Origin: Paracoccus fistulariae
GTDB lineage: Bacteria; Pseudomonadota; Alphaproteobacteria; Rhodobacterales; Rhodobacteraceae
NCBI RefSeq assembly: GCF_028553785.1
Contig: NZ_CP067136.1
Span: 1,116,001 to 1,180,000 of the forward strand
Length of the DNA stretch: 64,000 nt
Reading direction: 5' to 3'
Shown: piece after piece, positions 1 to 64,000 of the stretch
Layout of the letters: each line of letters begins with the position of its first letter
How positions within the stretch are numbered: the stretch's first letter is position 1
Translations under genes and position numbers: made by a program
Notes under the pieces: model-generated
The model's database searches: none
What the model was told of the DNA's origin: nothing
What the model saw: the letters and a program-made list of their open reading frames with translations, nothing else

Positions 1-54
1 AACCGGCAGGCCCTTCCTGCGTTTCAGTTTCGAAGAAGCTGAGGGAGCATAGCA

Positions 55-201
55 ATGACAAAGAAATTTCTGGGACTGGGGGCGATCTTGGCCATGATGG
101 CACTGTCGGCCTGCGAAACGGTTCAGGGTGCGGGCCGCGATCTGCAGACTGCCGGCTCGGTGGTGCAGCAGGAAAGTGCGGAAGTGCAGGCCGGGATGTA
201 A
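55..201 (+). CDS. Entericidin A/B family small lipoprotein
   Basis: This 48-residue protein has a short hydrophobic leader after a Lys-Lys pair and a lipobox ending LSAC, so it should be cleaved, lipidated on Cys20 and anchored in a membrane. The mature part is short and rich in Gln, Gly and Ala, with a VQGAGRDLQ stretch typical of the entericidin EcnA/EcnB family. Entericidins are small envelope lipoproteins first described as an antidote/toxin pair; many alphaproteobacteria carry a single copy of uncertain role. A GGGAG ribosome site lies 8 bases before the ATG. A hairpin terminator follows closely, so the gene is probably expressed alone. There is no partner entericidin beside it. Confidence 0.8.
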   Translation: MTKKFLGLGAILAMMALSACETVQGAGRDLQTAGSVVQQESAEVQAGM

Positions 202-227
202 GTCGCGGCCGATATGATCGCAATGCA

Positions 228-253
228 AAAGGCGGCCTTCGGGGGCCGCCTTT
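228..253. terminator. Rho-independent terminator after the entericidin gene
   Basis: A perfect 10-bp inverted repeat (AAAGGCGGCC / GGCCGCCTTT) with a 6-base loop sits between the plus-strand lipoprotein gene and the convergent minus-strand permease. The A and T ends let it act in both directions. Confidence 0.75.
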
Positions 254-270
254 CTGTTTGGCGCACCTGC

Positions 271-1650
271 CTAGAACAGGATCCAGCCGATCCAGGCCAG
301 CCCGAAGCCGATCACGCCCAGAAGCGTCTCCATCACGGTCCAGGTCTTCAGCGTGGTCTTTTCATCCATGCCCAGAAAACGCCCGACCAGCCAGAAGCCG
401 GAATCGTTCACATGGCTCAGCACGGTCGATCCGCAGGCGATGGCGATGACCAGAAAGCACAGATCCAGCGCGCTGAGCCCGGTGGTTGCTGCCAGGGTCG
501 GCGCGATCAGCCCCGCCGTGGTGGTCAGCGCCACCGTGGCCGAGCCCTGCGCCACGCGCAGCGCCGTGGCCACCAGGAAGGCCGCGACGATCAGCGGCAG
601 GCCGATCTGTTCCAGCGATCCGGCCAGCGCCTGACCGATCCCGCTGGCCCTGAGGACGCCGCCGAACATGCCGCCGGCCCCGGTCACAAGGATGATCGCG
701 CAGACCGGACCCAGCGAATCGTTCATGATCTTCTCGATCTCGGAGGGGCTGCGGCCCGCACCCAGCTTCCACATCGCGAAAAGCACCGTGATCAGCAGGG
801 CCACCGCCGTTTGCCCCAGCATGCGCAGGATATTGACCCATAGCGCATCGCCATCGACGGCCCCCATCGTGGCCAGCGTGTTCAGCCCGGTATTGAGAAA
901 GATCAGCCCCAGAGGCAGCAGCAGAACCGACAGAACCGTGCTGAATTCGGGCAGATCCTCGGGCGCGACCTGCTTCATCTCTCCCATGAAAGCGGGCACC
1001 GGCAGATCGAATTTCCTGCCCGCGTAAAGCGCGTAAAGATAGCTGCCGAAATACCAGGTCGGCAGCCCGATGATCAGGCCGACGATCAGCAGCAGGCCCA
1101 TATCCGCCCCCAGCAGATCACCCGCCGCGACCGGGCCGGGATGCGGCGGCACGAAAGCATGCATCACCGCAAAGGCCCCGGCCGCGGGCAACGCATAGGT
1201 CAGGACCGAGCCGCCGAAACGCCGCGCGACCGAGAAGATGATCGGCAGCATGACGACCAGACCCGCATCGAAGAAGATCGGAAAGCCGAACATCAGCGAG
1301 GCGACGCCAAGCGCGAAGGGCGCCCGGTTTTCGCCAAAGACCTGGATCAGCCGGTCAGCCAGCACCTGCGCGCCGCCCGTCACCTCTAGCAGGCGGCCGA
1401 TCATGGCGCCGAATCCCACCAGAATCGCCACCGAGGCCAGCGTGCTGCCAAAGCCGCCCAGCATCGTCGGCACCACATCGGCAAAGGGAATTTTCGTCGC
1501 CAAAGCCGTCAGAAGGCTGACCAGAACCAGCGCGACAAAGGCGTGCAGCTTGAATCGCAGGATCAGAACCAGCAGCAGCGCCACCGCCGATGCGGCGATC
1601 AGCAGCAGCCCGCCCGTGCCATAGGCCGGTTCGATTGCAGGATTATTCAT
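271..1650 (-). CDS. GntP family permease (gluconate-type H+ symporter)
   Basis: This 459-residue integral membrane protein is almost entirely hydrophobic helices, with the length and order typical of the GntP family. Members import gluconate or related sugar acids with protons. The stretch FGFPIFFDAG near residue 125 is the family's best-known signature, and the GSATVA and HVNDSGFW segments in the C-terminal half also match. The start is supported by a GGGAGGGG ribosome site just upstream. No gluconate kinase or sugar-acid dehydrogenase is next to it, so the substrate cannot be read from context; gluconate, idonate or another hydroxy acid are all possible. Confidence 0.85.
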   Translation of the reverse strand: MNNPAIEPAYGTGGLLLIAASAVALLLVLILRFKLHAFVALVLVSLLTALATKIPFADVVPTMLGGFGSTLASVAILVGFGAMIGRLLEVTGGAQVLADRLIQVFGENRAPFALGVASLMFGFPIFFDAGLVVMLPIIFSVARRFGGSVLTYALPAAGAFAVMHAFVPPHPGPVAAGDLLGADMGLLLIVGLIIGLPTWYFGSYLYALYAGRKFDLPVPAFMGEMKQVAPEDLPEFSTVLSVLLLPLGLIFLNTGLNTLATMGAVDGDALWVNILRMLGQTAVALLITVLFAMWKLGAGRSPSEIEKIMNDSLGPVCAIILVTGAGGMFGGVLRASGIGQALAGSLEQIGLPLIVAAFLVATALRVAQGSATVALTTTAGLIAPTLAATTGLSALDLCFLVIAIACGSTVLSHVNDSGFWLVGRFLGMDEKTTLKTWTVMETLLGVIGFGLAWIGWILF

Positions 1651-1953
1651 GGGCCCCTCCCGTCAGGGTTGAAGTGTCACAAGAAGATATTTCAAATAGA
1701 TGTCCCGAAGGACCTGTCAGCCATGCCCGCAGGGCGATCTCACAGGGCTTACTCTAGGGCCGGGCGCGACGCGCCGGAAGAGGTTAATGTGTATTCATTT
1801 CGTTCTGCTGGCACTTCCCGGCGGCACGGAATAATGTATGGCGGAATCCCGTCCGGACCCCGCCGCTATGCTAGGCAAGCCAGCATTTGCTGCTATGATA
1901 CGGATATTAGATAGACCATGAGCGGGCCGAATTTCGCCCGGAGGAGGAGTTCC
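1651..1953. other. Divergent intergenic region without a gene
   Basis: This 303-base gap separates the minus-strand permease from the plus-strand small protein gene and should hold two divergent promoters. I see no convincing reading frame, RNA gene or long repeat in it. A GGAGGAG ribosome site lies at its right edge, directly before the ATG at 1954. Confidence 0.5.
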
Positions 1954-2145
1954 ATGAAGAACCCATGGATGAGCGCGTGGCTGTCGACGGCCAACCAGAT
2001 GGCCTCCACGTCTCGCACGCTGATGTCGGCCGAGGTGCAGCGGCAGCAAAACGCCATGATCGAAGCCTGGAGCGATGCGACCTTCGAATTCTGGATGCGG
2101 ATCTGGTTTCCGCTGATGCCGATGAAGAAACAGCGCCGGAAGTAG
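1954..2145 (+). CDS. Small tryptophan-rich protein of unknown function
   Basis: This 63-residue protein is not assignable to a named family by eye. It is rich in Trp, Met, Gln and Ala and ends in a basic KKQRRK tail. The middle (about residues 10-45) looks like one long amphipathic helix, and the ends carry Trp clusters (NPWMSAW near the start, FWMRIWFP near the end). A strong GGAGGAG ribosome site precedes the ATG by about 6 bases, so it is very likely translated. The profile resembles small phasin-like or membrane-surface-binding proteins, but this is only an inference. Confidence 0.6.
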   Translation: MKNPWMSAWLSTANQMASTSRTLMSAEVQRQQNAMIEAWSDATFEFWMRIWFPLMPMKKQRRK

Positions 2146-2205
2146 ATCCGGCCCCTGCCCGGCCCCGATCAGGAGACCGGCCACCATGTAAAGGAGGCTT
2201 TCCGC

Positions 2206-2592
2206 ATGCGCCTCGTGTTGCTTGTTCTAATGATGATCCTGCCACTACCAGCGGCGGCCTTTACGGCGCAGAACGGAATGACGGTGGTCCGGCAAAGCCA
2301 GACCGAGATCGAGGTCATCTATCGCGCGCGTCGGGTTGATACGGATTACTGGTGCGCGGCGGGCGATTTCGCCCAACGCGCCCTTGGCTATTCGAACAAG
2401 ACGCCAATGTGGCGCGCCTCGCCAAAGCCGCGCCGCGCGGGCCAGGGTATCATCTTCACCATCGATCCCGCGAAGAAGGCGCCCGGTGCCGGGCTGTCGC
2501 AATTCGGATCCGGTCCGCATGATGGATCGGTGACAATCGGCATGGCCGTGGGCAGCTACTGTCGCATCACGATGCCCTTCTGGCACGACTGA
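2206..2592 (+). CDS. Secreted protein of unknown function
   Basis: This 128-residue protein starts with a clear Sec signal peptide (basic start, hydrophobic core, cleavage near AAAFT at about residue 19). The mature part of about 109 residues holds two cysteines, one after DTDYW and one in SYCRI near the end, which could form a disulfide in the periplasm. An AAAGGAGG ribosome site precedes the ATG. I do not recognise a named family. A weak hairpin follows it, separating it from the outer-membrane protein gene downstream. Confidence 0.7.
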   Translation: MRLVLLVLMMILPLPAAAFTAQNGMTVVRQSQTEIEVIYRARRVDTDYWCAAGDFAQRALGYSNKTPMWRASPKPRRAGQGIIFTIDPAKKAPGAGLSQFGSGPHDGSVTIGMAVGSYCRITMPFWHD

Positions 2593-2598
2593 GGGCGT

Positions 2599-2621
2599 GC
2601 CATGCAGGCAACAGGCATGGC
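2599..2621 (+). terminator. Possible weak terminator hairpin
   Basis: A 7-bp stem (GCCATGC / GCATGGC) with a 9-base loop lies just after the secreted protein gene. The following bases are T-rich only for three positions, so termination here is uncertain. Confidence 0.4.
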
Positions 2622-2745
2622 TTTCGCAAAAATAAAGAAGATCAACCCAGCATTGTTTCACGTTATGGTGAACAGGCGAATCACCTGCTGCCCCTGACCT
2701 GGGACAGTCCGTTTTCTTTCACGATGACAGAAGGGTGTGGTCAAA

Positions 2746-3561
2746 ATGCTTGTCAGAACAGTCCTCCCGATCCTGCTTGCGGCGCAGGTCTTTACCGGTG
2801 CCGCCATGGCGCAAGAGGCGCCGACCGAAAGCACCAGTCAACTGGCAGAGCAGTTGACGAACCCCGTCGCCTCTCTCAGCAGCATCCCGTTCGAGTTCAA
2901 CCATGACAGCGGCTATGGCAGTGCGGACGGGCATCGCACCGTGACCAATTGGCAGCCGGTCGTGCCGTTTCAGGCAGGTGAGAACTGGAACGTCATCTCG
3001 CGCACCATCGTTCCCTTCATCCGCCAGAAGGACATTGCCGGAAATTCGGGGACGCAGTCCGGTCTGGGCGATATCGTGCAAAGCCTGTTCTTCACACCGC
3101 GCCAGGTAGAGCCGGGCGGCCTGATCTGGGGCGTCGGCCCGGCCTTTTTGCTGCCCACGGCCAGCGATGACGCCCTGGGAACGGGGAAATTCGGCATCGG
3201 CCCCACCGGCGTCGCGCTGCGGCAGAAGAACGGCTGGACGCTGGGAATCCTGGCCAATCACATCTGGTCCGTGGCGGGCGACGATGATCGCCCCGATGTC
3301 AGCGCGACCTTCATGCAGCCCTTCATCAACTACACGACCAAGGATGCATGGACCTTCGCGCTGAACACCGAAAGCACCTATGACTGGAAATCCGAACAAT
3401 GGAGCGCGCCGGTCAACCTGATGGCCGCGAAACTGGTCAATTTCGGCGATCAGCCGGTCAGCTTCCGGGGCGGCGTGCGCTACTGGGTCGACTCGCCAGA
3501 GAACGGACCCGAAGGCTGGGCCCTGCGCGCCAGCATCACCTTCCTCTATCCGAAGAAATAG
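2746..3561 (+). CDS. Outer-membrane beta-barrel protein, transporter-like
   Basis: This 271-residue protein has a signal peptide cleaved near AMAQE and then alternating polar/hydrophobic strands rich in Trp, Gly and aromatic residues. It ends in a beta strand (ITFLYPKK) as expected for a small outer-membrane barrel. The repeated phrase types (FNHDSGYG, GLGDIVQSLFF, GPAFLLPTASD, KFGIGPTGV) match the family of predicted outer-membrane transporters related to the phenol-degradation MetA-type channels. The ATG at 2746 is preferred over an in-frame GTG at 2737 because the AGAAGGG ribosome site is about 10 bases before the ATG but almost touches the GTG. The substrate is unknown. Confidence 0.75.
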   Translation: MLVRTVLPILLAAQVFTGAAMAQEAPTESTSQLAEQLTNPVASLSSIPFEFNHDSGYGSADGHRTVTNWQPVVPFQAGENWNVISRTIVPFIRQKDIAGNSGTQSGLGDIVQSLFFTPRQVEPGGLIWGVGPAFLLPTASDDALGTGKFGIGPTGVALRQKNGWTLGILANHIWSVAGDDDRPDVSATFMQPFINYTTKDAWTFALNTESTYDWKSEQWSAPVNLMAAKLVNFGDQPVSFRGGVRYWVDSPENGPEGWALRASITFLYPKK

Positions 3562-3601
3562 AGGTAAGGGCCGGTTTACCTTTGCGGTGTAGCGTGGCGC
3601 G

Positions 3602-4081
3602 ATGTCGCGCTATCTCCGTCCCCGGATCCCGGGCGCTCCGATCTTTTTCACCGTCGCGCTGGCCCGGCGCGGCAGCCGGTTGCTGGTTCAGCAGACCGAC
3701 AGGCTGCGCGATGCGGTGCGCGCCACACGGGCCGAGCGGCCCTTCACGATCGAAGCCTGGGTCGTCCTGCCAGATCACCTGCATTGCATCTGGCGCTTGC
3801 CGGATGGAGATACGGATTATTCGACGCGCTGGCGGCTGATCAAATCGCGCTTCTCTCGCACGCTGCCCCTGGGCGACTTGCGCGACAGCCATATCCTGCG
3901 GCAAGAGCGCGGCATCTGGCAGCGCCGGTTCTGGGAACATCACATCCGCGATCAGGACAGCTTCAACGCATATCTGCGCTATTGCTGGTTCAACCCCGTC
4001 AAACACGGGTTGGTCGCAGCCCCCGGCGATTGGCCCTATTCCTCCTATCACCGCGAAAAGGCCCGAGGCATCGCCCCGTAG
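3602..4081 (+). CDS. REP-associated tyrosine transposase (RAYT), Y1 transposase family
   Basis: This 159-residue protein belongs to the IS200/IS605-like Y1 HUH nucleases. The HUH pair is visible as DHLHCIW near residues 58-64. The downstream helix SFNAYLRYCWFNPVKHGLV (about residues 120-138) carries the tyrosines and the NPVKHGLV phrase typical of RAYT proteins, which recognise and nick REP hairpins. It lacks flanking transposon ends and is a single-copy, domesticated-type gene. Three REP hairpins with 5' GTAG feet lie directly downstream, and the first one supplies the gene's own TAG stop codon. The length fits family members of about 150-170 residues. Confidence 0.9.
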   Translation: MSRYLRPRIPGAPIFFTVALARRGSRLLVQQTDRLRDAVRATRAERPFTIEAWVVLPDHLHCIWRLPDGDTDYSTRWRLIKSRFSRTLPLGDLRDSHILRQERGIWQRRFWEHHIRDQDSFNAYLRYCWFNPVKHGLVAAPGDWPYSSYHREKARGIAP

Positions 4082-4101
4082 GGTGCGTGTTTACACGCAC
4101 C
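4078..4101 (+). repeat. REP element 1 (overlaps the RAYT stop codon)
   Basis: GTAG is followed by a perfect 8-bp stem GGTGCGTG / CACGCACC with a TTTA loop. The 5' GTAG foot plus hairpin is the standard layout of RAYT-recognised REPs. The TAG inside the foot is the stop codon of the transposase gene. Confidence 0.9.
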
Positions 4102-4109
4102 TTGGCAGC

Positions 4110-4123
4110 GTGTCGAATGACAC
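4110..4123. repeat. Small hairpin between REP 1 and REP 2
   Basis: GTGTC-GAAT-GACAC is a perfect 5-bp stem with a 4-base loop. It lies in the spacer of the REP cluster and lacks the GTAG foot. It may be a decayed element or chance. Confidence 0.35.
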
Positions 4124-4157
4124 ACGCGACGCCCCACCATCCCCGTAACGCGAAATC

Positions 4158-4181
4158 GTAGGGTGCGTGTTCACACGCACC
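4158..4181 (+). repeat. REP element 2
   Basis: Same layout as REP 1 and in direct orientation: GTAG foot, GGTGCGTG / CACGCACC stem, TTCA loop. Only the loop differs from REP 1. Confidence 0.9.
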
Positions 4182-4206
4182 GTTGGCGCTTATGGCGATA
4201 TGGAAC

Positions 4207-4230
4207 GGTGCGTGCGAGCACGCACCCTAC
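4207..4230 (-). repeat. REP element 3 (inverted)
   Basis: The same 8-bp stem in opposite orientation, with CTAC at its right end (GTAG on the minus strand) and a CTCG loop when read on that strand. REP 2 and REP 3 face each other, forming a BIME-like pair. It ends 5 bases from the stop of the minus-strand AT-rich gene. Confidence 0.9.
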
Positions 4231-4235
4231 GTTTG

Positions 4236-4625
4236 CTAAAATGGTGCCGTATCTAGATCCATTCTATCGAGTTCCTCTATCAACTCATCCAGCACTCTTT
4301 CAGCGCCCGTCGAGTTACGCTCTATTACTCTCAAAAGCTCCTTGAATCTCACGTAATAATCGCCACCCAAATCATCATCCGTAAAAATATCAATTTCTTC
4401 ATCAAAAAAATCACGAATGCTAATTCTTATTAGCGGAACATGGTTGCCGCTTTTATCTACACCATCGAACTCATCAAGAACGACGGTATTATCACCAATA
4501 CTAGTAACAAATTTTCCATGTTCGGCTGTATCATCCCACTTCAATCTTCCGATTGCAGATAGCCTCAAGAGGTGATCTGCAATTTTTTGCCACTTCTGAA
4601 TGGTATTTTGAGGGACGTCAGACAT
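4236..4625 (-). CDS. Acidic protein of unknown function, second gene of an AT-rich pair
   Basis: This 129-residue soluble protein is strongly acidic and has no signal peptide or membrane segment. It has an N-terminal helical part (IQKWQKIADHLLRL) followed by a likely mixed alpha/beta part with alternating DNTVVLDEF and PLIRISIRDFF strands, and a C-terminal acidic helix (RVLDELIEELDRM). I recognise no family. Its start overlaps the 3' end of the preceding minus-strand gene by 8 bases, so the two are translationally linked. Base composition is visibly much more AT-rich than the surrounding genome, and AT-ending codons are frequent, which points to recent acquisition. Confidence 0.65.
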   Translation of the reverse strand: MSDVPQNTIQKWQKIADHLLRLSAIGRLKWDDTAEHGKFVTSIGDNTVVLDEFDGVDKSGNHVPLIRISIRDFFDEEIDIFTDDDLGGDYYVRFKELLRVIERNSTGAERVLDELIEELDRMDLDTAPF

Positions 4626-5142
4626 TTTCTAACCTCGCAGTAGTTCGGAGTTGCTCGATGGCAATCAGCAGAGGCTCTTTCTGCTCGCCGACAAGCTTTC
4701 GCAGTTTTTTTGCATCCACGGGCACATTTGCGTCCATTACAGTTTTATCGGCCACCGTAGCGATCGAACGAAAATGAGTGCTGGCTTTGGCAAGTTGAGC
4801 ACGACTTTCCTCAGATAAAATCGGCTCTGTTTGAACAACTATCGAGCTGAGTGAATCTGCAATTCGGTTTGCTCTATCCACCACAAGAGCCCATCCCTTA
4901 TGGCCAATTATGACGTGAAGCTCATCAACCAAACCTGAGATCTTTGTGGTTTCAAACAAAAGATCAACGTTCAAAATCCTTGCTCTTGCCGCGTCCGCTG
5001 CAACTCTTGCCGCCTCTGCAGCAGATGTTGCTTTGTCCGCTGCATCCCGTGCCTCACGCGAAAAAAACACAGTGAGAAACGCGCCAACTATAGACACAAA
5101 AATCCCACCTAGAGCGTAGGTGTGAGCGAGCCAATCCTGCAA
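4618..5142 (-). CDS. Membrane-anchored coiled-coil protein of unknown function, first gene of an AT-rich pair
   Basis: This 174-residue protein has one N-terminal transmembrane segment (about residues 11-28). It is followed by an Ala/Arg/Glu-rich heptad-like region (about 29-58: REARDAADKATSAAEAARVAADAARA) that should be a coiled coil. A helical C-terminal domain of about 110 residues without recognisable motifs completes it. It appears to use a TTG start three bases after the lepA stop codon, with GGAG overlapping the lepA end as ribosome site. No ATG exists before the membrane segment. It overlaps the downstream acidic protein gene by 8 bases. The AT-rich composition marks it as foreign to the lepA neighbourhood. 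Confidence 0.65.
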   Translation of the reverse strand: MQDWLAHTYALGGIFVSIVGAFLTVFFSREARDAADKATSAAEAARVAADAARARILNVDLLFETTKISGLVDELHVIIGHKGWALVVDRANRIADSLSSIVVQTEPILSEESRAQLAKASTHFRSIATVADKTVMDANVPVDAKKLRKLVGEQKEPLLIAIEQLRTTARLENV

Positions 5143-5145
5143 TCC

Positions 5146-6942
<1,797 letters not shown>

Positions 6943-7008
6943 GCGCCGCATATACAGGGGCAGAATGGGCGCGGAAAGGGGGATTATCGCGCCGCCCGCA
7001 GCTTCTTG

Positions 7009-7959
7009 TCAGTCGCTGTCCCTGTGGTCGCGGCGCGGCGGATCGACCATGGCCGAGACGCTGCCCGCGGCCTCGGCCGGGGCCAGGCCGTCGCCCGCCT
7101 TGCGCCGCGCTTCGCGCCACATGGTATAGATGCCCGACCCCACGATGATCGCGGCCCCGATCAGCGTCATGGCGTCCGGGCGTTCGTGGAAGATCAGTAT
7201 CCCCAGGATCATCGCAAAGACCAGCCGCGCATAGCGAAAGGGCGCGATAACGGCGATCGGGGCGATGCGCGTGGCGATGACCATGGCCGAATAGCCGCCA
7301 AGCCCGAAGCAAAGCGCGCCAAGCAGATAAAATGCCTCATCCCCGGCGGGCAGGCGCGGCGCTGTCTGCTGCAGGATCGCCAGCACGACCCCGCCCAGAC
7401 CGGCCGACAGGAAGGCACTGGCCGTCAGCGCGTCCGAGGGCACATGCTCTGGCACCCGCCGCGTCGCCAGATCGCGCACCGTCAGCATCACGACCGCGCC
7501 CAATGCCAGCAGTGAGGCAGGCTGGAACGCCTCGCCCCCCGGTCGCAGGATCATCAGCACGCCCACGAAACCGACCATGATCGAGGTCCAGCGCCGCCAG
7601 CCGACCGGCTCACCCAGCAAAAGCGCGGCGCCCAGAGTCATCGTCAGCGGCAGCGCCTGAATGATCGCAGCCGCGCTGGACAGATCGCCAAGCGCCAGCG
7701 CGGCGACGAACAGGATGCCGCAAAGCGCCTCGCCCAGATTGCGCAGCAGGACCATGGGATGCAGCAGATCGCGCGTGAACAGCCGGATCCCCCGCACCGC
7801 CATCACGGCCCAGAAGACCAGCCCGCCAAGGATGCCTAGAAAAGCCATGATCAGGCCGATGGGCATGGAGGTGGTCAGCAGCTTGATGAACACATCTTCA
7901 AAGGCAAATGCCGCCATGCCCAGAACCATCAGCGCCGCGGCCTTTTGATGTTCCGTCAT
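7009..7959 (-). CDS. DMT superfamily (EamA) permease
   Basis: This 316-residue protein has ten predicted hydrophobic helices in two homologous halves, the usual EamA/DMT layout. Conserved phrases such as AFEDVFIKLL near the start and LSSAAAIIQALPL in the first half fit drug/metabolite exporters of the RhaT/YdcZ type. The start at 7959 is chosen because the frame upstream has no membrane-protein character. The substrate is unknown. It lies between lepA and a divergent metal-binding protein gene, with no functional link visible. Confidence 0.85.
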   Translation of the reverse strand: MTEHQKAAALMVLGMAAFAFEDVFIKLLTTSMPIGLIMAFLGILGGLVFWAVMAVRGIRLFTRDLLHPMVLLRNLGEALCGILFVAALALGDLSSAAAIIQALPLTMTLGAALLLGEPVGWRRWTSIMVGFVGVLMILRPGGEAFQPASLLALGAVVMLTVRDLATRRVPEHVPSDALTASAFLSAGLGGVVLAILQQTAPRLPAGDEAFYLLGALCFGLGGYSAMVIATRIAPIAVIAPFRYARLVFAMILGILIFHERPDAMTLIGAAIIVGSGIYTMWREARRKAGDGLAPAEAAGSVSAMVDPPRRDHRDSD

Positions 7960-8064
7960 ATCTGCCCCCTGCCCGATTGTCCTGCCATCGCTTCTGCGGC
8001 AAGATCGGCGGCAATACCACCCCCCACCCCGATATCCCGCGCCAAGACGATGACAGGAGCCGCG

Positions 8065-8253
8065 ATGAAGCTGACAATTACGGGAATGAGCTGCAATCAC
8101 TGCAAGGCCGCGGTCGAAAAGGCCATTGCCGCGAAGGGCGGTCAGGCCACGGTCGATCTGGCCGCAGGCAATGCCGAGATCCGGGGGCTGTCCGCGGAAG
8201 AGGCAACCGCCGCGATTCGCGAGGCGGGTTACGACGCCCAGATCGCGGGTTAG
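8065..8253 (+). CDS. Heavy-metal-associated (HMA) domain protein, CopZ-like metallochaperone
   Basis: This 62-residue protein is a single HMA domain. It has the MSCNHCKAAVEKAI metal-binding motif (two Cys separated by two residues) after the first strand and a GYDAQI end. Such proteins bind Cu(I) or similar soft metals and pass them to a P-type ATPase. An AGGAG ribosome site 6 bases before the ATG fixes the start. No copper ATPase or CueR-type regulator is adjacent, so its partner must be elsewhere. Confidence 0.9.
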   Translation: MKLTITGMSCNHCKAAVEKAIAAKGGQATVDLAAGNAEIRGLSAEEATAAIREAGYDAQIAG

Positions 8254-8427
8254 GCAGGCTGCCCTTACAAGATATTGATCCGTCGGCCTGGAACGGCACA
8301 GCACAGGCCAGCCCGCGAAGATTGAGCCTGCGTCACATTTCTGCTATGGATCACACAGATGACAAGGCATTCAGACCGGGACAACCGGCCGCCTTCGCAG
8401 AGGACAAGGAACCGAGGAGACAGCCCC

Positions 8428-8730
8428 ATGTTCAACCGCATTTTCATTGCGGCAGCGGCCATTGTTTTGACCGCACCGCTGGCCGTGGCCGGACCGATTG
8501 ACAGCGCCTGCGTGCGTTCCGACCGAGCGCGCGGCAATGCCCCGCTTTGCGGCTGCATTCAGCAGGTCGCGAACCAGACCCTGTCGCGCTCTGATCAGCG
8601 CCGCGCCGCCCGCTTCTTCCGCGACCCGCATGAGGCGCAGGTGGTGCGCATGTCGAAAAGCAATTCCGACAATGCGTTCTGGGCGCGCTACAAATCCTTT
8701 GCCGCCCGGGCCGAGGCCTATTGCCGCTAA
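8428..8730 (+). CDS. Small secreted cysteine-containing protein of unknown function
   Basis: This 100-residue protein has a signal peptide cleaved around AVAG (residue 20) and a mature part with four cysteines (SACVR, PLCGCIQ and the C-terminal YCR), probably forming two disulfides. The phrase QTLSRSDQRRAARFF is distinctive of a conserved family in Rhodobacterales. I recall such proteins carrying the label arginine transporter, but nothing here supports transport. A GAGGAGA ribosome site lies 8 bases before the ATG at 8428. It ends 9 bases before the sirtuin gene, so the two may be co-transcribed. Confidence 0.75.
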   Translation: MFNRIFIAAAAIVLTAPLAVAGPIDSACVRSDRARGNAPLCGCIQQVANQTLSRSDQRRAARFFRDPHEAQVVRMSKSNSDNAFWARYKSFAARAEAYCR

Positions 8731-8739
8731 GATCGCGCG

Positions 8740-9420
8740 ATGCGGATCACGGTTCTGACCGGCGCAGGGATCTCGGCGGAAAGCGGCATTGCCACCTTCC
8801 GCGCCAGCGACGGTCTGTGGGAACAGCACCGGATCGAGGATGTGGCGACGCCCGAAGGCTTTGCCCGCGATCCTGCGCTGGTCCATCGTTTCTATAACGC
8901 CCGGCGGGCCGCAGCCTCGGCCGCCGAACCCAATGCGGCGCATATCGCGCTGGCCGATCTGGCGCGCGCGCATGATCTGACGCTGGTGACGCAGAATGTC
9001 GATGATCTGCACGAACGTGGCGGCAGTCCCGACGTGATCCATATGCACGGCTCGCTGGCCCGCGCGCTTTGCGCGGCCTGCGGCGAAAGATGGGACGCCC
9101 CGGACAGCATGTCGCCGGAGGATCCCTGCCCCTTCTGCGGCAGGACCGCCACCCGCCCCGATATCGTCTGGTTCGGCGAGATGCCCTATCAGATGGAACG
9201 CATCTGGGAGGCGATCGAAGGAAGCGATCTTTTCGCGGCTATCGGCACATCGGGCAATGTCTATCCGGCCGCCGGTTTTGCCCAGCATGCCGCGCATAGT
9301 GGCGCGGAATGTGTCGAACTGAATCTGGATGCCAGCTTCAATGCCCGCGATTTCGACCGCCGGATTCTGGGTCCGGCCTCGCAAACCGTGCCGGAATGGG
9401 TCAAAAGCCTGACCCCGTGA
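8740..9420 (+). CDS. cobB: NAD-dependent protein deacylase, class III (SIRT5-like) sirtuin
   Basis: This 226-residue Sir2 protein has the NAD motifs GAGIS (residues 8-12) and TQNVDDLH (83-90). The catalytic His102 lies in MHGS, and four zinc cysteines are at 110, 113, 129 and 132. Tyr52 and Arg55 in FYNARR are the class III pair that binds acidic acyl groups, so removal of succinyl, glutaryl or 3-hydroxy-3-methylglutaryl groups as well as acetyl is plausible. The reaction uses NAD and releases nicotinamide and O-acyl-ADP-ribose. It is probably cytoplasmic. It is preceded at 9 bases by a small secreted-protein gene and followed by the B12 uptake operon. Confidence 0.92.
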   Translation: MRITVLTGAGISAESGIATFRASDGLWEQHRIEDVATPEGFARDPALVHRFYNARRAAASAAEPNAAHIALADLARAHDLTLVTQNVDDLHERGGSPDVIHMHGSLARALCAACGERWDAPDSMSPEDPCPFCGRTATRPDIVWFGEMPYQMERIWEAIEGSDLFAAIGTSGNVYPAAGFAQHAAHSGAECVELNLDASFNARDFDRRILGPASQTVPEWVKSLTP

Positions 9421-9493
9421 CACGATCGCGCTGCGTTCTCTCCACGACCTGCCGAAAGCCCTTGCCCTGCCGATCCGGCATCGGTTAACCCGT

Positions 9494-9662
9494 GCCTGCC
9501 TCGGTTCCGGGCCAAAACCCGGTGAAAAGGGAACGCGGTGCAATTCCGCGACTGCCCCCGCAACTGTAAGCGGCGAGCGAGGCCGGAAAACGCCACTGCC
9601 CGCGCCTGCGGATGGGAAGGCCCGGCCAAGCTGCGACCCGCCAAGTCAGGAGACCTGCCAAG
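9494..9662 (+). ncRNA. Cobalamin (adenosylcobalamin) riboswitch
   Basis: The leader of btuB holds the hallmarks of a B12 riboswitch in order. These are a paired GGTGAAAAGGGAA region, GCGGTGCAATTCCGC, the B12-box core GACTGCCCCCGCAACTGTAAGC, then CCACTGCC...CGCCTGCGGATGGGAAGG, and the terminal AAGTCAGGAGACCTGCC. Its end is about 125 bases before the btuB ATG, leaving room for an expression platform. When adenosylcobalamin binds, expression of the uptake operon should fall. TTGCCC at 9462 and GTTAAC at 9484 (16-base spacing) could be its promoter, but this is weak. Confidence 0.95.
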
Positions 9663-9786
9663 GCAATCACCCTGGGTGCATGCGGGGCGCATGTGCAAAG
9701 CGGACCTTCCGTCGTGGTGATATCGCCGTCCGGCCAGCGGACACAGACACCACCGCCCGACCGGGCCAAGGAGGGAAAACGAGCCG

Positions 9787-11610
9787 ATGCGCCAGATGAC
9801 CCGATATTTCACCAGCAGCCTTGCGCTGAGCCTGACCACTGCCCTGCCCGCCCTGGCGCAGGATCCGCAGGACCCCTATCTGCTGGATCCAATCACCCTG
9901 ACCGCCAACCGCGAGGCGACGGATCTGGATCGCAGCGGCAGTTCCGTCTCGGTCATCTCCCCTCAGGATCTGGATGGGCGCGCGGGCGAGCCGCTGACGA
10001 AAACCCTGTCCCGCCTGCCCGGCGTGACCATCCGGCAAAGCGGCCCGTTGGGCACCACCGGATCGGTCGTCCTGCGCGGCGCGCCCAGCCATTACCTGCC
10101 CGTGGTCATCGACGGGATCGAGGTTTCGGACGCGGCGGCGGGCCAGCCGTCCTACGACACGGGCGGGCTGATCGGCGCGGATGTCATGCGCGGCGAATTG
10201 CTGCGCGGGGCGCAATCGGCGCTTTACGGTTCGCGCGCGATCTCTGGCGTTCTGACGCTGCAATCGGCGCGCCCGACCGAAAACGGCTTGCAGCAACAGG
10301 CCACGGTCGAGGCCGGCAGCTATAATTCCTGGCTGGCCAGCTATGGCCTGACCTGGCGCGGCGTGGCGACGGATCTGGCCTTCACCGCGACACGGATCGA
10401 CACGGACGGATTTTCGGCGCTGGATGAAAATGACGGCAATTTCGAGGATGACGGCTATGACGCCACCCGCCTCAGCTTCTATGCCGCGCATGAGCTGGAA
10501 AACGGCACGCTGCTGGGCCTGAACGGCTTCTGGGAAGACAGCACCGGCGATTTCGACGATTTCGGCGGCGATGTGATCGGGTCAACCGGCGATGATTACA
10601 CGGATCGCAAAAGCTTTGGCCTTCGCGGCTTTGCCGAATTCCGGACGGGCGCGGTGGACAATACCGTAACCCTGACCCGCTATCGTCTGGACCGCACCAG
10701 CTATGGCAACAGCTTCCCGACGGAATTCATCGGCGCGCGCAACAAGCTGTCCTGGCAGGGCGCAACCGATCTGGGCGCGGATGGCGGGCGGCTGATCTTT
10801 GGCGCGGATTCCGAGAAGGAAACGGCCGAAGGCAATGGCGATACCCGCACCAATGGCATCTTCATCGAAACCGACACACCTCTGGGCACGCAGGCCGATC
10901 TGTCGCTGTCGCTGCGCCATGACAATCATTCGCAATTCGGCGATTTCACCTCGGGCCGGGTTGCTGCGGTCTATCGCCTGCGCGAGGATCTGTTCCTGCG
11001 CGCCTCGCTGGGCAATGGCTTTCGCGCACCCTCGCTTTACGAGCTTTACGGCCCCTATGGCGATGACACGCTGCAGCGCGAGGAAAGCCGCAGCGCCGAG
11101 CTTGGCATCGAAAAGCAATGGGGCGAGGACAGCTATCTGCGGGCCACCGCCTTCTGGCTGAAGGCCACGAACCTGATCGGTTTTGATTTTCCTGAGGCAT
11201 GTACGAACGGATGGTACGTGCAGGTCGAGGGCGATGCCCGCCGCAAGGGGGGCGAGCTTGACGGCCGCTATGCCTTCGGCGCGGGCTACGCCGTCAGCGG
11301 GTCCTATACCTATGTGGATAATGAGGTAGCTTCGAACTGGGCCGAGGTGCCCGCCCATACGCTGAACCTGGGGATCGAGGGCAGCTTTGCCACCGGCACC
11401 ACGGCCGCCTTCAACCTGCGCTATGTCGCGGATCGCCCGCAGGATATGGAGGATTACACCGTTGCCGATCTGCTGATCACCCATCCTCTGCGCGAGGATG
11501 CCGAGGTCTATCTGCGGATCGAGAACCTCTTTGACGAGGAATATCAGCTTGTGAACGGCTATGGCACCTCGGACCGGGCGTTCTATGCGGGGATCCGTGC
11601 CTCGTTTTAA
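9787..11610 (+). CDS. btuB: TonB-dependent vitamin B12 outer-membrane receptor
   Basis: This 607-residue protein has a signal peptide (cleaved near ALAQD) and a plug domain (about residues 40-160; phrases VSVISPQDLDG, LPGVTIRQSG, GSVVLRGAP, VVIDGIEV, GALYGS-type segment). A 22-strand-type barrel follows and closes with AFYAGIRASF. A possible TonB box is PITLTA near residue 36. Barrel features such as NGFRAPSLYELYG and the terminal YLRIENLFDEEYQ are typical of BtuB/cobalamin receptors. It follows a cobalamin riboswitch and is followed, with overlap, by btuF, btuC and btuD, which strongly supports corrinoid uptake. Confidence 0.94.
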   Translation: MRQMTRYFTSSLALSLTTALPALAQDPQDPYLLDPITLTANREATDLDRSGSSVSVISPQDLDGRAGEPLTKTLSRLPGVTIRQSGPLGTTGSVVLRGAPSHYLPVVIDGIEVSDAAAGQPSYDTGGLIGADVMRGELLRGAQSALYGSRAISGVLTLQSARPTENGLQQQATVEAGSYNSWLASYGLTWRGVATDLAFTATRIDTDGFSALDENDGNFEDDGYDATRLSFYAAHELENGTLLGLNGFWEDSTGDFDDFGGDVIGSTGDDYTDRKSFGLRGFAEFRTGAVDNTVTLTRYRLDRTSYGNSFPTEFIGARNKLSWQGATDLGADGGRLIFGADSEKETAEGNGDTRTNGIFIETDTPLGTQADLSLSLRHDNHSQFGDFTSGRVAAVYRLREDLFLRASLGNGFRAPSLYELYGPYGDDTLQREESRSAELGIEKQWGEDSYLRATAFWLKATNLIGFDFPEACTNGWYVQVEGDARRKGGELDGRYAFGAGYAVSGSYTYVDNEVASNWAEVPAHTLNLGIEGSFATGTTAAFNLRYVADRPQDMEDYTVADLLITHPLREDAEVYLRIENLFDEEYQLVNGYGTSDRAFYAGIRASF

Positions 11611-12391
11611 GGGCATTGCGATCTGGGCGGCGTCCATGCTGGTGGCCGCCCAGACGCTGGCCGCGCCCGCACGCGTGGTGTCGATGAACCTTTGCACCGA
11701 TCAGCTTGCCATGATGCTGGCGGCGCCCGGTCAGCTGATCTCGGTCAGCGATCTGGCGCAGGATCCGCGCATGTCACCCATGGCCGAAACCGCCGCCGGG
11801 TTTCGCCCCAATCATGGCCGGGCCGAGGAAATCTATCTCATGCGGCCGGATCTGGTGATCGCGGGGGCCTATGCCTCGGGACCGACGGTGGCGATGCTGC
11901 GGCGGCTGGGCATCCGGGTCGAGGTGCTGCAACCCGCCGACAGCATCGCGGCGATCCGCGACCAGATCGTGACGATGGGCGCGTTGCTGGAACAGCAACA
12001 GACGGCCCGGCAGGTGCTGGACGATTTCGACAGCGGGCTGGCGCAGGTGACGGCCAAGGCCGATCGCGGGCGGGCGGCGCTGTATTATGCCAATGGCATC
12101 ACCTCGGGGCGGGATACGCTGGCGGGGGTGATCCTCGACGCGGCGGGCTATCGCAATATCGCGCAGGATTACGGCATTGCGGGCACCTCGGCCCTGCCGC
12201 TGGAGGTGCTGGTCATGTCCAGACCGGACCGGCTGATCACCGGCGCGAAATGGCCCGGCCAGTCGCGCAGCGAATCCATTCTGGACCATCCGGTGCTGGC
12301 GCGCCTAACCCCTTCGATGGTCGAGGTCACCGATGCCGACTGGGTCTGCGGCACGCCCTTCGTGCTGCGCGCCATCGGGTCGCTGCAATGA
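11585..12391 (+). CDS. btuF: Periplasmic vitamin B12-binding protein
   Basis: This protein of about 268 residues has an N-terminal signal peptide (core WAASMLVAAQTLA, cleaved near LAAPA). It has the two-lobe helical-backbone fold of BtuF/FecB-type binding proteins, opening with RVVSMNLCTDQLAMML. It captures corrinoid and delivers it to the BtuCD permease. The ATG at 11585 lies inside the end of btuB; a GTG at 11597 with GGGGAT just upstream is an equally good start and gives a tidier signal peptide. The stop codon overlaps the btuC start (ATGA), so translation is coupled. Confidence 0.9.
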   Translation: MRGSVPRFKGIAIWAASMLVAAQTLAAPARVVSMNLCTDQLAMMLAAPGQLISVSDLAQDPRMSPMAETAAGFRPNHGRAEEIYLMRPDLVIAGAYASGPTVAMLRRLGIRVEVLQPADSIAAIRDQIVTMGALLEQQQTARQVLDDFDSGLAQVTAKADRGRAALYYANGITSGRDTLAGVILDAAGYRNIAQDYGIAGTSALPLEVLVMSRPDRLITGAKWPGQSRSESILDHPVLARLTPSMVEVTDADWVCGTPFVLRAIGSLQ

Positions 12392-13374
12392 GGCCGCTTT
12401 TCGCATGGCTGTCGCTGGGCGCGCTGCTGCTGTTTCTGGCCTCGCTGCTGACCGGGCCTGCGGGCATTGGCGGCTGGCAGGGGCTGCAGGCGCTGATCCT
12501 TGTCGGCGACGGGCCGGTGCCGATCGTGATGCGCGAAATCCGCCTGCCGCGCGCCCTGCTGGGGCTGGTGATCGGCGCGGGGCTTGGCCTCAGCGGTGCG
12601 GCCATGCAGGGCTATCTGCGCAACCCGCTGGCCGAGCCGGGGCTGATCGGCGTTTCGGGCATGGCGGCGCTGTTTGCGGTGATCGCGATCCAGACCGGGC
12701 TGGCGACGGTGGCTGCGATGGCGCTGCCGGTCGCGGCGCTGATCGGCGCGGCTGTCGGGGTCGGCCTGCTGATGCTGCTGGCCGGGCCGCGCGGCGGGTC
12801 GGTGACGCTGATCCTTGCGGGCGTCGCGATCTCGGCGCTTGCCGGGGCGGGGACCGCGCTGGTGCTGAACCTGTCGCCCAACCCCTATGCCGCGAACGAG
12901 ATCATCTTCTGGCTGATGGGATCGCTGGCGGATCGATCCTTGCAGCATGTGCTTTTGGCGCTGCCGCCGATGCTGCTGGGCGCGGCGCTGATCTGGTCCA
13001 CCGGGCAAGGCCTGAACGCGCTGACGCTGGGCGAGGCCGCCGCCAGCGCCATGGGCGTCTCGGCCACCGGATTGCGGCTGCGGCTGGTGGCCGGGGTCGC
13101 GCTGATCGTGGGGCCTGCGACGGCTGTGGCGGGGGCCATCGGCTTTGTCGGTCTGGTGGTGCCGCATGTGCTGCGCCCCTGGGTCGGGGCACGGCCTTCG
13201 GCGCTGCTGCTGGCCTCGGCCCTTGGCGGCGCGATCCTGCTGCTGGCCGCCGATATCGCGGTGCGGCTGATCCTGCCGGATCGCGACCTGAAACTGGGCG
13301 TCCTGACGGCGCTGGTCGGGGCGCCGCTGTTTCTGCACCTGATCTGGAAAACTCGCAGCGGAGGGCGCGGCTGA
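12388..13374 (+). CDS. btuC: Vitamin B12 ABC transporter permease (FecCD family)
   Basis: This 328-residue protein has about ten hydrophobic helices. It carries FecCD-family signatures RLPRALLGLVIGAGLGLSGAAMQ, NPLAEPGLIGVSGMAAL and GAIGFVGLVVPHVLR, the last being the region that contacts the ATPase. The ATG overlaps the btuF stop as ATGA, and its own TGA overlaps the btuD ATG, so the three genes form one tightly coupled unit. It forms the inner-membrane channel for corrinoids. Confidence 0.94.
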   Translation: MRPLFAWLSLGALLLFLASLLTGPAGIGGWQGLQALILVGDGPVPIVMREIRLPRALLGLVIGAGLGLSGAAMQGYLRNPLAEPGLIGVSGMAALFAVIAIQTGLATVAAMALPVAALIGAAVGVGLLMLLAGPRGGSVTLILAGVAISALAGAGTALVLNLSPNPYAANEIIFWLMGSLADRSLQHVLLALPPMLLGAALIWSTGQGLNALTLGEAAASAMGVSATGLRLRLVAGVALIVGPATAVAGAIGFVGLVVPHVLRPWVGARPSALLLASALGGAILLLAADIAVRLILPDRDLKLGVLTALVGAPLFLHLIWKTRSGGRG

Positions 13375-14117
13375 TGCTGCTATCGCTGACCGATATCGCC
13401 GTCACCCGCCGCAATCGTCCCATTCTGCACGGCGTGTCGCTGTCGCTGGCGGCGGGCGAATTTGTCGGGCTGATCGGCCCGAATGGCGCCGGAAAATCGA
13501 CATTGATGGAGGCCGCGCTCGGCCTTCTGCCCCATGAGGGCCGCTCTAATCTGGCGCAGATGTCGGCGGCGGATCGCGCCCGCGCCGCCGCCTATCTGCC
13601 GCAGACCCGAGACATCGCCTGGCCGGTCAGCGTCGAGGATCTGGTCGCGCTTGGACGTATCCCCTGGCCGGGTGGCGGGCGTGGCCCGGCGGATCTGGCA
13701 GCAATTGACCGCGCCATCGACCGGCTGGGCCTGCAGGATTTCCGCAAACGCACGGCTCTGCGCCTGTCAGGCGGGGAACAGAACCGCGCCCTGATCGCGC
13801 GGGCCTTGGCGCAGGATACGCCGCTGCTGCTGGCCGATGAGCCCGCCGCCGGGCTGGATCCGGCGCAGCAACTGGCCTGCATGGCGCTGTTTCGCGATCT
13901 GGCGCGCGAGGGGCGTGGCGTGCTGGCCTCGGTCCATGATCTGGCGCTGGCGGCACGCTATTGCACGCGGCTAGTGCTGCTGGCGGAAAGGCAGGTGCTG
14001 GCCGATGGACCGCCGGATGAGGTGCTGACCGATGCGCTGCTGCACCGCGCCTTTGCCATCCGCATCCGGCGCATCGACACGCCCGACGGCCCCGCGATCC
14101 TGCCGGTTCAACCCTAG
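13374..14117 (+). CDS. btuD: Vitamin B12 ABC transporter ATP-binding protein
   Basis: This 247-residue ABC ATPase has Walker A GPNGAGKST (residues 35-43), Q-loop Gln77 in YLPQ, signature LSGGE (131-135), Walker B LLLADEP (151-157) and switch His188 in SVHD. It powers BtuC. Its ATG shares a base with the btuC stop codon. Its last four bases overlap the end of the convergent parA-like gene. Confidence 0.94.
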   Translation: MLLSLTDIAVTRRNRPILHGVSLSLAAGEFVGLIGPNGAGKSTLMEAALGLLPHEGRSNLAQMSAADRARAAAYLPQTRDIAWPVSVEDLVALGRIPWPGGGRGPADLAAIDRAIDRLGLQDFRKRTALRLSGGEQNRALIARALAQDTPLLLADEPAAGLDPAQQLACMALFRDLAREGRGVLASVHDLALAARYCTRLVLLAERQVLADGPPDEVLTDALLHRAFAIRIRRIDTPDGPAILPVQP

Positions 14118-14749
14118 CCGATGGCAGCCAGAACCTCATCGGTCAGGGCGGCGACCTCATCCCGGGCCGCACCGCTTTTGGCACGCTCGACCACGCCCAG
14201 ACCAAGGCCCAGCGTCTCGGCATAGGCGACGCGGTTGGCGACCTGAACCTCGGCCACATCAACGCCAAGTTCAGATGCTTTTTCAGAGACTTCCGCCGAC
14301 AATCTCGTATTCGGGCGAACCCGGTTCAGCACCAGCAGAACCGAGGCTTTCTCGCGCCGTGCAAGGTCCAGAACGCCCTCGGTCGCCCACAGATCGACAT
14401 GGCTTGTGGCCACCGGCACCAGAACCAGATCGGCCACCCGCAGCGCCGGGCGCAGGTCGCTGTCGATCTTGGGCGGCGTGTCGATGATGACGTAATCAAA
14501 GCGCCGCTTCAGCTTTTCGGATTCGTAGCTGGCCCCCCAGGCCGATGAGGTCGAGAAATCCATCGCCTCATCCTCGCCCTGCGCCTGCATCCGCTCGATG
14601 AACCAGCGGCCCATGCTGCCCTGCGGATCGGTGTCGATCAGCGCGACGGAATGGCCCCGCTGATGCAGGCTGACCGCCAGATTGATGGCCATCGTCGTTT
14701 TGCCCGAGCCGCCCTTTTGCTGGGCGATCGTGATGATCTTTCCCGCCAT
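14114..14749 (-). CDS. ParA family ATPase, orphan
   Basis: This 211-residue protein is a short deviant-Walker ATPase. It has KGGSGKTTMAINLA near residue 13, with the signature Lys-Gly-Gly, then IDTDPQGS and DYVIIDTPP (Walker B-like). There is no N-terminal DNA-binding extension and no parB or centromere-like repeats nearby. Such short orphan ParA proteins position cargo (chemoreceptor arrays, carboxysomes, storage granules or plasmids) rather than the chromosome. The cargo cannot be told from context. Its 3' end overlaps btuD tail to tail by 4 bases. A GGAGGGGC ribosome site precedes the start. Confidence 0.85.
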   Translation of the reverse strand: MAGKIITIAQQKGGSGKTTMAINLAVSLHQRGHSVALIDTDPQGSMGRWFIERMQAQGEDEAMDFSTSSAWGASYESEKLKRRFDYVIIDTPPKIDSDLRPALRVADLVLVPVATSHVDLWATEGVLDLARREKASVLLVLNRVRPNTRLSAEVSEKASELGVDVAEVQVANRVAYAETLGLGLGVVERAKSGAARDEVAALTDEVLAAIG

Positions 14750-14827
14750 TGCCCCTCCTTCGCGTCACTATGTCGTGACGTTAGCGATGCGGCAGCGCAT
14801 TTGCACGGGCTTTTTGCAGTTGCAGCA

Positions 14828-15151
14828 TCAGTCACGGAAAACCGACTGCACCTCATACATGACCGGCTCGAAACTTTTGCACATGCCATGGATTTCGCGG
14901 TTCCGGCGGCGCATTTCATCGCTGCGCAGCATGGCCTGATAATCCTTGCGGTCGCGCCATTGCGAATAGGTGGCGATCCGGGTCTGCGCATCATTCAGAT
15001 GAATCGCGCCCGAGACAAACCCCTCGCGGCGCCGGATCACCTGATCCCAGGCATCGGTCAGCAATTCCAGCACGTCATGCGCGCTGCCCGGGGTCACCTC
15101 GAATGTGGTGATCACGGTCTGACCGTCGAAATCGGGGCGGATATCTGGCAT
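14828..15151 (-). CDS. Antibiotic biosynthesis monooxygenase (ABM) domain protein
   Basis: This 107-residue protein shows the ferredoxin-like ABM fold pattern: strand VITTFEV, helix DVLELLTDAWDQVIR, FVSGAIHLN, and ATYSQWRDRKDYQAML with the conserved W. Members act as small cofactor-free monooxygenases or heme-degrading enzymes, or have lost activity. The substrate is unknown. It lies alone between the orphan parA and a divergent dipeptidase gene. An AGAAGGAGG ribosome site precedes the ATG. Confidence 0.8.
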   Translation of the reverse strand: MPDIRPDFDGQTVITTFEVTPGSAHDVLELLTDAWDQVIRRREGFVSGAIHLNDAQTRIATYSQWRDRKDYQAMLRSDEMRRRNREIHGMCKSFEPVMYEVQSVFRD

Positions 15152-15287
15152 GGCTGGCCTCCTTCTGGCGATGCAGATGTGATCAGCCTATGTCGAAAAC
15201 CACGATCTGCAAAGTGATGCGTGACGGCATTGCCGCGCCGCGCATCTGGGTGCATGGTTCGCGGGACGCAACGGACAGGAGCAGGCG

Positions 15288-16337
15288 ATGATCCCGGTAT
15301 TTGATGGCCATAACGATTTTATCCAGCGCGTTGTCGCGGCGGGAAAAAATGGCAGGCAGGTCTGGCTGGAGGGCGACGGGACCGGGCATATCGACCTGCC
15401 GCGTGCGAAGGCCGGGGGGTTTGTCGGCGGCTTTTTCGCGATTTGGGTGCCGTCGCCCGCCGGGCCGAATGATGAGGCGGCGGTCAGGCAGATGCAGAAC
15501 CCGCCCTTCAACATGCCCCTGCCTGCCGAAATCCCGCATGATCAGGCCCTGCCCCACGCCTTCGCCCAGGCCGTTGCCCTGCGCATGCTGGAGCGGGCCG
15601 GCACGCTGGATATCGTCCAGACCGCGCAGCAGATCCGCGACAGCATCGCCGCCGGCCGGATCGCGGCAATCATGCATATGGAGGGGGTCGAGGCGATCCG
15701 CGACATGGATGCCCTGCATCTGTGGCATGCGGCGGGACTGCGCTCGCTGGGACCGGTCTGGTCGCGCCCGACGCGCTATGGCGAGGGCGTGCCCTTTGCC
15801 TTTCCCAGCAGCCCCGATACCGGCGGTCCGCTGACCGATCTGGGCAAGGCCCTGGTGCGGGAATGCAATCAGCTGCGCGTGATGATCGACCTGTCGCATC
15901 TGAATGAGGCCGGGTTCAACGATGTTGCCCGCCTGTCGGATGCGCCCTTGGTTGCCAGCCACAGCTGCGTGCATGCGATCAGCCAAAGCAGCCGCAATCT
16001 GACCGACCGGCAATTGCAGGTCATCGCGGAAAGCCGGGGGCTGGTGGGACTGAACTTCGCCTCAAGCTTCCTGCGCGAGGATGGCAAGCGCCTGCCGCTG
16101 GAAGATCTGGATGTGATGCTGCGGCATCTGGACCATCTGCTGGGCTTTCTGGGCGAGGATGGCGTGGCGCTTGGGTCAGATTTCGATGGCGCGCTGATGC
16201 CCGAGGATCTGGCCGAGGTCTCGGCCCTGCCACGTCTGCTGGAGGCGATGGCGGCGCATGGCTATGGCGAGGATCTGATCCGCAAGATCGCCTGCGATAA
16301 CTGGATCAACCTGCTTGAGCGAACCTGGGGGCGCTGA
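15288..16337 (+). CDS. Membrane dipeptidase, peptidase family M19
   Basis: This 349-residue protein opens with FDGHND (His8 and Asp10, zinc ligands). It continues with MHMEGVEAI (bridging Glu), ASHSCVHAI (metal His) and GSDFDGAL near the end, the full zinc-binding set of renal-dipeptidase-type enzymes. These hydrolyse dipeptides, including some with a D-residue. No signal peptide is visible, so it is likely cytoplasmic. A perfect 11-bp terminator hairpin follows. Confidence 0.9.
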   Translation: MIPVFDGHNDFIQRVVAAGKNGRQVWLEGDGTGHIDLPRAKAGGFVGGFFAIWVPSPAGPNDEAAVRQMQNPPFNMPLPAEIPHDQALPHAFAQAVALRMLERAGTLDIVQTAQQIRDSIAAGRIAAIMHMEGVEAIRDMDALHLWHAAGLRSLGPVWSRPTRYGEGVPFAFPSSPDTGGPLTDLGKALVRECNQLRVMIDLSHLNEAGFNDVARLSDAPLVASHSCVHAISQSSRNLTDRQLQVIAESRGLVGLNFASSFLREDGKRLPLEDLDVMLRHLDHLLGFLGEDGVALGSDFDGALMPEDLAEVSALPRLLEAMAAHGYGEDLIRKIACDNWINLLERTWGR

Positions 16338-16359
16338 CATCACAAAGGGCTGACATGAC

Positions 16360-16385
16360 AAAGGCCGGTGCAGTCACCGGCCTTT
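16360..16385. terminator. Bidirectional terminator between the dipeptidase and rodZ-like genes
   Basis: AAAGGCCGGTG / CACCGGCCTTT is a perfect 11-bp stem with a CAGT loop placed between two convergent genes. A and T runs at the two ends suit both directions. Confidence 0.85.
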
Positions 16386-16403
16386 AGGTCTGATCGCGAT
16401 TGG

Positions 16404-17690
16404 TTATTCCGTCACCGGACCGTCGGTCATCCCCACCGGCGCCTGCGCCATCGCCACCATCTGAGCCAGCTCGGGATCCGCGTTCAGATCGGCCAGCGTG
16501 TAGGTCGCGGTCAGGTTATCCTGCGACAGTTCGACATTCTTGACCACCTGCGGACCGGGCGCGGCAGGGCCATAGGTGCGGCCATTGACGGCGAAATAGA
16601 CGGCGCCGGAATTCCCCGTGCGCAGCAGCGGTGCCTGTTCCAGATTGGGCAGCGTGAAGCGTTCGCCCGCATCCATGATCTTTTCCAGCAGCACGGTGCC
16701 ATCGCTGGCCGTCACACGCACCCAGGCCGGGCGCGCGGCCAGCAGTTCCAGCGGCGGCGCATCGGCGGCGACCGTCATCGCGGTCTGGATCGGCTGTTGC
16801 GGGCCGTAATCCATCGGGCCACTGCCATTGGAGTTGTTCAGCGCGGTCTGAATCGCGGCCTGAACGGAATCGGACAGTCCGGGGTTTCCGGCCACATCCG
16901 TTACCGTCTCGGGGCCGGCCAGGGCCACAGACAGGCCCGGATCGATCGAGGCAATCGGACCGTCGCGCGAAATCAGGACCGGCGCTTCAAGGATCTGAGG
17001 GCGATACAGCCGGTCCAGCGACTCGCGCTGCGGCAGGGTCTGCGCAATCTCACTGCTGTCGCTGGTATCCAAGGCGGGACCGGCCATGCCAGCGGCCTCG
17101 GTCGGATCCAGCGCGGTGGCAACCTCGGGCGAATCTTCACCCGGGCTCAACGTCACGCGCTGCACCTCTTGCAGGACCGTCCAGCCGCCATAGCCCAGAC
17201 CGCCCACCAGCAGAACCAGCACCAGAATGGCACCGATCGCGCGCGGTTCGATACTGGACCAGAAGCTTTCCCGCTGCGGCAGAAACAGGGCATGGGGATT
17301 GGCCAGCGCCTCCGCCGGATCCGAGGGGCGACGCACGGGTTTCGGGCCCGAGGCAGAGGGCGCCATGCCATGTGTCGGCTGAAATCCGGATTCAACGCAG
17401 AAGCGGCGGAAGGTCCAATCCGAATCCATGCCCAGATAGCGGGCATAGGATCGAACATAGCCGGCGATGAAACTGGGGGCGTCGAAGGCGGTAATATCGC
17501 AATTTTCAATCGCCGCGACATAGGACGCCCGGATGCGCAATTCGCGCTGGACGTCCAGCAGCGACTTGCCCATTGTCGCACGCTCTCCACGCATGATGTC
17601 ACCAAGACGCGTCTCGTCGTCGAGGAAATGTTCTACTTCCTCCACCTGCACAATCTCCTCTGCCGGGTAATCAGCCCGCAGCCTGCTCAT
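16404..17690 (-). CDS. rodZ: RodZ-like protein: HTH domain, one membrane helix, DUF4115 domain
   Basis: This 428-residue protein has a cytoplasmic helix-turn-helix region (GDIMRGERATMGKSLLDVQREL and YVAAIENCDITAFDAPSFIAGYVRSYARYLG). A transmembrane segment follows at about residues 151-170, then a long periplasmic linker rich in Asp, Ser and Pro. A C-terminal beta domain (WVRVTASDGTVLLEKIMDAGERF) matches DUF4115. This is the RodZ layout; RodZ links MreB to the cell-wall elongation machinery. The ATG at 17690 is preferred because GAGG lies 9 bases before it; in-frame ATGs at 17714 and 17705 lack this. Confidence 0.85.
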   Translation of the reverse strand: MSRLRADYPAEEIVQVEEVEHFLDDETRLGDIMRGERATMGKSLLDVQRELRIRASYVAAIENCDITAFDAPSFIAGYVRSYARYLGMDSDWTFRRFCVESGFQPTHGMAPSASGPKPVRRPSDPAEALANPHALFLPQRESFWSSIEPRAIGAILVLVLLVGGLGYGGWTVLQEVQRVTLSPGEDSPEVATALDPTEAAGMAGPALDTSDSSEIAQTLPQRESLDRLYRPQILEAPVLISRDGPIASIDPGLSVALAGPETVTDVAGNPGLSDSVQAAIQTALNNSNGSGPMDYGPQQPIQTAMTVAADAPPLELLAARPAWVRVTASDGTVLLEKIMDAGERFTLPNLEQAPLLRTGNSGAVYFAVNGRTYGPAAPGPQVVKNVELSQDNLTATYTLADLNADPELAQMVAMAQAPVGMTDGPVTE

Positions 17691-17799
17691 TTTCAGTTGC
17701 CTCATCGCCCGCAATAGGTCCCGACCGAATCGGACGTTACCCTGTTTTCATTAACCATATGTTATCACGGAGGCGAGAGCAGTTCACCCGTCGTTTTGG

Positions 17800-19029
17800 C
17801 TAAGCGCTCAATTCTGAGCGATTCAATGCGCAATGCGACCACAATGCATCCATTGCGCGAACCAAATGGTCAATTTGCTTCGGATCATGCACGGGGGACG
17901 GGGTGAACCGCAGACGTTCGGTGCCGCGTGGCACGGTGGGGAAGTTGATCGGCTGCACATAGATGCCGTAATCGCGCAGCAGCATATCGGACAGCGCCTT
18001 GCAATGCACCGGATGGCCGACATGGACCGGCACGATATGGCTGCCATGATCGATGATCGGCATCCCAAGCGATTTCAGCCGCATTTTAAGAATACGCGCG
18101 TTCAGCTGATGCGTCTCGCGCAGCTTCTGTCCCTGCTCGGATTTCAGGAACCGGATCGAGGCCGCCGCCCCCGCCGCCACCGCAGGCGGCAGCGAGGTGG
18201 TGAAGATGAAGCCGGGCGCATAGGACCGGATCGCATCGCACATCCGGGCGCTGCCCGCGATATAGCCGCCAAAGACGCCATAGGCCTTGCCCAGCGTGCC
18301 GTTGATGATGTCGATGCGATGGGCCACCTTGTCCCGCTCGGACACACCGCCGCCGCGCGGGCCGTACATGCCCACGGCATGCACTTCGTCCAGATAGGTC
18401 AGGGCGCCAAATTCATCGGCCAGATCGCAGAGCTCGGCAATCGGGCCGAAATCGCCATCCATGGAATAGATCGATTCGAAGGCGATCAGCTTTGGCGCAG
18501 CCGGGTCATCGGCCTCCAGCAATTCGCGCAGATGGGCGACATCATTGTGACGGAAGATCCGCTTGGCGCCGCCATTGCGCTTGATCCCCTCGATCATCGA
18601 GGCATGGTTCAGCGCATCGGAATAGATGATCAGCCCCGGAAACAGCTTCGGCAGGGTCGAGAGCGTCGCGTCATTGGCGATATAGGCGCTGGAAAAGACC
18701 AAGGCGGCCTCTTTGCCATGCAGGTCGGCAAGCTCGGCCTCCAGCAGGTTGTGATAGATCGTCGTGCCAGATATATTGCGCGTCCCGCCCGAGCCAGAGC
18801 CGACAGCGTCCAGCGCCTCGTGCATTGCGTCCAGCACCACGGGGTTCTGCCCCATGCCCAGGTAATCATTGCCGCACCAGACGGTGATATTCTGCTTTCC
18901 GCCGTCCGGTCGCGTCCAGACCGCATGCGGATACTGACCCTTCGTGCGTTCGATATCGATAAAGGTGCGGTAGCGTCCTTCATCGTGCAAACGGCTAATG
19001 GCCTGATCCAATGCAGCATCGTAATTCAT
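17800..19029 (-). CDS. hemA: 5-aminolevulinate synthase
   Basis: This 409-residue PLP enzyme condenses glycine and succinyl-CoA to 5-aminolevulinate, the first step of heme (and corrin) synthesis in alphaproteobacteria. It has [11 protein letters not shown], the glycine-rich [24 protein letters not shown], and the cofactor lysine Lys248 in NGTLGKAYG, matching the well-studied Rhodobacter enzyme. C-terminal HIVPVHVG and [12 protein letters not shown] also fit. Full length. The product also feeds the cobalamin pathway represented by cbiB in this window. An imperfect dyad (GTGCG at 19060, CGCAC at 19080) lies upstream, but I cannot link it to a regulator. Confidence 0.96.
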
Positions 19030-19196
19030 TTGCTGGCGTTCCCTTGCATAGCTGGCTGGGTGCGATCATTGTCCGATCACGCACGGCCCCTCGTTGTTAC
19101 AGCCTTCAGCGTTGAATTGACAGGGCGAAATTGTCGCAGGCGGGCGCAAGTTCCGCGGCAAAAACCTATAAAATTACTCGGGAAAACGGAGCAGAC

Positions 19197-20582
19197 ATGG
19201 CAGATTCAGACAAGCTGGAACAGATTTTGGCCCGGCTGGACAGCGGGTTGGAGCAGGCAATGCAGCGGCTTTTGACCTTTCTGGCGATCCCCTCGATCTC
19301 GACCGATCCGGCGCATAAGGGCGATGTTCGTGACGCTGCGGAATGGCTGCGCGATGAATTGACGTCGCTGGGCTTTGACGCCGATATCCACGACACGCCT
19401 GGCCATCCGATGGTCGTCGCGCGTTCGCAGCCCGGCGATGCCCGGCCGCTGCTGTTTTACGGCCATTACGACGTGCAGCCCGTCGATCCGCTGGATTTGT
19501 GGGACAAGCCGCCCTTCCAGCCCGAAATTCAGGACACGCCGCAGGGCAAGGTCATCCGGGGCCGGGGCGCGGCGGATGACAAGGGGCAGTTGATGACCTT
19601 TGTCGAGGCGTTCCGCGCCTGGAAAGAGGTTCACGGCGCCCTACCCTCGGATCTGATCCTGCTGTTCGAGGGGGAAGAGGAATCGGGTTCGCCCTCGCTT
19701 CGTCCTTTCCTGCAGGATCATGCCGAGGATCTGCGCGCCTCTCTGGCGATGATCTGCGACACGGGCATGTATGCGGATGGGCGACCCGCGATCACGACGC
19801 AATTGCGCGGTCTGGTCGGGGAAGAGGTCGTCATTCACGGCGCCGACCGCGATCTGCATTCGGGCAGCTTTGGCGGGCTGGCGGCCAATCCCATCATGAT
19901 CCTGTCGCGGGCGCTGGCGGCGCTGAAGGATGACAATGGCCGCGTGACGCTGGAGGGCTTTTATGACGGGGTCGAGGAATTGCCCGACGCCCTGCGCAAG
20001 GATTGGGAGGCGCTGAATTTCGATGCGGCGGATTTTCTGGGCCGGGTCGGGCTGAAAACGCCCATCGGGGAAAAGGGGCGCACGCCGCTGGAAATGGTGT
20101 GGAACCAGCCAACGGCCGAGATCAACGGCATCGCAGGCGGCTATGCGGGCGACGGGTTCAAGACCGTGCTGCCCGCACAGGCCCGCGCCAAGGTCAGTTT
20201 CCGCCTGACCGGCAAACAGGATCCCGAGCGGATCCGGCAGGCCTTCCGCGCCCATGTCGAAAGCTTCGTTCCGCAGGATTGCCGGGCAGAGTTCCACCCT
20301 CATGGCGGCAGCCGGGCCAGCGTAATGGACACCTCGGATCAGGCCTTCGGCGCGGCCAAAGAGGCGCTGACCAGCGAATGGGGCCGCGACGCCGCCTATA
20401 TCGGCGCGGGCGGGTCGATCCCGATTGCCGGTGATTTCAAGGAAATTCTGGGCATGGATTCGATGCTGATCGGCTTTGGCCGCGACGACGACCGCATTCA
20501 TTCCCCGAATGAGAAATATAACGTCGAAAGCTTTGCCAAGGGCGCGCGCTCCTGGGCGCGCATCCTGACGGCGCTGCGCTGA
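19197..20582 (+). CDS. M20 family metallopeptidase (dipeptidase-like)
   Basis: This 461-residue protein has the M20 zinc-site order: FYGHYDVQP (first His, bridging Asp nearby), GRGAADDKG (Asp), FEGEEESGS (catalytic and metal Glu), CDTGM (Asp) and a final His in DDRIHSPNE. The length and the phrases GLVGEEVVIHGADRDLHSG and AGGSIPI fit the ArgE/DapE/CPG2-like dipeptidases of the CNDP type. It probably cleaves small peptides in the cytoplasm. The ATG at 19197 is chosen for its GGAG ribosome site; an upstream in-frame TTG lacks one. Confidence 0.9.
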   Translation: MADSDKLEQILARLDSGLEQAMQRLLTFLAIPSISTDPAHKGDVRDAAEWLRDELTSLGFDADIHDTPGHPMVVARSQPGDARPLLFYGHYDVQPVDPLDLWDKPPFQPEIQDTPQGKVIRGRGAADDKGQLMTFVEAFRAWKEVHGALPSDLILLFEGEEESGSPSLRPFLQDHAEDLRASLAMICDTGMYADGRPAITTQLRGLVGEEVVIHGADRDLHSGSFGGLAANPIMILSRALAALKDDNGRVTLEGFYDGVEELPDALRKDWEALNFDAADFLGRVGLKTPIGEKGRTPLEMVWNQPTAEINGIAGGYAGDGFKTVLPAQARAKVSFRLTGKQDPERIRQAFRAHVESFVPQDCRAEFHPHGGSRASVMDTSDQAFGAAKEALTSEWGRDAAYIGAGGSIPIAGDFKEILGMDSMLIGFGRDDDRIHSPNEKYNVESFAKGARSWARILTALR

Positions 20583-20589
20583 ACGAAAG

Positions 20590-20614
20590 AAGGCGGGGTG
20601 CTTTGCCCCGCCTT
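20590..20614 (+). terminator. Terminator after the M20 peptidase gene
   Basis: A 9-bp stem (AAGGCGGGG / CCCCGCCTT) with a 7-base loop follows the stop codon. The downstream T tract is short, so it may be only partly effective. Confidence 0.6.
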
Positions 20615-20637
20615 TCCGCCCCTCGTTGACCTGTGGC

Positions 20638-21261
20638 TCAGCCCTCTTTCGGCTGGCAATAGCTTTGGCTGCTGGTCCATGCCGCGATATCGGCACGCTT
20701 TTTGGGGTTGCGCATGGGCGCCCAGTCGCGGGCGACGCCGCGCCAGTGCCCGTCGCTGCGGGCCACGGCATTGTCGCGCCCGACCTGCCGCGACATGATC
20801 TTGACCGCGCAGGCCATATTGTCGCCGCCGTTCTTGATATTCCCGTCACAGCCATAGTTGCGCCAGGTCGCCGGCGCGATCTGCATCAGGCCCAGCCAGC
20901 GCCCACCGCCGCCGCTGGCCTTGGGATTATAGGTGCTTTCATGCTTGGCCAAAGCCGACAAAAGGCCCGCCCAGAACGCCCGGCGTCCGGTCTGTGTCAG
21001 CTGCGGATAATTGGGGCAATAGGCGTCGATATCGGATGGCACGCGCGACATGATCGCCACCCCTTCCCGGTCCAGTGCCGTCAGGGTCGCCTTCGTCCAT
21101 GCATCCGCGCCATTGCGCTGTGACCATCTCATCGGCGGGTTCTGGGCCAGGGCCATCTGCCGTGCCTGCGCCTCGGGTTGGGGGGCAGGCGCTTGGGTGG
21201 ATGTCGTCTCGCAAGCGGCCAGCATCGCCAGAGCGGCCAGGGGCATCAGCGCAGCGCGCAT
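20638..21261 (-). CDS. Lysozyme/transglycosylase-like lipoprotein (SLT fold)
   Basis: This 207-residue protein starts with a lipoprotein signal (LAMLAACETT; lipid-modified Cys16), followed by a Gln/Ala/Pro-rich linker. The C-terminal domain carries the lytic transglycosylase layout: LAKHESTYNPKASGG with the likely catalytic Glu, GRWLGLMQIAPATWRNYGC, and NMACAVKIMSRQV. It should cut peptidoglycan from the periplasmic face of a membrane. The start at 21261 is chosen because the preceding in-frame stretch destroys the signal peptide. It is convergent with the M20 peptidase gene. Confidence 0.85.
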   Translation of the reverse strand: MRAALMPLAALAMLAACETTSTQAPAPQPEAQARQMALAQNPPMRWSQRNGADAWTKATLTALDREGVAIMSRVPSDIDAYCPNYPQLTQTGRRAFWAGLLSALAKHESTYNPKASGGGGRWLGLMQIAPATWRNYGCDGNIKNGGDNMACAVKIMSRQVGRDNAVARSDGHWRGVARDWAPMRNPKKRADIAAWTSSQSYCQPKEG

Positions 21262-21570
21262 CGTCGCCTCATCATGTTGTTGCACTTGGCCATTGGCTGT
21301 AGCCGGGTTGAAAAATCTTGCAAGCGTGGCGATTTCAATCGGCAATTTCACGCCAAGCCCCAAGGTCAGGGCAACGGAAACCCGCCGATGATGCGCGACA
21401 TGCAGGCGCGACACCGGCCGGCGCACAAAATCTTGTGTTGATTTGTGGCGAAACCGGCGATCGGGCGGCGGCGCGGACAGGATTTGCCACGACATCGCGG
21501 CAAGGCGTGACATCGCCCGCGCGCTGGCCTAAAAGACCCGCCAACGCCGATTTGCATGCCGAGGACGCAG
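21262..21570. other. Divergent intergenic region, no gene seen
   Basis: This 309-base gap lies between the minus-strand transglycosylase lipoprotein and gatB. Short frames in it have no ribosome site and no protein-like composition. GAGG about 7 bases before the ATG at 21571 is the only clear signal. Confidence 0.5.
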
Positions 21571-23085
21571 ATGCTTGACCACCTTTCCTTTACCGCCCCG
21601 CAACCCAAGACCATTGCTGGTGCAAAAGGTGACTGGGAACTGGTCATCGGGCTGGAGGTCCATGCGCAGGTCTCCTCGAACGCCAAGCTGTTTTCGGGCG
21701 CCTCGACCACCTTCGGGGCGGAACCGAACAGCAATGTGGCCTTCGTGGATGCAGCCATGCCCGGCATGCTGCCGGTGATCAATGAATTCTGCGTCGCACA
21801 GGCGGTCAAGACCGGTCTGGGCATCAGCGCCGCGATCAACCTGCGCAGCGCCTTCGACCGCAAGAACTATTTCTATCCCGATCTGCCGCAGGGCTATCAG
21901 ATCAGCCAGCTTTATCATCCCATCGTCGGCGAAGGCGAAGTGCTGGTCGATATGGGTCCGGGCGTGGCCCGCAAGGTCCGGATCGAACGAATCCACCTGG
22001 AACAGGATGCCGGCAAGTCGATCCACGACATGGATCCGAACATGTCCTTCGTGGACCTGAACCGCACCGGCGTCGCGCTGATGGAGATCGTCAGCCGCCC
22101 CGATATCCGTGGCCCCGAGGAGGCCGCCGCCTATGTCAGCAAGCTGCGCCAGATCATGCGCTATCTGGGCACCTGCGACGGCAATATGCAAAACGGCAAT
22201 CTGCGCGCCGATGTGAATGTCAGCGTCTGCCCGCCCGGCGCCTATGAGAAATATCAGGAAACCGGCGATTTCGGCCATCTGGGTACGCGTTGCGAGATCA
22301 AGAACATGAACTCTCTGCGTTTCATCCAGCAGGCCATCGATTACGAGGCGCGCCGCCAGATCGCGATTATCGAAGATGGCGGCAGCGTGACGCAGGAAAC
22401 CCGGCTTTACGATCCGGACAAAGGCGAAACCCGGTCCATGCGCAGCAAGGAAGAGGCGCATGATTACCGCTATTTCCCCGATCCCGACCTGATGCCGCTG
22501 GAAATCGAGCAGGCCTGGGTGGATGGGATTGCGGCCACGATGCCCGAACTGCCCGACGCCAAGAAAGCCCGCTTCGTCAAGGATCTGGGCCTGTCGGAAT
22601 ATGATGCAGGCGTGCTGACCGCCGAGGTCGAGAATGCCGATTACTTCGAAGCCGTGGCGGCAGGCCGCGACGGCAAGATGGCCGCGAACTGGGTCATCAA
22701 CGAATTGTTCGGTCGTCTGAACAAAGAGGATCTGACGGTCGAGACCTCGCCCATCAGCGCCGCGCAGCTGGGCGGCATCATCGACCTGATCGCCAAGGGC
22801 GACATTTCCGGCAAGATCGCCAAGGACCTGTTCGAGATCGTCTGGACCGAAGGCGGCGACCCGGCGGAAATCGTCGAGGCGCGCGGCATGAAGCAGGTCA
22901 CGGATCTGGGCGCCATCGAGGCGGCTGTGGACAAGATCATTGCCGAAAACCCGGCTCAGGTCGAGAAGGCCAAGCAGAACCCGAAACTGGCGGGCTGGTT
23001 TGTCGGTCAGGTTTTGAAGGCCACCGGCGGCAAGGCCAACCCGGCGGCTGTGAACGATCTGGTCGCGAAAAAGCTGGGCAGCTAA
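21571..23085 (+). CDS. gatB: Aspartyl/glutamyl-tRNA(Asn/Gln) amidotransferase subunit B
   Basis: This 504-residue protein is full-length GatB. It has [12 protein letters not shown] at the start, the diagnostic [26 protein letters not shown], and a C-terminal Yqey-like tRNA-binding tail ([22 protein letters not shown]). With GatA and GatC it amidates Glu-tRNA(Gln) and, where needed, Asp-tRNA(Asn). gatA and gatC are not adjacent here. The ATG at 21571 is preferred over the in-frame ATG at 21556 because of ribosome-site spacing. Confidence 0.97.
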
Positions 23086-23223
23086 GGCGAAACGGCGCGA
23101 TCCGCCGGGGTCGCGCCTGCCCGGCAACGCGCCGGAATGCCGCGCGAAGTTCCTGGGCCTGCCACTTTCATCGTCACGGCAAAGGCTTTACAGATTACCT
23201 GACCCCAAATCAGGACCCAGGCG

Positions 23224-23571
23224 ATGCATTACGAATATTCGGTTATCCCGGCCCCCAGTCGCAGCGAAAAGGACAAGGACGCCAAGACGCCCGCCGATCG
23301 CTATGCAACCACCCTGACGGCAGAGCTGAACCGGATGGCCGGCGATGGGTGGGAATATGTCCGCGCCGATGTGCTGCCCAGCGAGGAACGCTCGGGCCTG
23401 ACGGGCCGCAGCACGGTCTATCACAATCTGCTGGTCTTTCGGCGCCCTGCCCCGGCGGCGGTGCAGACGGATGCCAAGACCGAATATCCCTTCAAGGCCG
23501 CAGACAGCGCCCGCGACGCCGCGCCCGCCAATAGCAGCCCCGACAGCGCGGAAAAACCGGCGGCAAGCTGA
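23224..23571 (+). CDS. DUF4177-type small protein
   Basis: This 115-residue protein has an N-terminal domain of about 78 residues with the DUF4177 look: YEYSVIPAP, then LTAELNRMAGDGWEYVRADVLP and STVYHNLLVFRR. A disordered Ala/Ser/Asp-rich tail follows. The function of the family is unknown. The gene ends three bases before the stop of the convergent glutamine amidotransferase gene. Confidence 0.75.
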   Translation: MHYEYSVIPAPSRSEKDKDAKTPADRYATTLTAELNRMAGDGWEYVRADVLPSEERSGLTGRSTVYHNLLVFRRPAPAAVQTDAKTEYPFKAADSARDAAPANSSPDSAEKPAAS

Positions 23572-23573
23572 CC

Positions 23574-24368
23574 CTATGCCGCGCGGGTCATTGCGGCCGG
23601 GCGAAAATCCTCGATCGTGACGCGGTCCTGATCAAAGATGCAGAAGCTGCCCGAGGGAAGCTCCTGCCAATCGTCCTGATCATCTTCCAGCGGCTCTGAC
23701 ACCACGGCGCGGCCATTCCGGCTGGCCGACCAGCGGTGATACAGGCTGGGCGCATGTTCATCGCTGGCGTGACGGATCGCATAAAGCCGCCGCCCGTCCG
23801 AAAAGGCACAGGCGATGCGGACATGCGGCGCGCTGCCGCGACGCTCGGACAGATCGCTCATCCGTGCGACGGCGCGTTCCATCGCCCCCTTGGGATCGCA
23901 GTCCAGCCCCTCGCCCAGGGCGATCAGGAACAGCGCCTCGCTGTCGGTCGCGCCCTTGCGATGGGCGTAAAGATCATCAGGGATCATCAGATCCGCATCG
24001 CGGCGGAATTCGTCATAGCCGCCGAACTGGCCGTTATGCATGAAGCTCCACTTGCCGACGGCGAAGGGATGGCAATTGTTGCGGCTGGTGGCGGTCCCGG
24101 TCGAGGCGCGGACATGCGCCATGAACAGGCCCGACCGGACCTGCTGAACCAAACAGCGCAGATTGGGGTCGGACCAGGCGGGCATGACGTCACGATAAAG
24201 TCCGGGCTCTTCCCGTTCGCCGTACCAGGCGATGCCGAAGCCATCAGCATTGACCGGGGTAAGGCAGCGCTGTGCGCTTTGGCTTTGGCGGATCAGGGAA
24301 TGCGCCGGTCGCGAAACAATATCTTCCAGAAAAATAGGCTGGCCCACATAGGCGGCCCAACGACACAT
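23574..24368 (-). CDS. Class II glutamine amidotransferase (YafJ/EgtC-like)
   Basis: This 264-residue protein begins MCRW, so Cys2 becomes the N-terminal nucleophile after Met removal. NADGFGIAWY, AHVRASTG (with the oxyanion/Arg region) and NNCHPF...FMHNGQFGG are the conserved Ntn-hydrolase glutaminase segments. TDSEALFLIAL also fits. Members release ammonia or glutamate from glutamine or gamma-glutamyl compounds. No ergothioneine genes are adjacent, so the YafJ-like general label is safer than EgtC. Confidence 0.88.
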   Translation of the reverse strand: MCRWAAYVGQPIFLEDIVSRPAHSLIRQSQSAQRCLTPVNADGFGIAWYGEREEPGLYRDVMPAWSDPNLRCLVQQVRSGLFMAHVRASTGTATSRNNCHPFAVGKWSFMHNGQFGGYDEFRRDADLMIPDDLYAHRKGATDSEALFLIALGEGLDCDPKGAMERAVARMSDLSERRGSAPHVRIACAFSDGRRLYAIRHASDEHAPSLYHRWSASRNGRAVVSEPLEDDQDDWQELPSGSFCIFDQDRVTIEDFRPAAMTRAA

Positions 24369-24433
24369 AACCTGCCCCTTTTCAACAACGGCTTATTGCG
24401 CCGAAGATAGCATGAAAGTTTTAAGAAAACAGC

Positions 24434-24726
24434 CTATTCAGAGGGCGGTGTTTCCTCGACAATCACCAGATCCCGGTCAGAGGCGCCTTTGGCGAATTCC
24501 AGCGCGGCCTGATATTCCGCACTGTTATAGCAGGCCACGGCGTCGTCGAAACTGGGGAAACGGGCCACGACATTGCGGGGCCGGTCCTTCCCTTCCATCT
24601 GCTGATATCGCCCGCCGCGCGCCAGAAACACGCCACCATGGGCGGCAATGGCGGGACCGGCGGCCTTGGCATATTTGCCATAGGCATCGGCATCATGGAC
24701 ATCGACATGGGCAATCCAAAGCGCGG

Positions 24727-24730
<4 letters not shown>
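24434..24730 (-). CDS. DUF1330 family protein
   Basis: This 98-residue protein has the DUF1330 ferredoxin-like pattern: [40 protein letters not shown] and [24 protein letters not shown]. It probably forms a dimeric alpha+beta barrel; its function is unknown. Its ATG overlaps the alaS stop codon (ATGA, four shared bases), so it is translated from the alaS message. Confidence 0.88.
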
Positions 24731-27384
<2,654 letters not shown>

Positions 27385-27488
27385 GGTGGTTCCTTCGCTG
27401 CGGCGAGGGTGACAGTTACCGCCCCGACGCCAGCACGTAAAGGCGATTTCGCGGATAACCGGCCGCACCGGATACCCGCAATGCTGCG

Positions 27489-28706
27489 CTATTCCGCTGT
27501 GGTCAGCGCGGCGGTGATGGCGTCGAACATGACAAGCGGATCGACAGGTTCCTTTCCAAGCGGCTTCGGCTGGGCCGCCGTCATCGCGATCACCACGTTC
27601 TTGGCCGGGTTGATATAGATGTTCTGCCCCTGAATCCCAATGGCCAGATAGGCCTTGTCCTCTTTCGAGGGCGCGGTCCAGCCCGGCCACCACATCAGCC
27701 CGTATTCGACCGTTTCGCCATCGCCAAGCGTGACCGGCCGCCCGGCCATTTCGGTCCAGCCATCGGGCAGGACCGGTTCACCGTCGATCACGCCGCCATC
27801 CAGAAAGAACTGACCGAAACGCGCGAAATCGCGCAGCGTTGCCGACAAGCCGCTGCCGCCGATCTCATTGCCATCGGGCGCGTCCAGCCACCAGGCCGCG
27901 TCCGCCTCCATGCCATAGGGTTGCCAGATCTTCTCGGCCAGATAATCCGACAGGTTCTTGCCGGTGGCGCCGATCACGATCTCACTCGCGACCGAGGTTT
28001 CGCCGGTCGAATAGTTGTGCTGCATCCCCGGCTCATGCGCGCGGGGCAAGGCGGCCATTACCTCCATCAGCGCGCCGGGCTGCTGCGCGATCTGCGCCGC
28101 CAGAAGCGCGCGGCGGTCAGAGTCCGGGTTGGTATAGGTCTCATCCCAACGGACGCCAGAGGACATCTCCAATATCTGGCCCACGGTCACGCCGTCATAG
28201 GCGCTGCCCTTCAGCGCGGGCACGTAATCGACCACCTGATCGTCCAGCCCGCCGATGCTGCCATCCTTGATCGCGGCACCGACCAGCGTCGAGGTGATCG
28301 ACTTTGCCACCGACATCGACATCCAGCGCGTATCGGGACCATTGCCGCGCTGATAGATCTCGTACGCGACCTTGCCATCCTTCAGCACGATCAGCCCGGT
28401 GACGTTATCCAGCGCCAGAAAGTCGTTCATGTCATAGCCGGCGTCGCCGATCTCTGCGCGGATCGGCCCAAGCTGGACCTCTGCAACCTCCAGCGGGCGG
28501 GGCTGGTCCGAGGCCGCGACCCGCCGCGCGGGAAACAGCCTGTCGATATTGCGGAAGGTGCTGACCGCGAGATCCGGCACCAGATCGCCGTTATAGACCT
28601 GCTCGACAGTGCCGATCGGCTCTTCGGCATGACGATAGCCGTCCTGCGCCGCCACGGGTGTCGCCGCCAGCGCGGTCAGCGCCAGACCTATATGCAATCG
28701 CTGCAT
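27489..28706 (-). CDS. Periplasmic serine hydrolase, class C beta-lactamase-like
   Basis: This 405-residue protein has a signal peptide (cleaved near PVAAQDG). Its penicillin-binding/beta-lactamase fold shows the SxxK motif SVAK in WMSMSVAKS, a YST motif in [10 protein letters not shown] in place of YxN, and a GIQGQ segment in the third-motif position. Members include esterases, D-aminopeptidases and carboxypeptidases; true beta-lactamase activity is not implied. A GGAGGAGAG ribosome site lies just before the ATG at 28706, deciding it over an in-frame upstream start. Confidence 0.85.
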
Positions 28707-28912
28707 GTCCTCTCCTCCTGTCATGGCACGCAGCTTGCGCGCATTCGCGGGGTAAGCCAAGAGTGCATGGCAGCTTTCGCGCAGGTCTTTTTCGCCCCCT
28801 GGACTGTCGCGAACAGGCCATCATCCCATCCAATGCCCGCTACCTTTGGTATGTGCATATAGGGCCATGGCAAGAGGCGCCCGCGCCCGGTCATTCAGGA
28901 GGGGAAGATCGC

Positions 28913-30097
28913 ATGTCCAGTAACAGAGGTGTTGTCTATATCGGACCCGGCAAGGTCGAGGTGCAGACGATCGAGGATGCAAAGCTGCAGGCCCCCGATG
29001 GCCGCAAGATCGGGCATGGCGTGATCCTCAAGGTGATTTCGACGAATATCTGCGGCTCTGACCAGCATATGGTGCGCGGTCGCACCACTGCCGAACCGGG
29101 GCTGGTTCTGGGTCACGAGATTACCGGCGAGGTCATCGAGAAGGGCGACGATGTCGAAATGCTGGAGATCGGCGATATCGTCTCGGTCCCCTTCAACGTC
29201 GCCTGCGGACGCTGCCGCTGCTGCCGCGAACAGGATACCGGGGTCTGCCTGACGGTGAACCCCTCGCGCGCGGGTGGCGCCTATGGCTATGTCGATATGG
29301 GCGGCTGGATCGGCGGTCAGGCACGCTATGTCATGGTGCCCTATGCCGATTTCAACCTGCTGAAATTTCCGGATCGTGACCGCGCGCTGTCGAAGATCCG
29401 CGATCTGACCATGCTGTCCGACATCCTGCCCACCGGCTTTCATGGCGCGGTCAAGGCCGGGGCGGGTGTCGGCTCTGTCGTCTATGTGGCGGGGGCGGGG
29501 CCGGTGGGGCTTGCGGCGGCGGCCTCGGCCCGGATCCTGGGCGCGGCCGTGGTGATGATCGGCGATTTCAACAAGGAACGTCTGGATCACGCCGCCCGCG
29601 TCGGGTTCGAGCCGGTGGATCTGACCAAGGGCGACAACCTGCCCGAAATGATCGCCCAGATCACCGGATCGCCCGAGGTCGATGCCGCCATCGACGCCGT
29701 GGGCTTCGAGGCGCGCGGCCATGCGGGCGGGGAACAGCCCGCGATCGTGCTGAACCAGATGATGCAGATCACCCGCGCGGCCGGTTCGGTCGGCATCCCC
29801 GGCCTTTACGTGACCGAGGATCCGGGTGCGGTGGATGACGCGGCCAAATTCGGCAGCCTGTCGATGCGCTTCGGGCTTGGCTGGGCCAAGGCGCAAAGCT
29901 TCCATACCGGGCAGACGCCCGTCCTGCGCTATAATCGGCAGCTGATGCAGGCGATCCTGCATGAACGCCTGCCCATCGCCGATATCGTCAATGCGACGAT
30001 CATTCCGCTGGATGAGGCTGCTGCGGGATATGAAAGCTTCGACAGCGGCGTGGCGCGGAAATACGTGCTGGACCCGCATGGAGAGCTGGCTGCCTGA
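28913..30097 (+). CDS. fdhA: Glutathione-independent formaldehyde dehydrogenase
   Basis: This 394-residue zinc alcohol-dehydrogenase-family protein opens with GVVYIGPGKVEV. It has catalytic zinc ligands in TNICGSDQHM and GHEITGEV, and a four-cysteine structural zinc lobe CGRCRCCREQDTGVC. MLSDILPTGFHG carries the Asp ligand, and the NAD-binding GAGPVG lies near residue 185. This set and length match the Pseudomonas-type enzyme that oxidises or dismutates formaldehyde without glutathione. An AGGAGGGG ribosome site precedes the ATG. A strong terminator follows. Confidence 0.92.
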   Translation: MSSNRGVVYIGPGKVEVQTIEDAKLQAPDGRKIGHGVILKVISTNICGSDQHMVRGRTTAEPGLVLGHEITGEVIEKGDDVEMLEIGDIVSVPFNVACGRCRCCREQDTGVCLTVNPSRAGGAYGYVDMGGWIGGQARYVMVPYADFNLLKFPDRDRALSKIRDLTMLSDILPTGFHGAVKAGAGVGSVVYVAGAGPVGLAAAASARILGAAVVMIGDFNKERLDHAARVGFEPVDLTKGDNLPEMIAQITGSPEVDAAIDAVGFEARGHAGGEQPAIVLNQMMQITRAAGSVGIPGLYVTEDPGAVDDAAKFGSLSMRFGLGWAKAQSFHTGQTPVLRYNRQLMQAILHERLPIADIVNATIIPLDEAAAGYESFDSGVARKYVLDPHGELAA

Positions 30098-30122
30098 TCG
30101 GGTCGCAGCGCCCGGAAACGAC

Positions 30123-30157
30123 AAAGCGCGAGGGATTTCCCTCGCGCTTTTTTATTT
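30123..30157 (+). terminator. Strong rho-independent terminator after fdhA
   Basis: A perfect 12-bp stem (AAAGCGCGAGGG / CCCTCGCGCTTT) with a 4-base loop is followed by a T-rich run. It lies between fdhA and the convergent recA and may serve both. Confidence 0.9.
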
Positions 30158-30175
30158 TGCCATCTGGCGTGGGGA

Positions 30176-31243
30176 TCACTCTTCGGTCAGTGCCTCATCT
30201 TCGGCGCCGATGTCGAATTCCAACCCATGGCTGGCCCGGATCTTGTCCTCGATCGCCATGGCGATCTGGGGATTGTCGCGCAGATATTGCTTGGCATTTT
30301 CACGCCCCTGCCCGATCCGCTCATCGCCATAGGAATACCAGGCGCCCGATTTCTCGACCACGCCGGCCTTGACGCCCAGATCGATCAATTCGCCGACCTT
30401 GCTGATGCCTTCGCCATACATGATGTCGAATTCCACCTGACGGAAGGGCGGCGCGACCTTGTTCTTGACCACCTTCACCCGCGTGGTGTTGCCCGTCACT
30501 TCGTCCCGATCCTTGATCGAGCCGGTGCGGCGGATATCCAGACGGACCGAGGCATAGAATTTCAGCGCATTGCCGCCGGTCGTGGTTTCGGGGTTGCCGA
30601 ACATCACGCCGATCTTCATGCGGATCTGGTTGATGAAGATCACCATGCAATTGCTGCGCCCGATACTGGCGGTCAGCTTGCGCATCGCCTGGCTCATCAG
30701 GCGGGCCTGGCTGCCCATCTGCATATCGCCCATATCGCCTTCGATTTCCGATTTCGGCGTCAGCGCCGCAACCGAATCGACGACCACGATATTCACAGCG
30801 CCCGAGCGCACCAGCGTATCAACGATCTCAAGCGCCTGTTCGCCGGTATCGGGCTGCGAGATCAGCAGCTCCTCCAGATTGACGCCCAGACGCTTGGCAT
30901 ATTGCGGATCCAGCGCATGTTCGGCATCGACAAAGGCGCAAACGCCGCCTTTCTTCTGTTCTTCCGCCACCGCATGCAGGGTCAGCGTGGTCTTGCCCGA
31001 GCTTTCCGGACCGAATATCTCGATGATGCGCCCTTTCGGCAGACCGCCGATTCCAAGCGCGATATCCAGCCCCAGGGATCCGGTCGAGGTCGCCTCGATC
31101 TCGGCTACCGGATTGTCGGCGCCCAGTTTCATGATCGAGCCCTTGCCGAACTGCCGCTCAATCTGTGCCAATGCGCTGTCCAAAGCCTTTTGCTTATCCG
31201 CGCTTCGCTTGTCATTCATATCGAAGATGCTCGCCTGTGCCAT
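30176..31243 (-). CDS. recA: Recombinase A
   Basis: This 355-residue protein is full-length RecA: Walker [10 protein letters not shown] (residues 78-86), VVVDSVAAL (Walker B), loop L1/L2 region [12 protein letters not shown] and [27 protein letters not shown]-terminal acidic tail completes it. It promotes homologous strand exchange and LexA self-cleavage. An SOS box (GTTC-N7-GTTC) sits about 60 bases upstream of the ATG, so LexA control is expected. The cckA gene lies upstream on the same strand, with 217 bases between them. Confidence 0.98.
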
Positions 31244-31304
31244 GTCGTCCTCACTGTTATTTCACAGCCCTTCGACCGGGGCAATCTGCCAGGGCCGACG
31301 AGAT

Positions 31305-31319
31305 GTTCACATCTTGTTC
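31305..31319. promoter_or_regulatory. LexA/SOS box of recA
   Basis: GTTC-ACATCTT-GTTC matches the alphaproteobacterial LexA operator GTTC-N7-GTTC exactly (GAAC-N7-GAAC on the recA strand). It lies 62-76 bases upstream of the recA ATG, in promoter position. Confidence 0.88.
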
Positions 31320-31460
31320 TCGTACTCAGATGCGCGATTCCGCAGCGGATTTCAAGGAAGAACTGCAAGATTGTCGCGATTCCTCCGCCAATTCTGCGGC
31401 AATCTTCCTTAATAGAGATTTAAGAACCGCGTTTCGGCCGCCCGTCCGGGGTCCGACGAT

Positions 31461-33554
31461 CTAATGCAAGGGCGGCTTTTCCGGCGCTTCCAGCTGCTGC
31501 GACACGATCTGAGTCAGCTCTGCCAGCGTGAAGGGCTTGGCCAGGAAGGCGGAATTCGGCACGGGCGAATGTCCCTCGCCAAAGATGTCATCGGTATAGC
31601 CGGACATAAAGACCACGCGCGTGTCGGGACGATCCTTCAGCGCGCTGCGGACCCAGGTCGGCCCGTCCATACCGGGCATCACCACATCGGTCACGAAGAC
31701 ATCGACATGCAGCCGGTTATCCGCCAGCAATTCCAGCGCGGTTTCGGCGCTGTCGGCCTCGTGCACCTCATAGCCCTTCAACTGCAGCGCGCGGCTGGCA
31801 AAGGCGCGGACCGGGGCCTCATCCTCGACCAGCAGGACGGTGGCGCGCTGTTCGTTGCGCATGTCGCTTGCAACCTCTGGCGCGCTGACCGGTTGCGGCG
31901 CCAGATCGGCATAGGCATGGGCGGGGAAATACAGCGAAAAATTGCTGCCCTTGCCCGGTTCACTGTCGCAAAAGATGTAACCGCCGGTCTGCTTGACGAT
32001 GCCATAGGCCGTCGACAGGCCCAGACCCGTCCCTTCGCCCGTGCGTTTCGTCGTGAAGAAGGGTTCGAAGATCTTGTCCAGCATATCCGGCGCGATCCCG
32101 CCGCCCTGATCGCGTACCTCGATGCGGACATAATCGCCCTGAGGCAAGGAGACGCGGTCCCGCAGCAACGGCTCTTCCAGGTGGATATTATCCGAGCGGA
32201 CGGTGATTTCGCCGCCATCGGGCATCGCGTCGCGGGCATTGACGACCAGGTTCATGATCACCTGTTCCAGCTGCCTCTTATCCGCCCGGATGGGCCGCAA
32301 CTTGCGATCATGGCTGATATCCAGCGTGATCCGCTCACCCACCAGCCGGTTGAGGAGATGCGTCAGATCGGCCAGCGTGTCGCGCGGGTCCAGCAATTCC
32401 AGCTTCAGGTTCTGCTTGCGCGAAAAGGCCAGCAACTGCCCCACCAGTGCCGCCGCGCGATTGGTATTCTGGCTGATCTGGTCCAGATCGGCGTAATCGG
32501 GGTCGCGCTTGTCATGGCGCAGCATCAGCAGGTCGCAATGGCCGCGGATTGCGGTCAGCAGATTGTTGAAATCATGCGCCACACCGCCGGCCAGCTGACC
32601 AATGGCCTGCATCTTCTGGCTTTGCACGAATTGCGCCTCGAGCGTTTTCAACGCGCTGGCATCGCTGAGAACGGCAATGACGCCCGGCCGGTCGGTCGGG
32701 TCCGGCGCCAGCGAGACCTGAAAATACCGTTCGACACTGTCGCGGCCCTCACCCATCCGAAGGCGCAGGATTTCGGATCGCATGTCCATCTCATTGGCCA
32801 GGACATCCGCGATCCATTGCCCGACCGGACGGCCCGGCCCTTCCAGCAAAGCGCCGATATGAACCGTCCGATCGTCATCCCCGGGAATAGCGCCATCCAG
32901 CAACCGCCGGGCGGCGGCATTGGCGCGCCGGATCGTGCCGTCAGGGGCGATTTTCAGCAGCGCGACGGGCATGGCTTCGAAATCGTCCACATCGTCGCCA
33001 TCGTCCAGATAAAGCGCCCGCAGCCCGTGTCCGTTATCGTGATAGGACCAGATCTGCAGCAACCCATCGGGCGAGGAACTGAGCGCCAGAACATCGCCCG
33101 AGGCCAGCGGCATCTCGACATATTTGGAATAGAGCGCGCGGCGCGTCAGCTGCGTCAGCTCTGATTCGGCATCGGCGCGCAGGCGGATCAGCAGAGACAG
33201 GATGCCACGTCCGGTGATATCGCCGAATTCATCCCGCGCGGCCTGATTCTGGAAGATCACCTGACCTTCGCCATCGCAGATCCAGATCGGTTCGGGCGCG
33301 GCGGTCGCTTCGGCCCGGACCATGGCCAGCGCACGCCTGCTGGCCACACGTCGCCGCGCATGCGCGACCGAGATCGCACCGCCCAGAAGATACCAGCCCA
33401 CCGCAACCGAAGACAGCACGATCGCCGCCGTGCCCGTCGCCATATGCGGCCAGATCAGCAGCCCCGCCGCCCCGATCACCATGGGTAGCAACAGCAGCGG
33501 CACCGCCGTCAGCGCCGAATGAGGAATTCCAATTCGATCATCCAAATGAGCCAT
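31461..33554 (-). CDS. cckA: Hybrid sensor histidine kinase CckA
   Basis: This 697-residue protein has two N-terminal membrane helices (about residues 14-36 and 43-62) and two PAS-like domains (around 85-190 and 195-300). The DHp H-box [14 protein letters not shown] has phosphoacceptor His327. ATPase motifs are [20 protein letters not shown] and [13 protein letters not shown]-terminal receiver domain has Asp623 in [11 protein letters not shown]. This is the CckA layout; CckA phosphorylates ChpT, which feeds CtrA in alphaproteobacterial cell-cycle or motility control. The ATG at 33554 is preferred for its AGGCGGGG ribosome site; an upstream ATG at 33641 would overlap rsmB. Confidence 0.94.
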
Positions 33555-33640
33555 TCGCCCCGCCTTTCTGCGGATATCCGAAGACCTGAATAGCGAGCGA
33601 TCATTTAAGATTGTATTAATGCGCCGCAATTGACGCACCA

Positions 33641-34783
33641 TCAGGCGTCACGCTGCATCAGCGACAGGAAAAAACCGTCGCTGGCGTCAAGCGGGCTCCA
33701 CCGGTGGCGGGCCAGTTCGGTGAAGGGCGCATCGGCAAGAAAGGCGTCGACCTGATCGGCGTTCTCTTCCTCCAGCAATGAGCAGGTCATATAGGCCAGA
33801 GAGCCGCCGGACGCGACAAGATCCGAGGCGTTTTCAAGAATGCTCTTTTGCGCTTTCAGGACCGTTTCCAGCATCTCTCGTGTCGATCGCCATTTTGCAT
33901 CCGGCGTCCTGCGCCAGGTGCCGGAACCAGAGCATGGCACATCCGTGATGACCAGATCAAATGTCCCGGCAGGGGTGTCGCATATGGTGATCCGCGCCCC
34001 GGCCCGACCGGCACGCGCGGGCAGATCTGCCATCCGGGCCGGATCGGCGTCATGGGCGGTGACCTCCGCCCCGTCGGCCATCCCCGCCACGGCCAGCGCC
34101 TTGCCGCCACCGCCCGCGCAGTAATCCAGCACGCGCAGGCCGGGCGTGACCGGCAGCGCGGCACAGGCAAGCTGAGGCGACAGGTCCTGAAGCTCGACCA
34201 GACCTTCGCGATAGGCGCGCGATTGCGCCAGCTTGCGTTCGTTGCCAAGTACCATCAGCGCGGTGGGCAGGCGCGTGTCGGTGCGCACCTCGATACCATC
34301 CCGGGCCAGGGCGGCGATGGCATCGGCGGGACTGGCGCGCAGCGGATTGACCCGCAGCCAGACCGGCGCGCGCTGGCGCATGGCCTCCGCAACGGCCTCT
34401 GCCCGTTCATCCAAAGCGCGCTGCCAGTAAGGCAGTACCCAATCGGGCAGATCCACGGCATCGCCGCCTTCCGACACCATCTCGCTGTCCAGAAGAGGCG
34501 CAGGCGCGTAGCCCTGCCCGGTAAAGATCGCTGCCGGATCGCGGCCCTCGGCGCGCAGGGCGCCGATCATCAGCCCCCGCCCGGTCAGCGCACCGCCCTG
34601 CGCCGCCAGACTGTTGCGCCGACGCAGCGCGTCAAAGACCAGATCGCGCACCGCGGCCCGGTCGCCGGATCCGGCAAAGCGGCTGGCACGGGACCAGCGC
34701 AGCAAGCTCTGCTCTGCCGGCTGTCCGTCCAATATCCGGTCCAGAACCTCGATAGCGGCGGCGATCCGGGCAGAGGGCGTCAT
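33641..34783 (-). CDS. rsmB: 16S rRNA m5C methyltransferase (RsmB type)
   Basis: This 380-residue protein has an N-terminal NusB-like RNA-binding helical domain (about residues 1-140). A Rossmann methyltransferase domain follows with the SAM loop LDYCAGGGGKALA, DVPCSGSGTWRR (base-attacking/ejecting Cys region) and MTCSLLEEEN with the second catalytic Cys. It methylates a cytosine in 16S rRNA (position 967 in E. coli). It is shorter than the E. coli enzyme, as usual in alphaproteobacteria. It lies between the UDP-sugar dehydrogenase gene and cckA on the same strand, with only 3 bases to the former. Confidence 0.9.
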   Translation of the reverse strand: MTPSARIAAAIEVLDRILDGQPAEQSLLRWSRASRFAGSGDRAAVRDLVFDALRRRNSLAAQGGALTGRGLMIGALRAEGRDPAAIFTGQGYAPAPLLDSEMVSEGGDAVDLPDWVLPYWQRALDERAEAVAEAMRQRAPVWLRVNPLRASPADAIAALARDGIEVRTDTRLPTALMVLGNERKLAQSRAYREGLVELQDLSPQLACAALPVTPGLRVLDYCAGGGGKALAVAGMADGAEVTAHDADPARMADLPARAGRAGARITICDTPAGTFDLVITDVPCSGSGTWRRTPDAKWRSTREMLETVLKAQKSILENASDLVASGGSLAYMTCSLLEEENADQVDAFLADAPFTELARHRWSPLDASDGFFLSLMQRDA

Positions 34784-34786
34784 GGA

Positions 34787-35956
34787 TCAGGTATCGCGCT
34801 GCAGCAGATCGCGGGTAAACACCCGGTCGGCCACATCTTCGATATCCGCATTCAGGCGATTGGCGATGATGACATCCGATTGCGCCTTGAACTGGTCCAG
34901 ATCGCGAATGACCGGAGAGCGGAAGAAATCTTCGGCCTCAAGCGCCGGTTCATAGACCACGCATTCGATGCCCTTGGCCTTGATCCGCTTCATGATGCCC
35001 TGAATGGCGCTGTCGCGGAAATTATCCGAGCCTTCCTTCATCACCAGACGATAGACGCCCACCGTCTTGGGCCGCCGCGCGATGATCTGCTCCGAAATGA
35101 AATCCTTGCGCGTGCGGTTCGATTCCACGATTGCCGCGATCAGGTTCTGCGGCACCGAGGAGTAATTCGCCAGCAATTGCTTGGTATCCTTGGGCAGGCA
35201 ATAGCCGCCATATCCGAAGGAAGGGTTGTTATAGAAATCGCCGATACGCGGATCGTGGCTGACGCCTTCGATGATCGCGCGCGGATCAAGATCGTTGGTC
35301 AGCGCATAACTGTCCAACTCGTTGAAATAGGCGACGCGCATGGCCAGAAAGGTATTGGCGAACAGCTTGATCGCCTCGGCCTCGGTCGGGCGGGTAAAGA
35401 GGACCGGCACATCCTTGTCCTCGGCCCCCTGCTGCAGCATCTGGGCAAAGCGGTGGGCCTTTTCGCCGGTATCCCCGACGATGATCCGGCTGGGATGCAG
35501 GTTGTCGTAAAGCGCCTTCCCCTCGCGCAGGAATTCGGGGGAAAAGACAATGCCCTCATAGCCGAACCGGTCGCGCATCCGGGCGGTAAACCCGACCGGC
35601 ACCGTCGATTTGACGATGATCATGGCCTCGGGCGCATACATGCGGGCGCTTTCGATCACCGCCTCGACCGAGGTCGTGTCAAAGCCATTGGTCTTCGGGT
35701 CATAATTCGTCGGCGTGGCCACGATGACATAATCGGCGCCCGACAGCGCCTCTTGCGGATCGGTGGTGGCGGTCAGGTTCAGTTCACGCTCGGCAAAGAA
35801 ACGAGAAATATCCTCATCCTCGATCGGACTGCGGCGCGCATTCACCGCATCGCTGCGCGACTGGTCTATATCCAGCGCGACCACGGGCCAGTGCTGCGCC
35901 AGCAGAACGGCGTTTGACAGACCAACATAACCCAAACCAACAACTGCAATCTTCAT
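34787..35956 (-). CDS. ugd: UDP-glucose/nucleotide-sugar 6-dehydrogenase
   Basis: This 389-residue NAD enzyme has the Rossmann motif VVGLGYVGL at the N terminus. [33 protein letters not shown] and the catalytic-cysteine segment [15 protein letters not shown] follow. It oxidises UDP-glucose (or a related sugar nucleotide) twice to the uronate for surface polysaccharide synthesis. The phrases match Ugd more than the UDP-ManNAc dehydrogenases. The ATG at 35956 is chosen because GGAG lies 8 bases before it; an ATG 9 bases upstream is in frame. No other polysaccharide genes are adjacent. Confidence 0.93.
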
Positions 35957-36090
35957 GCCCGGCACTCCATAGCGATGCCCGCTATGTAGTCAGAGTGAAG
36001 ACCAAAGTCCACGCAGCCCGCGTCCGGCAGCCAATGGGTAGAGCATGTACCTTTTCGGATATTTGGCCACACAATTTTAACGATCCGCCC

Positions 36091-36732
36091 TCACAGGTAA
36101 TTGCGCGCCACCGCAAGCGCCACGGCCTGAGTCCGGGTTTTCGCGCCCAGCTTGCTGCAGGCCTTGATCGCGCGCTGCTTCACGGTGGATTCCGAAACCT
36201 GCAATGCATCGGCGGTTTCCGCCTGCCCCATGCCGTCGCGGAAACAGCGCAGCACATCCAGCTCTGCCAATGTCAGAGAGGCCCGGTTCAGCACCAGATC
36301 CGTCCACAGATTGAACTTTGTCTGGACCGTCGCGATCTCCTGATCGGTGAATTCGCGATCCGGATGCGACAAAGTCAGAAAAGAGCGTTTCCCGACGACT
36401 TTTCGTGAAAAGGCAACGCCGTAGTTCAACTTATAGCGACGGGCATGTTCCATAACCCCGCGCAGATCGGGGATGCGCACCTCGGACCAGCGGATCGCGC
36501 CGTCATTGGTGATCGTCCAGACCGCAATCGGGTCGCCGAAGAAATAATTCCGCTCTTCATAAACCGCGCGCCAGGCATCGGGATAGGCATTGAACAAATG
36601 TTCCGGCCCACGATAGGTCAGATTAAAGCCCATAATCCAGCCCGATGGCGCCAGTTTATGCAGCTCGGCTATCTCATCGTCGAAATTTGGAATCAGGTCC
36701 TTCACCACATCACCGCCCTTGGCATCCTTCAC
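36091..36732 (-). CDS. LuxR-family quorum-sensing transcription regulator
   Basis: This 213-residue protein has an N-terminal acyl-homoserine-lactone-binding domain. It retains the LuxR/TraR ligand residues with correct spacing: Trp54, Tyr58, Asp67, Pro68 and Trp82. A C-terminal LuxR helix-turn-helix follows (LTLAELDVLRCF...QVSESTVKQRAIKACSKLGAKTRTQAV). It should bind the signal made by the neighbouring LuxI. The likely start is GTG at 36732; GTG codons at 36708/36705 are alternatives. It is transcribed away from the small gene and luxI, so the 117-base gap at 36733-36849 holds both promoters. Confidence 0.92.
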   Translation of the reverse strand: MKDAKGGDVVKDLIPNFDDEIAELHKLAPSGWIMGFNLTYRGPEHLFNAYPDAWRAVYEERNYFFGDPIAVWTITNDGAIRWSEVRIPDLRGVMEHARRYKLNYGVAFSRKVVGKRSFLTLSHPDREFTDQEIATVQTKFNLWTDLVLNRASLTLAELDVLRCFRDGMGQAETADALQVSESTVKQRAIKACSKLGAKTRTQAVALAVARNYL

Positions 36733-36849
36733 TTAACCGTCAACTTATGTCTTTTCGGACATGCCAGAAAGGCAGTTTATCGATTTTTTGCAAGACAAGC
36801 ACCCCATTCGTCCATTTATTGGGGGTTATCCGAGAAAGGGAGCATCTCA

Positions 36850-37059
36850 ATGGTAAGTGGAATACGGGAACCGCGCTTGGCAACGGCCGAGTTCAGCCGC
36901 GACATGGTCGAAACAATGCTGACCTACTTCGATCAATATGCCGAGGATGGCGTCTTGACGATCGAAGTCACGCAATGGGGCCTCTGGCTACCCAACCCAG
37001 AGACTGCAGGACGACAATTTCTGGGGCTGGCCCGGCTGCCAGAATATATTAAACAGTAG
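36850..37059 (+). CDS. Small protein of unknown function preceding luxI
   Basis: This 69-residue protein has a good AAGGGAG ribosome site and ends 12 bases before the luxI ATG, so it is almost certainly in the luxI transcript. It has no signal peptide or membrane helix. The pattern is a helix (TAEFSRDMVETMLTYFDQYAEDG), then short strands (VLTIEVTQWGLWLPNP) and a C-terminal helix. I do not recognise a family. The position suggests a role in tuning the quorum-sensing circuit, for example binding LuxR or LuxI, but this is inference. Confidence 0.7.
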   Translation: MVSGIREPRLATAEFSRDMVETMLTYFDQYAEDGVLTIEVTQWGLWLPNPETAGRQFLGLARLPEYIKQ

Positions 37060-37071
37060 GATACTCAAAAG

Positions 37072-37737
37072 ATGAATTCAGTACAGATTGACGACGTTAC
37101 GGTCGAGGTTGTGGTCTTGCCGCGGGATATGCACCGCTTTGACCTGATCACCTCTTTCCTCCGCTTCAGAAAGCAGATCTTCGTCGACCGCATGGCATGG
37201 CCCTTGCACCATGCCGAAGGGATCGAATTCGAACAATATGACACATTCGATACCGCCTATGTCATCGCCCATCGTGACGGTGAAATCGTCGGAGGGGCGC
37301 GGCTGAAGCGGACCGACAAGGAATATGGCAACGGCTCGATCGTCTATTCCTACATGATCCGCGATGCCTATCTGGGGCTTTTGCCGGGCATGCCGCATAA
37401 TCTGTGCACGGCCGCACCGCCGGTCGATGCCAGAAGCTGGGAACTGACGCGTTTTGCCGCGCAACCGATCACCGGTCTGGCAGAGCGTATCCTGGAATCC
37501 GCGAACGCCTATCTGTTCACGCTTGGCGCCTGCCAATGCCTGTTCCTTGGCCCGCCCGCCTTCCTGCGGATGGCGACCAAGCTGGGCTGGCAACCCGAGC
37601 CGATGGGCGAGATCGTGAAAAACGATGACGGTCGCTTCCTGGCATTTTCCTGCGCCGTTCTGGCACCTGAAAGCCGTCACAGCCCGGCGCTCTATTCGTC
37701 GGCACAACGAAAGGCAGCCGCAGTTTACGCAAATTGA
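37072..37737 (+). CDS. Acyl-homoserine-lactone synthase (LuxI family)
   Basis: This 221-residue protein keeps the LuxI active-site residues. These are Arg31/Arg33 and Phe37 in RFRKQIFVDRMAW, Trp43, Asp57 and Asp60 in EQYDTFD, Arg77 in GGARL, and Glu124/Arg127 in SWELTRFA. It makes an acyl-homoserine lactone from S-adenosylmethionine and an acyl-acyl carrier protein. The acyl length cannot be told from sequence alone. A small unknown gene is co-transcribed upstream and a divergent luxR lies beyond it. No canonical CTG-N10-CAG lux box is evident in the shared promoter region. Confidence 0.94.
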   Translation: MNSVQIDDVTVEVVVLPRDMHRFDLITSFLRFRKQIFVDRMAWPLHHAEGIEFEQYDTFDTAYVIAHRDGEIVGGARLKRTDKEYGNGSIVYSYMIRDAYLGLLPGMPHNLCTAAPPVDARSWELTRFAAQPITGLAERILESANAYLFTLGACQCLFLGPPAFLRMATKLGWQPEPMGEIVKNDDGRFLAFSCAVLAPESRHSPALYSSAQRKAAAVYAN

Positions 37738-37799
37738 TTTGAACTTCTGATTTCACACGAAGCTCGGCCAGTCCATTGGCGATGGCCGCACTTCGCTGA

Positions 37800-38567
37800 T
37801 CACACGAACTGCTCGCGCAGAAGCCTTTCTTCCAGACCATGCCCGCTATCGAACAGCAGGCGGTGGCGGATCTCTTGTGCGCTGCTGATCTCGACCTTGG
37901 TGACATGCCTGACCGACCGCGAATCCGCGTCGGCCATGACCGGCCGCCTTTGTGGGTTCAGCACCTCGATCACGACATTGGCGGATTTGGGCAAAAGCGC
38001 CCCCCGCCACCGGCGTGGCCGAAAGGGGGCAATCGCGGTCAGGGCCAGCACTTCAGAGCGGATCGGCAAGATCGGCCCATGCGCGGAATAGTTATAGGCC
38101 GTCGATCCTGCGGGCGTGGACACCAGCACGCCGTCGCAGACCAGTTCCTCCATCCGCATCTTGCCATCGACATGGATGCGCAACTTGGCCGCCTGCGGAC
38201 CTTCGCGCAGCAGACTGACTTCATTGATGGCCAGCGCCCCCTGCACCGTGCCATCGGCCCGCGTCGCCCGCATCTGCAGCGGGTTGATCACGGTTTCCTC
38301 GGCCATGGCCAGACGGTCGTGCAGCCCGTCTTCGGCATAGGCATTCATCAGAAAGCCGACCGTGCCGCGATTCATGCCATAGACCGGCAGATCGCGCCCC
38401 TGCCCCTGCATCGCATGCAGGGTCTGCAGCATGAAACCGTCGCCGCCAAGCGCCACCACCGCCTGCGCCTCGGGCAGGGGGACATGGCCATATCTTTTCA
38501 CCATATCCGACAGCGCCTGCTGGGCATGATCCGCCTGACTTGCGGTGAAGTGAATCCGTGTGCTCAT
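37800..38567 (-). CDS. nadK: NAD kinase
   Basis: This 255-residue protein has the NAD-kinase GGDG motif in VVALGGDGFMLQTLH. NRGTVGFLMN, NEVSLLREG and the conserved DGVLVSTPAGSTAYNYSAHGPILP follow. It phosphorylates NAD to NADP with ATP or polyphosphate. The ATG at 38567 is chosen because it starts 37 residues before the GGDG loop, as in short alphaproteobacterial NadK proteins, and the frame upstream is not protein-like. It is divergent from glyA. Confidence 0.93.
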   Translation of the reverse strand: MSTRIHFTASQADHAQQALSDMVKRYGHVPLPEAQAVVALGGDGFMLQTLHAMQGQGRDLPVYGMNRGTVGFLMNAYAEDGLHDRLAMAEETVINPLQMRATRADGTVQGALAINEVSLLREGPQAAKLRIHVDGKMRMEELVCDGVLVSTPAGSTAYNYSAHGPILPIRSEVLALTAIAPFRPRRWRGALLPKSANVVIEVLNPQRRPVMADADSRSVRHVTKVEISSAQEIRHRLLFDSGHGLEERLLREQFV

Positions 38568-38657
38568 TACCAAACCGGTCCGTTCTGACCGGGGCAGCAT
38601 CGGCTGCGAACCGCGTGAAGGCAAGTCCCGTCGCGCGCAACGCCTTCGCCGTCGCTT

Positions 38658-38686
38658 TTGACACTTTCCGCGTTTCCGCCATTGGG
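38658..38686 (+). promoter_or_regulatory. Possible sigma70-type promoter of glyA
   Basis: TTGACA at 38658 is a consensus -35 box. Seventeen bases later, ATTGGG at 38681 (with GGTTAA overlapping it) would be a poor -10. The distance to the glyA ATG is about 55 bases. The -35 is convincing, the -10 is not. Confidence 0.35.
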
Positions 38687-38739
38687 TTAAGAGAACGCAA
38701 CGAAACCGCCCCTTGGCCTGACGAAAGGACGCGAGACCG

Positions 38740-40032
38740 ATGACCTCTTCCACCACTACCGGCTTTTTCACCGAAGATATTGACAGCCGTGACCCCGAGA
38801 TTGCCCGCGCCATCACGCAAGAGCTTGGCCGCCAGCGCGACGAGATCGAACTGATCGCATCCGAGAACATCGTCTCCAAGGCCATTCTGGATGCGCAGGG
38901 CTCGGTCCTGACGAACAAATATGCCGAGGGGTATCCGGGCAAGCGCTATTACGGCGGCTGCCAGTACGTGGATGTGGTGGAAAACCTGGCGATCGATCGC
39001 GCCAAGGAACTGTTCGGCTGCGAATTCGCCAATGTGCAGCCGAATTCGGGCAGCCAGATGAACCAGGCCGTCTTTCTGGCGCTGCTGAAGCCGGGCGACA
39101 CCTTCATGGGTCTTGATCTGAATTCGGGCGGTCACCTGACCCATGGCTCTCCGGTCAACATGTCGGGCAAGTGGTTCAATGTCGTCAGCTATGGCGTGCG
39201 CCAGCAGGACCAGTTGCTGGACATGGAAGACATCCGCGCCAAGGCGCTGGAGCATAAGCCGAAGCTGATCGTGGCCGGCGGCACCGCCTATAGCCGTGTC
39301 TGGGACTGGGCCGAATTCCGCAAGATCGCGGATGAGGTCGGCGCCTATCTGATGGTGGACATGGCCCATATTGCCGGTCTGGTGGCCGGGGGGCAGCATC
39401 CCTCGCCCCTGCCCCATGCCGATGTCGTCACCACGACCACCCATAAATCACTGCGCGGCCCGCGCGGCGGTCTGGTTCTGACGAACAACGCCGAGATCGC
39501 GAAAAAGATCAACAGCGCCGTGTTCCCCGGCCTGCAGGGCGGTCCGCTGATGCATGTCATCGCCGCCAAGGCCGTCGCCTTCAAAGAGGCGCTGGATCCG
39601 TCCTTCAAGGATTATGCCGCTCAGGTCGTCGCCAATGCCCGCGCCATGGCGGATGAGCTGATGAAGGGTGGCATCGACATCGTCTCGGGCGGCACCGACA
39701 ACCACCTGTGCCTGGCCGATCTGCGTCCCAAGGGCGTGACCGGCAAGGCGACCGAGGCTGCGCTTGGCCGCGCCCATATCACCTGCAACAAGAACGGCGT
39801 GCCCTTCGATCCGGAAAAGCCCTTCGTCACCTCGGGCATCCGCCTGGGCGCCCCGGCCGGCACGACGCGCGGCTTCAAGGAAGAGGAATTCCGTCAGATC
39901 GCCCGCTGGATCGTCGAAGTCGTCGACGGGCTGGCCAAGAGTGGCGAAGAGGGCAATGCCGAGGTCGAAGAGAAGGTCAAGGCCGAGGTGTCGCAGCTTT
40001 GCGCCCGCTTCCCGCTCTATCCCGATCTGTAA
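38740..40032 (+). CDS. glyA: Serine hydroxymethyltransferase
   Basis: This 430-residue PLP enzyme interconverts serine and glycine with tetrahydrofolate. It shows [50 protein letters not shown], and the cofactor lysine Lys236 in [14 protein letters not shown]. Full length. A strong terminator follows directly. The glycine it makes is also the substrate of HemA, encoded earlier in the window. Confidence 0.98.
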
Positions 40033-40051
40033 GACCGGCTGACTGTGACAG

Positions 40052-40083
40052 AAAAAGGCCCGTCATCGCGACGGGCCTTTTTT
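40052..40083 (+). terminator. Rho-independent terminator after glyA
   Basis: AAAGGCCCGTC / GACGGGCCTTT forms a perfect 11-bp stem, extendable by A-T pairs, with a 5-base loop and a run of six T residues. It faces the end of the convergent leucine operon and may serve both. Confidence 0.9.
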
Positions 40084-40109
40084 CGTTCTTTGGTCGTGGC
40101 GCGGCTGGA

Positions 40110-40892
40110 TCATGTCTGCCAGTCAGGCTTGCGCTTTTCAAAGAAGGCGCGGATGCCTTCGGTCGCCTCGGGATCCTCCCAGACGGCGACCAGCCGGTCG
40201 ATGCTGTCCTCGATCACCGACTGATCGATCTGCGGTCCCAGAAAGCGGCATTGCGCCTTGGCCGCCGCAATCGCGCGCGGGGCGCCGTTCAGGAAGGGCG
40301 CGACCTCGGCCTCAATGGCGGCATCCAGGTCATCGGCGGGAACCACGCGGGCGGCAAGGTTCAGTGCCACCGCCTCGGCCGCGCCAAAGAGCCGTGCCGA
40401 GAAAAACACCCGCCGCGCCTTATCCTCGCCCATTCGGGCCAGCACATAGGGACCAATCGTGGCCGGGATCAGGCCCAGCTTGACCTCGGTCAGGCCGAAT
40501 TTCGCGCCCTCGGCCGCGATGGCGATGTCGCAGACCGACATCATCCCGATGCCGCCGCCAAAAGCGTTGCCATGCACGCGCGCGATCAACGGCTTGGGCA
40601 GCGTGTTCAGTGCAAACAGCATCTGCGCCAGCACCCGTGCCCCCGCTCGCCGTGTCTGTGCATCCGCGTCGATCTGCGACTTCATCCAGCCCAGATCGCC
40701 GCCTGCACAGAAGCTGCCGCCTTCGGCTGCCAGAACCACGACGCGGATATCGGGATCCTGACCCAACTGCGCGGCGGCAGCGGTCAGCTCCTCCATCATC
40801 TGCTGGGACAGGGCATTATGCTTCTCCGCTCTGGCCAGCCACAGGGTGGCGACGCCACGGTCATCTGTCTCGATCCGGATCGTCTCAAACAT
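40110..40892 (-). CDS. liuC: Enoyl-CoA hydratase family, probable 3-methylglutaconyl-CoA hydratase
   Basis: This 260-residue crotonase-fold protein has the oxyanion-hole segments FCAGGDLGWMK and HGNAFGGGIGMMSVCDIAIA and the active-site region FGLTEVKLGLIPATIGPYV. Position fixes the likely substrate. It is the last gene of an operon containing isovaleryl-CoA dehydrogenase, both methylcrotonyl-CoA carboxylase subunits and HMG-CoA lyase, and hydration of 3-methylglutaconyl-CoA is the only step otherwise missing. The family alone would not tell this from a fatty-acid hydratase. Confidence 0.85.
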   Translation of the reverse strand: MFETIRIETDDRGVATLWLARAEKHNALSQQMMEELTAAAAQLGQDPDIRVVVLAAEGGSFCAGGDLGWMKSQIDADAQTRRAGARVLAQMLFALNTLPKPLIARVHGNAFGGGIGMMSVCDIAIAAEGAKFGLTEVKLGLIPATIGPYVLARMGEDKARRVFFSARLFGAAEAVALNLAARVVPADDLDAAIEAEVAPFLNGAPRAIAAAKAQCRFLGPQIDQSVIEDSIDRLVAVWEDPEATEGIRAFFEKRKPDWQT

Positions 40893-40900
40893 CGCATGTC

Positions 40901-41449
40901 CTACTCAACGGTGAATTGCCACAAGGGCGAAAGGCTGCAAGAGGCCGCGCCCGCGCGCTGACCCGAAAACCGGCCCGACCACAGGCGATACTGTCCGGCG
41001 GGCAGCGGCGAGGATTGGCCCAATTGCTGCGCAATGTCCGTCGCCGCCACCCCGCCCGAGGCCGACAGCGATGCCGAGGCCGCGCCGCCTGCCGCCTGCA
41101 GCGGCAGATCCTGCCAGCCCGCACCGGTCCGGCGCTGCAATCGCGCCGCGCCAGCGGGCAGCGCGACACGGATGCCACCGCCCGCGCGATAGGCCGATGC
41201 CCGCAGATAGATCTTCCCCTGCGACTGCGATGCGGCGGTCAGCCGCGCGGGCGCATAGACATCCAGCCGGTAGCCATTGCAATCGCGCAGACCAATATGG
41301 GTCAGGCTGCGCCGTTCCGCCGCCAGCCCCGCCGCCGCGGCGCCGGTGCTTATCACGGTGCCGCTGCCCGGCAAGGGCTGCTGCGGCATCTCTGCCGCGC
41401 AACCGGCCAGCAGCATCAGCGTCAGCAGGGCCGCGCGGCGCAGGCTCAT
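40901..41449 (-). CDS. Lipoprotein of unknown function inside the leucine operon
   Basis: This 182-residue protein has a lipobox (MLLAGCAAE, lipid-modified Cys17). The mature part looks beta-rich, with two further cysteines (DCNGYRLDVY and ASCSLSP). I do not recognise a family. Its start overlaps the hmgL stop by four bases and its stop is 8 bases before the hydratase gene, so it is co-expressed with leucine catabolism. The reason is unclear; it may be a passenger. Confidence 0.7.
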   Translation of the reverse strand: MSLRRAALLTLMLLAGCAAEMPQQPLPGSGTVISTGAAAAGLAAERRSLTHIGLRDCNGYRLDVYAPARLTAASQSQGKIYLRASAYRAGGGIRVALPAGAARLQRRTGAGWQDLPLQAAGGAASASLSASGGVAATDIAQQLGQSSPLPAGQYRLWSGRFSGQRAGAASCSLSPLWQFTVE

Positions 41450-42303
41450 GCGCCCACCCGCATCGCGCGGGCCATATCGGCGGCCTTGTCGATCACCGCC
41501 ATGTCCAGCCCGGTCTGATACCCCTGCGAGGCCAGATAGGCGGCGACAGCCTCGGTGGCGACATTCCCCTTGGCGCCCGGCGCATAGGGACAGCCCCCCA
41601 GACCCCCGACCGCCGCATCGAAGACACGCAGACCGCGCGCCAGACTGGCCTCGATATTCTGCAACGCGCGGCCGCTGGTGTCGTGGTAGTGGCCGGCCAG
41701 TTGTCCGGCGGGCAGTTCCTGCAACACCGCCGACAGCATCGCATCGATGGTGTCCGGGCGGCCCTGCCCGATCGTATCGCCCAGACTGATTTCATAGCAC
41801 CCCATATCGCGCAGCGCCGCCGCGACGCGGGCGACATTTTCGGGCGGCGTCGGGCCGTCGAAGGGGCAATCCGTCACCACGCTGACATAGCCGCGCACCG
41901 GGATGCCATCGGCCCGCGCGGCCTCGGCCACAGGGGCCAGACGCTGCAGGCTTTCGGCGATGGTGGCGTTCAGATTGGCCTTGCTGAACCCTTCCGAGGC
42001 GCTGGCGAAGATCGCCACCTCATCCGCAGCGGCCTGTTTCGCGCCGTCATAGCCCTTCATATTCGGCGTCAGCACGGCATAGCTGATGCCCGGCACCCGC
42101 CGGATCCCGGCCATGACCTGCGCCGCATCCGCCATCTGCGGCACCCATTTCGGGCTGACAAAGCTGGTCACCTCGATCCGCCGGAACCCCGCCGTGGACA
42201 GCAGATCGACCAGAGCGATCTTTTCCCCGGCCGGGATCAGCCGCTTTTCATTCTGCAGACCGTCGCGCGGTCCCATCTCGAAGATTTCAACCGTCTCAGC
42301 CAT
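41446..42303 (-). CDS. hmgL: Hydroxymethylglutaryl-CoA lyase
   Basis: This 285-residue TIM-barrel protein opens with EIFEMGPRDGLQNE (metal and catalytic residues). EVTSFVSPKWVPQM, GHYHDTSGRALQN (metal His pair) and the signature loop GLGGCPYAPGAKGNVATE with the active-site cysteine follow. It cleaves HMG-CoA to acetyl-CoA and acetoacetate, ending leucine breakdown. The ATG at 42303 is chosen because it sits eight residues before the conserved start; an in-frame upstream ATG at 42330 would add nine residues. It overlaps the GST gene by 8 bases. Confidence 0.95.
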   Translation of the reverse strand: MAETVEIFEMGPRDGLQNEKRLIPAGEKIALVDLLSTAGFRRIEVTSFVSPKWVPQMADAAQVMAGIRRVPGISYAVLTPNMKGYDGAKQAAADEVAIFASASEGFSKANLNATIAESLQRLAPVAEAARADGIPVRGYVSVVTDCPFDGPTPPENVARVAAALRDMGCYEISLGDTIGQGRPDTIDAMLSAVLQELPAGQLAGHYHDTSGRALQNIEASLARGLRVFDAAVGGLGGCPYAPGAKGNVATEAVAAYLASQGYQTGLDMAVIDKAADMARAMRVGA

Positions 42304-42943
42304 CGGGAAGCTCGTAGAAATCGCGGGCATACATGCTGGCCCCGCCCCGCTCCATCGCGCGTTGATAGGCCGGTCGGGCCGTCATCCGGTCGCGATAGGC
42401 GGCAAAGGCGGGATAATCCGCAGCCGACAGAAAGCGGAACACGGCGTCGATATTGAAGCCCAGCATGCAATCGGCAGCGGAAAATTCCGACAGCAGCGTG
42501 TCAGAGGAGACCAGATGCCGGTCCAGTGCGCGGGCCGTCACCCCAAGCCGCTTGGTGTCCAGCTTCATCAGCGGCACCGAGCGGGCGCTTTCGGGACGCA
42601 GAAAGATATGCTGAATATTCAGCGCCTGCAGGATATTGCCCTGAGTTTCGGCAAAGCTGATCCATTCCAGAAAATCCGCGCGTTCGCCATTGCCCAAGGG
42701 CGGCGCCAGACGGCCTTCGCGTTCGGTCAGATATTGCACGATGGCCGCGGATTCGAAAATCGCCCGGCCGTCGATTTCCAGGGCGGGAATCCGACCCGCT
42801 GGCGACATCGCGATGAAATCGGCGCTGCGCAGCGAACCATCGGTCAGTGACCATTCCCGGATGTCATATTCCAGACCCAGCTCCTCCAGCAGCCACAGGA
42901 CTCGCACGGAACGCGAGCCGGGAACGTGATGCAGACGGATCAT
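42296..42943 (-). CDS. Glutathione S-transferase family protein
   Basis: This 215-residue protein has an N-terminal thioredoxin-like domain (MIRLHHVPGSRSVRVLWLLEELGLEY, ISPAGRIPALEIDG-like cis-Pro region, and IFESAAIVQYLTE for glutathione binding). A C-terminal helical domain follows. Ser10 or Ser12 near the start could activate glutathione. The substrate is unknown. It overlaps the mccA stop by 4 bases and hmgL by 8, so it is integral to the leucine operon transcript. Confidence 0.88.
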   Translation of the reverse strand: MIRLHHVPGSRSVRVLWLLEELGLEYDIREWSLTDGSLRSADFIAMSPAGRIPALEIDGRAIFESAAIVQYLTEREGRLAPPLGNGERADFLEWISFAETQGNILQALNIQHIFLRPESARSVPLMKLDTKRLGVTARALDRHLVSSDTLLSEFSAADCMLGFNIDAVFRFLSAADYPAFAAYRDRMTARPAYQRAMERGGASMYARDFYELPDG

Positions 42944-44868
42944 TCCTCGACCTCCTCAAGCCGGATCAGCGGGGCGCCAGCCTCGACCTGATCTCCGGGA
43001 CCGGCCAGAATTTCGGCGACGACACCGTCGCGGGCGGCGGTCAGGCTATGTTCCATTTTCATCGCCTCAAGCACGGCCAGCCTGTCGCCCGCCTTGACCT
43101 CCTGACCGGCCTTCACGTGAACCGCCTTGACCAGGCCGGGCATGGGCGACAGCGTCAGCGCATCGCCCCCCGCGGCCGAGGCATCCCGATCCAGCGGATC
43201 GCGCGGCACCAGATGCACGGTGCGACCGCCAAAGACGCTGACACCCGCGTCATGGCTGACGATGCGGTTGCGGCGCAGCGCGCCATCGACCCACCAGCGA
43301 TCGCCCTGCCAGCGCACCTCATGGCTTTCATCCTCCATGGTGACCCGCGCCGCGCCCGGTCCCAGCACTTCCAGCACCGCCTCGCCGCCGTCCCAGGCGA
43401 TGGTGCGGCGAAGCGGCTGCCACAGCGTCGCCCCGCCCTTCACATCGGGATCCGCCAATCCGGCCAACCCGATCACGGCCAGCGCGCGCGCGGCGCCTTC
43501 GGCTTCGGATGAGGCGATGAGATCGTCCAGATCGCGTTCGATCAGGCCGGTATCGACCTCGCCTTTGCGAAAGCCCTCATGCCGGGTCAGCGCGATCAGG
43601 AAGTCCAGATTGGTCACGGATCCGGCGACCTCGGTATCGACCAGCGCGGTTTCCAGCGCGCGCAGGGCGATGGCACGGGTCGGGCCGTGGGTCACAACCT
43701 TGGCGATCATCGGGTCATACCAGGGGCTGATCACGTCGCCCTGCCGGACACCGGTTTCGATCCGCGCGCCCTCTGGGAAATGCAGGTGCGCCAGCGTTCC
43801 GGTGGCGGGCAAAAACCCTGCGGGCACATCCTCGGCATAAAGCCGGGCCTCAAAGGAGTGGCCGTTGATCTGAAGGTCTTCCTGGCGCGCGGGCAGTGGC
43901 TCTCCGCTGGCGACACGAAGCTGCCATTCGACCAGATCGACACCGGTAATGGCCTCGGTCACCGGATGTTCGACCTGCAACCGGGTGTTCATCTCCATGA
44001 ACCAGAAGCCGTCGGGACGCAGTCCGTCAGATCCATCGACGATGAATTCGATGGTGCCCGCGCCCTTGTAGCCGATCGCCTCGGCTGCGCGCACGGCGGC
44101 GGCGCCCATGATCTTGCGCATCTCTTCGGTCATGCCGGGGGCCGGGGCTTCCTCGATCACCTTCTGATGGCGGCGCTGCAGCGAACAGTCGCGTTCGAAC
44201 AGATAGACGGCGCGGCTGCCATCGCCAAAGACCTGAACTTCGATATGACGCGGCTGCAGGATATATTTCTCGATCAGCACGGCAGGATTGCCGAATGCGT
44301 TCCGCGCCTCGGATTGCGCCGAGGCCAGCGCATCGGCGAAATCCTTTGGATCGTCGACCCGCCGCATCCCCTTGCCGCCGCCCCCCGCAACAGCCTTGAT
44401 CAGAACCGGATAGCCGATGCTGTCAGCCTGACGGGAAAGATGATCGGGATCCTGATCCTCGCCATGATAGCCGGGTACCACGGGGACGCCCGCCTCTTCC
44501 ATCAGCGCCTTGGCCGCATCTTTCAGCCCCATGGCGCGGATCGCACTGGCCGAGGGGCCGATAAAGGTTAACCCGGCCGCCTCGACCGCATCGACGAAAT
44601 CGGGATTTTCCGAAAGGAAGCCATAGCCGGGATGGATCGCCTGAGCACCCGTGTCCAAGGCCGCCTGTATAATCGCATCGCCGCGCAGATAGCTGTCAGC
44701 CGGGGCAGGCCCGCCCAGATGCACGGCCTGATCGGCCATGGCCACATGTCGCGCGCCGCGATCGGCATCTGAGTAGACGGCAACCGTCGCCACCCCCATG
44801 CGGCGGCAGCTGTCAATGACACGGCAGGCGATCTCGCCCCGGTTGGCGATCAGGATCTTGGAGAACAT
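42940..44868 (-). CDS. mccA: Methylcrotonyl-CoA carboxylase alpha subunit (biotin carboxylase + biotin carrier)
   Basis: This 642-residue protein has a biotin carboxylase domain: KILIANRGEIACR, the glycine-rich ATP loop AGGGGKGMRRV, and EMNTRLQVEHPVTE. A linker domain and a C-terminal biotinyl domain with biotin-accepting Lys604 in EAMKMEHS follow. It carboxylates biotin for transfer by MccB, turning 3-methylcrotonyl-CoA into 3-methylglutaconyl-CoA. Propionyl- and geranyl-CoA carboxylases look similar, but the neighbours ivd, hmgL and mccB decide for leucine breakdown. Confidence 0.94.
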   Translation of the reverse strand: MFSKILIANRGEIACRVIDSCRRMGVATVAVYSDADRGARHVAMADQAVHLGGPAPADSYLRGDAIIQAALDTGAQAIHPGYGFLSENPDFVDAVEAAGLTFIGPSASAIRAMGLKDAAKALMEEAGVPVVPGYHGEDQDPDHLSRQADSIGYPVLIKAVAGGGGKGMRRVDDPKDFADALASAQSEARNAFGNPAVLIEKYILQPRHIEVQVFGDGSRAVYLFERDCSLQRRHQKVIEEAPAPGMTEEMRKIMGAAAVRAAEAIGYKGAGTIEFIVDGSDGLRPDGFWFMEMNTRLQVEHPVTEAITGVDLVEWQLRVASGEPLPARQEDLQINGHSFEARLYAEDVPAGFLPATGTLAHLHFPEGARIETGVRQGDVISPWYDPMIAKVVTHGPTRAIALRALETALVDTEVAGSVTNLDFLIALTRHEGFRKGEVDTGLIERDLDDLIASSEAEGAARALAVIGLAGLADPDVKGGATLWQPLRRTIAWDGGEAVLEVLGPGAARVTMEDESHEVRWQGDRWWVDGALRRNRIVSHDAGVSVFGGRTVHLVPRDPLDRDASAAGGDALTLSPMPGLVKAVHVKAGQEVKAGDRLAVLEAMKMEHSLTAARDGVVAEILAGPGDQVEAGAPLIRLEEVEE

Positions 44869-44889
44869 GGCAAGTCCTTGGCTTTGAGG

Positions 44890-44948
44890 CAGGCGCCGGG
44901 GGCTTTGCGCCCCCGGACCCCCGCAGGATATTTATGCACAAAAGAGAG
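44890..44948. repeat. GC-rich hairpin repeat of Rhodobacteraceae type
   Basis: CCGGGGGC-TTTGC-GCCCCCGG at 44896-44916 is a perfect 8-bp stem, followed by ACCCCCGCAGGATATTTATGCACAAA. I recognise this composite (a GGGGGC hairpin, then GGACCCCCGCAGGATATTT) as a very common intergenic repeat in Rhodobacteraceae genomes. It sits between the macrodomain gene and mccA and may end or attenuate transcription inside the operon. Confidence 0.65.
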
Positions 44949-44950
44949 GA

Positions 44951-45436
44951 TCATCCGAGCGCCTCTGTCAGACATCCTGCCGTTTCCGGGTCAAACGCGA
45001 CGAGGGTGACGTGCAGCGGTCCCTGATGCTCGCGAATGGTGTCGACGGCGATTCTTGCCGCGCGGTCAGGTGGAAACCCGTAGACGCCGGTTGAAATGGC
45101 AGGAAAGGCGATGGTGTATAGGCCGTATTCGCGGGCGAGTGACAGGCTGTTTCGGTAGGCAGATGCCAGCAGGTCTTCTTCGCTGTGATCGCCGCCTTTC
45201 CACACCGGCCCAACCGCATGGATGACATGGCGCGCGGCAAGTCGGTGGCCGCCGGTGATCTTTGCCTTGCCGGTCTGACAGCCGCCGAGGGCACGGCATT
45301 CTTCCAGCAGATCCGGACCCGCGGCACGATGAATCGCGCCGTCCACGCCGCCGCCACCAAGCAGAGATCTGTTCGCGGCGTTGACAATCGCATCGACATT
45401 CAGCGTCGTGATATCACCCTGCCAGACACGGATCAC
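44951..45436 (-). CDS. Macrodomain protein, O-acetyl-ADP-ribose deacetylase (YmdB-like)
   Basis: This 161-residue protein is a single macrodomain. It shows [37 protein letters not shown] (the ADP-ribose-binding Asp, Asn and Gly loops) and [12 protein letters not shown] (second phosphate loop). YmdB-type members hydrolyse O-acetyl-ADP-ribose from sirtuins and can remove ADP-ribose from acidic residues. It starts with GTG overlapping the upstream TGA (GTGA), so it is coupled to the ASCH gene. Both sit between mccB and mccA in the leucine operon, which is an unusual place. Confidence 0.93.
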
Positions 45437-45849
45437 CGATAGTCCTCCACCATACGAAACCGCTCGCATACCAGCATCATATCGGGGCTGTAGCCGCCGT
45501 TGCGGGTGAAGAAAGCGATATGGGCGTCGCGCCAGGCACGGTAATCCCCCTGGCCTTCGGCTTCGGCAAATTCGGTCGACACGTCGTCGAAACGGCAGAC
45601 CGTGACCTCTGTCGTCTCGATCATCAGCGCAGGTTTGCCATCCCAATCCAGAGCGATGTCCCGGCGCCCCACTTCTGGCAGCGGATCATCCTCTGCTTCA
45701 TACTCACGCAATGCGCCGCAGCTTGCCGTCTTGCGCCCGTCGCGCACCAGCGCAAGAATCCGGTCACACAGCGCGCGGCTGTCACCGAAGGTGAAGCGAA
45801 CCGGCCCTTTCTTCTTTGCCGAAATATCCCCGCCGGAGGCACCCGCCAT
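45433..45849 (-). CDS. ASCH domain protein (YhfF-like)
   Basis: This 138-residue protein has the ASCH (PUA-like) pattern: [33 protein letters not shown] with the family's conserved basic residue followed by Thr, then [28 protein letters not shown], and the closing [18 protein letters not shown] proteins are thought to bind RNA or nucleosides, and a small relative (YqfB) hydrolyses N4-acetylcytidine. The ATG at 45849 has a GAGGGTGG ribosome site, 8 bases after the mccB stop. It shares four bases with the macrodomain gene. Confidence 0.85.
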
Positions 45850-45857
45850 ATCCACCC

Positions 45858-47462
45858 TCACATCCGGAAGATGCCGAAGCGCGTCGGCTGGATGGGCGCG
45901 TTCAACGACGCGCGCAGTGACAGCGACAGAATCTCGCGGGTCTTGCGCGGGTCGATGATGCCATCGTCCCAAAGCCGCGCCGACGCATAAAGCGGATGCG
46001 ACTGGCGCTCGAACATCTCGATGGTGGGGCGCTTGAACTCGGCCTCTTCCTCGGCCGACCAACTGCCGCCCGATCGCTCGATCCCGTCCCGGCGGACCGT
46101 GGCCAACACGCCCGCGGCCTGCTCTCCGCCCATGACCGAGATCCGGCTGTTGGGCCACGTCCACAGAAAGCGCGGGCTGTAGGCCCGGCCCGACATGCCG
46201 TAATTGCCCGCACCGAAGGATCCGCCGACCAGCATGGTGATCTTGGGCACATTGGTCGTCGCCACTGCCGTCACCATCTTGGCGCCGTGACGGGCGATGC
46301 CCTCATTCTCATATTTGCGCCCGACCATGAATCCCGTGACATTCTGCAGGAAAATCAGCGGGATGTTCCGCATGGAACACAGTTCGATGAAATGCGCGCC
46401 CTTCTGCGCGGCTTCCGAGAAGATCACGCCGTTATTGGCGACGATGCCAACCGGGCAGCCCTCGATATGGGCGAATCCTGTGACCAGCGTTTCGCCGAAG
46501 CGCGCCTTGAATTCGTCGAAGCGGCTGCCATCGACCACGCGGGCAATGATCTCGCGGATATCATAGGGGGTGCGCAGATCTGCGGGGACGACGCCCAGAA
46601 TCTCGTCGGGATCGTAAAGCGGGGCCTCGGGCGTTTGCCATTCCACCGTGCCCGGCAGGCTTCGGTTCAGGTTGGCGACCGATTGCCGTGCCAGCGCCAA
46701 TGCGTGGGCGTCATCCTCGGCCAGATAATCGGCCACGCCCGACAGCCGCGTGTGGACATCGCCGCCGCCCAGATCCTCGGCGGTGACGACCTCTCCTGTC
46801 GCGGCCTTGACCAGCGGCGGACCCGCCAGAAAGATCGTGCCCTGATCGCGGACGATGATCGTCACATCGGACATGGCGGGGACATAGGCCCCACCCGCCG
46901 TGCAGGACCCCATCACCACAGCAATCTGGGCGATCCCTTTCGAGGACATGCGCGCCTGATTATAGAAGATCCGCCCGAAATGATCGCGGTCGGGAAAGAC
47001 CTCGTCCTGATTGGGCAGGTTGGCACCGCCGCTATCGACCAGATAGATGCAGGGCAGATGGCACTCTTCCGCGATCTCTTGCGCGCGAAGGTGCTTTTTC
47101 ACCGTCATCGGGTAATAGGTGCCGCCCTTGACCGTCGCATCATTGGCGACGACCATGACATCCTGCCCATGCACGCGGCCGATCCCCGCGATGACGCCCG
47201 CGCCGGGCGCTGCGCCGTCATACATGCCATGGGCCGCCGTCGCGCCGATTTCCAGAAAGGCAGAGCCAGGATCCAGCAGGTTGGCGACGCGCTCTCTCGG
47301 GGGCATCTTGCCGCGACTGACGTGACGATCCATCGCCCTGGGACCGCCACCCGCAACGGCGGCCTCGGCCGCGTCGCGCGCGGTGGCCAGCAGGGCCAGA
47401 TGCGCCTCTCGGTTGCTGCGGAACGCATCGGAATTGGTCAGGGCCTGCGATTTCAGCTTCAT
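45858..47462 (-). CDS. mccB: Methylcrotonyl-CoA carboxylase beta subunit (carboxyltransferase)
   Basis: This 534-residue protein is a two-lobed acyl-CoA carboxyltransferase. N-lobe segments are [38 protein letters not shown] and [14 protein letters not shown]-lobe segments are [42 protein letters not shown] and [16 protein letters not shown]. The [14 protein letters not shown] phrase is typical of MccB rather than PccB. It transfers CO2 from biotin on MccA to 3-methylcrotonyl-CoA. It is separated from mccA by the ASCH and macrodomain genes. Confidence 0.95.
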
Positions 47463-47556
47463 CTGGGTCTTCCCGCATGGTCAATGTTCAGGACGCGGGT
47501 CGCGCCCGCGACCGGCATCAGGTTGGAACAAGGGGATATGCTGGCCGCCATCGCCA

Positions 47557-48087
47557 TCAGCCCCCCTGATCGTTCCGCGTATATTGCTGCAGCCAGAAGA
47601 CCTGATCGGCCGTCAGGCGCAGCATGCAATTGGCCGAGGCCGGGCCGCCCCCCGTGCCGCCGCCCCAGCGGCTGCGTTCGAACTGGCAGGCAGCGTCGCG
47701 ATAGGCGATCCAGTTTCGCTGCATCTCGCGCAGATAGGGCACCTGCTTTTCCGCCGCCGAGCCAAGGTCGGCCATCTCCTGATCCATCTTTTCGGCATCC
47801 GACAGGACGGACTGATAGGTCTGGTTCAGCCTGCGATCCCAGAACTGGTATTCGCTGTTGACGCATTCGGACATGCCGACCGTCGTATAGCCCCCCGGCA
47901 GATCCATGCAGGCATCCGAGGCCAGCCCGACGCAGCTTTGCCATTGCGGATCGTCGCCCTGATCCTGGCGCAGACCGGCATTCTCCAGACAGATGTCCGT
48001 GACCTCTGTATCGGCAACCATAGCGCCGTCCTGCGCAAAGGCAGGGGCGGCGGCGAAGATGATCATCAGGCAGGCGGCGCGGATCAT
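47557..48087 (-). CDS. LprI-like (DUF1311) secreted protein
   Basis: This 176-residue protein has a signal peptide (cleaved at PAFAQD). The mature part has six cysteines and the DUF1311/LprI pattern NSEYQFWDRRLNQTYQSVLS...LREMQRNWIAYRDAACQFE. LprI of mycobacteria inhibits lysozyme; most bacterial members are untested. Its start overlaps the upstream flavoprotein stop by four bases. It lies in the leucine operon between ivd and mccB with no obvious metabolic role. Confidence 0.85.
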   Translation of the reverse strand: MIRAACLMIIFAAAPAFAQDGAMVADTEVTDICLENAGLRQDQGDDPQWQSCVGLASDACMDLPGGYTTVGMSECVNSEYQFWDRRLNQTYQSVLSDAEKMDQEMADLGSAAEKQVPYLREMQRNWIAYRDAACQFERSRWGGGTGGGPASANCMLRLTADQVFWLQQYTRNDQGG

Positions 48088-48794
48088 GTGTCGTCCCCCG
48101 GAAGGCGGAAGCCGAACCGCTCGCCCGATTTGAAGGCGGTGCGGTCATTGCCCTGCGCGGGAATACCCGGCTTCAGCATCCGGGCCAGATGCATCAGGTT
48201 CCAGCACATGATCGTCGTGTTGCGGCGGGTGAAATCATTGTCAAAGCCGACCCGCCCGCCCTGCGGCAGAGGATCGCCAAAACTCGGCCCCGGCCCGGCC
48301 TCGCCAATCCAGCCGCAATCGGCCTGTGGCGGGATGGTATAGCCCAGATGGTTCAGCGCGAAACTCAGCGTCATTGCGGTATGCTTGATGCCGTCTTCAT
48401 TGCCGGTGATCACGCAGCCGCCGACCTTGCCGTAATAGATCGACTGGCCCTTGTCGTTCAGCATCCCGGACATGGCATAAAGCCGTTCGATCAGGATTCG
48501 GCAGACGCTGCTTTCCTCGCCCAGCCACAGGGGCGTTCCGATCACCAGAATATCGGCCTCGCGCAACTTGGGCCACAGCAGGTCCGGCCAGTCGTCCCGA
48601 TCCCAGCCATGTTCGCGCATGTCGGGATAGATGCCGGGGGGCACCTGATGGTCCAGAAGGTGCAGATGCTCCACCGCCACGCCCTGCCCCGCCATCAGAT
48701 CACCCGCAGCCGTCAGCAGGACCTGCGTATGACTGTCATCGCTGCGCTTTTGCAGCGAGGTATTGATGAACAGGGCTGTCAGCGTATCGGTCAT
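48084..48794 (-). CDS. Flavodoxin/NAD(P)H-dependent FMN reductase family protein
   Basis: This 236-residue protein has a flavodoxin-like fold. Strand TALFINTSLQKRSDDSHT supplies the FMN-phosphate loop, and ADILVIGTPLWLGEESSVCRILIERL and GGCVITGNEDGIKHTAMTL complete the FMN site. It is probably a quinone or FMN reductase, or a flavin carrier. It follows ivd by 13 bases on the same strand, so it is co-transcribed. The natural electron acceptor of IVD is ETF, and no link with this protein is established. Confidence 0.8.
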   Translation of the reverse strand: MTDTLTALFINTSLQKRSDDSHTQVLLTAAGDLMAGQGVAVEHLHLLDHQVPPGIYPDMREHGWDRDDWPDLLWPKLREADILVIGTPLWLGEESSVCRILIERLYAMSGMLNDKGQSIYYGKVGGCVITGNEDGIKHTAMTLSFALNHLGYTIPPQADCGWIGEAGPGPSFGDPLPQGGRVGFDNDFTRRNTTIMCWNLMHLARMLKPGIPAQGNDRTAFKSGERFGFRLPGDDT

Positions 48795-48807
48795 GCTGTC
48801 ACCGTGC

Positions 48808-49968
48808 TCAGACCTTGGCCATCAATTCGCGGCCAATCAGCATGCGGCGGATCTCGCTGGTGCCGGCGCCGATCTCCATCAGCTTGGCATCGCGGAACAG
48901 ACGGCTGACCACGCTGTCATTCAGGAAGCCCGCCCCACCAAGCGCCTGCACCGCCTGATGCGCCTGCACCATGGCCTGTTCGCTGGCGTAAAGCACCGCG
49001 CCGGCCGCATCCTGCCGCGTGACCTTGCCCGCGTCGCAGGCCTTGGCGACCTCATAGACATAGGCGCGGGCGGTGTTCAGCGCGACATACATATCGGCGA
49101 TCTTGCCCTGCATCAGTTGGAAGGATCCGATGGGCTGGCCGAACTGCTTGCGTTCGGTCACATAGGGCATGACCTCATCCAGACAGGCGGCCATGATGCC
49201 GGTGCCGATGCCCGACAGGACAAGGCGTTCGTAATCCAGCCCCGACATCAGCACGCGCACGCCGCGGCCTTCCTCTCCCAGAACATTCTCGAACGGAATC
49301 TCGCAATTCTCGAAGATCAACTCGCCCGTGTTCGAGCCGCGCATCCCCAGCTTGTCGAAATGGGGCGAGGTCGAAAAACCGTCCATGCCACGTTCGACGA
49401 TAAAGGCGGTGATGCCCTTGCTGCCCGCCTCGGGGTCGGTCTTGGCATAGACCACCAGAGTCTGTGCGTCGGGCGCATTGGTGATCCAGTATTTGTTGCC
49501 GTTCAGCACATAGCGGTCATTCTTCTTTTCCGCCCGCAGCTTCATGCTGACGACATCGCTGCCCGCCCCTTCCTCGGACATGGCCAGCGCGCCGACGGCC
49601 TGACCGCTGCACAGGCCCGGCAGGTATTTTTCCTTCTGCGCATCGCTGCCGTTCAGCTTGATCTGATTGACGCAGAGATTCGAATGCGCGCCATAGGACA
49701 GGCTGACGCTGGCGCTGGCGCGGGCCAGTTCCTCGGTCGCGATGACATGGGCCAGATAGCCCATGCCCGAGCCGCCATATTCCTCGGGGACAGTGATGCC
49801 CAGCAGGCCAAGCTCGCCCATCTCGGGCCACAGATCATTGGGGAATTCATTGCTTTGATCGACCTCTGCCGCGATCGGCTTGACGCGGTCCTGCGCCCAG
49901 CGATGCACCATATCGCGCAGAGCGTTGACGTCTTCGCCCAGATCGAACTCCATACCCTGCGTGAACAT
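48808..49968 (-). CDS. ivd: Isovaleryl-CoA dehydrogenase
   Basis: This 386-residue acyl-CoA dehydrogenase carries the isovaleryl-type hallmarks: [14 protein letters not shown], the catalytic Glu in [14 protein letters not shown], and [10 protein letters not shown] where the usual C-terminal catalytic Glu is replaced. It oxidises isovaleryl-CoA to 3-methylcrotonyl-CoA and passes electrons to ETF. The ATG at 49968 has a GGAGGAGG ribosome site 7 bases away and is preferred over the GTG at 49974. It is the first gene of the operon. A perfect dyad, TGAAC-GCTT-GTTCA, 23 bases upstream is probably an operator. Confidence 0.95.
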
Positions 49969-49990
49969 GAGCACCCTCCTCCAGATTTAT

Positions 49991-50004
49991 TGAACGCTTG
50001 TTCA
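49991..50004. promoter_or_regulatory. Palindromic operator candidate upstream of ivd
   Basis: TGAAC-GCTT-GTTCA is a perfect 5-bp inverted repeat with a 4-base centre, 23 bases before the ivd ATG and therefore in promoter position. Dyads of this size and form are typical TetR-type operators of acyl-CoA catabolism genes. No regulator gene is adjacent. Confidence 0.55.
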
Positions 50005-50156
50005 TTTAATAGCCTTTTACGCCAAACCGGCCATTTGCGTCAAGCAAAGCCTGCGCGCGAAGTTCGATTTGGTCAACCACCCGCCGCTTGCCCTTGCCGA
50101 AGCGACAGGACATTCTGCGCCCGCGCCGATCCGGGCGCTGATCGAAGGAAGTCGCG

Positions 50157-50696
50157 ATGCCCCGTCTTTTGCTGTTGCGCCATGCCACGCCGCTGACCGA
50201 TGGGCGGCTGGCCGGACGCCGGGACGTCGCCGCAGATCTCAGCGACCGGGCGGCACTGGACCGGATGCGCGGGCGGATCGGCACCGTCGCGCGGATCATC
50301 AGCAGCCCGGCGCGGCGCTGCGTGATGACGGCGCAGGGCCTTGGCCTGTCGCCCGATGCGCTGGATGAGCGGCTGTGGGAACAGGATTACGGCGCGTGGG
50401 AGGGCCTGCCCTTCGCCGATCTGCCGGATCTTGGCCGCCTGCCCCTGTCCGATCTGGCCCGCCATCGCCCCGATCGCGGAGAGAGCTTTCGCGACATGGC
50501 CGCACGGGTCCTACCCGCGCTTCAGGCGCTGTCGCAGGATACGCTGATCATCGCCCATGCAGGCACGGTGCGCGCTGCCCTGTCGCGGGTGGTGGGCGAT
50601 GCGGCCCTGTCCTTTGCGGTGGCGCCATTATCCCTGACCATCCTGCAATGCCATGAAGATTGGTCGGTCGAGGCCGTGAACATTACCGCCACATGA
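50157..50696 (+). CDS. cobC: Histidine phosphatase, probable alpha-ribazole phosphatase (CobC)
   Basis: This 179-residue protein has the phosphohistidine motif LLRHATPL (RHA in place of the more common RHG), the WEQDYGAWEGLPF acid/Glu segment typical of CobC, and the second catalytic His in IIAHAGTVRA. It would remove phosphate from alpha-ribazole phosphate or adenosylcobalamin phosphate in the last steps of B12 assembly. The name rests on the overlap with cbiB: its TGA overlaps the cbiB ATG (ATGA). By family alone it would be a generic phosphoglycerate-mutase-like phosphatase. Confidence 0.82.
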   Translation: MPRLLLLRHATPLTDGRLAGRRDVAADLSDRAALDRMRGRIGTVARIISSPARRCVMTAQGLGLSPDALDERLWEQDYGAWEGLPFADLPDLGRLPLSDLARHRPDRGESFRDMAARVLPALQALSQDTLIIAHAGTVRAALSRVVGDAALSFAVAPLSLTILQCHEDWSVEAVNITAT

Positions 50697-51610
50697 CCCC
50701 CATCGTCGCCCTTGTCGCGCTGATCCTGGATGCGCTTTTGGGTTGGCCCGATGCGCTGTATCGACGCATCGGCCATCCGGTCACCTGGCTGGGCCGGGTG
50801 ATCTCGGCGCTGGAGGCGCGCTGGAACCGGGGGCGGCATCGCTTTGCCAAAGGCGCGGCGGCCAGCCTTTGCGCCATCGCCCTTGCGGCGGGGATCGGGG
50901 CGGCGCTGCAATCGCTTCTTGGCCTGTGGATCGCGGGGGTGCTGGCCTGGCCGCTGGTCGCGGGACGCTCGCTTCACGATCACCTGCGCGCGGTCGCCGT
51001 GCCGCTGAGGGCGGGCGATCTGCCCGCCGCCCGCAAGGCCACGGCGATGATCGTCGGGCGCGATGTGTCACAGGCCGATACGCCCGCGCTTGCCCGTGCC
51101 AGCATCGAAAGCCTGGCCGAAAACGCCTCGGACGGGGTGATTGCGCCGCTGTTCTGGGCGGCGCTGGCCGGGCTGCCCGGGATCGCCGCCTATAAGGCGA
51201 TCAATACGCTGGATTCGATGATCGGGCATCGCAATGACCGCTATGAGCAATTCGGAAAATTCGCCGCGCGGCTGGATGATGCCGCGAACTGGATCCCGGC
51301 CCGGCTGACGGCGATCCTGTTTGCGCTGGCGGCAGGTGCGAACCGGGCCAAGGCATGGCGAACCGCGCGGCGGGACGCGCGCGCGCACCGCTCGCCCAAT
51401 GCCGGCTGGCCCGAAGCCTCGATGGCGGGCGCGCTGGATATCCGCCTGTCGGGGCCGCGCGTCTATGGCACGCGGATCGCGGATGAACCCTGGCTGAATG
51501 CAGGCGCGCCCGATCCGACCGCCGCCGATATCGACCGCGCGCTGGCGCTGTATCGTCGCGCGGTCATCCTGTGCGGTCTGACGCTTCTGCCGCTGGTGCT
51601 GCTGACCTAG
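50693..51610 (+). CDS. cbiB: Adenosylcobinamide-phosphate synthase
   Basis: This 305-residue integral membrane protein shows CbiB/CobD signatures: HPVTWLGRVISALE, ARASIESLAENASDGVIAPLFWAALAG, YKAINTLDSMIGHRNDRYEQFGKFAARLDDAANWIPAR, and SPNAGWPEASMAGAL. It joins aminopropanol (phosphate) to adenosylcobyric acid. Start overlaps the cobC stop. Its last 47 bases overlap the 3' end of the convergent tctA gene. With the btu operon it shows that this organism both makes (or completes) and imports corrinoids. Confidence 0.94.
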   Translation: MTPIVALVALILDALLGWPDALYRRIGHPVTWLGRVISALEARWNRGRHRFAKGAAASLCAIALAAGIGAALQSLLGLWIAGVLAWPLVAGRSLHDHLRAVAVPLRAGDLPAARKATAMIVGRDVSQADTPALARASIESLAENASDGVIAPLFWAALAGLPGIAAYKAINTLDSMIGHRNDRYEQFGKFAARLDDAANWIPARLTAILFALAAGANRAKAWRTARRDARAHRSPNAGWPEASMAGALDIRLSGPRVYGTRIADEPWLNAGAPDPTAADIDRALALYRRAVILCGLTLLPLVLLT

Positions 51611-53087
51611 CGCGGCGCCAGACGCCCAGCAGAGAGGTCAGGATCAGCAGAACCGTCGCCACCACGAACACGGCCGAGATCGGGCGTTCCAGAAACACCA
51701 TCGGATCCCCGCGAGAGATCAGCATGGCGCGGCGCAGGTTCGTCTCGATCAGCGGCCCAAGGACAAAGCCCAGCAACAGCAGCGCCGGATTGAACCGCGC
51801 CAGCGCCAGCAGATAGCCCGCCGCCCCGATCACCGCCACGGCGGCGATATCGAAGGTCGATCCGCGCACGGAATAGACGCCCAGACAGACAAAGACGATG
51901 ATCGCCGGATAAAGCCAGCGAAAGGGGATGCGCAGCAGGCTGACCCAGATCCCGATCAGCGGCAGGTTCAGGATCAGCAGCAGCAGATTGCCGATACCGA
52001 AGCTGACCACCAGCCCCCAGAACATGCCGGGATGCGCCTCCAGCATCATCGGGCCGGGCTGGATGCCGTGGATGACCAGCGCCCCCAGCATCAGCGCCAT
52101 GATCGGGTCGCCCGGAATGCCCAGCGTCAGCGTGGGCACGAAGGCGGTGATGGCGGCGGCGTTATTGGCGGCCTCTGGCCCGGCGACGCCTTCGATCGCG
52201 CCCTGCCCGAAGCGCGACGGATCGCGGGCCACGCGACGCTCTGCCGCGTAGGACAGGAAGGACGAGATTGTCGAGCCGGTCCCCGGCAGCGCCCCGAAAA
52301 AGCAGCCAAGCGCACCGCCGCGCAGCACCGGCAGGCGCATCCGGCGCAGATCCTGCCGGGTCGGGATCAACTGGCGCAGGCGCACCCGCTCGGGAACGCC
52401 ATTGCGCTCGGCCGTGCGGATATTGCCGATCACCTCGGCCACGCCGAACAGCCCCATGGCCAGCGCAACCAGGTTGATGCCGTCGAACAGCTCGGCCCGG
52501 CCAAAGGTCAGCCGCGCCACACCGCTGTTCACATCCGTGCCGACGCAGCCCAGGATCAGGCCCAGAATCACCATCGCAAAGGCCTTGGCCGGACGTTTGG
52601 ACCCGATGGTAGAGGCCGCGACCAGCCCCAGCACCATCATCGCCGCATAATCCGCCGCGCCGAATTTCGTAGCCGCGCCGGCCAGCCACCCGGACAGCCA
52701 GACCAGCGCGACAATCCCGATCAGCGATCCGGCAAAAGAGGCCACCATGGACGCAAACAGCGCCACGCCAGCGCGCCCCTGCTGGGCCATGGGATAGCCG
52801 TCCAGCGTCGTCACCGCCGATTGCGGCGTGCCGGGAAGGCGCAGCAGGATCGAGGCCACCGCCCCCCCATATTGCGCCCCGTAATAGACCCCGCCCAGCA
52901 TCACCAGCGCGGCCTCGGGGCTGATATAGAAGGTGATCGGCAACAGAAGCGAGATCGCGGCCATCGCCCCGATCCCCGGCAGCACGCCGATCACCGTGCC
53001 CAGCACGACGCCCAGCACGCAATAGATCAGCACCGAAGGATCCAGCGCGACGGCAAAGCCGCTGATCAGCCCGTCCCAGCCTGCCAT
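51564..53087 (-). CDS. tctA: Tripartite tricarboxylate transporter, large membrane subunit (TctA)
   Basis: This 507-residue protein has about twelve hydrophobic helices and TctA signatures: GTVIGVLPGIGAMAAISLLLP, YYGAQYGGAVASILLRLPGTP, and GCFFGALPGTGSTISSFLSYA...EGVAGPEAANNAA near the middle. With TctB and TctC it imports a carboxylate using the ion gradient. It follows tctB by 1 base on the same strand. Its 3' end overlaps cbiB tail to tail. The substrate is unknown. Confidence 0.95.
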   Translation of the reverse strand: MAGWDGLISGFAVALDPSVLIYCVLGVVLGTVIGVLPGIGAMAAISLLLPITFYISPEAALVMLGGVYYGAQYGGAVASILLRLPGTPQSAVTTLDGYPMAQQGRAGVALFASMVASFAGSLIGIVALVWLSGWLAGAATKFGAADYAAMMVLGLVAASTIGSKRPAKAFAMVILGLILGCVGTDVNSGVARLTFGRAELFDGINLVALAMGLFGVAEVIGNIRTAERNGVPERVRLRQLIPTRQDLRRMRLPVLRGGALGCFFGALPGTGSTISSFLSYAAERRVARDPSRFGQGAIEGVAGPEAANNAAAITAFVPTLTLGIPGDPIMALMLGALVIHGIQPGPMMLEAHPGMFWGLVVSFGIGNLLLLILNLPLIGIWVSLLRIPFRWLYPAIIVFVCLGVYSVRGSTFDIAAVAVIGAAGYLLALARFNPALLLLGFVLGPLIETNLRRAMLISRGDPMVFLERPISAVFVVATVLLILTSLLGVWRRARSAAPAAEASDRTG

Positions 53088-53088
53088 C

Positions 53089-53532
53089 TCAGATCCCCGG
53101 CCAGAGGGGCACGGTCATCTGCAGCCCCTGCTTGAAGATCAGCCATGTCAGCGCGGTGACAACCACGGTCAGAACCACCCGCCACAGCCAGCCCGGACGC
53201 GGCGCGGCCAGGCTGGCGATCAGGGTCGCCCCGGCGGTCGACAGGATCAGCCCAAGCCTGCCCAGACCGAAGGCAAAGACCGCAATCGCCGCCAGCACCG
53301 CCAGCGCATCCAGCGCGGCAAAAGGCGCGGCCTTTCCCGCGCGGAACCAGGCAGGCAGCGCGATCAGCACGCCCAGCAGCGTCAGGATGACGCCCAGCAC
53401 GACCGGAAAGAAGCCCGGCCCCATCTGGCGCAAGCTGCCGAAATCGTAATTGCCCAGACAGTACAGCGCCACCGCCGCACCGGTTGCGGCCAGAACGGCG
53501 CCGCCCCACAGATCGTGATAATCGCGCTGCAT
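53089..53532 (-). CDS. tctB: Tripartite tricarboxylate transporter, small membrane subunit (TctB)
   Basis: This 147-residue protein has four hydrophobic helices. It carries the TctB-type opening DLWGGAVLAATGAAVALYCLGNYDFGSLRQMGPGFFPVVLG, in which the MGPGFFP phrase is diagnostic. It sits between tctC and tctA in the usual order and is probably essential for assembly of the permease. Confidence 0.92.
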   Translation of the reverse strand: MQRDYHDLWGGAVLAATGAAVALYCLGNYDFGSLRQMGPGFFPVVLGVILTLLGVLIALPAWFRAGKAAPFAALDALAVLAAIAVFAFGLGRLGLILSTAGATLIASLAAPRPGWLWRVVLTVVVTALTWLIFKQGLQMTVPLWPGI

Positions 53533-53553
53533 GATGCCCGTCCGGTCGCCGTG

Positions 53554-54543
53554 TTATCTGGCCTCGATCCGGTCGATCACCGCGCCCCAGACCTGGGTGT
53601 CATCGGCGATGCGCTGTTCCAGATCGGCGGGCGAGCCACCTTCGGCTTTCCAGCCGATGGCCAGCATTTTCTCTTGCACATCCGGTTCCGCCAGAATCTG
53701 GTTGATTTCGGCATTCAGCCGCTCGATCACCGCCGGATCCGTGCCTGCCGGAGCGATGAAGGCGTTCCACAGCTCGGCCCGGAAATCTTCGGGCAGCCCG
53801 GCATTTCCGGCCATGACCGGCACATCGGGCACCTGCGCGAAAGGCTGGGTCGAGGTGACGCCAAGGATCTTCATCTTCCCCGCCTCGACCTGCGGCATCG
53901 CGGCCGAGGGCGCCATGAAACCGGCATTGATCTCTCCTCCGATGATGGAGGTCGTCACCGCGGCATAGCTGGCAAAGGGGATATGCAGCATCTCGACATC
54001 GGCGGCGTCCGAAAACAGCTCTGCCGTCAGATGCGCGCCGGAACCCTGCCCGACCGACCCATAGGCAATCCCGCCCGGATCGGCCTTGGCGGCGGCGATG
54101 AAGCCCGCCAGATCCTGCGCCTCGAAATCCGCGGACACGGCCAGCACCAGCGGCGAGGTGGCCAGCAGCGCGACCGGCGCGATATCGGCGGCGACGTCAT
54201 AGCTGATATCCTTCACCAGACGCGGCGAGGTCGTCAGCGGCCCGTTGATGGTCGATCCGAAAGCATAGTTTTCCGTGCCCGCCAGCATCTGCTGAACGCC
54301 GATGACGCCACCCGCGCCCGGCTTGTTTTCCACCACCACCGGCTGACCCAGCCGCTGCGACAGCGGCTCGGTCACCAGCCGCGCCAGCGTATCGGGCGAG
54401 GAGCCTGCCGGGAAACCGACAAATGTATGAACCGGCTGGCTGGGCCAATCCATAGCCTGCGCCATTGCGGTCAACGGGATCGCGGCCGTGATGGCGGCTG
54501 CGGCGGACAGGACCATTGCGGCCCGGCGGTGAAAGCTGATCAT
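53554..54543 (-). CDS. tctC: Tripartite tricarboxylate transporter substrate-binding protein (TctC/Bug family)
   Basis: This 329-residue protein has a signal peptide (cleaved near AMAQAMDWP). It has Bug-family features: VHTFVGFPAGSSPDTLARLV (carboxylate-binding loop), NKPGAGGVIG, and GGEINAGFM in the second lobe. It captures a carboxylate in the periplasm for TctAB. The ligand cannot be predicted from sequence. It is the first gene of tctCBA, with a GGGGGCA ribosome site before the ATG. Confidence 0.93.
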   Translation of the reverse strand: MISFHRRAAMVLSAAAAITAAIPLTAMAQAMDWPSQPVHTFVGFPAGSSPDTLARLVTEPLSQRLGQPVVVENKPGAGGVIGVQQMLAGTENYAFGSTINGPLTTSPRLVKDISYDVAADIAPVALLATSPLVLAVSADFEAQDLAGFIAAAKADPGGIAYGSVGQGSGAHLTAELFSDAADVEMLHIPFASYAAVTTSIIGGEINAGFMAPSAAMPQVEAGKMKILGVTSTQPFAQVPDVPVMAGNAGLPEDFRAELWNAFIAPAGTDPAVIERLNAEINQILAEPDVQEKMLAIGWKAEGGSPADLEQRIADDTQVWGAVIDRIEAR

Positions 54544-54629
54544 CGTGTTGCCCCCTGGTGATTTCGGGGGCGAGTTAGGACCGCCAGCGCCGCAAGGTCA
54601 AGACGGCGGCGCATCGGCAGGTCAACGCG

Positions 54630-55412
54630 TCACCCCGGCAATTCCACGGCCGAGACACTCTGCCGCTGCAATTCGGCAAAGCTGTTGGTGGTCATGAAGG
54701 CGATATCCACCGCATCCCGCCCGACCGCGATCAGGGCCATGTTGTCGGCCCGCGCCATGCCGGTCGGGTCGATCAGGTGCCAGGCGCCATCCAGAAACAC
54801 CTCGACCACGGCGTGAAAATCGGGCGGCTCCACGCTGGGCGCAAAGACGCTGGCGATGCGAGCGGGGATCTGGGCGGCGCGGCACAGCGCGATCATCAGA
54901 TGCGCATAATCGCGGCAGACGCCCTGACGAGACAGAAAGGTGTCACCCGCCGTGGTCAGCGCATCGCTGGTGCCTGCGACATAATCCAGCCGGTCCTCGC
55001 ACCAGTCACGGATCGCCATAACCTTTGCCCCGCCCCGCAGATTGCCGAAACGCTGCGTGGCGAAGGGAACAAAGCGTTCCGCCTGACAATAGCGCGAGGG
55101 CAACAGATAGCGCAGCGCATCGCCGGGCATCTGGTCGATCTGAACCTCATTCAGCGCGCTGAAATCGGGCAGCGCGCGGGTGATCGTCACGTCGGATGAA
55201 TAGCTGCAGGTGATCCGGTCGGCGGCACGGATCAGGATCTTTTCGCCGATGCCCTCTTCGGCCGGGACGCGGCCCACATGGCCGACATTGCCGAAATCAA
55301 CCGTGGTCGAGGTCAGATTCTGCCCTTCCGCCCCCGCCGCCTCAAAGACAAGGATCGCGGGGCCGGGCTCTGCCAGGGTATAGTCAAGCTCGACGTCGAT
55401 TTTCATTCGCAT
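54630..55412 (-). CDS. Transglutaminase-like cysteine protease family protein
   Basis: This 260-residue cytoplasmic protein has an N-terminal beta-rich part and a transglutaminase-like core. The catalytic triad is visible as Cys in RQGVCRDYAHL, His in PDFHAVVEVFL and Asp in HLIDPTGMA. Such proteins are thought to cleave or cross-link peptides; the target is unknown. A GGAG ribosome site lies 8 bases before the ATG. It stands alone between tctC and tex. Confidence 0.88.
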   Translation of the reverse strand: MRMKIDVELDYTLAEPGPAILVFEAAGAEGQNLTSTTVDFGNVGHVGRVPAEEGIGEKILIRAADRITCSYSSDVTITRALPDFSALNEVQIDQMPGDALRYLLPSRYCQAERFVPFATQRFGNLRGGAKVMAIRDWCEDRLDYVAGTSDALTTAGDTFLSRQGVCRDYAHLMIALCRAAQIPARIASVFAPSVEPPDFHAVVEVFLDGAWHLIDPTGMARADNMALIAVGRDAVDIAFMTTNSFAELQRQSVSAVELPG

Positions 55413-55516
55413 GGTGATACTCCGGCTCGGCCATCGGCTGACACATGGCCCGCCCGGTTCTGAAACGCGGCCCGCATTCGCACGGGTCCGCGCGGCATCA
55501 TTTGTTTATGGCGCGA

Positions 55517-57844
55517 TCACTTGCGCCGCATCGCCTCGGCCAGCGCGGCGCCAAAGGCGCCTTGCCCGCCGTCGCGCGTGGGTTTGGGCGCAGCGCCCCC
55601 CTTGCCACCCGCCTTGCCACCCGCCTTCACCGGCGGCTTGCCCCCGCGCGGGCGGTCCGCCGCGCGATCCTGCGCGCCGCCGCCATCCTTGCGCATGGTC
55701 AGCCCGATACGCTTGCGCGGGACGTCCACCTCGGTCACGCGGACCTTGACCACATCGCCGACCTTGACGACCTCATTCGGATCCTTGACGAAACGATCCG
55801 CCAATTGGCTGATATGCACCAGCCCGTCCTGATGCACGCCGATATCCACAAAGGCGCCGAAGGCCGCGACATTGGTCACCGTGCCTTCCAGCGACATGCC
55901 GGGTTTCAGATCCTTGATATCCTCGACCCCCTCGGCAAAGCTGGCGGTGACAAAGCCGGGGCGCGGATCGCGGCCGGGCTTTTCCAGCTCTGACAGGATA
56001 TCGCGCACGGTCGGCAGGCCGAAATGCGCATCCACGAAATCCTCGGCCCGCAGCTGTTTCAGCGCAGCGGGCTGACCCATGATGGCACGGATATCGCGAC
56101 CGCAGGCCTGCACGATCTTGCGCGCGACACCGTAAGCCTCGGGGTGGACAGCCGAGGCATCCAGCGGCTCTGCCCCGTCGCGGATGCGCAGGAACCCCGC
56201 CGCCTGCTCGAAGGCGCGCGGCCCAAGGCCCGTGACCTTCTTCAGCGCCGCACGCGAGGGGAACGCGCCCGAGGCATCGCGATGCGCGACGATGGCCTGC
56301 GCCAGCGACGGGCCAAGCCCGGCCACATGGGCCAGCAGCGGGGCCGAGGCGGTGTTCAGATCGACGCCCACGGCATTCACCGCATCCTCGACCACGGCCT
56401 CCAGCGCGCGGGTCAGTTGCCGCTGGTCCACGTCATGCTGATACTGCCCCACGCCGATGCTTTCAGGCGGCACCTTGACCAGTTCGGCCAGCGGATCCTG
56501 CAACCGCCGCGCGATCGAGACCGCGCCCCTCAGCGACACATCCAGATCGGGAAATTCCCGCGATGCCTGTTCCGAGGCGGAATAGACCGAGGCCCCGGCC
56601 TCGGACACCACGACCTTGGTGGGCAGCGGGGCGCCCTTGGGCAGGCGTTTCAGAACCTCGGCCACCAGACGCTCTGTCTCGCGGCTGGCGGTGCCATTGC
56701 CGATGGCGATCAGTTCCACGCCATGTTTCGCGATCAGCGCCCGCAGCGCGGCTTCGGACCCGGTCAGGTCATTCTTTGGCTGAAAGGGATAGATGGTGGT
56801 CGTGTCCACCAGCTTGCCGGTGGCGTCGATCACCGCGACCTTGACCCCGGTGCGAATGCCCGGATCCAGACCCAGCGTTGCCCTGGCCCCCGCCGGCGCG
56901 GCCAGCAGCAGGTCTTTCAGGTTGCGGCCAAAGACGCGGATCGCCTCGTCATGGGCGCGTTTGCGCAATTCGGTCAGCAGGTCGATATACATGGTGTTGG
57001 ACAGGCGCACCCGCCATGTCCAGCCCGCCACCTGCCGCAGCCATTGATCGCCCGGCTGATCGCCCAGCGGCCCGATGGCCTGCGCCACGATCCCCTCGGC
57101 CCGCGCGGCCCCTGTATCGGGGTCGGGAGAGATGTCGATGGTCACCACCTCTTCCTTGGCTGCGCGCAGGATCGCAAGCGCGCGATGTGCAGGGATATCA
57201 GCCCATTTCTCGCGATGGTCAAAGTAGTCGCTGAATTTCGCGCCAGCCTCTTCCTTGCCCGCGATGACCTTGGCGGCGATGAATGCCTGATCGCGCATGA
57301 AATCCCGCAGCGCGCCCAGAAGGGTGGCGTTTTCCGACAGTTCTTCCACCAGAATATCGCGCGCACCGTCCAGTGCGGCTTTTGGATCCTTCACCGCCTC
57401 GGTCACATAGCCCGCCGCCAGCGCCTGCGGATCGGCGGCACGATCATCCTGAATGGCGCGCAGTAACGGCTCCAACCCATTTTCGCGGGCGATCATCGCC
57501 TTGGTGCGGCGCTTGGGCTTGAAGGGCAGATAGATATCTTCCAGCGCGGCCTTGGTCTCTGCAGCGGCCAGCGCGCGGGCCAGATCGTCGGTCAGCTTGC
57601 CCTGATCGCGGATCGAACCGATGATCGCCTCGCGCCGCGCCTCCATCTCGCGCAAATAGGTCAGGCGTTCGGACAGGTTGCGCAGCTGCGTATCGTCCAG
57701 CCCGCCCGTGACCTCTTTGCGGTAGCGCGCGACAAAGGGCACGGTCGCCCCACCATCCAGCAACTCCGTCGCCGCCGCGACCTGGGCGGGCGTTGCATTG
57801 ATCTCGGTGGCGATGGTGCGGGCGATACGGGCTGCGACGGTCAT
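55517..57844 (-). CDS. tex: Transcription accessory protein Tex
   Basis: This 775-residue protein is full-length Tex. It has an N-terminal helical region ([17 protein letters not shown]), a YqgF/RuvC-like domain ([17 protein letters not shown]), helix-hairpin-helix repeats ([15 protein letters not shown] and [18 protein letters not shown]), and a C-terminal S1 RNA-binding domain ([34 protein letters not shown]). A Lys/Gly/Pro-rich basic tail follows. It binds RNA and influences transcription and stress tolerance. Confidence 0.96.
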
Positions 57845-57948
57845 GCGAGTCCTTTCTGGAAATCAGGGCACGGTGATAACCAGCCGGAGAGCCAAGGCCA
57901 AGAGCAAGCCGCGCGTCTGGCGGTTCACGCAGGCTGGGGCCAGCAGGA

Positions 57949-60468
57949 TCACTCCAGCGCCAGTTCGGGCAGCTTCTGCAATTCTTCCGAATGCCGCTTG
58001 AAGGCCGGGCTTTCCCGCACGACATTGCGCAGCGAGGGCGATTTGCGCAGCAACCGGCGGAAGCCGCGTTCGTCCAGTTCCAGCAGGCTGGTGGGGGTCA
58101 GCGCGGTGACCTGCGCGCGGCGCGGTTTGCGGGTCAGAACGCCGATTTCGCCAAAGATATCCCCCCGGCCAAGACGCGTGACCTGCCCGGCGATATCCTG
58201 TTCCACCGCGCCCGAAGAGACAAAGAAGACGCTGCGCGCGGGCGTATCCTTGCGGGCGATCACCTTGCCCGCATTGACATATCGGGTCTTCAATTCCCGC
58301 CGCAGGCGGCGCAGCTCTGCCTCGTCCAGATCGGCGAAAAGCGGGAATTGCCGGACCAGCTGATCGCGGCGCAGGGCCAGATCCAAAAGCGGGCGTACCT
58401 CGGTCATCTGGCGACGCTCGGCAATGCCCTGCATCAGGGCGCTGTGGACCTCATCCCCGATCAACCCGTCATCGCGCATCACGTTATATTCCCGCTCTTC
58501 AAAGCGCAGGGCGGTGCGGCGGATGAAGCGGCGCTCCAGCTTTTCGGCATAGCCGGGATATTGCAGGCGCAGGGCCTCGATGGCGCCGGCCACGCTTTCC
58601 ACGCGGCGCTCCACCAGTTCATGCAGCAACTCGGCCACGCGGCGACCGTGGATGCGCCGAATGCGGCTGTCGATAAAACCGCCAAGTTCGTTCAGGATCA
58701 AACGCTTGGCCAGCAACATCTCGAAACGGTCGGCAGTCATGCGGGCCAGCGGCGCCGCAATCCGCAGACGGTTGCGCAAGAAGGCCGCGACGCGGAAGGC
58801 CGTGCCATAGCGCAGATTGCGCCGCGCCGCCCGGCGATAGCCCGTGCGCCCGTCCGCCCGCGTGCTTTCGATCAGCCGGTCGGCATCGAACAGCATCTGT
58901 TCCGACAGCCGCGCGCCGATCACCCTTTCGCGAAACCTCTCAAGGATCTGCTCGCGCTCATAACCCGCAAGCGCGATCAGGCCCAGGGTAATACGGTCGC
59001 GGTCAAGGATCTGGGCGTTGTCCTCGGCCTCGGCGCGTTCGACGGCCTCATCCACACGCTCGGCGAATTTCTTGGCCTCGGAGCGGACGGTTTCGCGCGG
59101 CAGGCCGTAATTCTCGGTGGTTCTGGCGACATCCTCGCGCACCTCCTGCAGCGCCACGGCGATGACCTGGTTCGACAGGGCACGGTCCAGCGGCGACAGC
59201 CGGTCCAGCCCCAGCCTGCTGATCACCCATCGCAGCGTGGTCCCCTGCACCATCAGCGTCCACAGGGTAAAGCCGGTGGCCAGAATACCGACCTGACGCT
59301 TTGTCTCGACATCGATCAGGCGGCTTTCGGTCACGGCCAGCGCCAGTGCAAGCGTGACGGCCCCACGCAACCCGCCCCACAGGATCGCCACCCGGTAACG
59401 TGCATCGACCGCAGGCGACAGGCGCAACATGGTCAGCAGCGGCAGGAAACCGAACAGGATCACCGCCCGCGCCACCAGCGCCGCCGCCACGACCACCATG
59501 ATCAGCGCGATGTCGCGCAGATCAATCGTGTCCAGCAGGCGCGGGATCAACAGCGCCGCCAGCACGAAGATCATCGCCCCGGCCCAATGCGCCAGCAGCC
59601 CCCAGACCGCGCGCAACCGTTCCCAATAGGTCGGCGACAGCCGCGCCGGCCCAAGGATATTCATGGTCAGACCGGCCACCACCACGCCGATCACGCCCGA
59701 AGCGCCAAGCGCATGTTCCGCCACCACATAGGCCAGATAGGGCACCGCGACCGAAATCGAGGTCTGGGCCAGCTCGAACCGGCTGAACATCGCCATGATC
59801 CAGATGGCAACGCGCGCCACCCCCCACCCGGCCAGCATGCCCCCCGCGAAAAGCACCGGGAAATCGCCGATGGCCTGTGCCACGCTGGGCGCCGGAAGGC
59901 CCGCGATCACATAGGTGATGAACAGCCCGAACAGCGCGATGGCGGCGGCGTCGTTCAGCAGGCTTTCGCCCTCGATGATGCGGGCCAGACGCTGCGGCGT
60001 GGTCAGCGACCGGAAGATGCTGACGACTGCCGACGGGTCCGTGGTCGATACGATCGAGCCGATCAGCAGGCACACCACCAAGGGCAGCGTGCTGACCCAT
60101 GACAGCGCATAGCCGATGGTCAGCGTCGCCACGATCACCGCCACAACCGCCAGCGTCAGGATCGGCACCCAGTCATCCATCATCCGGCGGATGTTCATTT
60201 CCAGCGTGGATTGAAAAATCAGTGTCGGAAGAAAGATATAGAGGAAAACGTTCGAGCGGATCGGCAGGTTCAGGATGAAGATGGCCAGCGGATTGAAGGC
60301 ATCTGTCAGCTCTGTCTGCAGCAGGAAAAGTGCGCCCGCGCCGATCAGGATCCCGATCATGGCCAGCAGCACGCTGAAGGGCACGGACAACCGCGCCGCC
60401 AAAGGCTCTGCCATGCCGATCAGCACAAACAATGCGGCGGTGACGGTCGTAAGAAGCGTAATGTCCAT
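57949..60468 (-). CDS. CPA1 sodium/proton antiporter with cyclic-nucleotide-binding domain
   Basis: This 839-residue protein has about twelve membrane helices in residues 1-410. CPA1 motifs include STTDPSAVVSIFR, EGESLLNDAAAIALF (Asn-Asp ion site) and GGLRGAVTLALAL. A cytoplasmic tail of about 430 residues follows: a long helical region (about 420-700), then a cNMP-binding domain (about 710-815) with the cassette GDIFGEIGVLTRKPRRAQV. This layout matches plant SOS1 and sperm NHE types rather than short bacterial NhaP. A cyclic nucleotide could gate exchange. It is not visibly linked with neighbours. Confidence 0.93.
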   Translation of the reverse strand: MDITLLTTVTAALFVLIGMAEPLAARLSVPFSVLLAMIGILIGAGALFLLQTELTDAFNPLAIFILNLPIRSNVFLYIFLPTLIFQSTLEMNIRRMMDDWVPILTLAVVAVIVATLTIGYALSWVSTLPLVVCLLIGSIVSTTDPSAVVSIFRSLTTPQRLARIIEGESLLNDAAAIALFGLFITYVIAGLPAPSVAQAIGDFPVLFAGGMLAGWGVARVAIWIMAMFSRFELAQTSISVAVPYLAYVVAEHALGASGVIGVVVAGLTMNILGPARLSPTYWERLRAVWGLLAHWAGAMIFVLAALLIPRLLDTIDLRDIALIMVVVAAALVARAVILFGFLPLLTMLRLSPAVDARYRVAILWGGLRGAVTLALALAVTESRLIDVETKRQVGILATGFTLWTLMVQGTTLRWVISRLGLDRLSPLDRALSNQVIAVALQEVREDVARTTENYGLPRETVRSEAKKFAERVDEAVERAEAEDNAQILDRDRITLGLIALAGYEREQILERFRERVIGARLSEQMLFDADRLIESTRADGRTGYRRAARRNLRYGTAFRVAAFLRNRLRIAAPLARMTADRFEMLLAKRLILNELGGFIDSRIRRIHGRRVAELLHELVERRVESVAGAIEALRLQYPGYAEKLERRFIRRTALRFEEREYNVMRDDGLIGDEVHSALMQGIAERRQMTEVRPLLDLALRRDQLVRQFPLFADLDEAELRRLRRELKTRYVNAGKVIARKDTPARSVFFVSSGAVEQDIAGQVTRLGRGDIFGEIGVLTRKPRRAQVTALTPTSLLELDERGFRRLLRKSPSLRNVVRESPAFKRHSEELQKLPELALE

Positions 60469-60550
60469 AGCTAGTCGATAGGTCTCTCGTTACCGTATCG
60501 AACACCATTCGTCCGGGAATGGCCACGGCTAATCGTCCATTCAATTCACC

Positions 60551-60625
60551 CGGCTAGCCGATTGTGAGCGGCAGGAACCCGCTGCGGTTGCGGCGCCTGT
60601 TGAAATGGCCCGATACCGCTCACAA
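60551..60625. promoter_or_regulatory. Inverted-repeat operator region before the OYE gene
   Basis: TTGTGAGCGG at 60562-60571 and its exact reverse complement CCGCTCACAA at 60616-60625 are separated by 44 bases and end 33 bases before the OYE ATG. The 10-bp palindrome CGGCTAGCCG at 60551 adjoins the first arm. Two distant identical half-sites around a promoter suggest a looping or paired-dimer repressor site; a long hairpin in RNA is also possible. Confidence 0.5.
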
Positions 60626-60658
60626 GTGGATAGCAAAGAAGTGACCCGCGAGGATATC

Positions 60659-61714
60659 ATGCCCGACCTTTTCGACCCGCTGCAGCTTGGCGCAGTCACG
60701 TTGAAGAACCGCATCGTCATGGCCCCGCTGACCCGCAGCCGTTCCGGGGCGGATCGCGTGCCGAATGATCTGATGGCGACCTATTACCGGCAGCGCGCCG
60801 GTGCCGGGCTGATCATCAGCGAAGCCACCTCGGTCATGCCGATGGGCGTGGGCTATGCCGATACGCCGGGCATCTGGAGCGACGCGCAGGTCGAGGGCTG
60901 GAAGAAGGTCACGAAGGCCGTGCATGACGCCGGGGGCACCATCTTTCTGCAGCTTTGGCATGTGGGCCGGATCTCTGCCCCGCTGTTTCTGAATGGCCGG
61001 ACCCCGGTTGCGCCAAGCGCGATCAGGCCCGACGGTCATGTCAGTCTGGTCCGCCCGAAACAGGAATATGTCACGCCCTACGCGCTGACCATCGACGAGA
61101 TTCAGGAGGTGGTCGAAGCCTATCGCACGGGCGCCGAAAACGCCCGGAAGGCTGGCTTCGATGGCGTCGAGATTCACGGCGCAAACGGTTATCTTATCGA
61201 CCAATTCCTGCAGGATAGCACCAACAGGCGCGAGGACGAATATGGCGGCACTATCGCGAACCGGACGCGATTTCTGAACCAGATCGCCGATGCGGTGGTC
61301 GGGGTCTGGGGCGCGGATCGCGTGGGGCTGCATCTGTCGCCCCGCGCCGATGCGCATGACATGGGCGACAGCGATCCCCAAGCGCTGTTCACGCAGATCG
61401 CCCGCGACATGGCCGAACGGGGCATCGCCTTCCTGTGCCTGCGCGAATATGTCGCCGAAGACAGCCTGCTGCCGCAGATCCGCGATGCCTTTGGCGGTCC
61501 CGTGATCGCGAATGAGGGCATGACGCCAGAACTCGCCAAGAAGCTGATCGCCGAAGGCCGCGCCGATGCCGTGGCCTTTGGCCGCGATTTCATCGCGACG
61601 CCCGATCTGGTCAGCCGGATCAGGGACGGCCTGCCCCTGAACGCACATGAGCCAGAGACATTCTACAGGGGCGGTGCCGAAGGCTATACCGACTATCCTT
61701 TCGCGGCGGGTTAA
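60659..61714 (+). CDS. nemA: Old Yellow Enzyme family alkene reductase (NemA-like)
   Basis: This 351-residue FMN TIM-barrel protein begins LFDPLQLGAVTLKNRIVMAPLTRSR. QLWHVGRIS (flavin contacts), the substrate-binding EIHGANGYLIDQFLQDSTNRREDEYGG with the His/Asn pair, and AFGRDFIATPDL near the end follow. It reduces activated C=C or nitro compounds with NADPH. The ATG at 60659 has GAGGAT upstream and fits family N termini; an in-frame ATG at 60605 would place one operator arm inside the gene. An inverted repeat in the promoter region suggests induction control. Confidence 0.93.
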   Translation: MPDLFDPLQLGAVTLKNRIVMAPLTRSRSGADRVPNDLMATYYRQRAGAGLIISEATSVMPMGVGYADTPGIWSDAQVEGWKKVTKAVHDAGGTIFLQLWHVGRISAPLFLNGRTPVAPSAIRPDGHVSLVRPKQEYVTPYALTIDEIQEVVEAYRTGAENARKAGFDGVEIHGANGYLIDQFLQDSTNRREDEYGGTIANRTRFLNQIADAVVGVWGADRVGLHLSPRADAHDMGDSDPQALFTQIARDMAERGIAFLCLREYVAEDSLLPQIRDAFGGPVIANEGMTPELAKKLIAEGRADAVAFGRDFIATPDLVSRIRDGLPLNAHEPETFYRGGAEGYTDYPFAAG

Positions 61715-61900
61715 GCCCGTCCCGCGATAAAACCACAGCCTGAACGACAGGCCGATCCCGATCCGATTGCACCCGGCAACCGGCGCTGTTAGGCGCGGTT
61801 CATACAATCGGGGCGGGAATCGGCATTGTCAGCCTTTGCCCCCTTTGCCCCGGTCACCCTGTCCGCGCGGATCGCGCGGCATTTGATAAAGAGGTGCGTT

Positions 61901-63286
61901 GTGGGACTTTTAGGAATTTTCTTATCGCTGGGCCTGCTGATGTATCTGGCCTATCGCGGGATCAACGTGCTGATCCTTGCACCGCTGCTGGCGCTGCTGG
62001 CCGTGCTGATGTCGGGCGATCTGCCGGTGCTTGCCACCTATACCCAGGTTTTCATGAAATCGCTGGGCGGTTACGTGATCACCTATTTCCCGCTGTTCCT
62101 GCTGGGCGCGATCTTTGGCAAGCTCATGGCAGATAGCGGCGCGGCGCGCACCATTGCGGAACAGATCGTCTCGACGCTGGGCACGAAACGCGCCATTCTG
62201 GCGGTGGTGCTGTCCTGCGGCGTGCTGACCTATGGCGGGGTGTCGCTGTTCGTGGTGGCCTTTGCCATCTATCCGATTGCGAACTCGCTGTTCCGCCGCG
62301 CCGATATCCCCAAGCGGCTGCTGCCCGCCGCCATCGCGCTTGGGTCCTTTACCTTCACCATGACCGCCTTTCCGGGCACGCCCGCGATTCAGAACGCCAT
62401 TCCGATGCCCTTCTTTGGCACCAATGTCTTTGCCGCGCCGGTTCTGGGGACGCTGGCCGGGCTGGTGATGCTGTTCGGTGGCACCGCCTGGCTGAACCGC
62501 CGCGCCGCAGCCGCCGCTGCGCGGGACGAGGGCTATGGCCAGCATGCCCGCACCGCCGCCGACAGTTCGCTGGCCGAGGATGCCGACCTGCCCGGTTTCG
62601 GGCTGGCCATCCTGCCGGTGATTTCGGTGATCGCCCTGAATGCGATCTTTACCTATCTGGTGATCCCGAACATGGATGCCAGCTATCTGGCCCTGCCCGA
62701 ATATGGCGCAACCGACCTGAAAAGCGTGGCCGGGATCTGGGCGATAATCGTGGCGCTGACGGCCTCGATCGCGCTGACGCTGTTGCTGAACTGGCGCCGC
62801 TTCACCGATGTGAAGGAAAGCGTCAATTCCGGCACGATGGGATCGCTGCTGCCGATCTTCAACACCGCGTCCGAGGTCGGTTACGGCGCCGTCATCGCCT
62901 CGCTTCCGGCCTTCATGGTGATCAAGGATGCGGTGCTGGGGCTGTTTCCCGACAATCCGGTCGCCTCGCTGGCCGTGGCCGTCAATGTGCTGGCGGGGAT
63001 CACCGGCTCTGCCTCGGGCGGGATGTCCATCGCGCTGAATGCGTTGGGAGAGCAGTTCGCGACCATGGCGCAGGATCAGGGGATCAGCATGGGGCTGATG
63101 CACCGGGTGACGGCGCTGGCCTCGGGCGGGTTCGACGCCCTGCCCCATAATGGCGCGGTCATCACGCTGCTGGCGATTACCGGGATGACGCATAAGAAAA
63201 GCTACGCCGATATCTTTGTCGTCGCCGTGGCGATTCCGGTTCTGGCCACCATCGGGGTGATCATTCTGGGATCCTTCGGCCTCTGA
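61901..63286 (+). CDS. GntP/ion transporter superfamily permease
   Basis: This 461-residue integral membrane protein has about twelve helices. Phrases LTYGGVSLFVVAFAIYPIAN and GSFTFTMTAFPGTPAIQNAIPM, and GITGSASGGMSIALNALG near the end, place it in the GntP/CitMHS-like group that moves organic acids (gluconate, 3-hydroxybutyrate and similar). The GTG at 61901 is favoured: AGAGG lies 7 bases before it and the protein then starts directly with a hydrophobic helix, whereas the in-frame TTG at 61826 would add a non-typical 25-residue extension. It is co-oriented with the OYE gene, 186 bases apart. A terminator follows. Confidence 0.85.
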   Translation: MGLLGIFLSLGLLMYLAYRGINVLILAPLLALLAVLMSGDLPVLATYTQVFMKSLGGYVITYFPLFLLGAIFGKLMADSGAARTIAEQIVSTLGTKRAILAVVLSCGVLTYGGVSLFVVAFAIYPIANSLFRRADIPKRLLPAAIALGSFTFTMTAFPGTPAIQNAIPMPFFGTNVFAAPVLGTLAGLVMLFGGTAWLNRRAAAAAARDEGYGQHARTAADSSLAEDADLPGFGLAILPVISVIALNAIFTYLVIPNMDASYLALPEYGATDLKSVAGIWAIIVALTASIALTLLLNWRRFTDVKESVNSGTMGSLLPIFNTASEVGYGAVIASLPAFMVIKDAVLGLFPDNPVASLAVAVNVLAGITGSASGGMSIALNALGEQFATMAQDQGISMGLMHRVTALASGGFDALPHNGAVITLLAITGMTHKKSYADIFVVAVAIPVLATIGVIILGSFGL

Positions 63287-63307
63287 CACGCTCGCCGCAG
63301 GTACAGC

Positions 63308-63337
63308 AAAAAGCCGCCCCCGACAGGGCGGCTTTTT
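63308..63337. terminator. Bidirectional terminator between the permease gene and glnA
   Basis: AAAAAGCCGCCC / GGGCGGCTTTTT is a perfect 12-bp stem with a 6-base loop between convergent genes. T runs on both strands suit termination in each direction. Confidence 0.92.
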
Positions 63338-63362
63338 CTGTTTTCAGATCCGCAAGGCGGGA

Positions 63363-64000
63363 TCAGCAGCTGTAATACATCTGATATTCGACCGGATGGG
63401 GGGTGTGCTCATAGGCATAAACCTCTTCCCATTTCAGGGCGATATAGCCCTCAAGCTGGTCGCGGGTGAAGACATCGCCCGCCAGCAGGAAGTCCATGTC
63501 CTTCTCCAGCTCTTCCAGCGCCTCGCGCAGGCTGCCGCAGACGGTCGGGATTTCGGCCAGTTCTTCGGGCGGCAGATCATACAGATCCTTGTCCGATGCC
63601 GGGCCCGGATCGATCTTGTTCTTGATGCCGTCCAGACCCGCCATCAGCAGTGCCGCAAAGCACAGATAGGGGTTGGCCGAGGGATCGGGGAAGCGGGCTT
63701 CGACGCGCTTGGCCTTGGGGCTTTCGGTCCACGGGATCCGCACGCAGCCCGAGCGGTTGCGGGCCGAATAGGCGCGCAGCACCGGGGCCTCGAAACCGGG
63801 GATCAGGCGCTTGTAGCTGTTGGTCGAGGGGTTGGTCAGCGCGTTCAGCGCCTTGGCGTGCTTCAGGATACCGCCGATGAACCACAGCGCCTCTTGCGAC
63901 AGGTCGGCATATTTGTCGCCCGCGAACAGCGGCTTGCCGTCCTTCCAGATCGACATGTTCACATGCATCCCCGAGCCGTTATCGCCCTTCATCGGCTTCG
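63363..64000 (-). CDS. glnA: Glutamine synthetase type I, C-terminal part (cut by window edge)
   Basis: About 212 C-terminal residues are visible. They include [18 protein letters not shown] (ATP and ammonium site region), [49 protein letters not shown] (glutamate binding) and the closing [11 protein letters not shown]. It makes glutamine from glutamate, ammonia and ATP. The usual adenylylation Tyr segment before [11 protein letters not shown] is present as that loop. The gene continues beyond position 64000, so the start and any glnB/glnK neighbour cannot be seen. Confidence 0.97.

Follow-up and report, generated by a model that had tools for sequence, protein, structure and literature searches.

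The DNA directly behind lepA is an insertion hotspot in this genus, and the AT-rich gene pair A/B described here is one occupant among many; we hold this with high confidence, and it is a context that the initial annotation of the window (the whole stretch of 64,000 nucleotides analysed) had missed. We propose, with moderate confidence, that the pair is a horizontally exchanged and probably anti-phage two-gene module that sits in this lepA cargo slot and would be expressed through lepA. Since the slot holds many different, often anti-phage genes in relatives, the pair is probably an undescribed immune module.

Gene A (4618-5142, minus strand) starts with a TTG and encodes a predicted single-pass membrane-anchored protein of 174 aa, and gene B (4236-4625, minus strand) starts with an ATG and encodes an acidic soluble protein of 129 aa; the two genes share 8 nt (4618-4625). 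Upstream of gene A lies its host gene, lepA (elongation factor 4; 5146-6951, minus strand; Pfam GTP_EFTU and LepA_C), whose stop codon (5146-5148) forms the left border of the slot and is separated from the TTG by 3 nt (GGA; junction GATGGAGTGAGGATTG). The GGAG in the last lepA codons (5149-5152, minus strand), 6 nt before the TTG, is a likely ribosome-binding site, as judged from the junction. The DNA of the pair has ~45% GC, with 0.42-0.50 in the 500-nt windows that cover it and 0.58-0.69 in all other 500-nt windows of the first 12 kb. The initial annotation had described two overlapping minus-strand genes directly after lepA that contrast in composition with GC-rich neighbours, and the coordinates, the TTG, the 3-nt gap and the contrast were all verified. 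Its suggestion that the pair borrows lepA transcription fits the 3-nt gap, the GGAG at the lepA end and the like arrangement of many other inserts; because only 3 nt lie between lepA and gene A, the pair is most likely transcribed together with lepA.

We searched 394 genomes of the family, 385 of the class, 398 of the phylum and 125 of the genus, sets that overlap and for which the queries differ. Eight genomes, the source of the window included, carry a stand-alone B that is immediately preceded by A on the same strand. The pair lies at lepA in that genome, in two others of the genus (G1205 and G1227) and, directly after lepA, in one of another genus (G119); it lies away from lepA in the other four (G356, G670, G717 and G1105). 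The two genes overlap in seven of the eight and are 2 nt apart in G717. By eye, the neighbours of the pairs away from lepA are a resolvase and a tyrosine recombinase (G356), a resolvase and a TIR/SEFIR-like protein (G670), a sucB-like gene (G717) and a KAP-like NTPase (G1105). The A profile matched the upstream partners of these distant Bs with E-values of 2.1e-8 (G670), 3.3e-5 (G717), 9e-8 (G356) and 4.6e-9 (G1105), single-pair values for alanine-rich helical proteins that may be too good. Two observations speak against strict pairing: G745 has a B-like ORF for which no A was visible by eye, and in four genomes B-like sequence forms the N-terminal part of long proteins. These long proteins (L012-L015, from about 1483) have 390-492 aa, with an acidic proline-rich tail behind the B-like domain, and come from one family of the class. 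Matches of the B profile in G581 and G675 were internal stretches of a penicillin-binding-protein-like ORF, which we judged spurious by eye and excluded.

The relatives in other genera, at 24-34% identity and with the order kept, indicate that the pair is more than chance ORFs. Together with the fact that both frames are open, they also argue for selection on the pair, and so make it very improbable that it is a decayed mobile-element remnant under no selection, even though the low GC, the transposase-like neighbour and some slot inserts that look broken by eye (e.g. L126, in two pieces) would agree with such an origin.

Within the genus, B was found in three of 125 genomes, every time in the lepA slot. 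Compared with the window, LepA is 91% identical in G1205 and 94% in G1227, A is 52% and 31% identical, and B is 51% and 31% identical, respectively. The A of G1227 shares 51% with the A of the other genus (G119) vs 31% with that of the window. The B of G1227 is without this cross-genus pattern (34% to G119, 31% to the window and 35% to G1205), and B identities overall are 31-35%, except for the 51% between the window and G1205. The initial annotation had proposed to ask whether the pair co-occurs at different sites, and had seen the opposing case in a pair that is found only as an ancestral lepA neighbour; A and B stand together away from lepA in four genomes, and the pair was detected in three of 125 genus genomes. 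Judged from sequence, the pair behaves as a mobile unit that is exchanged horizontally, and not as an ancestral lepA neighbour. Vertical inheritance as an old member of the lepA operon, which would agree with the place of the pair after lepA in two genera, was rejected and has in our view almost no chance of being right, given the lack of detection in 122 of 125 genus genomes and the unrelated slot genes of the close relatives G1207 and G1234, whose LepA is 97% and 96% identical.

To describe the slot we used the genus lepA loci. LepA was found in 121 of the 125 genomes, and 117 of the 120 loci other than our own were taken together with the window; G1117, G1208 and G1224 were excluded, with lepA reaching the contig end. 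All loci were oriented on the lepA stop, where the oriented sequences start, and the left border of the AT-rich segment is thus fixed by construction. An AT-rich segment of at least 200 nt, mostly 0.3-1.7 kb in size, extends from the lepA stop onward in 43 of the 114 loci with at least 400 nt of DNA; the others count as unoccupied in the sense of not being AT-rich, and may contain GC-rich genes. AT-rich coverage goes from 40/109 loci at 0-200 nt to 26/109 at 800, 11/109 at 1000 and 0/109 at 2400 nt, and beyond this point, up to 4.8 kb, it is found in 0-2 of 105-109 loci. In the AT-rich segments 57 cargo ORFs were called, of which eight looked antisense or spurious by eye and were removed; the remaining 49 ORFs come from 39 loci. 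These form 42 families (blastp, E 1e-5), so that relatives carry differing cargo beside one and the same core gene; the A and B families are the only ones present in three genus slots. A family formed by L105:133-858, which has no Pfam match at E 0.01, and L191:4408-4992 is common to two lepA slots, as is a family of multi-spanning membrane-like proteins (L058:930-1736 and L060:1052-1717).

The first called ORF lies on the lepA strand in 33 of 43 cases, and its start is at most 12 nt from the stop in 18 of these 33 and at most 60 nt in 28, as counted on the full ORF list before the removal by eye; six of the 49 kept ORFs have the opposite orientation. Such anchoring of cargo on the lepA stop would be expected under selection for coupling to lepA, and agrees equally with either of the exchange routes considered below.

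We compared 20 of the 49 cargo proteins with Pfam, hand-chosen and the first ten because they were apparently recognisable; 11 passed a cut-off and nine passed none. The passing proteins matched AAA_15 (OLD-like), DUF6414, AAA_22, RelA_SpoT, AIPR, SDH protease, GmrSD_N with HNH, DUF6602, TIR_2 and DUF7946, and one was an NTPase-like protein with TIR_2. With PADLOC at E <= 1e-5, 139 families were matched in 48 of the 49 cargo ORFs and one in 66 controls, in an output that counts families and not ORFs with a match; 112 of the 139 were matched by one OLD-like protein (L059). Among the 25 families listed for the cargo are Old, AriA, GajA, AbiU, NsnA, NsnB and NucC, and also PDC-S59, PDC-S31, PDC-S33, PDC-S66, PDC-M34A/B and PD-T4-2_A. 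As controls we took ORFs of the same loci that lie over 2.2 kb further downstream, 68 by a GC3 rule of which two of more than 1100 aa were left out; some of them may not be real genes, and their only family was mad2, with two members. Both the family counts (48 vs 66 ORFs) and Pfam point to an enrichment of defence genes in the cargo over nearby genes, although some slot cargo matches no recognisable family.

From this location and from its make-up we consider a defence function of the pair reasonably probable. The idea of a compact defence or toxin-antitoxin module had already been put forward in the initial annotation; the location among defence cargo favors it, and the searches described below gave no toxin, nuclease or sensor family match. 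The pair could instead be an accessory membrane complex with no part in defence, acting for example in stress, in the envelope or in LepA-linked translation, and travelling horizontally. LepA is a membrane-linked translation factor, the pair matches no defence family and part of the slot cargo has no recognisable family either, all of which would suit such a complex; with four of the eight pairs located apart from lepA, a partnership with LepA is unlikely, and the slot cargo matches many defence families. We regard this alternative as improbable.

Protein A has one hydrophobic stretch (residues 10-28, mean KD 2.13) inside a predicted 79-residue helix. Its predicted fold consists of a helix of residues 2-80 and three further helices (pLDDT 84.8, pTM 0.64), and would thus comprise a transmembrane segment at about 10-28, a long stalk helix and a C-terminal helical bundle. 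Within the first 60 residues, the most hydrophobic stretch is N-terminal in each of the 12 A-like members computed, with 0-1 basic residues before it and 4-7 in the 25 residues after it; the transmembrane signal is weak in two of them (KD 1.04 in G119 and 1.34 in G1227). Because the basic residues lie mainly behind the hydrophobic stretch, the bundle is probably cytoplasmic, as predicted from KD and charge by the positive-inside rule. The fold of the bundle matches GIT1/FAT, the vinculin tail and sensor domains, a generic likeness to four-helix bundles of the GIT1/FAT/vinculin-tail type and to chemoreceptor ligand domains (PDB 6iuh, 6s33) that assigns no activity. Protein B has a pI of 4.4 and a net charge of -14, and the 11 B-like members computed have pI values of 4.2-4.8. 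It is predicted to fold into a helix, a four-stranded sheet region and C-terminal helices (pLDDT 88.7, pTM 0.77). Against viral structure predictions B gave one match below 1e-3, an uncharacterised siphovirus protein (TM 0.49/0.46, rmsd 6.5), which we did not accept as related.

Neither A nor B of the window passed a Pfam or NCBIfam cut-off, and neither had a PADLOC or PHROGs match better than E 0.002. The best PHROG for B was phrog_33767 (E 0.0021, function uncharacterised); in PADLOC-DB 2.0.0, A matched only 'Cyclase', over a 57-residue stretch (E 0.0028), and B matched nothing. Other members of the two families were compared with Pfam and PADLOC, and the window proteins also with NCBIfam and PHROGs. 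In PADLOC, 10 A-like members matched only 'Cyclase' (best E 6.1e-4) and 14 B-like members matched nothing at 0.1; the best Pfam E-values were 0.0021 for the 14 B-like and 0.0039 for the 10 A-like members. The 'Cyclase', nSTAND, BON and sCache hints for A were short or weak and were set aside. No toxin, antitoxin, nuclease, sensor or DNA-binding family was thus found above cut-off for A or B in Pfam, NCBIfam, PADLOC and PHROGs, or for the members in Pfam and PADLOC, in agreement with the earlier statement that neither protein has a known toxin or nuclease motif. The description of the pair as a membrane sensor plus a cytosolic partner holds for the predicted membrane anchor and finds no sensor family match, and the profile searches and structure predictions that had been recommended were run and gave no sequence or fold match that assigns A or B an activity. 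As far as library comparison goes, the pair is undescribed in Pfam, NCBIfam, PADLOC and PHROGs. Word-based searches of 5.8 billion proteins returned, with the queries counted in, five A-like and two B-like sequences, and seven sequences with a B profile. Window A and B had no match in viral contigs or plasmids, the distant member P0011 had none in plasmids or phages, A of G670 and B of G1105 had none in plasmids, and a scan of genome contigs gave no named relatives of A.

A membrane-effector mechanism is a tentative proposal that we consider possible. The pair would be co-transcribed with lepA and translated from the ribosome-binding site in the lepA end; a single N-terminal helix would anchor A in the inner membrane and leave its helical bundle on the cytoplasmic side; acidic B would bind this bundle and hold or trigger A; and upon infection A would assemble and impair the membrane or growth.

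Small overlapping co-directional genes for a membrane and a soluble partner are also typical of the known two-gene toxin-antitoxin and small two-gene defence systems, from which the pair differs in having no convincing model match in Pfam, NCBIfam, PADLOC-DB 2.0.0 or PHROGs. As an addiction pair, A would be a membrane toxin, B its acidic antitoxin, and the two would be kept by addiction. The strongly acidic partner of a membrane protein (pI 4.2-4.8 in the 11 B-like members), the patchy and mobile distribution of the pair and the RelA_SpoT protein among the other slot cargo would fit this, and in practice such a reading overlaps with defence. However, A exceeds typical small membrane toxins in length, the putative antitoxin is the second gene, and no toxin, antitoxin or DNA-binding family was found above cut-off; we therefore consider an addiction pair unlikely and continue to favor an anti-phage module.

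Defence hotspots beside core genes are an already known kind (PMC10250203, PMC8791490). The median sizes of the Pseudomonas aeruginosa core defense hotspots cDHS1 and cDHS2 are 26 kb and 6 kb; they share with the lepA slot a fixed place beside core genes and anti-phage genes that vary across isolates (PMC10250203). In comparison, the lepA slot is mostly 0.3-1.7 kb, holds one to three genes, lies directly on the lepA stop and in this genus often has REP/RAYT on its far side. Among the literature matches listed we found no report of a lepA hotspot, and the phrase 'downstream of lepA' was absent from the literature searched. An almost universal gene with a predictable landing place of 0.3-1.7 kb behind it offers a simple route to compact undescribed immune genes, and reading the DNA past the lepA stop in the genus and its relatives would give a short list of unknown cargo for phage assays, with the pair first.

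On the far side of the slot, beyond gene B, the window carries REP-like hairpins and a RAYT-like (Y1 transposase-like) ORF. The first hairpin (GGTGCGTGCTCGCACGCACC; 4207-4226, minus strand) begins 9 nt after the gene B stop and has GTAG before it on the minus strand; the other two lie on the plus strand at 4162-4181, with GTAG at 4158, and at 4082-4101, with GTAG at 4078, the latter at the end of the RAYT-like ORF. This ORF (3602-4081, plus strand) is convergent with the cargo and has one match in its own genome. The pattern GTAGGGTGCGTG has three matches beyond gene B, with a chance expectation of 0.16. A RAYT/REP locus is a Y1-transposase-like gene flanked by REP hairpins that carry GTAG; the likeness here lies in these parts, and the differences are that a variable cargo gene is bordered and that the Pfam Y1_Tnp match (E 0.0017, 18.9 bits) is below the cut-off of 23. 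Of the REP/RAYT border in the initial annotation, the REP hairpins with 5' GTAG are present, and the RAYT label is given by the sub-threshold Y1_Tnp match and the adjacent REPs.

A RAYT homologue is found no more than 2.5 kb from the lepA stop in 23 of 42 occupied vs 6 of 67 other slots (odds ratio 12, Fisher p 2.5e-7), a comparison that ignores kinship and in which the 42 occupied of 109 slots include L070 and L193, added by hand. The homologues at lepA slots are on the opposite strand every time. A perfect 8-bp hairpin starts at most 60 nt from the far end of the cargo in 15 of 22 RAYT loci and in none of 17 other cargo loci (39 loci), vs 12 of 1060 random places. In 12 hand-picked genomes, each of which has a RAYT near lepA, RAYT had one match in ten; the two matches of G1227 are adjacent pieces of one place, and G1131 has a true second copy. 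There (L295:3014-6410), an ettA-like ABC-F gene is followed after a few nt by an AT-rich gene for a membrane-like protein of 111 aa and a convergent RAYT (names by eye). No RAYT match was found near the pair in G119, G356, G670, G717 or G1105, which speaks against a role of RAYT in general.

Five of the eight exact-pattern REP sites of the window's genome lie elsewhere, at the 3' ends of carB-, tuf- and fusA-like genes (by eye; L292, L293, L294). These hosts are large conserved, mostly translation genes. No slot-like cargo was found at these other sites, so REP alone is not a marker of cargo.

The cargo could be exchanged in two ways: lepA and the RAYT/REP side could serve as flanks for homologous recombination, or RAYT could take a direct part. 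It is a speculative and rather unlikely extension that REP/RAYT is a cargo platform, in which a domesticated single-strand transposase and its hairpins would assist the uptake, replacement or retention of promoterless defence genes in the space from the lepA stop to the REP, and that the pair is a wholly new immune system; if true, this would add a novel route by which immune genes are placed on a housekeeping transcript. The link between REP/RAYT and cargo in this genus offers a concrete test of why these mostly single-copy transposase-like genes are kept.

The genus of the window is likely Paracoccus by sequence: plasmid partition genes of its genome resemble Paracoccus records at 84-85% in five of the eight matches listed, and Paracoccus accounts for 51 of 232 matching records. 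Outside the genus, we examined the named lepA loci that were the best 80 of 586 relatives. AT-rich DNA extends from the lepA stop in 17 of the 73 named alphaproteobacterial loci with enough DNA, including Tritonibacter, Loktanella, Phaeobacter, Jannaschia and Litoreibacter. Some of the stretches, with lengths of up to about 3 kb, could be ordinary islands, and the genes at these loci were judged by eye. A GC drop of at least 0.10 was seen in 14 of 68 loci at 0-300 nt, in 21 of 68 at 300-900 nt and in 0-3 of 68 beyond 2.7 kb, a count that tends to be low at the far end since the background was set from the far bins too. RAYT was found in two of these best 80 of 586 loci (L206 and L217). In L217 (Jannaschia aquimarina) the slot holds a SIR2-like protein (by eye) with the RAYT match just behind it, and the order of cargo and RAYT thus exists outside the genus. 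One locus labelled Bacillus subtilis (L244, JAHREI010000007.1) has a LepA part 79% identical to the alphaproteobacterial one, and is probably mislabelled or contaminated.
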